NCBI GenBank assembly: GCA_029204225.1
Contig: CM055102.1
Span: 27,754,922 to 27,818,921 of the forward strand
Source of the DNA: Diphasiastrum complanatum
Lineage: Eukaryota > Streptophyta > Lycopodiopsida > Lycopodiales > Lycopodiaceae
Direction: 5' to 3'
DNA: 64,000 bases
A program made the translations under genes and the position numbers. A model generated the notes under the pieces. It ran no database searches and was not told the origin of the DNA. It was given only the letters and a program-made list of their open reading frames with translations. Positions within the stretch are counted from its first letter, which is position 1, and every line of letters begins with the position of its first letter. Shown here one piece after another: positions 1 to 64,000 of the stretch.

Positions 1-3000
1 TGATTCAACTCATCACAAGGAAATTTGAGTAAGTAGTTCACATTTGGTCTCATTTCATTCCTTTAATTCAATAACATTCTATTCTAGGCAAACAATGTGT
101 TGACCTCGTAGCACGAAGTAAGATCTTCAATTTGCTCCAAGTTGTTGCCTAGTCCATCGAGAAATGAATAGAAACAATGACGATCCTTGCATCTTATTAA
201 CATGAGTTGCTTGGCCTCAATGCACTTCTATGTGCGCCTTGTGGCCCTAGACATGTTGCCTGCTTGTACCTGCCCCTGCTTGCCCACTACCTACTACCTT
301 TGTCTGCCACATGTGCATGTGGGTTTTTCTCCCATAATGTTTTTGGAGTTCCTACGGTTTTCTATATATATAACATATGCCCCTATGTGTGCATGTGTCC
401 ATGTGGCTGTGGATGCCTGCAAAAAAATCTGCGTGTCAAGGAAGTTGAAAAAGTTGTAGAAAATTCAAAATCTTTGTCAGGCACACCACAACCCTGCCCC
501 TTCCCCGAAATTCAAAGTAGTCATGCTTCAACTTCTTACTAGCATGGAGCCAAAGTCATCCTCTCTTTGTCCTCATGCCAATAAGCAACATTGAGCGATG
601 ACTACTTAGGGAAAGATGAAAGGGGGTCCAGACTTGACACTTAGATAAGGATTTGACCCTTGATTGAAGGCTTCTTAATTTTGAATGCCCTTTTATTGTC
701 ACAAAGACTCATAACTTTCACACATTACCTCAATTTTAAGAACTGTAAAAAGTCAAGTTGCATTCTAGACCCTGATCTAAATTATTATGACACCAGAATT
801 TTCCATTTACAAGATCTAAAAAATATTATTGGCCAAATGTAATGAAACTCTTTGTGAGAATCTTATGGTTACTTTGAAGCTTTAGTTAGGAATATGTTGA
901 AGGCACAATTACAATATCAATCTTGAAGAAAGAAAATGTATATTGACTTGCAAATGGAGCTTGAATATTAATCATATTTAAATAGTTACTTCATAAATGT
1001 AGTTGTAGCACACTTTAAGATGTTACTTTTATGTTAATATGTTAGCGCTATACCTTTCATAATTACTCCATATAGCTTCCTGTAATAATATGATCAAACA
1101 AAACACTAAACTTTCTCGACTTTATAATAGTTAACTTTCTTAATTTGTTGCACATGTTATCTATTGATCTTTTTTTAAATCAAATCAACAACATACTACA
1201 TCTTTGACAATAGCAACACAATTACATCATTACATATGAAAGATTTGAAAATAAGCCAAATAAAAAAGAGATGTATCAACTATACTCTATTAGGAACATA
1301 ACAAAGGCTTTAATATATTAAAGAATCTAAAGGTATAAACTTTGAAAAGATCAATATACTTATTATCTAATATAGTATGTTTTTGTAGTTGTACTCACAA
1401 GCAATACATAGACATCTCATGTTTATAAATCCAAAGTGCTAAATGCCAAGTTACATTTGCTTCAAGAAACTTTCACACAATATATTTACTCTAGAAGTAT
1501 AATGTAATAGTATAGGGTATTGGAGGTCACATGTACTTTAATATGAGCACTCGTTAAGTGCATAATGAGTGGTACTACTTTAATTTTTGGAATCTAGTAC
1601 CATATTGTGAAAGACAAAATTAGCCTTTACAAACTTTCAATTCTATGTATAGTATTAAAAAAATTTGAAGTGTCTAATGATGTAGATAGTAAAAATAATG
1701 AATGAAAATGCACTAGCCAAATCTTGCATTCTATTCAATGTTCACATTTTCAAAAGTTGATGGTCATGACCAAAATATCATATCCAATCATATCAACAAT
1801 GTCAAACATATAAATACAAAAAGTATAAGCTTTCAGTCATAAAATTCTATTGAAAGTACTATAATACTTATACACAAATGCATATTGAGCCTATTTGGAC
1901 AGGAGAATTAGTCAAGAAGAATGAATGTTGATAGCTTAACAAATTATTTGACATGATTATGGAAACTGTGAATAATGAAAATGATATTTTAAAAGGACAC
2001 CCATCTCAAGGTATGTATTATTGATCGCTAGAAGTTTTGAAGATGTCATGGAAATTCCAATCCTAACAAGCTTCTCCTTGCTTTCCACCTTTCTAGTTGT
2101 AAGAAAACGCATAAGTCGATTTTCATGAGGTAATTGATGAAGGCTCACTTATCACCTATTGAGCCTCCAATGGTAAGTAATGTCCCATACCACCAACCAT
2201 CACCCTTGGTTCTAAATGAAATCATCATGAAGCTAGGAAATTGTCTTGAGTGTGCATACAAATTTACTATCCACCAACTCCCACATAGACTAAATAAATA
2301 TTGAAATCCTCTTACCGCTATATAAGGAATCAAAGAATCAAGAAACTTAAAATTGGCAAATCTTCACCAAATTAGGAAAGTTAAGATAGCATTCTTCATC
2401 ATTAGTAATCATTCAATACATTGGGCCTTAACCTAGATCTTGATCAAGTTCTCATGAGATTTTAGACACTTGAACCAAAAAATTCTTCAAGAAAGCTCTC
2501 ACTTGAACCAAACCTACCAGCTAATCTAAGAAAGATGTCTTACGTGATTGTTTTTCTAGACAATAGTCAGATTGGGAACAATATTTCCCAATGGGTGATT
2601 TCATGTACAAACAATAGCGTGAAGCATTCTAGCATCAAATTTAGCCCATTCGCATTGTTTATGGCTTCCATCTACATTCACCAATATTCTTCAAAATAAA
2701 AGGTCCCAAGGTGCAAGTTGCAACCAATTTCTTGTGGGATATGCAAAACATGTTGCAGGTAGCCAAGTATACCATTAGAATGGCTAAAAATCCAGCCCAA
2801 TTTTATGCTAATATGGTCATTCAGCTAAGAATTTAAGTTTACAAATATGGGTATATCTTTCAATCCAAATAGAGTCTTAGGCAATTCAAACAAAAAATAA
2901 ATAAAAACAAAAAAGGCCCAAGCGCCTATCTCCAAGTTAGGACCTTCTAAGATGGTAAAGAATTTCAAAGTGTTTGCATATTGGTTAGATTTTCCTTAGG

Positions 3001-3340
3001 AGATGAGCTAATCTTGTGTTCCATGCTAGTTGTTTATAGGAATGGCTAGGCGAGAATGATAATTAGTCCAAAAAATGAACTAGTTCAATTGGAGGATCTG
3101 ACATCCTTTGATTAGAGAAAGTAGTAGATGTACAAAAAAATGAGTTGAAGAAGTGTATTGTTTCTAGATATATAGCTCATCAAAAAGATAAGTCAGATGA
3201 TGAGGAACCTTGGGAGAAAGAAGAAGACCTAATACTTAATTTTTTTTATTTGCTCCCTTGAGAAGAATTTATCTACTGGCTCAATACATGATGACACACC
3301 TAACGTGACAAACTTGGTACCAAGGTGGAGTTCTTGTCTA
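1..3340. other. Gene-free A+T-rich stretch
   Basis: I find no recognisable coding region, RNA gene or terminal repeat here on either strand. The longest open frames (for example 187-542 and 1957-2333) have no motif I know, overlap each other in different frames and look like chance. Short A and T runs are frequent, as in decayed plant intergenic DNA. The stretch ends where an LTR begins at 3341. Confidence 0.6.
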
Positions 3341-3943
3341 TGTTGGAATTCGATGCTCAGCCTCAAATTCATTCAATAATGAGCATCCTGAAAAACCAGA
3401 AACAAAAGGCTCGAATTTCTGAGCAGAGGATCAAAAAATTCAGGATCAAATTTTTCTAGAATTATTCGATACCGGATCGACTCAAAAAATTCTATATTTT
3501 TTAGGACATTGTACATTTTTCGATACTTGTAAATTTTGATATTGTCGGTCTAAACTCCGACCCAACGACTACATGTTGGGAGTCTGCCCACTTTGTACAT
3601 GCAGACACTGTAATGAGGCGGTTGTAATAACTGCAACAAAAGGTAGTTGTAGATATTTTGTAGGATATCAACCCTAGAACCTTCATCAGAAAATTCTTTT
3701 AATTATTTGAGTTTTTGTAACCAGAGTTATCACTCTCAATGACTATAAGCTGAAGTTATCACTTCAAGCATTGTACTCACTATTTGATATTAATCAGAAT
3801 GCAAATTTTCAGTCCTACTACTGTATCGTTTCATTGTGCATTTTTTTGAATCATTCAATTTGAATATTGTTGTTGTTTGTGGCGTTTCTGATCCTACATG
3901 CCCCCGCTCGAGCTTTCACTGACTAACCTCTCAATTTTCGACA
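3341..3943 (+). repeat. Orphan LTR of a Ty1/copia-type element
   Basis: The segment begins TGTTGGAATTC and ends TTCGACA, so it has the TG...CA ends of an LTR. It is followed directly by a primer-binding site. It is about 603 bp. No second copy occurs in the window, so it is a 5' LTR left from a broken element. The pol sequence downstream belongs to the family of the element at 54045-60123, whose LTR is different, so this LTR and the pol piece probably came together by recombination or by nested insertion and deletion. Confidence 0.7.
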
Positions 3944-3955
3944 TGGTATCAGAAC
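3944..3955 (+). other. Primer-binding site (initiator Met tRNA)
   Basis: TGGTATCAGAAC lies directly after the LTR CA end. It is complementary to the 3' end of plant initiator methionine tRNA, the usual copia primer (consensus TGGTATCAGAGC, one mismatch here). It supports the LTR boundary and its plus orientation. Confidence 0.75.
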
Positions 3956-4049
3956 GGGTTGCTCAGTAATCTGCATTTCTATTGTGGATTATCAAGTCTT
4001 GTCTTTATCAAGACATCGTTGCAGCAACAATATTCTGAAATCGTTGTTT

Positions 4050-4840
4050 CTACAGCAAATGATGAAGCTTGCAAAATTGAAGGAGTTGGTAACATCCCCC
4101 TTTGCTTAGGATCTTCCAAAAGGATCAACATAGAAGGTGTTTTGTACATTCCTACAATAACAAAGAATCTATTAAGTGTTGGCCAATTGGTAGACAATGG
4201 TTTCAATGTTGATTTTTCTTCAAATAAATGCTTCATCAAGAAGAAGGGTAAGATGTTGGCTATGAACACTAGACTTAGCAAACTTTATAGGTTGGATGCA
4301 TTTGTCGATGCTAATGTTGTCATGTTGACCAAGAAGAGCAAGATATATCTACCTTCACTTGATAGCACAAAAGACTTGGACATGTCAACTCGGGTTCCAT
4401 GGAGGCTATAATCAAGGAGGAGTATGTTTTAGGCCTACCAAGGTCAATTGAGAACAAAGACAAGGTTTGTGAAGCATGTGCTTTATCCAAGGCACATAAG
4501 AAGGTGTTTCCTAACTCTATCACAAAGTCATCTCGTCCTCTTGAACTAATACACTCAGATGTGCATATTGCTAGCACCAAATCTAATGGAGGTTCGTCCA
4601 TGTTTGTAAGCTTTAATGATGAATCCTTTAAGAATCATATTGGAAAAGATATGCTTGAGACCAAAGAGGAGCTTGATCAAGAGGAGGAGCAAAATCCGAG
4701 AGCTTCAACTATTCCAAGGAGAGCTACAAGAGCAAAGATGGAGCTATCAATGCTCATTTTTGTGGACAAGGAAAGGCAAGTTGGAGAGGGAGGTACATTT
4801 TGTACTTCATTTGCTAAGTTTTGTAACGAAGTCACTTTGA
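4050..4840 (+). pseudogene. Ty1/copia pol fragment (pre-integrase zinc region joined to integrase C-terminus)
   Basis: The translation carries the stretch after the copia protease (TANDEACKIEGVG, then NLLSVGQLVDNGF) and the integrase zinc-binding region (KVCEACALSKAHK, then LELIHSDVHIAST). It matches the copia element at 56560-57050 closely. A two-base AT insertion near 4342 (ATATATCT against ATATCT in the better copy) shifts the frame. At about 4610-4650 the sequence jumps to the integrase C-terminal region (IPRRATRAKME), so the integrase catalytic core is deleted. Gag and most of the protease upstream are missing. This copy keeps about 71 bp that the 54-60 kb element has lost, so the two are siblings from a common source. 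It cannot encode a working polyprotein. Confidence 0.88.
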
Positions 4841-5886
4841 ATTCTAAAGTATGGAATGAAAGGTGGTTGTCATATCTGCTTACTTTTGAATGTGCTAGTA
4901 CTATGCATGATATTTTCATTCATAAGTTGAAAGATTTTGACTTCCTTTTTGAAGTGGCATATTGTGAACCTTGTATGAGAATAAGTGAATCATCCTTGAA
5001 GGACACTTATATCCATACAAGAGTATTTGGCCTCATTAGTTTCAAGTTCAACAAGTATGTAATGCAAATTGCTAGTGGTAAGCAACTGTGGACTAGTCAA
5101 TTTGGCATAAATGATCTCGGTAAGAAATTGTGGACTAGTCAGTTTGTCATAAATGATCTTGGTGATTGTTTTGTTGACTTGAAAAACTATCATGTTGAGA
5201 AGGAGAACATTATGGTTTTGAGACTTGAACACAAAGTCCTTGAAAGTCAAAGTCATGGTTTGGATCCATGTTTCCATCATCAACACCAAGAGGGAGTGAG
5301 CATGATGAAGGAAAAAGACATCAAGGAGGAACTCGAGAAGGAGCACTTGTCTCAAGGCAAAAGATACCTGAATCTACATCAATATGAAGGTTTGGGTAAA
5401 GAGAAAGGAGCAGCAAGGAAGTTTATCCATATCTTCCTTTACTCATCTTTTTATTTTGTTTTTGATAAAAAATATGCCATGTGTTTGATAATGTCCTTTC
5501 ATTATGCTAGTATGAACATTGTTTTTCATCCTATATCTTATGATGATGAAATAGTGATCATTACTACTTTGATTGGAGTTTCAAAGATGTATTCAAAGGC
5601 CTCATCTTGTGATCCATTCACTCTTGAATTTCCAATGAATGAAGACCTTCATTGGAAGGACGACAAGTTGGAGTTCAGTGTTTTGTTGGATGAAGTCAAG
5701 ATGGTGACATTACAAGCTTTGTTTGTATGTAGTTGGATATTATGGAAAGCTGCTGTTTTTCAAGTTTATTTTGAGGAGGAGACTCTCATTATACAGCCCA
5801 AGGTGTTCATTCAACAATCTACCAAAGACAAAGCTTGGATCTTGAACACAACCTTCATTGAGCTCTCACTACATTGGAGAACTTAG
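4399..5886 (+). CDS. Chimeric 495-codon ORF: copia integrase piece plus unknown C-terminal ~345 residues
   Basis: The frame is open for 1488 bases. Residues 1-75 are copia integrase zinc region and about 85-145 are integrase C-terminus. From about residue 150 I recognise nothing. The later part has an in-frame tandem repeat of 14 residues (core LWTSQF-INDLG, twice), a charged stretch rich in Lys and Glu around residues 300-345, and hydrophobic patches after it. No catalytic motif, signal peptide or zinc finger is clear. An open frame of about 1 kb in A+T-rich DNA is longer than expected by chance, so the tail may be a captured host exon or an unknown retroelement 3' ORF. There is no sign of a promoter of its own. 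Expression is doubtful. Confidence 0.35.
   Translation: MEAIIKEEYVLGLPRSIENKDKVCEACALSKAHKKVFPNSITKSSRPLELIHSDVHIASTKSNGGSSMFVSFNDESFKNHIGKDMLETKEELDQEEEQNPRASTIPRRATRAKMELSMLIFVDKERQVGEGGTFCTSFAKFCNEVTLNSKVWNERWLSYLLTFECASTMHDIFIHKLKDFDFLFEVAYCEPCMRISESSLKDTYIHTRVFGLISFKFNKYVMQIASGKQLWTSQFGINDLGKKLWTSQFVINDLGDCFVDLKNYHVEKENIMVLRLEHKVLESQSHGLDPCFHHQHQEGVSMMKEKDIKEELEKEHLSQGKRYLNLHQYEGLGKEKGAARKFIHIFLYSSFYFVFDKKYAMCLIMSFHYASMNIVFHPISYDDEIVIITTLIGVSKMYSKASSCDPFTLEFPMNEDLHWKDDKLEFSVLLDEVKMVTLQALFVCSWILWKAAVFQVYFEEETLIIQPKVFIQQSTKDKAWILNTTFIELSLHWRT
5077..5160 (+). repeat. 42-bp tandem duplication inside the chimeric ORF
   Basis: Two consecutive 42-bp units, 5077-5118 and 5119-5160, each start GGTAAG and contain GTGGACTAGTCA. 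They differ at only a few bases. Because 42 is a multiple of three, the open frame is kept and 14 residues are repeated. Confidence 0.85.
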
Positions 5887-8391
<2,505 letters not shown>

Positions 8392-8439
8392 GTGTAGATT
8401 ATTGGATTTGGCACTCCATGCGACCTTGATGTCCACAAC

Positions 8440-8916
8440 TGTCATGACCATATTCGGTTAAGGACATGGAATAGTCCTAATATGGTAGATCGGCCCTCTA
8501 GTATTCGGAACTATTGGTCATGCCGAGATTTAATTCCATGTCGAGGCCTGTTTGTGACTAATAACCTTGAGAGGACCCAGACACTCTAATTGAGACATAT
8601 GGAGTATTGCATGTACGTGTGACGGATATAGGCAGGAGGACTGCATGAAGAGATGTGATCTATTTATAGTTGACCTGCATGGGGGTTGCATGGTTTCATG
8701 CACATGACTCTACTCTCTATATAATGAGGTAGGGATTCTCCCGTCGACATATTGGTTTAGGTTACCAGTTTCTCTCTTCTCCTCTTGGTTCACATGGCAT
8801 GGCTTCGGGGCTAGATCCAGGTTTGATCTAGGATTGGTTGGGCAGTGTGGCTCCACAGTCTCTCTTATTGTGTTCTCCTATCCTCATTTTAGGGGCAATC
8901 CTTTAGGGTCTTTACA
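8440..8916 (+). repeat. 5' LTR of a Ty1/copia element (family with long leader)
   Basis: It begins TGTCATGACCATATTCGG and ends TCTTTACA, 477 bp, followed after one base by the primer site TGGTATCAGAGGC at 8918. A second copy of the same LTR is present in reverse orientation at 49914-50391 (478 bp), which fixes both ends independently. The two copies share the TATA region and long blocks around it, but differ enough to be old. The 3' LTR of this copy is not found; the element is truncated near 12230. Confidence 0.9.
8716..8727 (+). promoter_or_regulatory. LTR TATA box (candidate)
   Basis: CTATATAATGAGG is kept unchanged in the inverted LTR copy at 50103-50115 (complement strand) while flanking bases vary. 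It sits about 200 bp before the LTR end, as expected for the U3/R border of a retrotransposon promoter. Confidence 0.55.
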
Positions 8917-10640
8917 TTGGTATCAGAGGCCGGCTAAGATACGGTCTTGGATGGGATGAGACAAGCCTACATTGATTTCGAAGTTTAGCGCCTGGATTTA
9001 CATCCCGAAAGGAGTGCTTTTTTTTTTTTGGAAGGAAATTATGCAATTGGATTTACAAATTCTGGATAAGTAGCATAATTTTCGAAATTATGGTAGAGTG
9101 CACTTCTACATGGTTTTTGGGTAAAAGATGCTGCAAATTTGTAGGAATCTAGATGCAATTTCATGATTTCTTGGGAAAGCTTTCAAATGGTGTTGAGTGC
9201 TCTGTAATGGTTGATTTAGTTACTTATTTCATTTCTGAATTTCTCAGCTAAAGTTGTGAATAGCATGCATCAGTCCACAATGTTCTGAATCTGCTTGTCT
9301 CTCATTGCAGGAGTTGAAGGAATTTGGATTTCCTTTCTCTAGGGACAATATGCATGTTTTCGAACTTTATTACTTTGACATTTTTGCTAAGCCAGTTTAT
9401 TTTGGAACTTTAATACTGTTGGACCTTTGGTTAAGCTGTAATTATCGGGTTTTAAACTGAATTTTTTTAAGCCGATCTTGATGAAAAGTGAAGAATAGTA
9501 TGGTTCTTAGGCATATACCCAGTATAGGAATTCGATTTCTTGGTACGATGCTATTTAGACCATTTAACTCTAGAGTATCGGTACTCCCTGGAAAATGGAG
9601 TTAAATTGTGTTTTTGATTTTTTTTCTCCTTTTCAAATCAGTGGAATATCAATTAGTTGGTTATTGTGGTTTTGATGATTTTGGTCATTAAAATTGAACA
9701 AGCCAAGGCTTTTGAGATACTTGTTAAATAATTAATGGAGGAAAATTCATGGTATTGGAGATAATTCTTTATTCGACAAAATTATTTGGATTGAATAAAG
9801 TGTAGAAAGTACCCGCATCCAAATGTTATTTCCCATTAATTACAGATAACTTTAACGAAGTAATTCTTAAGCCAGTAAGTTGAGAAGGGAGGACAATCCA
9901 ATTTTATTAGAAAATCCTAATAATAGGAATTCATAAAAAAACTGATTTCATTTACAGTTAAATCCTATGGTGAATTATATTCAAAAGATCAGACTAGTAG
10001 TGTTTTTTACTAGTAGTTGGTTTTTGTATATTTGATGGTATGAGACATCAGTAATTTTGGAAAGGAAATTCTAGGACTGTAAATATCTGATGATCAATGG
10101 TGTGTTTCAGTACCTAGTCACGATATGGGAAAAATAAAACTGTTTGATTAAATTAAGGGTATTTTGAAAATTTTTGAGGTTTAATTTAGATCCCAATGTG
10201 GTATCTCATTATTTACAAAATCAGAGGCCCTCAAATCTATTTTTCGACCTTTCTTAAATAATCCTTTGCTTCTTAGTAATTTCTTGAATATAAGACATCA
10301 GACTAGTTTATATGAATTCTTTCAAGCATGAAGCTATTCTTCTGAAAGACTATTATGTCATATAAATTACTACTTGTGTGAAGACTTGGAATTCAGATAA
10401 ATTGTAAAGTTAAAGTGTTTCAGTTTCTTAAACCTAAGATATCTCTGTTGCATAAATAGATTTCAATGGAATGATTGTATTAGTCATTCGGGTTTAAAAG
10501 AAAAAGTCTTGGTTGTAATAGAGTGAATCCTAGGGGAAGCACTTATTACTAACTTTCTTGGATTTGGATATTTTCATATATCATCTTTCCAGTTAACTTT
10601 TATTGAGATTCATAATTTCTTTTAAAGGAGGCGTGAAGTG
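8917..10640 (+). other. Untranslated leader of the copia element (about 1.7 kb)
   Basis: From the primer-binding site (8918) to the first gag-like codons there is no open frame. The first ~1.2 kb is clearly homologous, in reverse, to about 48690-49913, for example around CAGACTAGTAGTG at about 9990 and 48720. A leader this long is unusual for a copia element. It may hold packaging or regulatory sequence, or a deleted part of gag. Confidence 0.7.
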
Positions 10641-12230
10641 ATGGGATAAAATTCTATTTTGCCATGGGTTGATGGCACCGAAGAGATGCCAGCCAGCACT
10701 GGCAAGGAACTTCGAGAATGGAAGGAGAAGAATGACAAAGCAATAGATGTCATCTCCTCTTCCATTGAAGACAACATTACCCTCGATCTTGCATCAATCT
10801 CTAATGCTAGAGAGATGTGGGATGCACTCACAAGCAGATTTCAGACCAAATCATGTAATCAAATAATGCATCTAGTAGATCAGCTCACCTAGGAAGAAGT
10901 CGAAGCTAGAGAGCATTATGATGACAAAATTGAATTTGACCAAGCTCTCTACATCAATAAAGACCAGTCGAAGAAGAAGACTTATTCTAAGAGGGAGTTG
11001 GCAAGAAGGCAGGATCGAAGTCACCCAAAAGCGGGAGATCAAGAAAGCAGATCGAAAGGAAGGAGCAAGCAGCAAGGCAACGACAAAAGGACATGCAACA
11101 GATGCAGACGTGATGACCACACAGTGGACACATGTTGGCTGAATCCAAAAATCGACTGCATACATTCTCACAAGAAGGGACATGCAGCCATGGATTGCTA
11201 CCAGAATCCAAGGAACAAGAAAACACAGAGCAGACTAGAGAGCTCCAATAGCACATCACATGTAGAAGAACCAGAATCCTCCAAGATGGTTGAAGAACGA
11301 GCAAGCAGAAACTCAACTGCTTATTTGTGCATGATGTATGTGCTACATCCTCAACCGACTTTCAAGAAGTCATTCTTGATTCAGGTGCAACATCACATTT
11401 TGTTACAACCAGACAGATCATTGCTTACTTCGACAATCTGATTCCTCCAGATACATAATTCTTGGAGATAGATCATGACATGAAGTGAGTGGAACTTGAG
11501 AGTGCTATGGCTCAACACGAATGTTAGAGATCGAAGATTGGATGATGTCCTATATGTGCCTACATTGCAGAAGGATCTACTATCAGTTGCAAGGATAGCA
11601 GATGCAAGCATGCGGGTGGTATTCACCAATGAGTCATGCAATGTAGTTGATGCCATCACCAGTACACTAATCACTCAAAGAAGACATAAAGGCACCATGT
11701 ATCATCTGAAGGTACGCCTACTGATAGAGTATACTCATCAAGTCCATGAGACGATGGATGTTCTATGGCATAGGAGACTGTGTCATATGAACCCAATGGC
11801 TTTGTACAAAGCAAGCCAACATGGAGCAATCATAGGAGTTAGCATCAAAGTTGCAATTAGTTCGACATCCTGTGTGATGCATGCATCAAAGGCAAGATGT
11901 CACGTACACCCTTCACCAGAGATTCCTTCAGAGCAATAGAGCTCTTGGAATTGGTACACTCCGACATCTGTGGACCCTTTGACATACTCTCTATGGGAGA
12001 ATTAAGATACTACATCACCTTCATTGATGATTTCAGTAAGTTTGCTATTGTTTTTACTTCATCCACAACAAATCTAAAGCTCTTAATAAGTTTACAGAGT
12101 ATGTAAACTGGTTTGAGAAGTGGACACGAAGGAAGGTCAAGCAGATCAGAACTGACACGTTTCAATATAATCTTCTCAAAGTTGAGGCTACAATGGATGA
12201 TATAGTTGAATGGGGAACTCATTGTTTTTT
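10641..12230 (+). pseudogene. Ty1/copia gag-protease-integrase, broken and truncated
   Basis: Gag region: KELREWKEKNDKAIDVI and AREMWDALTSRF are typical of plant copia gag (UBN2-like). An in-frame TAG at about 10889, where related proteins have Gln, fits CAG->TAG. Further on come two Cys/His knuckle-like stretches (CNRCRRDDHTVDTC and CIHSHKKGHAAMDC), a protease site ILDSGATSHF in another frame, the pre-integrase region (DVLYVPTLQKDLLSV and LWHRRLCHMN), and the start of the integrase core (LVHSDICGPF, ITFIDDFSKF). There are at least four frame changes. The sequence stops at about 12230 within the integrase; RT and RNase H are absent. The first residues of gag also seem missing. Confidence 0.88.
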
Positions 12231-13829
12231 TTTTTAAATTTGTTAAATGCCACGAGAAGAAAAACATACTAGTAACTTTTTTGGATCAAATGACATAGAA
12301 GTAAATGTTTTCTCTTAGAGGAGTGCCTTGCTCTGCAACTTGTGGCATTAGATAATGCACAAGTAGTGGTAGGTTAGAACTCATTGTAAGACCATTATAG
12401 TACATCATTTTTTAAGAAGACACTTGATATATAAGTTGCCATTGCCTACCATGCGTATTGTTGGATTGCTTGTAAACTACCTTGAAAAACGATAAACAAT
12501 TTGTAATTTTTTTGGTTAAAATGATGACATGTATGATGTGCATCCTTTTTAGCCTAAGCGACAAAAACTCTCGAAGGAAGTGCACAAGTTTTCAAGCTTT
12601 AACATTTTTAGTCAGGTTGACAATGGTGACTATTATGACTAATTCCATTGGCAATTCATCATAGACGAAGTCACAATATTTGTTTCGCCTACATGTGGAA
12701 AGATGTTCCTAGCTTTTAGCCTCCATTGCTTGTTGGAAACCTAGCCATTTTTTTAATTTTTTTATCAAGGCTTTTAATTTAACCTCTTGGAGTGATGATG
12801 CAACATCTGCCATGGCTGGACTTTCACTAATTTTTTATTTCCAACTTATTTTCATTTTTGTTCATAATGTTTTTATATTACAAAATAGTAAAATATATTC
12901 AAACTAGGATAGGAACAAAATTTTGATTCTAACTAGACAACAAAATTACAATTTTAGTCCTCATGTTCCAGAACTTCATATTTTTAAGTCTACATATTAA
13001 GTTTCAAGATATATTTGTCTAAGGATATAGAGCTAGCTCTCAAGTTTTTCCTTTGGATGATAATTCTTCTGGTGATATATTGATTCTTAAATATTCTATG
13101 TAACTTATTCATATACATGTCAATCATCAAATTTTATCCTCCAATGGGCAACTTTCTAATATACTTCTTGTGAAGAAAGGTTCTCAAGTCTTAACAAAAG
13201 ACTTAATGAAAGATGTAACAAAGTGTGAATGTGTCAATTATCTAAGTTCAATATGATGCCATTCTAGTTAGAGATGTTTTCTTAAGTACGAGCATTGTCT
13301 TAATTTGGATTGAACACTAATAAGCTTTGTCTCTCTTTTTTATGAATGAAAAATGTTGTATGAAGCTAGTGTTCCTCTTCACATGGTAAGAGGTTTACAA
13401 GTGGTTTTACTTTGTCTTGATAATGTTTCATCATGGCCCAAAAAGTCATGATGGCAAATGTATTTGGTGTACCAATAAAAAAGCTTCAAGATGTCATTCA
13501 AGAACGAATGTCACCCAATATTTCAAAAAATTTACTAATGTTGAGATCATGCCCAAGGGTTACTCACAAACAACATGCACATCCTTTTCAACTATCTAGC
13601 TAAAAATGTACTTTGAGGCTCTTTTCATTTTTCTTTCTTATTTTAAGAGAAGATTCTGTATCTTTAATTGGGAAATATGTTACTATTTTTACTTCTACTA
13701 TGTGTGTATTGGCATGAGTATGGAGATCCCCCCCCATTCCCTCCTAAGTACAACAATATTACTTTATACCAATAGCCTATAGACAACAATTACAAGTATT
13801 TCTAATCCGTTACATTGGTCTCAAAGGGC
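12231..13829. other. No gene recognised
   Basis: A+T-rich DNA with no open frame above 60 codons that shows a motif. A run of nine C bases near 13728 is the only compositional feature. Confidence 0.5.
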
Positions 13830-14100
13830 TTGCAAAACCTCAATAGGTATCTTCAACTTCTTTATTGCCTTAAAAGGTAGTCTTTGAACCTCGTCAAAGG
13901 AGCAATAGCCCCAAACACGCAACCTTCAAACTTTTATCCCAAGTAGCAATGACCCCAAAGGGTAGCCTTTAAACTTCATCTAAGCAACAACCTACATAAA
14001 GGGAAACAAACATTTAAATATCCATCTAAGCACCAATGACGTAAAAGCAAGGATAGCTTTCAAACATCTTCCAATAGGAACAACGTCCCCACAAGGGGGA
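13830..14100. repeat. Degenerate minisatellite, unit about 41-48 bp, five to six copies
   Basis: Successive units read like GGTAG-CTTT-AAC-TC, then AAG-AGCAAT-GCCCCAAA, with drifting sequence. I can follow them from the GGTAGTCTTTGAACC unit at about 13876 through three well-aligned units (43, 42 and 41 bases) and two poorer ones. The array is in none of the retroelements. Confidence 0.6.
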
Positions 14101-15663
14101 CAATGTATCCTCACATGCGCACATGGGGACTCCAACATGGGTGGGCCAAACCCACAAGCCGACCTTGTTATAAGTCATTGAATGGGGGACGCTTTTCAAG
14201 CGATGTTTTATTTTTTGTTAGTTTTGTATATACAATATATTTACATTTCTCCAACAAACACAATAATTCTTTTTAAAACCTCATATTAAACTATAAAGTA
14301 CCAATATGTATGTATCACGATTTCTTGTAGATTCTTCTACAAATAAAAATGCAATAGACTATTTATTACCATTATTACACTCTGTAAAACCTTTAAATAC
14401 ATGATCAAGACCATGATAGTATGATGAATTTGAGCATAGATATGCTTCCCTAAAAGTGTATTACAAATGGTCCCATAGTGAAGCTAAATAAGAGTGTTAA
14501 TTGTGAAATGGAGAGCAAAGCTTGATTCTTGGTTTGCGTGTGGAAAAGGGACATCAAGAGCTTATGCTAAAAAATTATGTGGTTGTTGGTTTCGACCTAT
14601 TTTTGGATGCTTGTAAATAGTTGTCCTTTGTTCATACTTATCAGCCTTGGCCTCTCTACACGGTGTGCCTATTAAAACTAAAAAAAGAAGATGTGGCTTG
14701 CACTTTATAATTTGATCTACACAAATTTACACTAATGAGTTTCTCTAATAGAAAATATTGAAAGAAAGAAGTTAATTGTCATCTAAATTCTTAATTTTTC
14801 TTAAGATGCTTAATGCGCTAGCATCTAATTCACTATGTATAATAAATACATCCCAAGTAAGGCCTATATGCAGTCTCAATTATGACTAGCAAAAAAGGTG
14901 CTTGAGGCTCTGGAAGTCATAGAAATCAAAATTGAGCTTGCACCTTAATGAACACAATATCATCTTTTATCCAACCAAATCCACTATGGTGAACTTTGTT
15001 TACACTCTTTCATGTTTTCAATTTATACAATTAACCGATTACTGGAATCTAGCGTTGCACATAGATCAACTAAGAATCTCACATTATGTAGAGATTGGTC
15101 CATTTTCAACACATGTGGAAAAAATGTATGGCCAACTTGTCTTATTTTCCTTGATATATCTATACAAAACATGTATTTAGTGTCAATTAATAGGTTGTCA
15201 CTTTCAAAGTCTAACAATCAATATTTTCAAATGCAATGTGAAAACATCATTGAAATTTTTTATCATCATGAGTCCACAATATTACGACATTTGAATCTAT
15301 ACTATAGAAAATGCATATTTATCTATAAACTTGAAACTTATTGAGCTCAGAATATAAAATGATTTGTCTTTACATCTTTAAACTACCCACATGACCACTC
15401 CAACATATGATTCTAGCGATTGGACAATTTCTATTGGCAAATGCACCTTTTGGAATCAAAAGTCATTTCAAACTTAGGACCCATAGAATTATCATCTAAA
15501 TCATGTGTTGGAACAAAGCCAACCTTTGGAATCTAGAAAGAGGAGGACATATAAAATATCATTATGCCCTTATCTATATATCAAAATCTTGTCTATAATT
15601 CATGATGATTTGGATGATGCATTATAGATGCTCCCATTACAAAACACACATGCACATGCACAT

Positions 15664-15664
<1 letters not shown>
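14101..15664. other. No gene recognised
   Basis: No motif-bearing frame on either strand. The overlapping frames at 14932-15344 are A+T-rich and give no recognisable protein. Confidence 0.5.

Positions 15665-15710
<46 letters not shown>
15665..15710. repeat. (CA)n microsatellite
   Basis: About 23 CA units, preceded by a short CACATG-type imperfect run at about 15648-15664. Confidence 0.95.
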
Positions 15711-15711
<1 letters not shown>

Positions 15712-16041
15712 TTACTTTTTGTAAACTATTTTCATAGAAATCCACTAGACTCAATTATTGATTTACAAATCTACAATTATAATCAAGTGGAGGCACATAA
15801 GTGTTGAATGACAAAATGATGATGTGATCTCTGTTGATATGGATACGTTGGATAGTGGACTTAGCTTAGTGGAAGATTAACATACCAACTGATGTAGTGT
15901 TATTATGGATGGATGTATAAATATACAAGTAATTCAAATAAACAACACAACATTGAAGTTTTAAGAAGTCTGTATTAATGAAAAAAGAACACACTTTTGT
16001 TTTGTTTTGTTTTAATCAATAGTAAAAAATAATCTGTTTGG

Positions 16042-16850
16042 TTGTCCAAAACGATTACCAATAATTCTGAGCCGCTAGCTCTGATTGAACAAAGACTATG
16101 CAGAAAGCTTACTCAAAAGGGTCTAACCACTTGGGAACATACCATGAATTCCATTTACGTTCTGAGCCTATCCCGTCTCAAAGAAGAGCTAGGGCTTTCT
16201 TCCCGCGAAACCAATTTTCTCTCCTTTGCTTTTTCCCATGGTGATCTTGGACAACTTTCTACTTCTTCCCCTTTTGACTGTAATAATAAATGGTTATTTA
16301 AAACCCTTGATAAGACTGAGAAGATATCCTATTCCTCTGTCTTTGCTGCCACTAAGGAGCCCAATTTCACTTTCTCTTGGTACAATTTTAAATGAAATCT
16401 CTCTGATTCCCCCTCCCGTTGGAAAAAAAGATTTCGTCTCACTCACAAGATTAAAACTAGTAAGCTTAGAATCTTTTCTCTTAGGATTCTTCAGCTCTCT
16501 CTTCCTATCCGAGCCAACGATAAAGGTGACGTCTCACATGTATGCTCCAAATGCAAAACATTAGATGAGGATGTGATTCACCTGTTCTTTTTTTGTTATG
16601 CTCTTCTTTGAAAATCTGTTGCTGACCTTTTCATTGGTTGTTTTCAAGTCAGATTTTAGAAGATTCAGCCATACAGACCTATTGCTATGGTTAATTCTTA
16701 TTGGCAATGCATTAGAGGTATTACTCTTTGGAACATTTGGTTGGATAGGAATTGTAGGGAATTTGGGAACGATGATTTTATCATCTCCCCCCTACTCATA
16801 TTCAAAGAAGCTGATAGACTTATGCTACTCTGATGTTTAACTTTAGTGAT
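16042..16850 (+). pseudogene. LINE (non-LTR retrotransposon) 3' fragment with reverse-transcriptase zinc-binding domain
   Basis: In one frame from about 16429 the translation contains CSKCKTLDEDVIHLFFFC, the Cys-x2-Cys...His-x4-Cys pattern of the zinc-binding domain that follows plant LINE reverse transcriptase (zf-RVT). In the next frame LWNIWLDRN matches the conserved segment that usually follows. The part before it (16042-16395) is open but less certain. In-frame TGA near 16609 and TAG near 16660 plus a frame change make it a pseudogene. The polymerase itself is absent. The 330 bases before 16042 show nothing. Confidence 0.72.
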
Positions 16851-17214
16851 AGAAATCACAGTCATTCTAGATTACGTAGCCAAACATTTAAATGGAAATT
16901 AGAGCTTAAAACTCTTTACAAAGGACCCAAATCATTCGTTGCCCACTTATGAAAACAATTTTCTTCACTCAATCTATAAAGATAAAAATTACCTTTATAA
17001 TTAACATTGTTTACTTAAATTTTGCAACTCTCTTGAGCTTCCAACCTGCTGTGTTCCAAACCTTGTCCATTCTCTTCATTGCTTAGTAGAAAAAGTAAGT
17101 ATATATTCCATGCTTGTTTGGAAAAATTTGTTGGTAGCACCAAGTATGTATTTCTTTCAAATAATAACATGTTTATGAATTTTCCTATTTGCCAAGCCAC
17201 AAATGTTCTCACCA

Positions 17215-17450
17215 CTAGTCGCGTATTGGCTAGGCTTGAATCGACTTGATGTGTTTATTCAAATCGAAGTCAACTCGAATTAAATGAAATGTGTATATTG
17301 GTTGAGTTGATGGTCTACTCAAATATCAGGTCAAGTCAATACTCGAAGTCAATCCTCGACATTGTTGAGTCAATAATTGACTCGAATATTGCTGTGTTGT
17401 GTCAAGTCGAGGGTTGATTCAAACATAGTCGGTGAAGTTTGAGAGTCGCG
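17215..17450. repeat. Degenerate TCGA-GTCAA-rich repeat
   Basis: The motifs TCGA, GACTCGAAT, AAGTCGA and GAGTCAA recur irregularly about every 15-30 bases on both strands. The same core word (TCGAGTC) builds the clearer array at 44214-44760, so the two may share an origin. Confidence 0.45.
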
Positions 17451-17620
17451 ACTCTGTTTATTATATTTTTATGTTTAGTTAAAAAATGTAAGTTTGTAAA
17501 CTATTTTGAATAATAATGTATATTCCTACAAGCTTTCAAACTCTGACTATCTTTTGATAGACTTGTTAGAGGTAGAATAAGGAAGGTCCTTTGAGGATCC
17601 AATTGATGGAGTGAAATTAA

Positions 17621-17760
17621 ACTCCAACATTATCCCTTAAGCTCATTTCAGCGATTCAATAAGATTCAAAATATTCAATATTTGAACATGTTTTCTTTTG
17701 TTGAAGGCCTTAGTGAAAATGCCAACAACTATATATTTTGTACAATAGTATACTAAGCCT
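17621..17760 (-). pseudogene. 3' end of a minus-strand copia element (pol C-terminus, polypurine tract, LTR start)
   Basis: On the minus strand about 17760-17650 encodes a stretch with IFTKAFNKRK, resembling the closing D-IFTK motif of copia RNase H. It is followed by AAGGGATAA, a plausible polypurine tract, and then by TGTTGGAG at 17629 running to lower coordinates, a common copia LTR start. The other LTR end is not definable, so this is a remnant. Confidence 0.42.
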
Positions 17761-17997
17761 ATTTGGTTGGCAAATACTTTTTCTTTCACAAAAGAAAACT
17801 AGATCTCAATTCATGATAACTGAATGCAATAGGACTCTTGGATTGAATTTAGTATAAAGTTTATACTATAAACACAAAGTCTACACAGATCTAAGAGGAG
17901 CACAAATCAATAGTGCCAGCTATGACAACCAATCATGCACTCTATCTCACTCTCACTCCGACCCATCTACTTGGTGTTATTGTAGTGTATGTATGTA

Positions 17998-18541
<544 letters not shown>

Positions 18542-18583
<42 letters not shown>

Positions 18584-18587
18584 TGTT
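18542..18587. repeat. (GT)n microsatellite
   Basis: About 20 GT units with one TATG interruption. Confidence 0.95.
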
Positions 18588-19535
18588 TGAACCTAACAAA
18601 TCTAAACAAAATTGCACATTATCACCACAATACCAAGCATACGAATCTTAAAGTAAATCAAATTTGTATAGAGTCATCATAGTCAAAGATATCATATTGA
18701 CCAAACCTAACAACCAACAAAAGCTCCGAGTTGAGGAGAATATCCTCACCTGCATCCATCCACAACAACAACCGTGTTAGAACAGGGACATTATCGTGGG
18801 AACTATAGTTGTCTACACATATTCTCAATTGTTATCCATGTCGCAACAAGTAGTCATTGCCAAGTTAGGTGACTCTAATTTTGTCCATATCATGACCAAA
18901 AAGTCGAACATTGTTTCAGCTCTACTCAAAGTTACAAAATTATAAGTTAACAATGTATAATCAGTGCTTGAAAGTCAACAATTACATAAGTACGACTAAA
19001 GTAGACAATTACATCCATACTAGTAGAGCTAAAAACTATTTGCCATGTCCCTTTATATAATGCTTATCGGAACACCATCCCTTATTCTAAGTAAAAACTT
19101 AGAGAAATATTTATTGCGCTGGCAATTTCAAATTGTCAGGGCATTACCGTCCACAAATAAGTATATATAGACTTTAATAGATAGGTCTAATCCAAGTCAT
19201 ATAACTAAACCCATCATACCATTTATATTAGAAATAGTCGAAGTGTAACCAAATGTTTCAACAAAAAGCAGTACACTTCAAAGAGAATCTCGTTAATAAA
19301 AGTTAAACATCAACGAGTAGTAAATTCATGATCATTTCATGGCACTTCAAATCCTCATACCCGTTAGTAGTGACAACCATATTGAGGGGATTAGAAGAAC
19401 GTTCACACAAATATTTTCATTGTTAACATTAAGAGTGTTGTACGAAGTCTGATCAAAAGAACTCAAGACATTTTGTTCATTGTGATCATAGTGACCGAAA
19501 CAATCTAGTAAATCATGAGAGCATTTCTTAATTAG

Positions 19536-19537
<2 letters not shown>
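18588..19537. other. No gene recognised
   Basis: Mixed-composition DNA without a motif-bearing frame on either strand. Confidence 0.5.
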
Positions 19538-19584
<47 letters not shown>

Positions 19585-19599
19585 TATGTATGTATATAG

Positions 19600-19639
<40 letters not shown>

Positions 19640-19710
19640 CTATATGTGTGTGTGTTTATGTATGTATGTATGTATGTATGTATGCATACACACACACACA
19701 CACACACACA
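19538..19710. repeat. (TG)n-(AC)n-(TATG)n-(CA)n compound microsatellite
   Basis: TG repeats at 19538-19581 face AC repeats at 19601-19636. TG repeats, TATG tetranucleotides (about 19660-19684) and CA repeats (19687-19710) follow. Facing TG and CA blocks make foldable hairpins. Confidence 0.95.
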
Positions 19711-20272
19711 AAAGTTGCTTGTCCCCATCGATGGCGGACAATGGGCGGCTGGCGGCCGACGATCTAGGTGGCAGCTTGTGGTCGAGACGTGTGGATGATG
19801 CTCTGAGCGGGCAATTCATGATTGAAGGCGGACATAATTAGATGCTGCCAAAATTTTGTCAGCCAATAGTCATTTGGGGGGTGGTGTTTTGGATGGTTTT
19901 GACATGCATCGATGTGAAGCTTCAAAACCTTGACATTTGTGCGGGTGTGTGCATTTAGGTGTGCATGTGCGCATGCGCGTGTGCGTGTGCGTGTGTGTGT
20001 TGGTACCCACAAAAAGTGTTTATATATTTTTGGAGGCTGTGTTTTTCTACCATTTTTTAAAAACCTATTTAGCTTTTCGTTTTGCAAATGGGTGACATTT
20101 TTTGTATATATGCCCGTCGTTGACCGATGACCGACTGATGATTTGGATGGTAGTGGTTTAGGAGGAAAGCCGATGGTTGGTGGCCGATGGTCGTGGCCGA
20201 TGTATGTGTGTGTATGTACGTGAGTGGATGTGTTTATGTATGTGTGTGTATTCGTGAGAGTGTGTATAACTG
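19711..20272 (+). repeat. Dispersed repeat rich in CGATGG/GTCGATG words
   Basis: It follows a CA microsatellite and contains GCCCGTCGTTGAC, TTTAGGAGGAAAG-CGATGG and CGATGTATGTGTGTGTATG at about 20112-20225. The same blocks in the same order occur at 44044-44205, also right after a CA microsatellite. It is G-rich for this window and has no coding frame that I recognise. Confidence 0.6.
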
Positions 20273-22503
20273 TCTTATGTATCTTAAGAAAGAGAAGCTT
20301 TATGCAAAAGAATCATAGTGCGAATTCTTCAAGAAGGAACTTCTTTACCTTGGTCATAAGATTACCTCCTTTGGGATCAAGATTGATGAAGAAAAGGTAA
20401 AGACGGTAGTGGAATGGCCAATTCCTAAAACGGTGTGTGAACTTAAGTCATTCTTAGGTTTCACTGTGTTTTTCCGTAGATTTGCAGAGGAGTACTCGAA
20501 GATTGTTGCGCCTCTCAACAATATGTTGAAAGGAGTGAAAAGCCGCAAAGGTAGGCCAAGTCCTCCTATTAGATGGAATGAGAAATTAGATGAGAGTTTT
20601 CGCAAACTCAAGCTTCTAATTGCCTCAGCTCCAGTTTTGAGAATAGCGGATTCAGATTTGCCATTCGTCATCAACACTGATGCGAGTGATACGACTATTG
20701 GAGCTGTTCTCTTATAGGAGGGTCAGCCCGTTGCCTTTGAGAGTAAAAAACTAACCGATGCTCAAGTAAGGTACACCACTCAGAAAAAAGAGCTTTTTGT
20801 TGTGATCCATGCTTTGAAATCATGGAGGCATTACCTGTACGTTAATAAATTCGTGGTTAATACAGATCATCAACCTTTAAAGTATTTATGTAATCAGAAT
20901 GATTTGTGAGGTTGTAAGGCCAGATGGGCAGAACTCATGCAAGAATTTGACTTTGAAGTGCGGTATATCAGGGGCTCATCTAATCAGGTGGTTGATGCAC
21001 TTAGTTGAATTGGTGAAGTGAACGAACTTTCCTTCATTGAGATCAGTAGGACTTTTATCTCTCCCTGAGAGGTCTTTATGAGAAGACCCACATTTTGGAC
21101 CAATCTAGAATAGGGTTCTGGCAGTTTCATCAAGCGGGACTTATGATCATGGTGATCAGTCTGGAGGGAAGGATATAAAGAGTACTGATGACTTCGCTAT
21201 CTGTAATGGACTTTTGTTCAGGAAAGGGAAGGCTTGGGTGCCTGATGTGGATGTTGTTAAGAATCAAATTCTTTATGAATGTCATGACTCACCATGCGCA
21301 GGACATCCTAGCATACATCGTACATTGGATTTAGTACGAAGGGATTTTTATTGGCCAAAACTCAAGCCCTTTGTAGAATCTTATGTGGTCAAGTGTGACC
21401 AATGCCAGTTGCATAAAGTTGAATGCCATAAGGCAGGCGGTTTGTTGCATCCACTGAATATCCCTGACAAGAGATGGGATAGTATTTCCATGGATTTTGT
21501 GGTTGGGCTACCGCGGATGAATAAACAACATGACGCAAATTGGCTATGTTTATTCCGGTAAAGACCACCACGAAGGCTTCTGATTTAGCTCATATATTTG
21601 TAGAGCATCTGTTTAGGCTTTACGAATTACCAAGTGATATTGTGAGCGATCGCGATCCGAAGTTCACTGGTCACTTTTGGTCAGCCGCATTCGCTAAACT
21701 AGAGATGACACTGAGCTTGGGTTCTTCTGATCATCCTGAGACGGATGGACAGACGGAAAGAACAAATCAGACGATGGAACAAATGCTTTGGGCATATGTT
21801 TCCAGATGGCAATCTGATTGGAAAAAGTACCTTCCATTGATCGAGTTTGCCTATAATAGTAGTAAGCATTCGGATACCGGTTATAGCCCGTTTATGCTTA
21901 TGTATGGTTTTGAGCCTAGGTCAAATATCGCGGTCGAGACTCGGATGATCAAGCTTTAGAAAGTAGCGGATTTTCTTCACGATATGCAAGAAATGCTACG
22001 AATTGCACGTGAAAATGTCCAGAGTGCCCAGGATAGGGACATACATTATGCAAATCTGAAAGATCACCAAGAGACTTCCAAGTGGGAGATTGGGTATATT
22101 TGAGAATCCCGAAGGATTCAAGTGTAATGCATATCGGCAAGCATTATAAGTTGTCCCCTAGATATAGAGGACCGTTTAAGATCTTGAAAAAGATCGGATC
22201 CTTAGCTTACCAATTGAAACTCCTGGAAGGATTGCAAGTGCATCCCGTATTTCACGTTAGTTGTCTCAAAAAGAGTCTACATGAAGAAGAGCATCTTGGA
22301 TCTGGAGATCAGTTGGACCTGTTGGATGAATCATCGGGTGTATCTCATCTTGAAGCCGAAAAGATCTTGGATACAAGAACTGAACGATTGAGAAATCGTA
22401 TAGTTACCGAGCAACTGGTTCGATGGAGGGGATGTACAGACGATGACGATTCCTGGGATCAAGAAGGAAGATTAAGGAGGATCTTTCCCAGTTTTAAGTT
22501 CTG
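20273..22503 (+). pseudogene. Ty3/gypsy chromovirus pol, 3' two thirds (RT end, RNase H, integrase, chromodomain)
   Basis: The frame starts within the reverse transcriptase thumb (LGHKITSFGIKIDEEKV), then RNase H (INTDASDTTIGAVL and NTDHQPLKYL). The integrase has its zinc finger (H/C pattern around CDQCQLHKV) and a catalytic core with all three acidic residues visible (MDFVVGLP, SDRDPKF, DGQTERTNQ). A chromodomain ends the protein at about 22340-22500 (VRWRGCTDDDDSWD), which classes it as a chromovirus that tethers integration to heterochromatin. Stops: TAG about 20316 and 20718, TGA about 20907 and 21006, TAG 21957. A frame change with a small deletion lies near 21540 and another near 22080. 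The 5' part, including the YxDD site, is missing. It is not functional. Confidence 0.95.
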
Positions 22504-22520
22504 AGGACAGAACTTGAATA

Positions 22521-22533
22521 AGGGGGGGAAGAA
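22521..22533 (+). other. Polypurine tract of the gypsy element
   Basis: AGGGGGGGAAGAA lies directly before the LTR start TGTCATG at 22534 and 18 bases after the pol stop codon, the normal position for the plus-strand primer. Confidence 0.75.
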
Positions 22534-23026
22534 TGTCATGCCCATGACTGGTCTAGGGTAGTGTGTCCACACTAGGGACCGGTAGACCAACAACCCGTAA
22601 GTTAATTGTGACTATAAGGGAATTGGGACCCTTATGTGTATGGTTATAATTAATGGTTGTAGGCCTAAACACATGGTGGTGGAGTTAATATAGGTCTATC
22701 AGTGAGTCATTAGGGAATTGGATGACGTGACCAGATAGGCTGCAGAGGTGTCCAGTGAGGTGTCACAATGCACTACTAGTGGTGCATGGCCCTTGCAGGG
22801 TATAAGTATACCTGCTGGGCTCTCACTAGTGTATGCTTGATCTGTGATGAGTAGCTACAGGCTGCTGGTGTGACTCCTCTTTCCATGAATCTGATTGATC
22901 CATAGCTTGGGGGCTAGATCTGTACGATCTAGGTTTGGTTGGGTTGGTTTAACCTCCACCGGTTCCCATGTGTTGTTGCTTTGTATGGTATGCTTAGACT
23001 AGAATCCTGTTGTGAGGACTTTATAT
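22534..23026 (+). repeat. 3' LTR of the gypsy chromovirus (left arm of a large palindrome)
   Basis: It begins TGTCATGCCCATGACTGG after the polypurine tract. Its 3' end is inferred at about 23021-23026 (GGACTTTATA) because the next bases (23027-23092) are the reverse complement of integrase coding sequence. An inverted, near full-length copy lies at 23461-23957. Confidence 0.82.
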
Positions 23027-23460
23027 TACTAAATCCAATGTACGATGTATGACAGGATGTCCTATGCATAGTCAGTCATGACACTCATAACGAATTTGAC
23101 TTTGAAGTGCGGTATACGCACTTAGTCGAATTGGTGAAGTGAATGGACTTTCCCTCACTGAGATCAGTACAGACTTTTATCTCTCCCTAAGAGGTCTTTA
23201 TGAGAAAGACCCACATTTTGGACCAATATGGAATAGGGTTCTAGCAGTTTCATCAAGCAGGACTGATGATCATAGTGATTAGTCTGGAGGGAAGGATATA
23301 AAGGGTACTGATGACTTCTCTATCTATAATGGACTTTCGTTCAGGAAAGGGAAGGTTTGTGTTCCTGATGTGGATGTTGTTAAGAATAAAATTCTTTATG
23401 AATGTCATGACTCACCATGCACAAGACATCCTGGCATACATCAGACATTGGATTTAGTAA
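23027..23460. pseudogene. Rearranged gypsy pol fragments between two inverted LTRs
   Basis: 23027-23092 is antisense to the integrase zinc-finger coding segment at about 21270-21335 (shared block GGACATCCT...ATTGGATTTAGTA, few mismatches). 23094-23460 is sense and matches about 20946-21335, but a stretch after GCGGTATA is deleted. The sense copy again ends at ATTGGATTTAGTA and joins the inverted LTR. LTR plus antisense piece is therefore mirrored by sense piece plus inverted LTR. Confidence 0.8.
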
Positions 23461-23957
23461 TATAAAGTCCTCACAACAGGATTCTAGTCTAAGCATACCA
23501 TACAAAGCAACAACACATGGGAACCGGTGGAGGTTAAACCAAGCCAACCAAACCTAGATCGTACGGATCTAGCCCCCAAGCTATGGATCAATCAGAGTCA
23601 TGGAAAGAGGAGTCACACCAACAACATGTAGCTACTCATCACAAATCAAGCATACACTAGTGAGAGCCCAACAGATATACTTATACCCTCCAAGGCCCAT
23701 GCAACACTAGTAGTGCAGTGTGACACCTCACTGGACACCTCTGTAGCGTATATGGGCCTTGTCATCCAGTTCCCTAATGACTCACTGATAGACCCATATT
23801 AACTCCACCACCATGTGTTTAGGCCTATTTTTTTATTAATTCTGACCATGTACACATAAGGGCCCCAATTCCCTTATAGTCACAATTAACTTACGGGTTG
23901 TTGGTCTACTGGTCCCTAGCGTGGACACGCTACTCGAGACCAGTCATGGGCATGACA
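23461..23957 (-). repeat. Inverted copy of the gypsy LTR (right arm of the palindrome)
   Basis: Reading the minus strand from 23957 gives TGTCATGCCCATGACTGGTCT and then the same order of blocks as 22534-23026, ending at GGACTTTATA. Scattered substitutions separate the two copies, so the duplication is not recent. Confidence 0.88.
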
Positions 23958-24634
23958 CATGTAGTCTTCTCCAACCAACCAACCTTTTGCCATCTTGACC
24001 ATGAGTGAACAATCCACTATCATCATAGAATCCTTTGAGTTGATCAAGAGATGTGAGATCCTACCTTGGATCTTCCCAAGAACCACGCTTTTGCCCTCTC
24101 CTCCACAAGACTCCCTCTTAATGATTGCATCATAAGAAGTAGAAACCTCTTGAATATTAGAAGCCATGAAAACTTAACATTAGTACCTTCAACATAAGGA
24201 TGATTGAAGACTCTCTTTTTTCAAACAAGAACTTCTACTCAATGATTTAGGTAATGACTCATATGATAATGATTCTCCCTCACTATCATTCACAGTGAAT
24301 CACTCAAAGTACATCCTATTTAGAACACTTTACATACTTCTCTTCCTCTTGACTTGTGACTATCTCTCTCACCGAGTCTCATGATAGAACCATTTGATCT
24401 ATTCTCTTTATGAACACATGTGACACCACTTATTGCACAAATGACTTTCTTGGAATCATAACAAAGAAATGTAGAAGAACTGACTCCTTCGTGAAATTGA
24501 AGATCCATAAAAATTGAACAATGTAATTTTTTATTTTGTCATATATTTTTTTGTATACATCAAACCACTTTTTCTATGATCTTTTCTATGAGTCACTTTT
24601 TCTATGAGACCCTTTCTTTTAATAATCTCCATTT
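23958..24634. other. No gene recognised; possible decayed minus-strand coding
   Basis: Minus-strand frames 24167-23960 and 24508-24320 have balanced composition but no motif I can name. The first runs into the inverted LTR. Around 24511-24634 the DNA resembles 25208-25318 (GAACAATGTAATT-TATT-TGTCATA), so the duplication of the gene end to the right extends into it. Confidence 0.4.
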
Positions 24635-24748
24635 TTATGGTGGAGGACACAGTATAATTGCAACTGGATATGAATTTTCGATAACAAGCTTAATTGTCTC
24701 ATGCCAAAAATGCATTATCTCCATTGGGGAGATCTTCGGACACTTGAA
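24635..24748 (-). pseudogene. Duplicate of the last exon of the H3-fusion gene
   Basis: The minus strand encodes a 37-residue stretch starting FKCPKISPMEIMHFW and ending at a TAA. It aligns with the terminal exon at 25474-25319 (FKCPKVSPMEIMYFW) over about 35 residues before diverging. An AG acceptor precedes both at the same point. The surrounding introns and exons are not duplicated recognisably, so this is a partial copy. Confidence 0.65.
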
Positions 24749-24769
24749 CTCCAGTGACCATTGCAATCA

Positions 24770-24843
24770 GATATCAAATCGATGCGCGCCCTTGTTGAAG
24801 TGCCTCCTACTAAAGTCATCCTCGCGCGCTTTTCCAATATCGG
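24770..24843. repeat. Palindromic motif, copy a
   Basis: ATATCAAATCGATGCGCGC at the left faces GCGCGCTTTTCCAATATCGG at the right, with a 35-bp centre containing CTTGTTGAAG. Arms and centre match copy g at 28159-28233 closely. It lies just upstream (minus strand) of the duplicated exon. Confidence 0.7.
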
Positions 24844-25318
24844 CTTTATTTTTTGTCTTCATTGCCTTGGCCCGTATTGTCCTTGTCTTGGCATATTTGG
24901 ATATGTTTAGAAAATGATTTGAGTGAAGCTTTGCCACAACAAATCTGAGTGAACTTATGCCGCATGTTTGGATTGGTTGTGACAAAAGTTCATTTAGATC
25001 ATCTTCTGAACTTATCCAAAAAAAACCATGGTAAAAGCAAGGCAGACCAAGGCTATGAAAAACAAATGTTTGATCATGAAGACGAGCTTTATGTCACTTA
25101 GAACATGAAATAAGAACCTCAAATGCAAACATGTTGGAATAACAATCAATATTGAAGATCTCAATTGGAGAGATCTTCTATCACATCCATCGAAATGGAA
25201 GAACATAGTATTTGAACAATGTAATTCTGTATTATGTCATAAAATATCATGTACACATCTTGATTGATAATATATGAACCACTCAACTTGAGTATCATTA
25301 TTCAAGTTGAGAGTCATT

Positions 25319-27459
25319 CTATTCTATGATCTCTAAATCCATTTGTCCAGTTGGAAGTAATCTCGGTGGAGAACACTCAACAATTGAAACAAGATATGAA
25401 TTTTCGATCACAAGTTTTATTGTCTCTTGCCAAAAATACATTATCTCCATTGGGGAGACCTTCGGGCATTTGAACTGAAAAAACAAAAACAAAAACACAA
25501 GTACATGTTGTTAATCAAAGATAAGTTATTAGGATTTAGTAATATATGAATGTTATTGTTAACTAATAGATTATGTCTAGCAGATTCGGAAGCTTATCTT
25601 GTTGTGCAAGCCAATTGAAAAAAATTTGGCATTGAATATCGTACCACAACTAACATAATCAACCTGCTGGGAGGACTGCAGTATTCAAATATATACGAAA
25701 GTTAGTAACAAAAATTTTCTTTATGAAATATCGGATCAATGTGCATGAGATGATCTTAAAGTCTACAAAGGCAACAGGCACATGCGTCGAAATGATATCA
25801 AGAAAAATATCGATGGAATATCGGATCAGCGCGCACGATATGCTCTTGGTAATCTACAAACACTAAAAGCGTGCGTCGAACCGATATTAAAAAATTCTTA
25901 CCTTTGCATCAACCATTTTGAGCTTCGTATAGGCTATTGCACCTGGTATTGGAAAGAGTTCCATTATTTTCTTGATATGGCTCCTCGCTATTTTGTGGGT
26001 GTGTATAATAGAGTTCATCTTTAGACAAATTGGATTACACACGCCCTCATCATTGACATATAAGGGTAGCACATATAAGCTTCAATAATCACTGCAATTG
26101 GAAAACAATATGTTTATGAGAATATATATATAATCACAATTCATATGAAAAAACTATGATATTAATAGAAACTGAAAAGTAACTTACTTGGTTATGTATG
26201 GGAGAACGAGTATTGGAGTCCCCAGTTTGACGTATTGAAGCATATCAGTGTGCAGACTTTTAAAATCAGGGAAGTCAAAAGTAGCCATGAATTGTAAGGG
26301 AAACAATGCGACATCTATAAACAATGGGGTCTGAAAAAACTCCATCCAATATTGAACCCCCCCCGCCTTCCTACATTATCTCCTAACATGTTATTCCTAC
26401 TTTTTAATTTACCTGTATCTAATTTACTAAGGGGAAGACCCATATTAGTCTTCGACATCTGAAAACTGTATCTAGGACCTAGACCTTTAAGATAAGTATT
26501 TAGCAATTGGTCATACTGTACATATTGAGGAGAATCTACAAAAGAAAGTGCAGGGGGGGCAGAAAGTAATATAGATAAACCATGGAATGAATTGTCATTT
26601 AAAATTGATTTGACTTTTAAATTTGCAAAATTATCTAACTCTTCTCCTGATGCTCTCGGGGGTGAACTAAAATGGGGGGAAGTAGGAGGAGATTGAGATT
26701 TACGAGATTTAGGTGATTTAGGAGACTGAGATTTAGGAGATTTAGGAGGTGAAATTTTTTTCGAAGGAGAAAGAGACTGATTTCTAGGAGGAGATGAAAT
26801 TTTAAGAGGAGAAGAAGACTGATTTCTAGGAGGAGAGGGAATTTTCAAAGGAGAGGAAATTCTAGGAGGAGAAGAAGAATGATTTCTAGGATGAGAGGGG
26901 ATTTTAGGATCTTCGGCTTTTTTAGGAGGTCCATAGACCTCATCTTTTTTGAAACACTCCCGCTTTGAACCCGAAATACAAGCCAAGAGGGTTGAAATTG
27001 CTTTTTTTTTTTTTTTTTCTTTGCAACTTCTTTTGGAGGAGAGGATGGAGCTGGTGTAAAGTATTCAGCAAATTTGTCATACATGTCCCGTAGCCTGAAC
27101 ACAAGGTTGAAATCCTTCGGCATGATGGTCACCCTCTTGGCATGGACAACTACAACTAAAATATTTAAAAAAAAATTCACTTGAAAATCCTCATACGTAG
27201 TGTGTAGAGCTTCAACTGCCGTTACTGTCCACCTCACATCTGCAGAGAGTTCTCTTGTTACTTGTTTGATGGATATCTGTATGTGAGCTTTCAGAATCAG
27301 AAGATTATTGGTCTTCTGAAGCTTCCGTATATCCTTCAGCCATGGCAGGTCTCTTGGTCTTCCCCTTGGCCTAGGAGGTGGTGGTGGTGGATTTCTCTGT
27401 CCCCCTTGAATAGGGATACCTCCAGGATGGATGCGTGCAGTTTGCCTTGCGCGTGCCAT
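25319..27459 (-). CDS. Histone-H3-like protein fused to a Ser-Pro-Lys-rich region and a multi-exon unknown domain
   Basis: ATG at 27459. Residues 1-14 keep the H3 tail pattern (ARxxQTARxxxGG), but positions 4 and 9 are Arg and Ile, not Lys. After a Pro/Arg-rich spacer, residues 40-125 align with the canonical H3 core (alphaN to alpha3) with no gap, about 40% identical by hand, ending HAKRVTIMPKD. An A17 run (plus-strand T17 at 27002-27018) encodes a Lys tract and shifts the frame. The other frame, open to about 26390, has repeated SPP/SPK motifs like linker-histone tails. Three later exons, 26330-26188, 26079-25902 and 25474-25319, read in one frame to a TAG across consensus sites (AA|GTAAGT, AAG|GTAAGA, TTTTTTCAG|). 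How the Ser-Pro exon joins the exon at 26330 is unclear: the best donor (CAG|GTAAAT, about 26416) gives the wrong phase. It may be a pseudogene, or the A17 length may be wrong. The C-terminal domain is unknown to me. Confidence 0.6.
25727..25888. repeat. Palindromic motif, copies b and c (tandem, in an intron)
   Basis: Copy b (25727-25799) and copy c (25817-25888) both start AATATCGGATCA and end with a GTCGAA-GATAT type arm, the imperfect reverse complement of the start. The centres share CTACAAA. Both lie in the predicted intron between exons 26079-25902 and 25474-25319. Confidence 0.75.
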
Positions 27460-27466
27460 TAGGACC

Positions 27467-27538
27467 CAATATTGGATCAACGCGGGCATATAGTAGTCAC
27501 AGAATCACAAAGCAAGTCGAATGCGTCGAACCGTGTTG
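27467..27538. repeat. Palindromic motif, copy d, just upstream of the H3-like start codon
   Basis: AATATTGGATCAACGCGGGC at the left and TGCGTCGAACCGTGTTGG at the right match the arms of copies b and c. On the minus strand it covers positions -8 to -79 relative to the ATG at 27459, i.e. the presumed 5' leader. Confidence 0.65.
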
Positions 27539-27667
27539 GGAATGGAAGTCTGGATAGCAAATGCACGCTCGGGAGTCTGGGAGGGAAACTGTGCAGTTTT
27601 CTCAGGCGCATTGAATCGATACCGCATATGAAACTGAAAGCAAAAAAATTTAAGCATCTTGCAATTG

Positions 27668-27677
27668 ATTATATAGT
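27668..27677 (-). promoter_or_regulatory. Candidate TATA box for the H3-like gene
   Basis: Minus strand CTATATAATC, about 210 bases upstream of the ATG at 27459. Position and sequence fit a plant core promoter; there is no other support. Confidence 0.35.
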
Positions 27678-27950
27678 GCCAAAATCCCTAATGATTTTCG
27701 TGGTGGTGGTTGCGAATATCGATGCATGATTAACTGAGATCAATAATTTCGAAATCTTCTATAATGTTCAAAATCAAATCATTAATAAATGTCCTCGATC
27801 ATCACATATTAGTGATCGATAAAGCTAATTATGAGGGTAATCATGAACTTGTATGAGACTGCTACAACAATTAAAAGACATTTAATTGACACTGACTACA
27901 ATTGATTTTAGAAAACAATAACTTCAAAAAAATTTGTTCAGCCCAATAGC

Positions 27951-28056
27951 AAATCGACGCGCGCCAAACAACTGGAAAATGGTTGGTCTTCTATCGTGTG
28001 CGCTGATCCGATATCAGAATTGCCCTAGTTGAAGAGTCCTCCAGTGAAGTTATTGG
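27951..28056. repeat. Palindromic motif, copy f, with partial second unit
   Basis: AATCGACGCGCGCC faces GTGTGCGCTGATCCGATATC across 32 bases. From the right arm the sequence continues CCTAGTTGAAGAG-CCTCCAGTGAAG, matching the centre of copies a and g, so two units overlap here. Confidence 0.6.
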
Positions 28057-28062
28057 ACAACA

Positions 28063-28151
28063 TTGTGAATCATCAAATCTTGCTTCGGAAGTATCTTTGT
28101 AGCTTTGGTTTGTATTTTGAATCTAGTAAAGCAAGCTTTGATGATTCACAA
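28063..28151. repeat. 23-bp inverted repeat (hairpin) between the divergent genes
   Basis: 28063-28085 and 28129-28151 are reverse complements with one mismatch (core TTGTGAATCATCAAA), separated by 43 bases. It lies between palindromic motifs f and g. Confidence 0.85.
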
Positions 28152-28158
28152 TAACGTG

Positions 28159-28233
28159 CAATATCGGTTCAACTCGTGTCCTTGTTGAGGCGCTCCCCAG
28201 TTCAGTGACTCTCGCGCGCCTAATCAATATCGG
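28159..28233. repeat. Palindromic motif, copy g
   Basis: ATATCGGTTCAACTCGTG, then CCTTGTTGAGG, then CTCGCGCGCCTAATCAATATCGG. The order and spacing are the same as in copy a at 24770-24843, 3.4 kb away. Confidence 0.7.
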
Positions 28234-28623
28234 CGGAATAATCCGTCTTTTGAATCCGTTCTGAATGAACAATTGCGCAAATTTTTTTTGTTATCTTGTT
28301 TGTGCTTAAATAGGACGAGGGAGAGACCAAGATACTCCTTCAACATAGAATAATGCGACATCTGGTAGTTCATCATCCACTTCAGTATTAACTGGTGCTA
28401 TGACCCTCGTGAACGTTTTATGGCTTTCAATTATGGCTACTGATTACGGCTAATGAATATTTGGCTAATAATATTAAAAAATGATCGGACAGGCCTATGA
28501 TTATTTGAACATGCTAATGATAGACTTTTTATGGTATTGCGGTGCAGGTACAAGGGTGTATATCTCTGATTGGTGGATAGATGATTAGTGGACAGATGTA
28601 TGGTTGTGATTAACAGAAAAGGG

Positions 28624-28632
28624 CTATAAATA
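28624..28632 (+). promoter_or_regulatory. Candidate TATA box for the plus-strand ORF
   Basis: CTATAAATA matches the plant TATA consensus. It lies 94 bases upstream of the ATG at 28726, which would leave a short leader containing part of palindromic motif h. Confidence 0.5.
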
Positions 28633-28712
28633 TGGGCACCACCTGATTTACTGAGATTCCGTGATTTTTTTTTCATAAATCCATTGTTATTTTGTTTTTT
28701 GGCCTTCTCTCG

Positions 28713-28790
28713 TAATATCGAATTGATGTGCATCTTCATTTTTTGTCCACTTATTTCCTATTCTTACACGCTGATGCGGTATCCGATGCA
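28713..28790. repeat. Palindromic motif, copy h (diverged)
   Basis: AATATCGAATTGATGTGCATC resembles the left arm of copy b (AATATCGGATCAATGTGCAT). A CGCTGATGCGGTATCCGAT segment about 45 bases on resembles a right arm. It overlaps the start of the plus-strand ORF, as copy d sits at the start of the minus-strand gene. Confidence 0.45.
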
Positions 28791-29307
28791 ATATCTGTCT
28801 CTTCTTAAAACAAACTTTTGGATTTTTTTGAATTCTAGTGATATTCCATCAGAGAAACTAGAGTATTTTTCAAGTATTTTTTTTGCACCTTTTGATATCA
28901 ATAAACTAGTTCATGAGAATCGTTATAATTTACTTGCTCTTCTTGATATTTTTTCTCAGATTATTAGTACGCCTGTTAAAGATATAGGTAGTTTTTGTTT
29001 TCTTCATTTTCATGACCTTGTACATTTCCAACCATCCTCTAAATACAAACATTATAGAAAGTACGCAATCCTGCATGCAAATTTTAAGAGAAATATATAT
29101 TGTGATATTCACAAAAGAAAATGTCGTTTCCTAATCAAAGGTATGGCGTTTGTCTTTTATATATATGTTGAAATTCCAGATGATGAGTTTGTTAAATCTT
29201 CTGTTGTTCCCATGATTGAAGCATCTGCATCTGCTCCAGATGATGTAGATGAAGTAGATACTGATATAGGGGTTGAATCTGAAGCTTCTATGGCTTCAGA
29301 TTATTAG
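28726..29307 (+). CDS. Unknown 193-residue protein with acidic C-terminus
   Basis: I do not recognise it. The ATG at 28726 is the first in frame after a TATA box at 28624. The N-terminal ~20 residues are hydrophobic (MCIFIFCPLISYS). A central stretch is basic and aromatic (KYKHYRKYAILHANFKR, then CDIHKRKCRFLIKG). The last ~35 residues are acidic and Ser/Ala-rich (PDDVDEVDTDIG). Codon use is strongly A+T-biased. It is transcribed away from the H3-like gene across a 1.2-kb upstream region that carries palindromic motifs. A viral-like or element-encoded protein, an exon of a larger spliced gene, or chance are all possible; the length, the TATA box and the non-random composition favour a real coding region. 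Confidence 0.45.
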   Translation: MCIFIFCPLISYSYTLMRYPMQYLSLLKTNFWIFLNSSDIPSEKLEYFSSIFFAPFDINKLVHENRYNLLALLDIFSQIISTPVKDIGSFCFLHFHDLVHFQPSSKYKHYRKYAILHANFKRNIYCDIHKRKCRFLIKGMAFVFYIYVEIPDDEFVKSSVVPMIEASASAPDDVDEVDTDIGVESEASMASDY

Positions 29308-29384
29308 AAAACTCTCCCTCGTTCTATAATCCTCTCTGACTCTCTTCCATCTACATTATCTATTAATCCATTAACCTTACTCTG

Positions 29385-29579
29385 ATGTTCCCGTATTTTT
29401 TTATAAATAATGACAGATATATTTCTTTTAATGATATAGATGTTTTGAATTTGAGAGAGGATGAAATCCTCTCAATCTTTGCACAAAATTTATCTAAATT
29501 TTTTGACATTATTAATTACACATATAATGATCTTGAAAGTGAGATAGATTATGATAAAGATGACAATTGGAACATTTGA
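29385..29579 (+). CDS. Small acidic ORF downstream, possibly a second exon
   Basis: 64 codons from ATG 29385, one frame off from the ORF ending at 29307. The protein is hydrophobic then strongly acidic (DLESEIDYDKDDNWN). It shares the acidic-tail character and the strand of its neighbour, so it may be the next exon or a small separate gene. No family is recognised. Confidence 0.3.
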   Translation: MFPYFFINNDRYISFNDIDVLNLREDEILSIFAQNLSKFFDIINYTYNDLESEIDYDKDDNWNI

Positions 29580-30039
29580 CGAGTTTTTGGCTTGATATCT
29601 AAATTGTGATCTTCTATAAAGCCATTGAAAAAGTTGAACTAAATATTTATTTTTTGAATTGTGTCCTCCATGATTTGTAGGTCTATGAAATGCTCCTCTT
29701 GCTTGTCAATGTGATTTTTCCATGCCTTGAGATGACCAGATACTTAAGCTCCCATATTCCTTTGCAAAATAAGTTGCATGATGAAGAAAGATGTGCTGCA
29801 AAAAGAGCTGAAATAGTTTACATCAATAGAAATAAATATAATCTTGAATGAGATAAGTACCATATAGTGAAATAGATCAGTACCATATAATGTGTAACGT
29901 GATCTTCTCCCCAACAATCTCGTATAGATTTTACAAATGTGGAGCAATTATTTTGAAAGTACTCATATCTTTTGATGATAGGTTTTCTTTCCTGATAACA
30001 CCTATGAGTTTGTCTAAGTTGTTTCACACTTGTCCCTTT
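29580..30039. other. No gene recognised
   Basis: A+T-rich DNA without motifs. It marks the right edge of the unusual locus as far as I can see. Confidence 0.4.
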
Positions 30040-30120
30040 TTCACTAAGGAGGCATGGGACTATCTTAAAGGGATTTATGAATCCAAAAATACCTCTAGAG
30101 TGTTTATAATTCTCAAATAC
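30040..30120 (+). pseudogene. Copia gag sliver
   Basis: About 25 codons read KEAWDYLKGIYESKNTSRV, matching the gag segment seen at 51294-51109 (KETWDYLKEIYESKNASRV) and 55790-55850. Nothing else of the element is left. The surrounding frame 29890-30216 is otherwise uninformative. Confidence 0.75.
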
Positions 30121-30329
30121 AAAACACCTGCAAAAATTGGAACAAAAATCATAAGGTTTTATATCAAACACTGGGAAACAGTCAAATACATGAAAACCAA
30201 CTTAAGTAGACTATAAAATTATATTAAGAGAATGAGAGACAGATTAATGGTTTGGGGGTGAAGGTTACATATAAGCAAATTAGGGTTTAGAAATTATGGG
30301 GCGATTTAGGCCCTTTCATATACATAGTC

Positions 30330-30475
30330 TTTAGGCATTAGGCATTACCATTAGGCTTTACGCATTAAGCTTCGCGTGTTACATTTTAGGCAGTAGGCTT
30401 TAGGATATAGGCATTACGTTGTAGGCATTAGGTTTTAAGCATTATGCATTAGGTTCTAGACATTAGGATTAGATA
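30330..30475 (+). repeat. Degenerate TTAGGC/ATTAGG-type tandem repeat
   Basis: About 15 imperfect copies of a 6-10 bp word (TTAGGCAT, TTAGGCTT, GCATTAGG). It resembles telomere-type sequence but is too irregular for a real telomere tract. Confidence 0.65.
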
Positions 30476-30560
30476 AAGAATAGGCAAAACCATTCCAATG
30501 GATCTGCTATTTTTATGATCATTGCTAATTTGTCAAATCAACTACTTACTTACAAAAATT

Positions 30561-31548
<988 letters not shown>

Positions 31549-32701
31549 TTTGAGAGCGTGTCAGTCTTGTAAGAAGTGGAGAGTGAAATCTTGTCAAGCT
31601 TGAGGTTCTTAAGAGGAGCTATAAACATGGAGGCTGATGGTTTCTGGGAGGTGCTGCATGCTTTTGAAAGAGATATAAAAAATGGGCTCATGATAGGGAG
31701 TGTTCATTCATCTCTAAAAGAGTTCGTGAAAGGAATGCTATGCATCATGGTGAGATCCATTTATATTGAATGTTATTGAAAGACTTAATGTTTGTTTTGT
31801 TGTCTTCCTAAAAAAGGACCAGCATTGGTTCATATGAATGGAACAAAAGTGCGCATGCCATCTTGAATTAGAAATTTCAGGAATCTTTCATGATCATCAA
31901 TATAGGTATCAAGAATCATTACAAAGGATGAAATAATTGCTTGAATATCAAGTTTCTATCACCTAACTCTTGAGTTTGTGTGTGAGTCACTTACCCTACA
32001 TAGAGAAATAGTAAACAAAACAGCAAAATGATACAACCTAACACTCACAGAGAACAACACAAGACATCATAGCAGTATGAATAACAGATTCGTTCAAGAT
32101 AGAAGGATTGAATAGCATATAAGCTTTCATAAAGGCATTCACTACTAATGTGCTTCTCTGAGCAATGAATCATCTCCTATATTTCTATCTCACTCATTTT
32201 GTCTGACGCCTATCAGGTATTTATGTTGTGTATTGATTTCTAATAAACAATATGAGTAAACCAGAATCGCGAATGAGTGTACTAGTTTATCTTGGTGTGG
32301 ATTGCGAATGAGCATCTGTATGTCGCTGTCAAGTGCGGTTGAAGGCTGTGTTTGACATGTTGAAGGTCTTGAAGTTCATCCTTCAACAGTTTTGCTGCTA
32401 TTGAAGGTGGAATTAGAGCGAGCTGGGAATAGAGTGCGATTCAAGTATTTGAATCTGAATTTGTTCTCCCGGATCTGCATAAACAATTCTTGTAGTTTAT
32501 AACAGATTTGCAGATGCAGGAGCGATGCTTATATAAAGGGGTGAGAAAGCACAGTTGGGGCGCAGCTGGGACACACATTAAACGTTTGGACTCTATCGTC
32601 TTTTCTACAAAGAGTTCTTGATTGATGGTGCGGTAGCCTTGCAATAACTTCTGCACGTATTGGTTCTGTGGGGGCTGCGCACTATGCCAAGAGTATCGGG
32701 A
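31549..32701. other. No gene recognised
   Basis: Frames at 31576-31779 (plus) and 32743-32441 (minus) show no motif I recognise. This may include the lost 5' part of the gypsy element that follows. Confidence 0.45.
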
Positions 32702-35349
32702 GCTCCTCCTCGAAAAAGCACCATCTCGGCAAGATAAAGACAAGGCCCCCCTCGAATCTCCAGCCCATGATGTTCCTGCATACTTTAAGGACTATACAAT
32801 CGAGGATGTCACAATCAAATTACCCCAAGCTCAACGTGAGCCCACTGGTAATTCACCCTACGAAGGCCCTGCACAAACCATAACCCTTTCCCTGAGTGAG
32901 CCAAATGAAACCAACAAATATCTTGTCCACGTCGGAGCTCATCTCAATCACGAACAACAAAGACGACTTGAAAAGCTCCTGTGAAAATATCGACATATCT
33001 TTGCCTGGACCTATAAAGACATGAAAGACATCTCACCCCAAGTAGCTGTGCATCGTATCCCGCATAAACCGGGTGCGAGGCCCATTGTGAGTCATCCATA
33101 CAGATGCAATCCCATCTATAAGGCCAAGATCAAAGAAGAATTACAACGCCTCTTAGATGCGAGATTTATCTATGAAATTGAGCATACTGAGTGGGTCTCC
33201 CCAATTGTTATCGTCCCCAAGAAAAATGGAAAACTTCGGATTTGTGTCGATTTTAAGAAATTTAACGCCATCACTGAACGTGATCATTTTCCATTACCTT
33301 TCGGAGAATCCATCTTAGAAAATCTAGCAGGAGATGAGGCTTACTCCTTCTTAGATGGCTTTAGCGGATATAATATGATCCAAATCTCTGAAGAGGATCA
33401 ACACAAAGTCGCCTTTGCCACAAAATGGGGAACCTTCTGCTGGAAAGTCATGCCTTTTGGTCTCTGCAATGCTCCTAGCACCTTCCAACGTGTTATGCAA
33501 GCGGCCTTTTCTCAGCAGATGGGCGATACCTTAGAAGTTTACTTGGACGATTTAGGAGCACATTCCGAAGAAATACGTCATCTGTCTGTGCTTGAAATTT
33601 TTTTTATCCAATGTCAACGCTTCGGTATCTCTCTTAATCTTGAAAAATGCCAGATTTGGATAACCCATGGTATTGTATTAGGACATATTATCTCACGAAA
33701 TGGCATTGCCACTGACCCTGAAAAGATCCTCATCATTCAAAATCTATCGGAACCGCGTACGATACGTGAAGTTTACTCCTTCCTTGGCCACACCAACTAC
33801 TATCGGTGCTTTCTTTTCAATTTCGCTAACAAAGCACGCTTAATCTACAAAGTAGTTGTAGTTCCCAAATGGACGGATGAACAACGCATCGCCTTTAATC
33901 AACTCAAAGAAGCCCTTACCAATGCACCCATCCTCCGGGCTCCTGATTATTCTAAAGAATTCCATGTGCATACCGATGCATCCAAGTATGCCATTGGAGC
34001 AGTGCTCACCCAACCAGGAGAATTCAAAAAAGGACTACCCAATTTGTTTTCTTAGTCGACAATTGATATCTGCCGAAGTCAATTATACCACTACTGAATG
34101 CAAAGCCTTGGCAATGGTATATGCGGTTCAAATGTTTTGCCATTATCTTCTAGGAAAAGTCTTTGCGTTCTTCACTGATCATCAAGCATTGTTGTATCTC
34201 ATCAACAAGACCTGCACCATTAGCTGTATTACTAGATGGATCCTATTATTGAGAGAATTTGAGTTTAGGATCGTGGTTCGTAAGGGAGTTCAGCATTTTT
34301 TAGCAGACCATCTATCCCGAATTCCTAACCTTCCTACCCCTGATCAAGGCGTCAACGATGATTTACCAGATGCAATCCTTTTCCAAGTTGACTCTACACC
34401 TGTATGGGCTAAGGAAATTAAAGAATATTTAACTTTAGGGCAGATGGATCCTTCCTTCTCCAAACCTGAACAACGTGCGTTGGTCCTCAAAACTAAACCT
34501 TATACGTCAATTGTAGGACAACTCTACAAGCAAGGGTTAGATGGAATTATCCGACGATGTCTTACTGAAGGAGAAATACCCTCTGTAATTTCTCTCACTC
34601 ATAAAGGTATTGGTCTTCTGAAACAACTGTTAAGAAAATCCTCTTAGCCGATTTTTGGTGGCCAACACTCTTCAAGAATACGCACAATTACACTAAAGCT
34701 TGTGATGTCTGCCAACGCACAAAACGCTTTCAAAAAATAGACTACATGCCTTTACACCCCATAACCACTGATCAAGCTTTCCAGAAATGGGAAATTGATT
34801 ATGTCGGACCTATTAGTCCTGCTGCTCGACACACACAATCTCGTTACATCATAGTAGCTACGGACTACTGCACCAAATGGGCCGAAGCAAGAGCTGTTCG
34901 CAATGCTGACGCTCGTTCTACCGCCAAATTTCTCTATGAACAGGTTATAATTCGATTCGGATGTCCTCTAGAGCTTATCAGTGATAGGGGTACACATTTT
35001 CTTAACTCTGTCATAGCAGATCTTCTTTCCAAATTTTTTGTGGTACATCGCAAAAGTTTCCCATACTATCCACGCTGCAATGGCCAGGCAGAATCCACCA
35101 ATAAAATCCTCTGTGAAATTCTCACCAAAACCGTCAAATCCAGCTGATCTGATTGGGAACTCAAACTCCATGCTGCTCTCTGGGCTTATCGCACCACCCC
35201 GAAGCGAGCCACAGGCTTAACCCTTTTCCAGCTCACATATGGCCAAGAAGCCGTTATGCCTGTGGAATTCCATATCCCCTCCCTTCAAGTAGCCTATAAC
35301 CTTGAGCTCCATACTCCTCAGACTCTAGCAAACAATCATGATCTATCTT
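32702..35349 (+). pseudogene. Ty3/gypsy pol (non-chromovirus, Athila/Tat-like): RT, RNase H, integrase
   Basis: The frame from about 32702 leads into RT (SPIVIVPKKNGKLRICVDF, then FGLCNAPSTFQRVM and the catalytic YLDD at about 33538). RNase H follows (HVHTDASKYAIGAVL; FTDHQALLYL; ADHLSR). The integrase has its zinc region (CDVCQRTKR) and D...D...E motifs (WEIDYVGPI, ISDRGTHF, NGQAESTNK). No chromodomain follows, and the DMKDI...H-IP RT start and ADHLSR resemble the Athila/Tat group. Breaks: TGA about 32982, a frame change near 34040, a frame change with stop near 34645, and TGA about 35144. No LTR or protease is seen. After the integrase the frame closes near 35349, overlapping the next ORF. 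Confidence 0.92.
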
Positions 35350-36510
35350 AAGAATTACGCCGAGCAGCTCACACTGGCCCAGGATATCCTCACCAACCTT
35401 GGATTTGATCTAACACTTTTTCGGGACCAGCAGAGCGAGAGCCTCATCCGAGCAGCCTACTCGACCTATTCGGATGAGTTCCAAATTTTCCGGATTACAT
35501 CCAAGAGTGGCAGCTATTCTATTATCAACATCTCTCCTGGGGATCTTCATAGCGTCGGCTTTCCTAATCTCGGAGAGACAATCCATGGAAAGGGCACCAG
35601 CTATGATGCCAAGTACTTCACAAAGTTTCTGACAGACGATGGCAAAACCATTGCCCAAACCAACGACGGGATCACTATCCGCCTCATCACGGATCCCCAT
35701 TTACGGGCCGCCTCAAAGATCCTCGTCACCATGGTCGTAGTACATACCACCAAGATGGATCGCATCCCACCGAGCGATCTCTTTTCTTTGACCCTCATCA
35801 TGGACGACCCCACTCAAAATTATAAGTGGGCTAAGAAGGTAGCGGAGAAGCTGTGCGGAGCTCTGAAAGCCCGCAAATCAACTACCAAATGTGGGTATCT
35901 CCTCCACATGTTGGTCACCAAACAATTGGGATCTAGGGCGGCTGCTGCCATCAAGGAGCTGGATGATGTTTATCCAAGCACAAAAAAACGAACCACCCCC
36001 CAACCGACAGTGGAACCAGTCTCACCAGCCCCACCTACTAAGAAGCAGAAAGGGAAGGCGGTCAGCACAGAAGCTGATGTTCCACATGACATTCTATCCA
36101 ACGACATCGGGGTGGAATATGCTGAATCTGGAGGGAGCCTTAAACCATCTCAGGTCCCAAAGGAGGTCCTTGGGCAGCAGACGGCCTTACTTCACCAGGC
36201 CCAACAACGCCGACAAGCAGTAGCAGCAGCAACAGGCAGCTCCGGACCGGTAAGCACTTTCGGATCTGATGCTATGGGCGTGATTCCATCCACACGGGAA
36301 ATCTCCTCTCCATCACTTGCTCTCACACTCCCACCACCACCCCCACCATTTACTGCCTCCTCCACACCCTCACTAACTCTCAACATGGGCTTCACTTCCA
36401 CACTTCCACAAAAGCCCTCCCCTGTACAAATCTCCACCCTACTTGACTCCATAGTCAACGTAGATGATTTAACAATCACATCCACCTGTCTTTCATACAC
36501 CTCCGTCTAG
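35338..36510 (+). CDS. Extra ORF after gypsy integrase (390 residues, unknown family)
   Basis: The ATG at 35338 overlaps the end of pol by about a dozen bases. Residues 1-210 look like a folded domain (IRAAYSTYSDEFQIFRITS, then LRAASKILVTMVVVHTTKM) similar in style to the 'putative plant transposon protein' regions of Athila/Tat elements; that is an impression, not a match I can prove. Residues 215-390 are low-complexity: Pro/Lys-rich (PTKKQKGKA), Gln/Ala-rich, then Pro/Ser-rich. After a frame change near 36490 the DNA still encodes a Gln-rich probable coiled coil (KAGLEEENKQQQLQIQ) to a TAG about 36716. The position, 3' of integrase, is where Athila elements carry an env-like ORF. It is more intact than the pol next to it. 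Confidence 0.55.
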   Translation: MIYLKNYAEQLTLAQDILTNLGFDLTLFRDQQSESLIRAAYSTYSDEFQIFRITSKSGSYSIINISPGDLHSVGFPNLGETIHGKGTSYDAKYFTKFLTDDGKTIAQTNDGITIRLITDPHLRAASKILVTMVVVHTTKMDRIPPSDLFSLTLIMDDPTQNYKWAKKVAEKLCGALKARKSTTKCGYLLHMLVTKQLGSRAAAAIKELDDVYPSTKKRTTPQPTVEPVSPAPPTKKQKGKAVSTEADVPHDILSNDIGVEYAESGGSLKPSQVPKEVLGQQTALLHQAQQRRQAVAAATGSSGPVSTFGSDAMGVIPSTREISSPSLALTLPPPPPPFTASSTPSLTLNMGFTSTLPQKPSPVQISTLLDSIVNVDDLTITSTCLSYTSV

Positions 36511-36769
36511 CCCTGTTCCTGATTTTCTACCATTTTACCCCATGTCGTATCTCCAATACAATATATTCGGCACCCTAGGGGGACAATATACTATGCGGCA
36601 ATTCGACGATGGTGCTATGGCGAACCTTCAGAAAGATAAAGCAGGGCTGGAGGAGGAAAACAAACAACAGCAGCTGCAGATCCAGAACCTAACAAATTAC
36701 AATCAACAACAATAGCAGATGCTACTCCACCTCCAGAACCAGCTCCAACTGAAGGTATCCCACATGTTC

Positions 36770-37728
<959 letters not shown>

Positions 37729-38323
37729 TGTCAAAATATTGAGAAATCTATCTAATGTTGTGAGTATGGGTCCTAAAAATGCCAAAGATGAATTGAGCTC
37801 TTTTGGCTTAGTATAGACCCATCTTAGAATAAAATATTCAAGGTAGGTAGAAGTAGAAACTCGAGCTACCATAGGAATTGCCATTTGTACTTTACATGCC
37901 ACATTTAATGCATGAAAAGACTATGTGGCACAATTAGACATAGTGAGGTGGCTTGGATAAGTCGAGAGCTTGAGAGGTGGATCCACAACTCCAATTTAAC
38001 TCAAAGTAAGAGAAGAGTCCATGGATCTATATATATGATGTACTCTCATTGAGAAAATGATGAAATTTGTGTGTAATGCAAATTTGGAGACAAGCTCTTT
38101 GTGCCCTCTCTCTCTCCACGAGTTTTGTACTTGCTATTTCCTCTCTCTAGCCGAGTAGAGACATTTATGATGCTTTGTCTTATGTTTTGTTGACAGATCT
38201 TGCTTGTAACACAATAATATTGCTTGTATGATTAGCTTTCCTATTGACAACCAATGCTAGTATGATTGTACTTAGGAGATCAAAAAAACATGTGTAGGGC
38301 GTCCCACACATGTTAATTCAGCA
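37729..38323 (+). repeat. 5' LTR of the copia element in the satellite
   Basis: TGTCAAAATATTGAG...AATTCAGCA, 595 bp. It differs from the 3' LTR by several substitutions and by a missing segment of about 15 bases (CTTTATGGTGTT is present only in the 3' LTR), so the insertion is older than the one at 54045. Confidence 0.93.
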
Positions 38324-39077
38324 TGGTATCAGAGCCTACCTAAGTTTTACAAGCAAATCTAATCAAAAAGTTTGCAGATCTGATCAGATTTCAAGCTAGG
38401 AATTGACTATATTCTACCTTCTAGCTAGTTTGCAGTTTTCTTGTGATTCTGAGCTATAAACCACATTGAATGGGCCAGATTAGGTACTGTACGGAATTTC
38501 AGGTGCTGGCACGTGTGAAATCCGCCCATTTTCAGATTGGTGGTTCTCTCTCACCTCAAATCCAAATTTCAAGCAAATTAGCCCACTAGAAAGCTAGAAA
38601 TGTAGAATTTGATGCAATTTGAATCATGGCAGTTGGATAAGCCAATCATAAGTTATAAGCTTTTGAAGAGTCGTAGGTAGGGCGCCTAGACCTGTGGCAA
38701 ATCGTGTGTACATGTCATTTATTGCTTGAGTGATCACAAAAATCATCCAGAAGCTACATAATCTCATCTATATGTGATTTAGACAAAACTTATAGGTTCT
38801 AGGCAAATTGTTTCATACAAATAGATTGTATTTGAGTCAATTTGACATTCTTGGAATATTTCACACGTGTGAAATTCAGAGAACCATAACTTTTGCCATA
38901 CTTCATCTTTTTTGATGATTCAAATCTTGTTTTAGAGAGATTGTCAAGCTAGTGAGATCTATCTCACAGTTTTTTGCTAAGTCCTACATAGGATTTGGTT
39001 CTGTACCCTTGATTGGTTCCTATAGTGAGAAGATAAGCAATTCTACCATCCATCTTTTTTTATTTCCATCATTCTTT

Positions 39078-42000
39078 ATGACTTCAATGGGTGTCTTTCT
39101 ATTAGAAGCAAGTGAAAAATTGTCAATCTCCAATTACTCAATTTGGAAGGTTAGAATGGAATCTGTCTTAATACTACAAGATGTGATGGATATTGTACTT
39201 GGCATTGAAGAAGAACCACAAATTCCTCAAGAAATTCCAAAGTACAAAAAGAGAGCCAGGATGGCTCAATATATTAAGATGAATGTCCCAAATGACATCT
39301 GAAGAGAAATTGGTGCTTGTACTAATGCCAAAGCTGCTTGGGATACCTTCAAGTCTATCTATGAGGCAAAAAATACTTCTAGACTTCTAACACTAAGAAA
39401 ACAAATTTTTCAAAGTGTACAGAGAAGTGATGAATGTGCTTCAACTTATGTAATGAGAGTTAAAGACCTCCATAGAGAATTGTCATGCATAGGAGACTCC
39501 ATCAACCAAAATAAACTTGTTCAAGTCATACTTAATGGGTTAAAGGAGGAATATGACAACCTTGTTCAGAGTTATGCCATTAAGGAGGAGCTACCAAGTT
39601 TGGAAGCACTCCAAAGTGTGCTCATTTTTGAAGAATCAAGACAAGAGTATAAACTCTTGAAAATGGAGAGACTGTCTCTCAACATTGATGGTAAAGCTCT
39701 CTTTACCAAAGACAAGCACAAAACAAGAAATAATAATCAACACCAATCCTCTTCAAGCAAGAACAATCTTATTTCCAAGGAGAAAGGAGATGAGGATGAG
39801 TCCTCTCAAGCTTCCACATCCAAGAAGAAGAAGAAAAACATCAAGTGTTTTTTTTGTGGCAAGAAGGGGCATTATGCCACCAATTGCTTCAAAAAGAAGA
39901 GTCAATTCAAGTAAGCCAACATTTCTAATGAAGAGAAGGAAGATGTTCGTGCAAGTGATGAAGAGGGATCTCTTATGGTCTCGAGTTTTTCTTCATCACC
40001 TTTCAAAAAGGATGGTTCGTGGTATATCGACAGTGGAGCTTCCTCACATATGTGTAGCTCCAAGTATTCTTTTTCATCCATGTCACCTTATGAAGGAGCC
40101 AAGAAGTCCATCTACACAGCAAATGATCATGAGTGTGCTATTGAAGGCATAGGGACCATTCCCTTAAAGCTTTCTTCATCAAAAGTTCTTTCTCTATCTA
40201 ATGTACTTTTTGTTCCCAAGTTAACAAAAAATCTTATTAGTGTTGGGCAATTGTTTGATAGTGGATTAGATGTGAATTTCAATGTTGATACATGTACAAT
40301 CAAAAAGCATGATGAGATCCTTGCATTTGGGTCTAGATATGGTGGAATCTACAAGCTTGATCCCAAAGAGTATGCTAACTCTTGTGACCGTGCTTTTGCT
40401 ACTCATATGTCTTTGGAGGAACTATGGCATAGAAGGTTGGGACATCCTAACTATAATTCTATGGTGACCATGGTCAAGAAAGCCAAAGGTATTGGCTTGC
40501 CTAATCTTATCTCCAAGAATTTCAAGCCATGTGAGGCTTGTGCCATATCTAAGTCTCATAAGAAGCCTTTTTCAAAGTCATCTATCAAGACTACGCATCC
40601 ATTGGAGCTCATACACTCGGATGTGCACTTCTCATCTTCAAAGAGCAAGGGTGGTGCTACTTGCTTTGTAACTTTCATTGATGATTTCACTAGATTTACT
40701 TGGGTATATCTTCTAGCTTCAAAATCTATGGTGTTTGACTATTTCCTAAAGTTCAAAGCTCTAGTTGAAAAGCAATTTTCTTACAAAATCAAGATTTTTA
40801 GAAGTGATGGAGGTGGTGAGTACACTTCCAATAAATTTCATGATTATTGTGAGCCTAAAGGCATTAAAAGGGAGTTTACTTGTGCATATACACCATCTCA
40901 AAATGGGGTGGCTGAAAGAAAGAATGGAACACAGTGTGAATGTGCCAAAACCATTAAAATTGAGGCATCCTTGCCAGAAGACTTTTGGGGTGAGGCTATC
41001 AATTGTTCAAACTATCTTTGCAATAGACTCCCTCATGTTGCACTTGATCCTTGTGCAAGCAGAAGAGTAATGGTTGGATATTTATCCAACAAAAAAGGCT
41101 ATCGAATCTACATGCTTTCTACCTTTAAAGTAATTGATAGTAGAGATGTAGTTTTTCGTGAAGAAGAAAAGTCCAATCTTGGAGGGGCCGAGATCAAGCA
41201 ACCTCAAAATCTATCACCTATTGTTATTGAAGACAATCAACATATGGAGGAGTCAAGATTTGAAGATGGAAGTCCTCGGATTTTCACTCCTAGAAGATCC
41301 ATGAGGGAGAGATCCGAGCCCAAGAGGCTCACTTATGATGACAAAGGAAAACAAGTGGATCTTGATTCCACTTATGCTTATATTGTTTCTCATGAGGAGC
41401 CCAAAAATGTTCAAGAAGCCCTCAATACCAAGGAGTGGTATGAGGCCATGAAGATTGAATATGATGCCTTGATCACCAACCACACATGGGAGCTAGTAAA
41501 TCCACCACCTTGCATGCATATCATTGGATGCAAGTGGGTGTTCAAGATCAAGTACAATCATGATGGCTCCATCAACAAGTACAAGGCAATATTATGTGCT
41601 AAAGGCTTTGCACAAATATATGGCCTTGACTATGAAGAAACCTTTGCTCCTAGCAAAGATGGTGACAATAAAAATCATAATCTCTCTTGCCTTATTTTTT
41701 AAGTGGAAATTGTTTCAACTTGATGTCTCCAATGCTTTTTTGAATGGCTATCTTGAGGAGGAGATATACATGGAGCAACCTCAAGGATTTATCAAGGATA
41801 AATCTAAGATTCCGATTTTGCAAGTGATAAAATGGATCGGAAGTCCATTAATGCATATACTATCTTTCTTGGAGGCAATCTTGTGTCTTGGCTTTCAAAG
41901 AAGCAAGATACCATATCTCTATCATCTTGTGAGGCCGAGTACAAAACACTCACTACAACAACTAAAGAGGTGCTTTGGATCAAGAGGTTAATCATGGAGC

Positions 42001-42281
42001 TAAAGTGCATCAAAGAGGATGATCTTCCCTTGATCGAATGTGACAACATATTAGCACAAGCTCTTGCAAACAATCCTATTTTTCATGCAAGAAGCAAGCA
42101 TATAGAAGTGGCACACCATTTTGTAAGGGAAAAGCTCATTGGAGGTGAAATCAACTTAGAACATGTCGACACATCTTCGTGTATTGCTGATCTTCTCACA
42201 AAGCCACTTTGCAAAAGTGCCTTCTCAAAGCATAGGTCTAATCTTGGTCTTATCTCAAGATCAATGCTTGATCCACATTAG
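39078..42281 (+). pseudogene. Copia gag-pol with reverse-transcriptase core deleted
   Basis: Gag from ATG 39078 (SISNYSIWKVRMES), TGA at 39300 where related copies have Arg or Lys, zinc knuckle CFFCGKKGHYATNC, TAA at 39912 (CAA in relatives). Protease WYIDSGASSHM, pre-integrase LWHRRLGHPN, integrase core with D (LIHSDVHF), D (FRSDGGGEY) and E (NGVAERKNG). About 45 residues of the integrase C-terminal part are missing near 41055. A frame change at about 41651 precedes a short RT piece (DVSNAFLNGYLEEE). At about 41815 the sequence jumps to RNase H (VSWLSKKQDTISLSSCEAEY), removing the RT palm with its YVDD site. It ends ADLLTKPL...PH and TAG at 42281. Confidence 0.94.
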
Positions 42282-42299
42282 ATACATTTTTAGGAGGAG

Positions 42300-42912
42300 T
42301 GTCAAAATATTGAAAAATCTATCTAATGTTGTGAGTATGGGTCCTAAAAATGCCAAAGATGAATTGAGCTCTTTCGGCTTAGTATAGACCCATATTAGAA
42401 TAAAATATTCAAGGTAGGTAGAAGTAGAAACTCGAGCTACCATAGGAATTGCCATTTGTACTTTACATGCCACATTTAATGCATGAAAAGACTATGTGGC
42501 ACAATTAGACATAGTGAGGTGGCTTGGATAAGTCTAGATAGCTTGAGAGGTGGATCCACAACTCCAATTCAACTCAAAGTAGGAGAAGAGTCCATGGATC
42601 TATATATATGTGATGTACTCTCATTGAGAAAATGATGAAATTTGTGTGTAATGCAAATTTGGAGACAAGCTCTTTGTGCCCTCTCTCTCTCCACGAGTTT
42701 TGTACTTGCTATTTTCTCTCTCTAGCCGAGTAGAGGCATTTATGATGCTTTGTCTTATGTTTTGTTGACAGATCTTGTTTGTAACACAATAATATTGCTT
42801 GTATGATCAACTTTCCTATTGGCAACCAATGCTAGTCTAATCTTTATGGTGTTATTGTACTTAGGAGATAAAAAATACATGTGTAGGGCGTCCCACACGT
42901 GTGAATTCAACA
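42300..42912 (+). repeat. 3' LTR of the copia element in the satellite
   Basis: TGTCAAAATATTGAAA...GAATTCAACA, 613 bp, directly after the polypurine tract and followed by the target duplication TTTAG. Confidence 0.93.

Positions 42913-43973
<1,061 letters not shown>

Positions 43974-44035
<62 letters not shown>
43974..44035. repeat. (TA)n(CA)n microsatellite
   Basis: About 25 TA units followed by five CA units. Confidence 0.95.
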
Positions 44036-44038
<3 letters not shown>

Positions 44039-44213
44039 GTTGTGAGTGCCCGTCGTTGACGGGCAATGGAGGCCGATCTAGGTGGCGGTCGATGATTTGA
44101 AACTTCAGTATCTCATTGACGGGCGAGCATCGATGATTTAGGAGGAAAGTCGATGGTCGTTAATGGTCGTTGATGGGTGACCGATGTATGTGTGTGTATG
44201 TACGTGGTCGTCC
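44036..44213 (+). repeat. Second copy of the CGATGG-rich dispersed repeat
   Basis: GCCCGTCGTTGACGGGCAATGG, then CCGATCTAGGTGGC, GATTTAGGAGGAAAGTCGATGG and CGATGTATGTGTGTGTATGTACGTG. The same sequence of blocks occurs at 19725-20225, and both follow a CA microsatellite. Confidence 0.65.
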
Positions 44214-44760
44214 ATTCGAGTCTTGGAAAAATTCAAGTCTTGAGAAAAATTTGAGTCATCGAGAATTTCGAGTCTTGAGAAAAATCGAGTCTTGGAAAAA
44301 ATTCGAGTCTCGGGAAAAATTCGAGTCTTGGAAAAAATTCGAGTTATCAAATAAGTCATGTCATCAAATTCGAGTCATCAAATAATTCGTGTCTTTACAA
44401 AAATTCGAGTCATTCTAGAAATTTGAGTCGTTCTAAAAATTCGAGTCTTCTTAAAAATTCGAGTTTTCCAAATAATTCAAGTCATTGAAAAATTTGAGCT
44501 TTCCAAAAAATTGAGTCGTTCAAAGAATTAGAGTCATTGGAAAAATTTGAGTTGTCCCAAAAATTCGAGTCTCAAAAATTTGCGTCTCAAAAATTCGAGT
44601 CGTTCCAAAATTTGAGTCTTTTTGGAAAAAGTCGAATTGTTATGAAAAAATTCGAGACATTAGAAAAAATTGAGTCATAAAAAAAAATTCGAGTCTTTCC
44701 TAAAATTTGAGTCATTCTAAAAATTCGAGTCGTTCTAAAAATACGAGTCTTCCAAAAAAT
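44214..44760 (+). repeat. TCGAGTC minisatellite, unit about 17-21 bp, roughly 25-30 degenerate copies
   Basis: The core ATTCGAGTC plus a short A-rich or TT-rich spacer (for example TTGAGAAAA or TTCTAAAA) recurs along 550 bases with point changes and spacer-length changes. It reads as Arg-Ile-Phe-Ser-Lys-Thr repeats on the minus strand, but stops and frame drift argue against a protein. Confidence 0.88.
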
Positions 44761-45934
<1,174 letters not shown>

Positions 45935-46048
45935 CATACATACATATATACACACCCATACATACATACATATACACACCCATACATACATATGTACATA
46001 CATATACACACCCATAACACATACATACATATACACACCATATGTACA

Positions 46049-46080
<32 letters not shown>

Positions 46081-46235
46081 CACACCCATACACATACATG
46101 TACACGTACATATATAGATATACACATACATACATATACATATATGCAAATACACATACATATACACATAAAAGCACATTTATACATACATACAAACACG
46201 TACATACATACGTATACACACATACATACATAAAG
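45935..46235. repeat. (CATA)n/(CACATA)n microsatellite
   Basis: Imperfect CATA tetranucleotides mixed with CACACCCATA blocks over 300 bases. Confidence 0.93.
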
Positions 46236-46264
46236 GCCATGTTTTTGTGGGTAGCAGCAATTTG

Positions 46265-46512
46265 TGTATCCTAATTCTAATCCTAAATCCTAATGTAACC
46301 CTGACCCTGCTCTATCTATTACATAATATCACTCTAACCCTAACCCTAATGTAACTCTAAGCCTAACCCTAACCCTAATGTAGCTCTATTTAACACCTTA
46401 TGCCAATCTAAACCCTAACTAAAACCATAACCTTGATCTAACTCTAACTTCACACTAATCCTAACCCTAACTCTAATGTAGCCCTAATCCTAACATTAAC
46501 CCTTACTCCAAA
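46265..46512. repeat. Degenerate CCCTAA telomere-like tract
   Basis: Many CCTAA, CCCTAA and CTCTAA words, including ACCCTAACCCTAATGTA twice. It is a TTAGGG-type repeat on the opposite strand, not the TTTAGGG type usual in plants, and is interrupted by ATGTAGCTCTAT. It sits directly beyond the end of the helicase gene. Confidence 0.72.
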
Positions 46513-46519
46513 ACAGATA

Positions 46520-48416
46520 CTACAACACTTCGGAATACACAATATTTTGAGTGCACCTCGCCACTCCTGCCACATCTGTAAATCGACCGTCAGTATCAGT
46601 AATCAACACTCGTACACTTCCTGCATTTCGCACTCTCGATAATGCAACATACAGCTAACCATGACTGAATACGGGACGTGGCAAGTACAATCCAATAGTC
46701 TCCATAGTCTGCCCTTGCGCCTTGTTTATTGTCATGGCAAAAGCTGTTCTAATAGGAAATTGTACTCGTTGTAATTCAAACGGCAAGTCTGAAGCGCTCG
46801 GCACTAAAGGAATTTGTGGAATGAGGACTCTACTCCCAATATTCCTGCCAATAACTATCTCTGCGTCTAAGACTTGTCTACCCAATCTACGAATGATGTG
46901 TCTTGTACCATTGCACAATCCTTTGTGCGATGCGATAGACCGCAACAACATCACTATCATGCCAACCTTCAACACCAATCTATGTGGAGGACATCCACTC
47001 GGTTGCAAGCTGTTCAAAAACTCTACTGGGTACACATCAGAGTCATCACGCTCAACCACGCTATCAGCACTATAAAATGTGCAAGCATCACCAGCAAGTT
47101 GCTCAACAACTTTCGAATTGATCTCATCCACGTTTTCGTTCAACGAAGTCAATATTGCACGGCTTCTTAAAAAATCAACATCCATGTAACGTCGTGCAAT
47201 ATCGAGAAAAGTGAACGAAATCAATTCACACAAATCTCGTGTCCTTAGACACATACACTCTGGCAAAGAAATCAAATCCAAACCACGCAGCACAAATGTG
47301 GGCTCACGACCATCTCCAATACTCAACAAATACTCTACGAACCTTGACTGCTCGTTCCTATCGGCTCTCTCCAACCCATAACACGCATGTTCATTGACAA
47401 TTTGTGCACTTCCATATATTTCCACAAACGCGAACACTTCAGTGAAGCGCTCACAATCTATGCACAACTGCCCCGTTGTACCACCGGGAGCACCTGACGG
47501 AAATCACCACCAAAAACGATCGGAATCCCTCCAAATGGAGTATCAATACTCAATATGTCCCGTAGAGACCGATCCACACACTCAATGGCATACTTATGTA
47601 CCATGGGAGCCTCATCCCAAATAATAAGTCGACATGCCATCAAAAGCTTACCGAACAGAGACTGTTTCAAAATGTTGCAGGTCGAGCTTTCATTCAATTC
47701 CGTCGGGGGAATCCTAAATCTAGAGTGCGCGGTCCTACCACTTTTCATTAACAATGCAGCGATCCCCGATGATGCAACTGCCAGTGCTATCCAACCTTGT
47801 GCACGCACGTATGATAGCATGACACTATAGAGAAACGTCTTACACTTACCACTCGGACCATCTACAAAGAACACTCCACCCACTCTTCGTACCACATGCT
47901 CACGTACTACACGGTCAAAAATCACACATTGATCTACATTCAATCTCTCGATGTCAGCCTCTACCTCTAGAAGGGTCTCATCGAGAAATATTTGCTCGCT
48001 AAATAGTAAAGAAAACTCGACATCGCTATTGGGAAGTGTAAAGCCAAAATTTGTCAACGACTTTCCCGATTCCTGCATGTGCGTCTCCACGTCTAGAAGA
48101 GCCATGTCTACCAAAATCTGACTCACAGTAACGGTCTCGCACGTTACTGGCTGTCCTAACTCCTCCGCATAATCCTCTACTAAATGGGGCTCTATACTCG
48201 TCCAAAGATCTAATGGGTCAGAAAGGGCACATGTCAAAAGAAGTACAGCGAACATGAGCCGAAGTTGTGATGGATCCCCCATGACACTGCCTCCAGCAGG
48301 CAATTACTCCATTCCATCGCATTGTTGACGAGAAGTCTATGATTGGAAGCATCTTTGAACGACAAAAACAACTCACCGTCGACTGTGCGCAAGTCCTCAA
48401 AACTTTTTGCACAAAA
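46520..48416 (-). pseudogene. Helitron PIF1-family helicase fragment
   Basis: The minus strand carries the C-terminal helicase of a plant Helitron. In order: SFEDLRTVDGELF; a P-loop reading GPSGKCKTFLY, where the usual G-GK[TS] is altered; Walker B IIWDEAPM; FGGDFRQVLPVV; IVSASL; IGDGREPTF; VGMIVMLLRSI; FAMTINKAQGQT; and LYVALSRVR. It ends at a TAG complement at 46520. Breaks: a frame change in a G-run near 48275, an in-frame TAG at 47458 and another at 46655 (both where CAG is expected), and a frame change near 47345. The Rep endonuclease (HUH) domain that starts rolling-circle transposition is absent; the fragment begins abruptly at about 48416. Helitron ends (TC...CTRR) were not found. Confidence 0.93.
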
Positions 48417-49913
48417 AATTCTATCCAGAAAATTGATAACTGGTATTAGGCAATTATTTACTGGGATTTACCTAAAATCCTAACTGTGAAATACATTTCC
48501 CGATCACACTTACTACCTCTGATGTCCACTCTTCTTCCCTCCTTAGAATTTTCCGTTCCCTGAAAATCTATTTCAGCTAAGATACTGAGAAGACGTAACG
48601 ACTTTAGTAAATGTTTTAAAATTGATTACTGTAGGAAAAAATCTGAAACAATTTCATTTCTATTCTCTATCTGGGCTGAATTACCAATATATAAAAATCA
48701 AATACCAGTAAAAAACACTACTAGTCTGATCTTTTGAATATAATTCACCATGGGATTTAACTGGAAATAAAATCAGTTTCTTTTTTTAACGTAATTTTTC
48801 AATAAAATTGGACTATTCTCCCTTTTCAATTGGCTTAAGAATTACTTTGTTAAATTTATCTGTAATTAATGAGAAATAAGATTTGGATTCAGGTACTTTC
48901 TACACCATATTCGCCCCCAATAATGTTGTTGAATAAAGAATTACCTCCAAATACTCTGAATTTTCCACCATTAATTATCTAATAAGCATTTCAAAAACTT
49001 TGGTTTGTTCAATTTTAATGATAGAAAAATCATCAAAAACCACAATAACCAATTGATCGGTGTTCTACCGATTTGGAAAGGAGAAAAAACAAAACACAAT
49101 TTAACTCTATGCATCGGGAGTATCAATACTTTAGAGTTAAATGGCTAAAAATGCATAATACCAAGGAAGAAGCATTTCACAGAACATTCTAACCCAAAAT
49201 CATAGCAGAACAACCATGCAAACACCCGACCACAATCACCAACGAGTTTTCATCTCAGCAACCAGACAGAGGAAAAGACAATCTGGGACAGCGACTGTTT
49301 ACCCTCTTAACACCTTTTTTTTTTTTCCAAGCTTCACAAGGGAAGGAAGACTTATCCTAAGTTTACAGAAACTACTCAAAAATTCGTAGAGATTAACAGT
49401 TTCATCCTATGTTCTTAACATGCAGATTTGCAGGAGGATTTTGGTAGAGAAACCCCCTAATCCTCTGCATGTATTACTGGAATTATGTGGTTATAAACCA
49501 AATAAATTGACTTATCCTCAACTTATCTATGAACTAGTCATGATTCAGAACATCTAGGACTGTTACACAATTGCAATTTTAACTGAGCAAAAACAACAAC
49601 GAATGTAAACTGGATCAGCATAGCAGATCATTCTACAACATTTGAAAGCTTTTTCAAAGAAGTAGAAGAACACAAATGAATTCACATAAATTCCAACATC
49701 TTTGTCAAAATAGAACATGTACAAGATCACTCTACCAACAATTTCGAAAAGTATGCCTCATACATGAACTACGAAATCCCTATTCGAACTTCTCTTGAAA
49801 AAATCAACACTCAATTCTGGGATGCCAATCCAAGTGCTTCCAACTTTCAAAATCGATGTAGAGCTTGTCTCTATCCCATCCAAGACCGCATCTTAGTCGT
49901 GCTCTGATACCAA
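48417..49913 (-). other. Leader of an inverted copia copy (homologous to 8917-10000)
   Basis: From the primer-site complement (CTCTGATACCA, about 49903-49913) down to about 48690 the sequence is the reverse complement of the leader at 8917-10000, with many substitutions. From 48690 to 48417 the similarity fades and I recognise nothing. Gag and pol of this copy are missing; the Helitron helicase begins instead. Confidence 0.75.
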
Positions 49914-50391
49914 TGTAATAACCCTCAAGGATTGCCCCTAAGATGAGGATAGGAGAACACAATAGAAGAGACTATGGAGCCAAACCGCCCAACCAATCCT
50001 AGATCAAACTTGGATCTAGCCCCCAAGCCATGTCATGTGAAGCAAAAGGAGAAGATAGAAACTGATGACCTAAATCCAATATGTCGACGGGAGAATCCCC
50101 ACCTCATTATATAGAGAGTAGAGCCCTGTACATGAAACCATGCAATCTCCATGTAGGTCAACTATAAATAGATCACATCTCTTCATGTAGTCCTCATGCC
50201 TATATCCGTCACACAGACATGCAATACTCCATATGTCTCAATTAGAGTGTCTGGGTCCTCTCAAGGTGATTAGTCACAAACAGGCCTTGCCATGGAATTA
50301 AATCACGGCGTGACCAATAATCTTGAACACTGGAGGACCGGTCTACCATATTAGAACTATTACAGGTCCTTAACCGAATATGGCTATAACA
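49914..50391 (-). repeat. Inverted copy of the long-leader copia LTR
   Basis: On the minus strand it runs from TGTTATAGCCATATTCGG at 50391 to TTATTACA at 49914, 478 bp, same structure as 8440-8916. It interrupts another copia element at the codons for VLYVPTL (bases CCTACACTC just above 50391). Confidence 0.88.
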
Positions 50392-51485
50392 GAGTGTAGG
50401 AACATAGAGTACATCATCAAGATCTACTCTTTTAGAGGATCCAAGCATTAAGGGAATAGTTCCCACTCCATCTATTCTACATTCTTGATCACTTGCTGTT
50501 AGAATAGACTTTTTACAACCTACAAAAGGTACAAGAGTTGAGAAAAAATCCTTTTGGAATGTCATGTGGGAACTAGCCCCACTATCAATCCACCATGTGT
50601 CATTGGAGTAGCTCTTGGATGTTGGATGAATCCACTTCATCCTCATCTTCCTCAAGAGTGAGGTTGCCTTGTTTTCTCTCTCCTTGTGCACTCTTTTTCT
50701 TGTAACACTCGCCTGCAAAGTGCCCCTTCTTTCCACAAAAGAAGCACTTGACTTTGGCTTTGTTCTTCTTTTCACCTTTGGAGCTTGATGATTGATCATC
50801 ATTGTTGGTCTCCTTTTGTTGGATCTTCTTCTTTGACTTTGCCTTTCCTTTGCTTGAGAAGTTGGCCTTCTCATCACCATCATGCAACTTCAAGGATCCA
50901 ATCCTTTGCTTGACATGAAGGATCCTACTCTCCTTGGCCACAAGCACACTATGGAGCTTGTCAATGGAAGGTAGTGCATCTTGAATAGCAAAGCTTTGTA
51001 CAAGATTGGAGAACTCATCTCCAAGACCATTCAAAATGATTTGAACAAGTTCATCATCATGAATACCCTCACTAATGATGGAAAGGTCTTTGTTGAGAGA
51101 TTTTATTCTCAAGACCTACTCTTGAGCACTCTCATCACTCCCTCTAATGCTTTGAAGAATTTGTTTCTAATCATAAGCACTCTAGAGGCATTTTTGGATT
51201 CATAAATCTCTTTAAGGTAGTCCCATGTCTCCTTGGCCGAGGTACAAGATGCCACTTCCTTTAGAAGCTCATTACTAACATTCATTTTAGACAATGTAAT
51301 GCTAGTCTAGCTCTCCTTTTGTACCTCACCAGATCTTGCCCTCCTTGAGGTTCTTCTTCCTCTCCTATGACAAGATCATACATATCTTGGAGCACAAGTA
51401 GTGACTTCATTATTACTTTCCAAGTTAGATAATTATTAGAATTTAGCCTTTCACTAGCCTCAAGAAGATGGGCAATTGAACCCAT
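50392..51485 (-). pseudogene. Minus-strand copia gag-protease, cut by an LTR
   Basis: Gag from ATG 51485 (LEASERLNSNNYLTWKV). A one-base loss in an A-run (51285-51290) and a second frame change near 51110 break it. Zinc knuckle CFFCGKKGHFAGEC; after another frame change, protease WWIDSGASSHMT and then GVGTIPLMLGSSKRV. The frame stops where the LTR 50391-49914 is inserted. Integrase, RT and RNase H are not found on the other side. Confidence 0.92.
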
Positions 51486-52079
51486 TCTATCTAGTAACAA
51501 GTACAACAAATGTACTATTCAAAGGCTCTCCCTTCACTCTTTCTCAAAATTTAGCTACAATGCTACTCTCTTGAATCTCACAAGACTCAAGAGCAATATC
51601 TATAATGATCTTGAACTCAAAAAGACTTGGGAAAATGTATTCTACACAATCTATTCACTATAGAAGCTTGGATTTGACTCTTGGAAGTGCCAATGTCTTC
51701 CTATGGTGTTTAGAATGGTTTTAGTTTCACTCTTGAACTAAAACTCACTCTCAATGATTTGGAGGTTTAATAAGCTTCTAGCACCATTTACTCATCAAAT
51801 CTATAATGGAAACAATGGATTTTCATAAGCACATCACTAGTTTCACTCTTCACAACTTGTTTTGAAGCTCAAATATTGAAAAAACACAAAGTTTTGGTGA
51901 AAGTACAACTCCAGCAGCCTCTCACACATGTGAGAAGTACATCTAATCTGAACCTCAACATTACAAGTAAACCATTAGAAAAGGTCGCCCTCCTTCAAAA
52001 TGAATCTAGCACCAATGCTTTCACCAAAATGAAGATTTTTGGATCATCAACTAAGCTCTTTGACTTGGCTCTAATACCA
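51486..52079 (-). other. Leader and primer-binding site of the minus-strand copia
   Basis: GGCTCTAATACCA (52067-52079) is the complement of a Met-tRNA primer site (TGGTATTAGAGCC, one change) immediately inside the LTR at 52080. The remainder up to the gag start is untranslated. Confidence 0.72.
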
Positions 52080-52488
52080 TGTCAAATTTCAGAGTAAAGG
52101 ACTGAATTTGATCTACAAATGACAACAAAGAGTGATTGGTAGCTTGGGATCTTGATCTATATCAAGACTAGCTTCCAAATCTAGCTTCTACTTGACAATC
52201 TTTGTGATTCCAAGCAAGAACAATAAAAAAATGATGACCCACGGCTTCACACATGTGAAGTACAACTACTGTATGGCCTGATAACAGAGAAATAGTTTAC
52301 TAAACATTTACTTAGCATTCATCCACAAAGAAAGTGCTTAAGAGAGTGTAAACATCAAGATTGCTTCTTCAAATTGATGTTTTCATTATTAGCTCAATAA
52401 TGGATCCATCATGGATCAAGTACGTAATCATCATAATCTCTCTACATCCAGCACGTGTGGGATAGCTCATTGTACTTAAAATTTAACA
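52080..52488 (-). repeat. 5' LTR of the minus-strand copia
   Basis: Minus strand TGTTAAATTTTAAG at 52488 to AAATTTGACA at 52080, 409 bp, followed by the primer site. It contains CACACATGTGAAG and CACGTGTGGGATAG, a phrase type shared with other copia LTRs in the window. No 3' LTR partner was found. Confidence 0.75.
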
Positions 52489-52719
52489 ATCTATCTACTC
52501 AATACTATCTATATCTATTTGTCTATTAACCTAAATTATAGATAAGATCTTTCAAGTTTGCCACATCATCCATTGGTGGTTTGTGTTGACCTTCTAGATT
52601 CCTACAATCTAGGACCTAACTCCTATAATTTAGGAGATGTCATATTAGACTCAAATGAAAGCTAATCAAAATGGATTTGAATATTACAAGTGTCATTTCA
52701 CATGTGTGGATCCACATAG

Positions 52720-53131
52720 ATGTCAAAAATACATCAAAAACCATGTGAAAATTGCTAAGCTCTAACAAGTTATACTTCTGATCTTCATGGAAGATCACAT
52801 CTCTATTTACAACATTCTTGTTAGTAGATGGAACATAAACTTTATATGCTTTCTTAAAAATGCATATTGAACAATCTCAGTGTCACCAATAGCATCACCA
52901 ACACATGCAAAGTCATCATTAAGCGTTCTAACTCTCATTACATAAGAGTTAGCACTTCCACCTTCCTTTTGATAGCTTTGAAGAATTTTCCTTCTTAGGG
53001 TGAGCACCCTAGATGTGGGCTTTGACTCATAAATCCTTTGAAGAGTCCTCCATGCCTAATAAGATTATGTGCAAGCTCTTACTTCCTTGAAAAGCTCATT
53101 TGTGACATTCATCTTAATGATGCGTAACAAC
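52720..53131 (-). pseudogene. Copia relic: gag joined directly to integrase C-terminus
   Basis: Minus strand from 53131: gag (IIKMNVTNELFKEVRACT, then RRKILQSYQKEGGSANSYV), and then from about 52860 the integrase C-terminal phrase AYKVYVPSTNKNVVNRDVIF, which normally lies over 1.5 kb later. The part between is deleted. The gag start is cut off by the gypsy LTR at 53132. 52489-52719 holds nothing recognisable. Confidence 0.82.
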
Positions 53132-53897
53132 TGTTGAGGGTATTTCTTGTAAATAAATAAAATTAGCTGAAAATTAAAAATAAGTTGCAAGGGCCGTGGC
53201 ATCCTACGCGCGTAAGCCAATAGCCCAATGAGCACTTGTAAAATATTGTATTTTAAATAAACTAGACTTGGGTGGTGTAAATAAAGTAATGTAAAAGGGC
53301 CCAAAGTCTAAGTTAAATAAGTTTTGTTAAGTTCTAATTAGAAGTCAAAGTGAAGATGGTGGTAGGTGGGGTGTGCTTCTTTGTGCACCCTAGATTGTAA
53401 TGTGTTTCTTTTGAAGGGATAGGATTTCAATCCTCCCTTCCTTGAAGTAGCCAATACAAACAAAGGGGCAAGGGCCTATTCAAGAATAAAAAGGCACTTC
53501 TTGTACATCATTTTCCATGCTAATTGAGAGGAGGAGACTATACCATTTTGAGTACTCAAGCATCCTCATGTGCTAATGCTTTCAATTGTTATGCTCTTTG
53601 CTTATGCTTTCTAGTTGTTTCCCATTTTTGCAATGTTCTCTGATTTATGTTCCTCAATGGCTTTTCCTAGTAGAATGTAGCCTTGAGCACATGAGCTAAC
53701 CTCCTTCACTTCTCTTCTCTCCCTCTCTCTTACAATTGGATTGTGTGGTTGTTAGAGTTAGGTGGTCGGGTGGAAGTAGTGTTAATTTTAGAAAAGTAAC
53801 TAAAGTAGCCAACTAAGTATAGTTAGAGTCCTATCCTAGTGGAACTAATCCTTTTGATAGGAAGAGGGCTTCTCATACTACGGATTATGACCCTACA
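53132..53897 (+). repeat. 5' LTR of an Athila/Tat-like gypsy element
   Basis: TGTTGAGGGTATTTC...ACCCTACA, 766 bp, followed at 53900 by TGGCACCGTTGCTGGGGA, the primer-binding type known from Athila/Tat gypsy elements. It is inserted into a copia gag (the reading continues on the minus strand from 53131). A diverged inverted copy lies at 60786-61315. Confidence 0.82.
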
Positions 53898-53899
53898 AG

Positions 53900-53917
53900 T
53901 GGCACCGTTGCTGGGGA
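53900..53917 (+). other. Primer-binding site of the gypsy element
   Basis: TGGCACCGTTGCTGGGGA, two bases after the LTR end, close to the common TGGCGCCGTTGCCGGGGA of Athila/Tat elements. Confidence 0.75.
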
Positions 53918-54044
53918 TAGCTACTACTAACTAGTTTAGTTGATGTTTTAGTTGTTTTAGTCTATTTTTGTGAGTTTTAGGTGGTTTGGAGGGTAGTTTA
54001 GAATTGATTTGCTTGTTCTTGTGTGTTGATTTGTTTGAAGCTAG

Positions 54045-54726
54045 TGTTAAAAATTCACAATTCTAGCTTGACTAGTTTTGGTCATATGACTTGTAAATAG
54101 TTAGATGGTCATGATGTGGCTTGTCACACGTGCCAAATAGCATAGGATTCCATTCATAAGGATGTTCTCAAGTAGACCTAAGTATTAGAACCTTTGGAAT
54201 GAGTCCAAATTATGCTTAGATACAAGGGAGAAAAAATAGGAGCTATTTTTGGTAATTTTTGCATTGTTGAGGGATCTCCAAGATTCCAACCCTAACTTGG
54301 TAGGGATGAAAGATCCACCAAAATTAGCATTAGGGATAGGTTTAGGGCTACTCATACCTTCCCAAACCCGTGATGGATCATGTATATATAGGTGATGATA
54401 TCTCACCAAAATCAATCAAGCAATTTCATGTTTTTTCTCTCATAATAGTGCAATTGCTCTCTATGTTTATAATTGTTTGAGTACTTGTGATTACTAATGA
54501 TTATAGGATTGAATGTAGGTCTGGTGTACAGTACTCAGACTGTGGGAGGCCGTACTTTCACACGTGTGAAGCCTTCTTCAAGGATTTGGGCCATTTAGTG
54601 AGGTTCAAGCATAGATTTTTGATGGATTTTGATGGTTCAACTTGCGCTAATCTTATGAAATCATAACCTATTGTTTCCCTCATCATTTCAAGTGTTTTAG
54701 GATCCTTATTTGCTGTAATTTTTACA
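54045..54726 (+). repeat. 5' LTR of the young copia element
   Basis: TGTTAAAAATTCAC...TAATTTTTACA. A TATATATA box at 54383-54390 is a likely promoter. ACACGTGTGAAG near 54560 recurs in other copia LTRs of the window and in the leader at 38520. Confidence 0.95.
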
Positions 54727-55537
54727 TGGTATCAGAGCCTAAAGGCTGAAATGAGCTAAATCCTTGGTTTTCATTCAATTTGATCACAATTTTTTATCTA
54801 AATCTTGTGTAGATTGGATCTTAGCATGTAGTATTGATTCTAGAACTCAAAGCGAGTCAAATACATTGGAGATTGGTGTTGTGTGACTTCATTTGCAGGT
54901 GTTTAGGTGTCTAAAACCAGAGGCAAAGTTGAATTCAATTCACATTACCAAGATAGCAAGTTTTGCTTGCTCCAAGCATTGATTTCTAAGCGAGTTTTGG
55001 AGGTGATTTCATAGAGGAGGCTTCCTAGCATTCAAGGAGAGGGAAGATCAGAGTTTTGGGGACTCTTCAAGGCTGTTCTAAGGTGTAGTAGACACCTCCT
55101 AAAGTGATTTAGGTTCAGTCCAACCATTGCTTGACTTATGCACCAAATTAGATCAATTTTTCATCAATTTTGATCATTTTTTGCTTGTGATTGGATAGTA
55201 GATTGTGTTGCATCCTCATTAAGTTCTATTTAGATCTTTTACAAGTGATTTTGGAAGTATATTAGGTTGCTGAAATTCACTCTTGATCAGATCATTTGGA
55301 AGCTTTAATTTTCTTTATAGAAAGAGGTGCAATTCTACTAGTATTGTCTACTTCAATCAAGCAAGTGCATTGTTTGTAGTATTCTATGATTTGATTTTGT
55401 TAGAGATCATTCTTAGATCTTTATAGGAAGTCTATTACTGATCTTTTCAGGTCCCTAAGAAGTGGGATAAGGTAGACCTTCAATCAAATCAATAGAAGTA
55501 ACCTTCATTTGTGTCAAGTCCTTGATTAGGAGACTAG

Positions 55538-58500
55538 ATGGCATCTATAAATGCATATCTTTTGGATACTAATGAAAGGCTCAACAAAACTAACTATTCC
55601 GTATGGAAAGTTAGAATGAAATCTATCATGATTATGCAAGATCTGATGGAAATTGTAAATGTTAATGAGGGTGAACCTATTCATCCTCAAGAAAAAGCCA
55701 AATACATCAAGAGGTGCAATGTTGCACTACATTGCATAAAAATGAATGTTGCAAATGAACTCTTAAGAGAGGTAGGAGATTGCACTTCAGCTCAAGATGC
55801 TTGGGAGACTTTGCAAAAGGTCTATGAATCCAAGAACCAAACTAGAATGTTAGCTTTGAAGAATCAAATCTATAGAAGCTATCAAAAGAAAGGAGAGAGT
55901 GCACATACTTTTGTCCTAAGAGTAAAGGAATTGAACAAAGAGCTAGCCTTTATAGGTGACCCTATCAAGGATGAAGAGCTTCTTCAACTCATATTGAATG
56001 GACTAAGCTTTGAATTTGACAATTTGGTTCAGGGATATGCAATTATGGGTAAGCTACCCATACTTGAAGAACTCCAAGGCACACTCATGGCCGAGGAATC
56101 AAGAAGGAGCCAAATGAAAGAGAGGATGGATAGGCTTTCCATCCAAGGTGGAGATGACCAAGCTCTCTTCACCAAAGGCAAAGGCAAGTCCAAAGGCAAA
56201 GGATCAACATTCAAGAAGTCTACAAAGCTTGAGGATCAAGAAGGACCCTCAAAGGCATCTCCATCAACCACCAAAGTCAAGAAGGACAAATCAAAGGTGA
56301 AGTGCTACTATTGTAGCAAGATGGGGCATTATGCCTCGGAATGCTTTAAGAGGAAGCAAGATCAAAGCCAAGCCAACATGAGCAAAGAGGAGGAGGAGGA
56401 GAGTTCACATGAGGACTCTCTCATGATGTCCATATTTTCTTCAACAAGCTTCAAAGGAGAAGATCCTTGGTGGATTGACTCGGGTGCTAGTTCACACATG
56501 ACTAGTAAAGAGGAGTTTTTCTCTTATCTCTTATCTTATGATGGACCTATAAATTCTATCTATACAGCAAATGATGAAGCTTGTAAGATTGAAGGAGTTG
56601 GTAGCATTCCCCTTTGCTTAGGATCTTCCAAAAAGATCAACATAGAATGTTGACTTTGTTTCAAATGAATGTTTCATCAAGAAGAAGGGTAAGATAGTGG
56701 CTAAGGGCACTAGACTTGGCAAACTTTATAAGTTGGATGCATTTGTGGATACTAATGTTGTCATGTTGGCCGAGAAGAGCAAGATATCTACCTTTACTTT
56801 ATGGCACAAAAGACTTGGACATGTCAACTCGGGTTCCATGGAGGCTATGATCAAGGAGGAGTATGCTTTAGGCCTACCAAGGTCTATTGGGAAGGAAGAC
56901 AAGGTTTGTGAAGCTTGTGCCTTATCCAAGGCACATAAGAAGGTGTTTCCTAACTCCATCACAAAGTCATCTCATCCTCTTGAACTCATACACTCGGATG
57001 TGCACATTGCTAGCACCAAATCTAATGGAGGCTCATCCATGTTTTTAACCTTCATTGATGACTACTCAAGATATTGTTGGGTGTTCTTACTTTCCTTCAA
57101 GTCTCAAGTATTTGATACTTTCGTAAAGTTCAAGTTGTTTGTGGAAAAGCATCATAATCATAGCATCAAGATTCTTAAAAGTGACAATGGTGGAGAATTC
57201 ATCTCCAATGAGTTCAAGGCCTTTTGTGAGGAGGAAGGGATCAAGAAAGAGACTTCTTGTCCTTACACTCCTCAACAAAATGGAGTTGCTGAAAGAAGGA
57301 ATAGAACATTATGTGAATGTTCTAAGGCTTTAAGACTAGATGCTTGTTTGCCCAAATCCTTTTGGGGTGAGTCTCTTGTATGTGCAAACTACTTGATGAA
57401 TAGGGTGTCTTGCAAAGCAATTGAAGGCAAAACTCCTTATGAGATGCTGTATGGAAAGAAGCCCAATCTTAATCACTTGAAAGTTTTTGGGTGTATATGT
57501 TATGTGCATGTGCCATTGGAAACAAGAACCAAGGAGGATCCATCTTCCACAAGAGGGATCATGCTTGGATATGCAAGCTCAAGCAAGGGCTACAAAGTCT
57601 ATCTCCCATCCTTGAACAAATTTGTTGTTTCAAGGGATGTCATCTTTGATGAACATCATATGCATATGCTTGAAGAAGGCTCGAGTGCTCCAACAATCAA
57701 GAAGAAGATGGCCGAGGAGCAAGATCTTGGTTTTGAGGAGGAGCTCATGGAGGAGCAAGCACCAAACCCACCTATCACACCAAGGAGATCTTCAAGGGCA
57801 AAAGTGGAGCCATCAAGGCTCATATATCAAGGCAAAGGACAGCAAGTTGAGGGTATCTCATCCACTTCTTATGCTTTATCTAGTTTTGAAGAACCATCTA
57901 ATGTTGAAGATGCATTGAACTCCAAAGAATGGTATAAAGCTATGTTGGATGAGTATGATGCCTTGATTGAGAATGAAACTTGGTTGCTTATTGAGAGACC
58001 TCAAAGGAATGTAATAGGATGCAAGTGGGTCTTCAAGCTTAAGTTGAATGCAAATGGGAGTGTTAACAAACATAAAGCAAGATTAGTTGCAAAAGGTTAT
58101 GCTCAAGAGAGAGGGATAGACTATGAGGAAACTTTTGCACCCGTGGCCAAGATGGTCACAATAAGGCTAATCATTGCACTTGCATCACATTTTGGATGGA
58201 TTCTATGTCAAATGGATGTCTCTAATGCTTTCTTGAATGGTTTTTTGGAAGAGGATATCTATATGGAGCAGCCACAAGGGTTCATCAAGCATGGAATGGA
58301 GAACAAAGTATGCCATCTCCAAAGAAGCATCTATGGCTTGAAGCAAGCCTCGAGATCTTGGAATTCAAGACTACATTGCTATCTTATTTCACTTTCTTTT
58401 GTTCAAAGTGAATATGATCCCACTCTTTACATTAAGTTTGATGATGTTGGTATTGTACTTTTACTCATTTATGTAGATGACATCATCATTAGTGGAAATA

Positions 58501-59427
58501 GTGTTGATGGTATTGAAAAAATCAAGATAGATCTATCCTTAGAATTCAAGATGGTAGATCTAGGGTGTCTTCACTTCATCTTAGGCATAGAAGTACTTAG
58601 AGGGTCTGATTTTATCTTTATAAGTCAAGTAAACTATGCTCAAAGTCTTTTGAAGAAGTTTAAGATGGAAGTATGCAAAAGTGTTGACACACCAATGGAG
58701 CAAGATGTAAAAGTGCCAAATGAAGATGATGAAAGTTCCTTCATGGACATCACTTTGTTTAGGCAACTTATAGGTTCCTTAATGTGAATCACTATAACTA
58801 GACCAGATCTTAGCTTTAGTGTATGTAGGTTGAGCCAATCCATGCAAAAGCCATTGAATATCCATTGGAAAAAGGCTAAGAGGATTCTAAGATACATCTC
58901 GGGTACATTAGATTTTGGGATTCTATATAGAGGAGATGTGATTAACCTTCATGAATTTAGTGATTCAGATTTTGCAGGGGACAAGAGGGATAGGAAATCA
59001 ACAAGTGCCTATTCAACTTTCATAGGAGAAGGTGTGGTTTCATGGCTTTCAAAAAAGCAAGAAACTATATCTCTATCTTCAACCGAGGCCGAGTACAAAG
59101 CTTTGACAACCACTACAAAGGAGGTACTTTGGATCAAGAGATTATTGGTGGAACTAAAGATCAGAGGATGCACCAATCATCTACAATGACAATATATCAG
59201 CCCAACACCTTGCATCTAACCCAATCTTCCATGCAAGATCTAAGCACATTGAGATATGCCATCACTTTGTGAGAGAAATGGTGCAAGCCAAGGAGATTGC
59301 TTTGGAGCATGTTCCAAGCAATGAATGTGTAGCTGATCTACTTACTAAACCACTTCAAAAGACACCTTTTATGAATTTCAGATCATCACTTGGAGTGATT
59401 AGTAAAGCAATGATTGAACCAAGCTAG
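55538..59427 (+). pseudogene. Gag-pol polyprotein of the young copia element (three lesions)
   Basis: Gag from ATG 55538 (KTNYSVWKVRMKS), zinc knuckle CYYCSKMGHYASEC, protease WWIDSGASSHMT. A deletion of about 71 bp at 56649, seen against the copy at 4138-4208, shifts the frame. The next frame, 56697-58787, is open for 696 codons: integrase zinc region, D (LIHSDVHIAS), D (LKSDNGGEF), E (NGVAERRNR), then RT with DVSNAFLNGFLEED and catalytic YVDDIIISG. An in-frame TGA at 58785 breaks RT. RNase H follows (SDSDFAGDKRDRKS; SSTEAEYKAL) to a frame change near 59160, after which ADLLTKPL leads to the natural TAG at 59425. All domains are present, but the protein cannot be made whole. Confidence 0.96.
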
Positions 59428-59441
59428 ATAGTGAGGAGGAG

Positions 59442-60123
59442 TGTTAAAAATTCACAATTCTAGCTTGACTAGTTTTGGTCATATGACTTGTAAATAGTTA
59501 GATGGTCATGATGTGGCTTGTCACACGTGCCAAATAGCATAGGATTCCATTCATAAGGATGTTCTCAAGTAGACCTAAGTATTAGAACCTTTGGAATGAG
59601 TCCAAATTATGCTTAGATACAAGGGAGAAAAAATTGGAGCTATTTTTGGTAATTTTTGCATTGTTGAGGGATCTCCAAGATTCCAACCCTAACTTGGTAG
59701 GGATGAAAGATCCACCAAAATTAGCATTAGGGATAGGTTTAGGGCTACTCATACCTGCCCAAAACCGTGATGGATCATGTATATATAGGTGATGATATCT
59801 CACCAAAATCAATCAAGCAATTTAATGTTTTTTCTCTCATAATGGTGCAATTGCTCTCTATGTTCATAATTGTTTGAGTACTTGTGATTACTAATGATTA
59901 TAGGATTGAATGTAGGTCTGGTGTACAGTACTCAGACTGTGGGAGGCTGTACTTTCACACGTGTGAAGCCTTCTTCAAGGATTTGGGCCATTTAATGAGG
60001 TTCAAGCATAGATTTTTGATGGATTTTGATGGTTCAACTTGCGCTAATCTTATGAAATCATAATCTATTGTTTCCCTCATCATTTCAAGTGTTTTAGGAT
60101 CCTTATTTGCTGTAATTTTTACA
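59442..60123 (+). repeat. 3' LTR of the young copia element
   Basis: 682 bp, same ends as the 5' LTR, about nine substitutions and no length change. The TATATATA box is preserved. Confidence 0.95.
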
Positions 60124-60785
60124 GCTAGTGAAAAAGGTATTTGGAGGTAGTGGAGACCTGAGACAGCCTCTAAGGGTGACATATCATCACATTCACCAAA
60201 AAACCAACTCCCAGCAGATTTTCAGAAAAGTAAAAAAAAATCCATAAAAAATTTAAGAACCCTTGTAAAAACTAAAAAAATTTCAGAGCTGCTCAGTAAC
60301 CTTCGCCAGACCTCCTGTAGCTAGATCTCATTGAGGCAAGCTCACATACGAGTCCGCAAGAGTTACTTTTTAGTGGAAGACCTTCGACGAGAGTTTCCTA
60401 GTTCTAGAAAGCAAGGAGCAGAGAGATATCAAGGAAAAACCTCGAAAAAGAGGCTAAAATCACACTATTAACCAGCTAAATTGATCATATCCCCACATAT
60501 CTAGATTGCTTTTTTCATATCCATCGAGATCCAGTATCCCTTGACTTATCCGACGAATGAATTTGAGATCCAGACGATCAGTACCAAGAAGAGTTGGAAA
60601 TCCAGCACCAAACTTTCCCCGAGTTGCAGCCCAACAGATTGAAGTAGAAGCACGACCAGTCACAATGGACCAGATGGATCAGCCCATAACTGTTGCAAGA
60701 AATCTAAAGGGCACCTCGACTCAAGATGCCAAAATATGATGGATTGACAGATTCAATCAAATTCCTCCAGATCTACAAACAAGCA
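60124..60785 (+). pseudogene. Gypsy leader and gag start, continued after the copia insertion
   Basis: GCTAG repeats the target site, and then the leader of the gypsy element that began at 53132 resumes. From about 60557 a frame reads MNLRSRRSVPRRVGNPAPNF, basic like the N-terminus of Athila/Tat gag. It ends in TGA at 60737 and the DNA stops being gypsy internal sequence at 60785, where an inverted LTR starts. Confidence 0.6.
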
Positions 60786-61315
60786 TGTAGGGTGTGTAGG
60801 ATAGTTGGTGAGAAGCCCTCCGCCTTTCAAGAAGGGCTAGAACACAAAGATAGGGCCCTAACTATACTTAGTTGCTAATTTAGATGCTTACTAGTTCTAT
60901 TTTAACACTACCCAACCTTTACTCTATTTCCACTAACTCTAAACTCATACATTCATCATAATTGAGGGTGAAGGGAGAAAGAGAAAAGGAGAGATAGAGA
61001 TAGAGATATAGAAAGAGAGTAGAGATGGAGATTAGCTCAAATGCTCAATGTCATGCTTATGGAGAAACCACAACTAGCAAAAATCAAGAACGATGGAAAC
61101 TAGAACAATAAGCAAATCACACAAAAAGCATAAGCAAGATTGATTAGCAAATGAGGATGTTGGAGCTCACAAAATAGTAGAGTCTCCTCCTCTCTATTAA
61201 GCTTGGAAAATGGTTATAATTGGTGCCTTTTTTATCTTTGGGGTGGCCCTTGCCCCTTGCTTTCTATTGGCTACTCGCAAGAAGGTGGGATTGAAATCCA
61301 CACCCTTCACAAGAA
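60786..61315 (-). repeat. Inverted, partial gypsy LTR
   Basis: The minus strand from about 61315 to 60786 follows the LTR at 53400-53897: TTTCAATCC, GTAGCCAATA, GGGGCAAGGGCC, AGAGGAGGAGACT, AACTAAGTATAGTTAG, GAGGGCTTCTCA, ending ACCCTACA. It has many differences and an inserted GA-rich stretch near 60985-61015. The LTR's first ~270 bases are missing. Confidence 0.78.
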
Positions 61316-62128
61316 GCAAAAAACTAAGCAATTTTGACCAAAACATAGCCTAGAATCATAAATCACTGAAAGAACCGCCATGCATCATTAATGATCCCCA
61401 AAATGAATGTACAACTTGCTGAAAAATTCGGATCTACACAAGATTTGAGCTACAAAAAAAAAAAAAAAAAAAAAAGCGCCAAAAAAACAACACAATTTGG
61501 CTTTCTAGAACAATTCTACATAAACCACAAAAAAATTACGAGAGACATGGACCTTAGCAACATGCAAATTGAAATCGGGAGAATCCACCAACTTGCACAC
61601 TTGTTCCACTACCTGGATGAGAATACTAGTTGATCTCCACCAAAATTCCAATGAAAAGCACCACCACTCCAAGTTTCCTAATATTCGTAAGTCTTGCTCT
61701 AATACTACTATAAGGGAAAGCTCCTCAAGATCCTGCTTACAAGACAAACACAATGTAAAACACACTATAAACCACCCAACCAAGTAAAAGCAGCCAATCA
61801 ACTCTAGAAGCTTCACCCCCAAGCCAAGGAATAGGAAGCATGAAAGTAGAGTGAGAGCCTGGCAATGAATCAACCATAAGGTGAGGTAGTAGGGCGAGTT
61901 TGGCCTCCTTATTGTTAACTTGTTTCACTGGAGTACCGTGTATCCAAGACTAGGAGTATATTGAATCCTATGTACTGGTCATGGACATTAAACATAATAT
62001 CAAGTACAACCTCAAAATCATAGGCCTAATGTTCATAGCACATTAAAAGACCTCCGTAATTCTTAAAATCATCAACAAGTAACAAATCCCAAAAAGAAAG
62101 GGGCAAAAAGAGACTTTTTGTTTTGTGT
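61316..62128. other. No gene recognised
   Basis: Contains an A-run of about 22 bases at 61453-61474. Frames at 61391-61633 and 61873-61505 show no motif. Confidence 0.45.
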
Positions 62129-62638
62129 GTCATTAGCTTTGCAATGAAACGTGGCTAAGCTTTTTCCTCAAAAATCTCACATTACAATGTGAAGAAAAAT
62201 TCAAAATTTTTGAAACCTAGATCACAACTTCATATCTACATCAAAATAATTGAAGCGTCCACATAATCTCATACACCCAATATATTTGCTTCCCATATCA
62301 CACTTATACAACATTTACGAGCAAAATGATTGAAGTATGCACACATAACTCAAGCCATAGCCCACTCTCCAATCCAACGGGGTTGGCTCAGTTGGTCAGC
62401 TTGGCATTCAAAGTTTCTTTAGTCCCAAGTTCAAGCCCCCCTTGAAAACCAAGAATTCTAAACAATCCCAACATATAATTGTTTCAAAGGGGGGAAAAAA
62501 ATAGAGGATTGAAACCCTTTCAATGTCATTAGCTTGTAATAAAACATGGCTGAACCTTTTTCCCAAACATCACACAGTAGAATGCAAAGGAAAAGCAAAA
62601 ATGTTTGATTCCTAGATCAACCACAATTCCACATGTTT
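62129..62638 (+). repeat. Two diverged direct repeats flanking a SINE-like head
   Basis: 62129-62235 and 62525-62638 share GTCATTAGCTT-AAT-AAAC-TGGCT-A-C-TTTTC-C and, later, CCTAGATC-ACAA. They flank the tRNA-like segment at 62379. The rest of the interval is A+T-rich. Confidence 0.6.
62379..62445 (+). ncRNA. tRNA-derived SINE-like head with RNA polymerase III boxes
   Basis: Box A TGGCTCAGTTGG (62384-62395) fits TRGCNNAGYNGG exactly. Box B GTTCAAGCC (62429-62437) fits GWTCRANNC, 33 bases later. No cloverleaf with a good acceptor stem is obvious, so it is a SINE head or a tRNA relic rather than a working tRNA gene. A GGGGGGAAAAAAA run follows at about 62490. Confidence 0.5.
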
Positions 62639-62640
62639 TA

Positions 62641-63829
62641 ATGACACTTGATCTCACGTTCATGCACTCTCAAGTGCGACTATATTTGGAAGTTCTTAAG
62701 AATGTAATACAATGATTCTCCAAATTTATCAAATATCTCACATTGAAGAAAGTCTAACATAGTTGAAACAATAGCTCCATTCTACTTGAGCCAATGTCAA
62801 AGTTTCTTGCACAATTCAAACGATGTAAAATTTAATGCCTAAAAGTATAAGTTGCAGCAATCAACATCTACGTGATCTGCTAGGTGGGCCAGGAATAGAA
62901 CAAATAGTAGTCTCCTCCTAGTGCAAAAATTCTTATAAATGGAACATTACTTATTCCTCATCATTTCATACAGAAAAAAGAGTTTTCTATTGACCACATC
63001 TCTCCTAAATTTGTGAGCACCGACTTACTTAACACATGTCATGTACTCTTTGAATACGTTGCTATTCATTCCAACACTAGCCCAACTAATTGTACAACCA
63101 TCTTTTGACAAAAATTCCTTGGAACATCCAAACCATCAACTATGTTATTGCACACCACCAAAGACATCATTTTCTCATCATCTACAATACCAACAATTAG
63201 CCATTCTCTAAACCACAAGTATTCATTTTATAACTCCATGCCCTTTTTGTCATTTCATTGACAAAAACCCTCCCATCCTAACAAATCAACTCCCTTTCCT
63301 TCCCAAGATCCTCTTTTTCTCGTCCTTCCAACAACCAATTTGATGGCAATATTCTCCTCTTCATTGTGATCAAAGCTCCTATCAACATCCAATTTGCTAT
63401 TCCCACTTCACGTCTCCTTATAGCAAAACAAATGCTTAATTAACATCCAGCTCACCTTTTTCCATACCTCCTCATTGCAAAACAAAGACTCATTCAACAA
63501 TCATTAAGCACAACTCTTCCAACCATTAGATCAACTTTTTCAATTTAAACATTGCAAAACTCCCCTGTTGCAAATGAGATTCCATTGAACAAAAAATCCA
63601 CAATAAGCACAACACAAGAAGTTGAAAACCATATTCACACACATGAGCAGTATCCGAGAAAAAATGCATAGTGACATTAATGCTTCCCAGTCACAACCAC
63701 TCTGCAAGCCCAAGCAAGTTTCAACCCATACCCCTACCATCCTATCACAAAATCTAGCTACAACAATCCTAGAAATCACAAAAATAACCTCACCCAAAAC
63801 CTAGCACCAATGGCGAGCTGCATAATGCC
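62641..63829. other. No gene recognised
   Basis: A+T-rich, with several CAACCATT/CAACATCCAAT-like phrases around 63330-63540 but no coding motif on either strand. Confidence 0.5.
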
Positions 63830-63891
63830 CTCACAAATATTTGATAAGTCTCAATTCCCCCTCACAAATATTTGATAAGTCTCAATTCCCC
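63830..63891 (+). repeat. Perfect 31-bp tandem duplication
   Basis: CTCACAAATATTTGATAAG... occurs twice in succession (63830-63860, 63861-63891) without a mismatch. Nothing is recognised from 63892 to the window end. Confidence 0.95.
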
Positions 63892-64000
63892 GACGCATAT
63901 CAATAAGTGATGAGCTATAGAAACTAGTTTTATATGCTCAATTCACTAAGTAGACTTCTATCATTGCCCAATCATTTGTATTAACATTGAAAAAACATTG

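Follow-up and report, generated by a model that had tools for sequence, protein, structure and literature searches.

The minus-strand frame that holds the ATG at position 27459 of the 64-kb window (the whole stretch of DNA that was analysed) is, judging by its translation, the coding sequence of a genuine and very divergent histone H3. The explanation that we prefer, held with as much doubt as confidence, is that this frame belongs to a lineage-specific, fast-evolving H3 variant gene, whose product would join the H3 fold to a linker rich in SPx(K/R) motifs and to a C-terminal region without an assigned family. Few proteins are as conserved as H3, whose tail lysines bear central chromatin marks.

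The H3 fold and the N-tail

The translation of this frame starts MARARQTARIHPGG. The Pfam core histone profile PF00125, by which the sequence-only reading had proposed to check its claim of a divergent H3, matched the frame above threshold (E 2.2e-15, 57.4 bits, cut-off 26.4). A sequence search against the PDB returned 173 distinct sequences at E <= 0.001, with solved H3 chains at about 1e-15, and the names of the best 60 of these 173 are all H3 or H3 variants. Because of these Pfam and PDB E-values, chance similarity to H3 is excluded. The CENP-S profile stayed below its cut-off on the same frame (18.5 against 28 bits), while NCBIfam gave two matches to the H3 ORF, both far below cut-off, and none to the tail ORF. 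AlphaFold2 models made without an alignment had pLDDT values of 46.9 and 52.9, too poor for testing the fold, and a Foldseek search with a low-pLDDT model of this alignment-free kind found nothing in the PDB at E <= 0.001. Within the 64-kb window, no second copy of the H3 ORF or of the tail ORF was found (best other tblastn E 0.26).

From alphaN to alpha3 the alignment with H3 is gapless and includes an intact HAKRVTIMPKD, as had been claimed from the letters alone. Identity to plant H3.1 is 34 of 88 over H3 residues 44-131; over residues 40-125 it is 31 of 86, against an earlier hand estimate of about 34 of 86. In this 88-residue core, which has no stop, gap or intron, 28 of the 31 hydrophobic H3 positions are still hydrophobic.

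The first 41 residues of the protein contain no Lys, 8 Arg and 11 Pro. Arg at position 4 and Ile at position 9 of the tail, both noted earlier, are present in the translation, as is the replacement by Val of the core cysteine before HAKR (Cys110). Kept H3 positions include R52, K56, K64, R83, H113, A114, K115, R116, V117, T118, D123, L126 and R129, and changed ones include R49K, R63L, R69I, R72K, K79S, D106N, L109V, C110V and I130L. The kept H113, A114, R116, D123, L126 and R129 are residues that we take to form the H3-H3' bundle, and R52, K56, K64, R83 and K115-T118, also kept, presumably contact DNA; the contacts of R63, R69, D106, L109 and C110 are presumably lost. The PRGRPR of the N-tail, spotted by eye, resembles what we take to be an AT-hook core. 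The Pfam AT_hook profile gave no match at E <= 10 in the full read-through, a search in which the HMMER filters drop weak short matches.

Neutral decay was simulated from a hand-typed H3.1 protein, back-translated with random synonymous codons, under AT-biased mutation with transitions favoured, using substitutions only and no indels, to an end point of 34 of 88 residues left, at about 136 substitutions in 264 nt. Among 10,000 simulated decays, 189 were stop-free, 65 attained the BLOSUM62 score of the real core (155) and 125 retained at least the observed number of hydrophobic positions (28 of 31), and none did all three together. The corresponding counts in a first simulation of 2,000 decays were 46, 18 and 28; the observed number of positive substitutions (51) was reached by 247 of the 2,000, a measure that alone is not unusual. 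Neutral decay, which the sequence-only reading had named as speaking against its claim, thus fits the core poorly. As judged from the sequence, the H3 core most likely diverged while still a working protein, under protein-level constraint, a conclusion that assumes canonical H3 ancestry and one mutation model and is silent on the present-day state.

Reading frames of the putative gene and rival readings

Three minus-strand frames follow one another (Table 1), namely the H3 frame (open 27504-26845), an SP-rich frame (27064-26315) and a last frame (26375-26184). After the fold, the H3 frame has one SSPP, then a Lys run, then a stretch rich in Leu and Ile, and its stop is at 26845. It had been claimed that this frame continues into a Lys run and SPP/SPK repeats; the Lys run and one SSPP are indeed there, but the repeats lie in the second frame. 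The apparent coding block, first given as 26390..27459, runs on to about 26188.

The SP-rich ORF contains 8 SPx(K/R) and 3 SPK motifs, all in another frame than the histone fold, and its residues 31-115 are 74% S, P, K or R. Tandem repeat arrays at 26687-26905 lie inside this frame, and the repeats keep it open. A frame of 249 codons was unmatched in 5,000 first-order Markov sequences (longest 207), a control that leaves tandem repeats aside. According to PMC8113232, SPKK motifs bind the minor groove of A/T-rich DNA and mark the C-tail of plant H2A.W. For the C-terminal region, neither Pfam (E <= 10) nor the PDB (E <= 5) gave a match, and Pfam also had none on the third frame. The codon-preference profile was weak: the SP stretch was near zero or slightly negative, and over the N-tail a stop-containing frame outscored the H3 frame. 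This profile was given no weight; one of its six training stretches, 46658-48303, crossed two ORFs in different frames.

Table 1. Features of the putative H3 variant gene and of its immediate surroundings
Feature	Position	Strand	Basis
N-tail, 41 residues from ATG, ARARQTAR start, PRGRPRD end before alphaN	27337..27459	-	translation
H3 histone fold (H3 residues 44-131)	27088..27351	-	Pfam, PDB, gapless alignment
A17 run (sense strand), likely first frame break	27002..27018	-	inside overlap of H3 and SP-rich frames
Second frame, 249 stop-free codons, SP-rich stretch and C-terminal region	26315..27064	-	ORF map, repeats, motifs
G8 run (sense strand), likely second frame break	26357..26364	-	inside overlap of second and third frames
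Third frame (about 62 codons), protein-like, putative last part of the gene	26188..26375	-	ORF map
Possible 96-nt intron, GTAAGT...TTGCAG	26092..26187	-	motifs only
TATATAA, about 210 nt before the ATG, possible TATA box	27669..27675	-	consensus only
Palindromic unit (imperfect, about 78 bp, arms of 20 nt), close upstream of ATG	27464..27541	.	repeat searches
Further clear palindromic units	24766-24844, 25723-25800, 25813-25889, 27941-28018, 28156-28234	.	nhmmer
Weak seventh palindromic unit	27554-27626	.	nhmmer E 0.015

Since the SP repeats are in another frame than H3, the two can be joined only by splicing or by an indel, of which the A17 run is a possible site. We infer from the sequence that one gene spans all three frames and that each break reflects a small change in length, for which the A17 and G8 runs are the simplest sites; the first is located no closer than the overlap 26845-27064 and the second no closer than 26315-26375. 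Assembly error and recent gene death would each account for the breaks, and splicing may join the frames at either of them. At the possible intron, an in-frame TGA follows the TTGCAG acceptor; a later AG, found by eye, would leave the frame 25887-26081 open.

It is possible, though doubtful, that the locus is a relic, namely a divergent H3 variant that was functional during its divergence and is now dead, with both frame breaks real. The two breaks in the assembled copy, the further in-frame TGA and surroundings rich in transposons point in this direction, and the decay simulation is silent on the present state. On the other hand, the 88-residue core is free of stops and gaps, and each break is compatible with a position in a long homopolymer, the usual kind of site for sequencing errors. 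A relic would be the record of a past H3 variant, with a branch longer than those of four centromeric H3s in a small tree.

Improbable is an accidental neighbourhood with no fusion at all, in which a divergent or retrocopied H3 ORF, with the A17 run as its old poly(A) tail, lies beside an unrelated SP-rich gene. This would agree with the intronless H3 core, with the position of the A17 run on the sense strand directly after the H3 part and with the different frames of H3 and SP repeats, but the H3 ORF has no stop before the A run, no obvious start was seen for a separate SP frame, and no target-site duplication was found (the 34 nt that follow the A run have no word of at least 8 bases in common with 27440-28300).

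Descent from a CENH3 or a CENH3 paralogue, minus the longer loop 1 and plus the tail, is very improbable and was set aside: the RWT, EDF, KDF and RL residues are in common, a local alignment is identical at 35/83 positions to Arabidopsis CENH3 against 34/84 to H3.1, and the top identity in a 9-row tree is to rice CENH3 (39% over 93 columns), but loop 1 has the H3 length, the alignment with Arabidopsis CENH3 has a lower score than that with H3.1 (151 against 162) and requires a gap of 2 residues in loop 1, the N-tail starts as in canonical H3, no centromeric name occurs among the best 60 of the 173 PDB matches, and the tree position has no support. In this 9-row tree, built on a short alignment with hand-typed CENH3 and other reference sequences, the end branch was 2.43 changes per column against 0.19 to 0.55 for the four centromeric H3s, and the nearest row was plant H3.3 by path and rice CENH3 by identity. 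The N-tail is divergent, as is equally true of divergent H3s other than CENH3. PMC8603533 attributes the centromere targeting of CENH3 to loop 1 and alpha2 and describes its N-tails as widely divergent.

Surroundings of the putative gene in the window

The proposal that the gene is possibly element-encoded found no support in viral-contig scans and in LTR and TIR searches, which are weak tests. Viral-contig scans with the H3-like ORF, canonical H3, the tail ORF and the neighbouring plus-strand ORF confirmed no relative; for H3 they had little power, because the canonical H3 query also matched none. No LTR-like pair bracketing the gene was found in the window. The search for TIRs with target-site duplications, run with no shuffled control, yielded 31 candidates, all weak, in which no duplication exceeded 3 bp. 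One 23-nt inverted pair (25818-25840 and 27992-28014) brackets the gene, and was not taken as a transposon end because its arms are those of the palindromic units described below.

The window contains ORFs for copia-type gag and pol, a Ty3-type reverse transcriptase, a chromodomain and a PIF1 helicase (PIF1/Helitron-type). Judging by its retroelements, the window probably comes from a land plant. Direct repeats at 54043-54726 and 59440-60123 (684 bp, 98.7% identical) flank copia-type ORFs at 55538-56650 and 56697-58784 and are probably the LTRs of a young insertion. The PIF1-type helicase is encoded on the minus strand (46655-48303) by two overlapping ORFs and probably comes from a Helitron. 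A plus-strand ORF of 390 residues at 35338-36507, after the Ty3-type ORFs, had no Pfam match at E <= 1e-5. Divergent to the H3 gene lies another plus-strand ORF (28684-29307, 207 aa from TTG), with TATAAATA at 28625-28632; it had no Pfam match, and no viral relative in the viral-contig scan.

The arms of the palindromic units (Table 1) resemble ATATCGGTTCAACGCGCACG, and clear copies occur in the window only around the H3 gene. With nhmmer the six clear units had E-values of 1.6e-14 to 3.9e-11, which are biased since the same units built the profile, and elsewhere in the window no further unit was better than E 0.3. When up to 7 mismatches are allowed, the window has 20 matches to the arm and three shuffles have 11, 16 and 7, but 14 of the 20 fall at 24771-28763; a degenerate arm at no more than 3 mismatches gave 4 matches, against none in 100 shuffles. 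A reading of the units as RNA was rejected: the Rfam matches (E 0.11 and 0.58) are far below the gathering score and neither is on a unit. RNA folding of the 7 palindromic units gave a z below -2 for 1 of them.

A locally duplicated block was also observed (24493-24750 and 25192-25476). Its 112-bp part (24639-24750 and 25365-25476) is 86% identical, with one frame open in both copies, and the mismatches at codon positions 1, 2 and 3 number 6, 2 and 8, which is suggestive only. The block is possibly exon-like.

Proposed explanation and comparison with known histones

As an H3 variant gene, the locus would encode a product of about 420 residues, with a Lys-free, Arg/Pro-rich N-tail, the H3 fold, the SPx(K/R) linker and the C-terminal region. 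The core would pair with H4 and enter nucleosomes, because the H3-H3' bundle residues and several DNA contacts are kept. The N-tail could not bear the usual lysine marks, and the SP-rich linker would grip A/T-rich linker DNA in the minor groove, like the SPKK tails of H2A.W and H1. Nucleosomes of this kind would be compacted and resistant to marking, and would occur at particular sites or in certain cells. The earlier suggestion of a specialised chromatin protein is supported in part, by the H3 fold, the signs of past constraint and the SPx(K/R) and SPK motifs; the fusion depends on the proposed joining of frames. If functional, an H3 free of tail lysines and with a long DNA-binding C-terminal extension would reveal the extent to which a nucleosomal H3 can diverge, and would let chromatin that lacks tail marks be studied in a natural setting.

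We consider it rather unlikely that the protein is a functional macroH2A-like H3, with its Lys-free N-tail, an AT-hook-like PRGRPR, an SPx(K/R) linker and a new C-terminal domain. The PRGRPR would then sit where H3 threads between the DNA gyres, and the nucleosomes would be unmarkable by the H3 tail code and would clamp A/T-rich linker DNA.

None of the literature titles listed in searches describes an H3 with both an SP-repeat tail and a C-terminal domain, which falls short of proving that no such report exists. With canonical plant H3.1 and H3.3 the preferred H3 variant shares the gapless histone fold, HAKRVTIMPKD and the ARxxQTAR start; it differs in its core identity of 34/88, its Lys-free first 41 residues and its putative C-terminal extension, and on the first two of these it was not classed with them. 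Like CENH3/CENP-A, it is a fast-evolving H3 with a divergent N-tail and has the RWT and KDF residues, but it lacks the longer loop 1, and its SP-rich material is C-terminal. MacroH2A consists of a core histone, a linker and a large non-histone region. The variant would share this architecture, but it has an H3 rather than an H2A fold and no macro domain (Pfam, C-terminal part, E <= 10); with no Pfam domain of any kind in that part at this threshold, it was not assigned to macroH2A.

H3s of dinoflagellates without K9 and with extended sequence have already been described, and the H3 of Alexandrium monilatum has 167 residues and a C-terminal extension (PMC4751559). The missing K9 and, if the frames are joined, the extended sequence are common to these H3s and the present one, and their earlier description lowers the novelty here; the extension in Alexandrium monilatum is much shorter, and the lineage is a different one if the window comes from a land plant.

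Plant H2A.W is a core histone with SPKK-type C-terminal motifs, as described in PMC8113232 and PMC3380720, an arrangement that the present variant would share if its frames are joined. H2A.W is, however, an H2A with a short tail; the present sequence has an H3 fold, and its tail would have many more such motifs and an additional region. An H2A.W-type assignment was rejected for want of an H2A fold, the best 60 of the 173 PDB matches being all H3. The generative-cell H3 variants of Lilium, to judge from their description in PMC3380720, are comparable as strongly divergent plant H3s.
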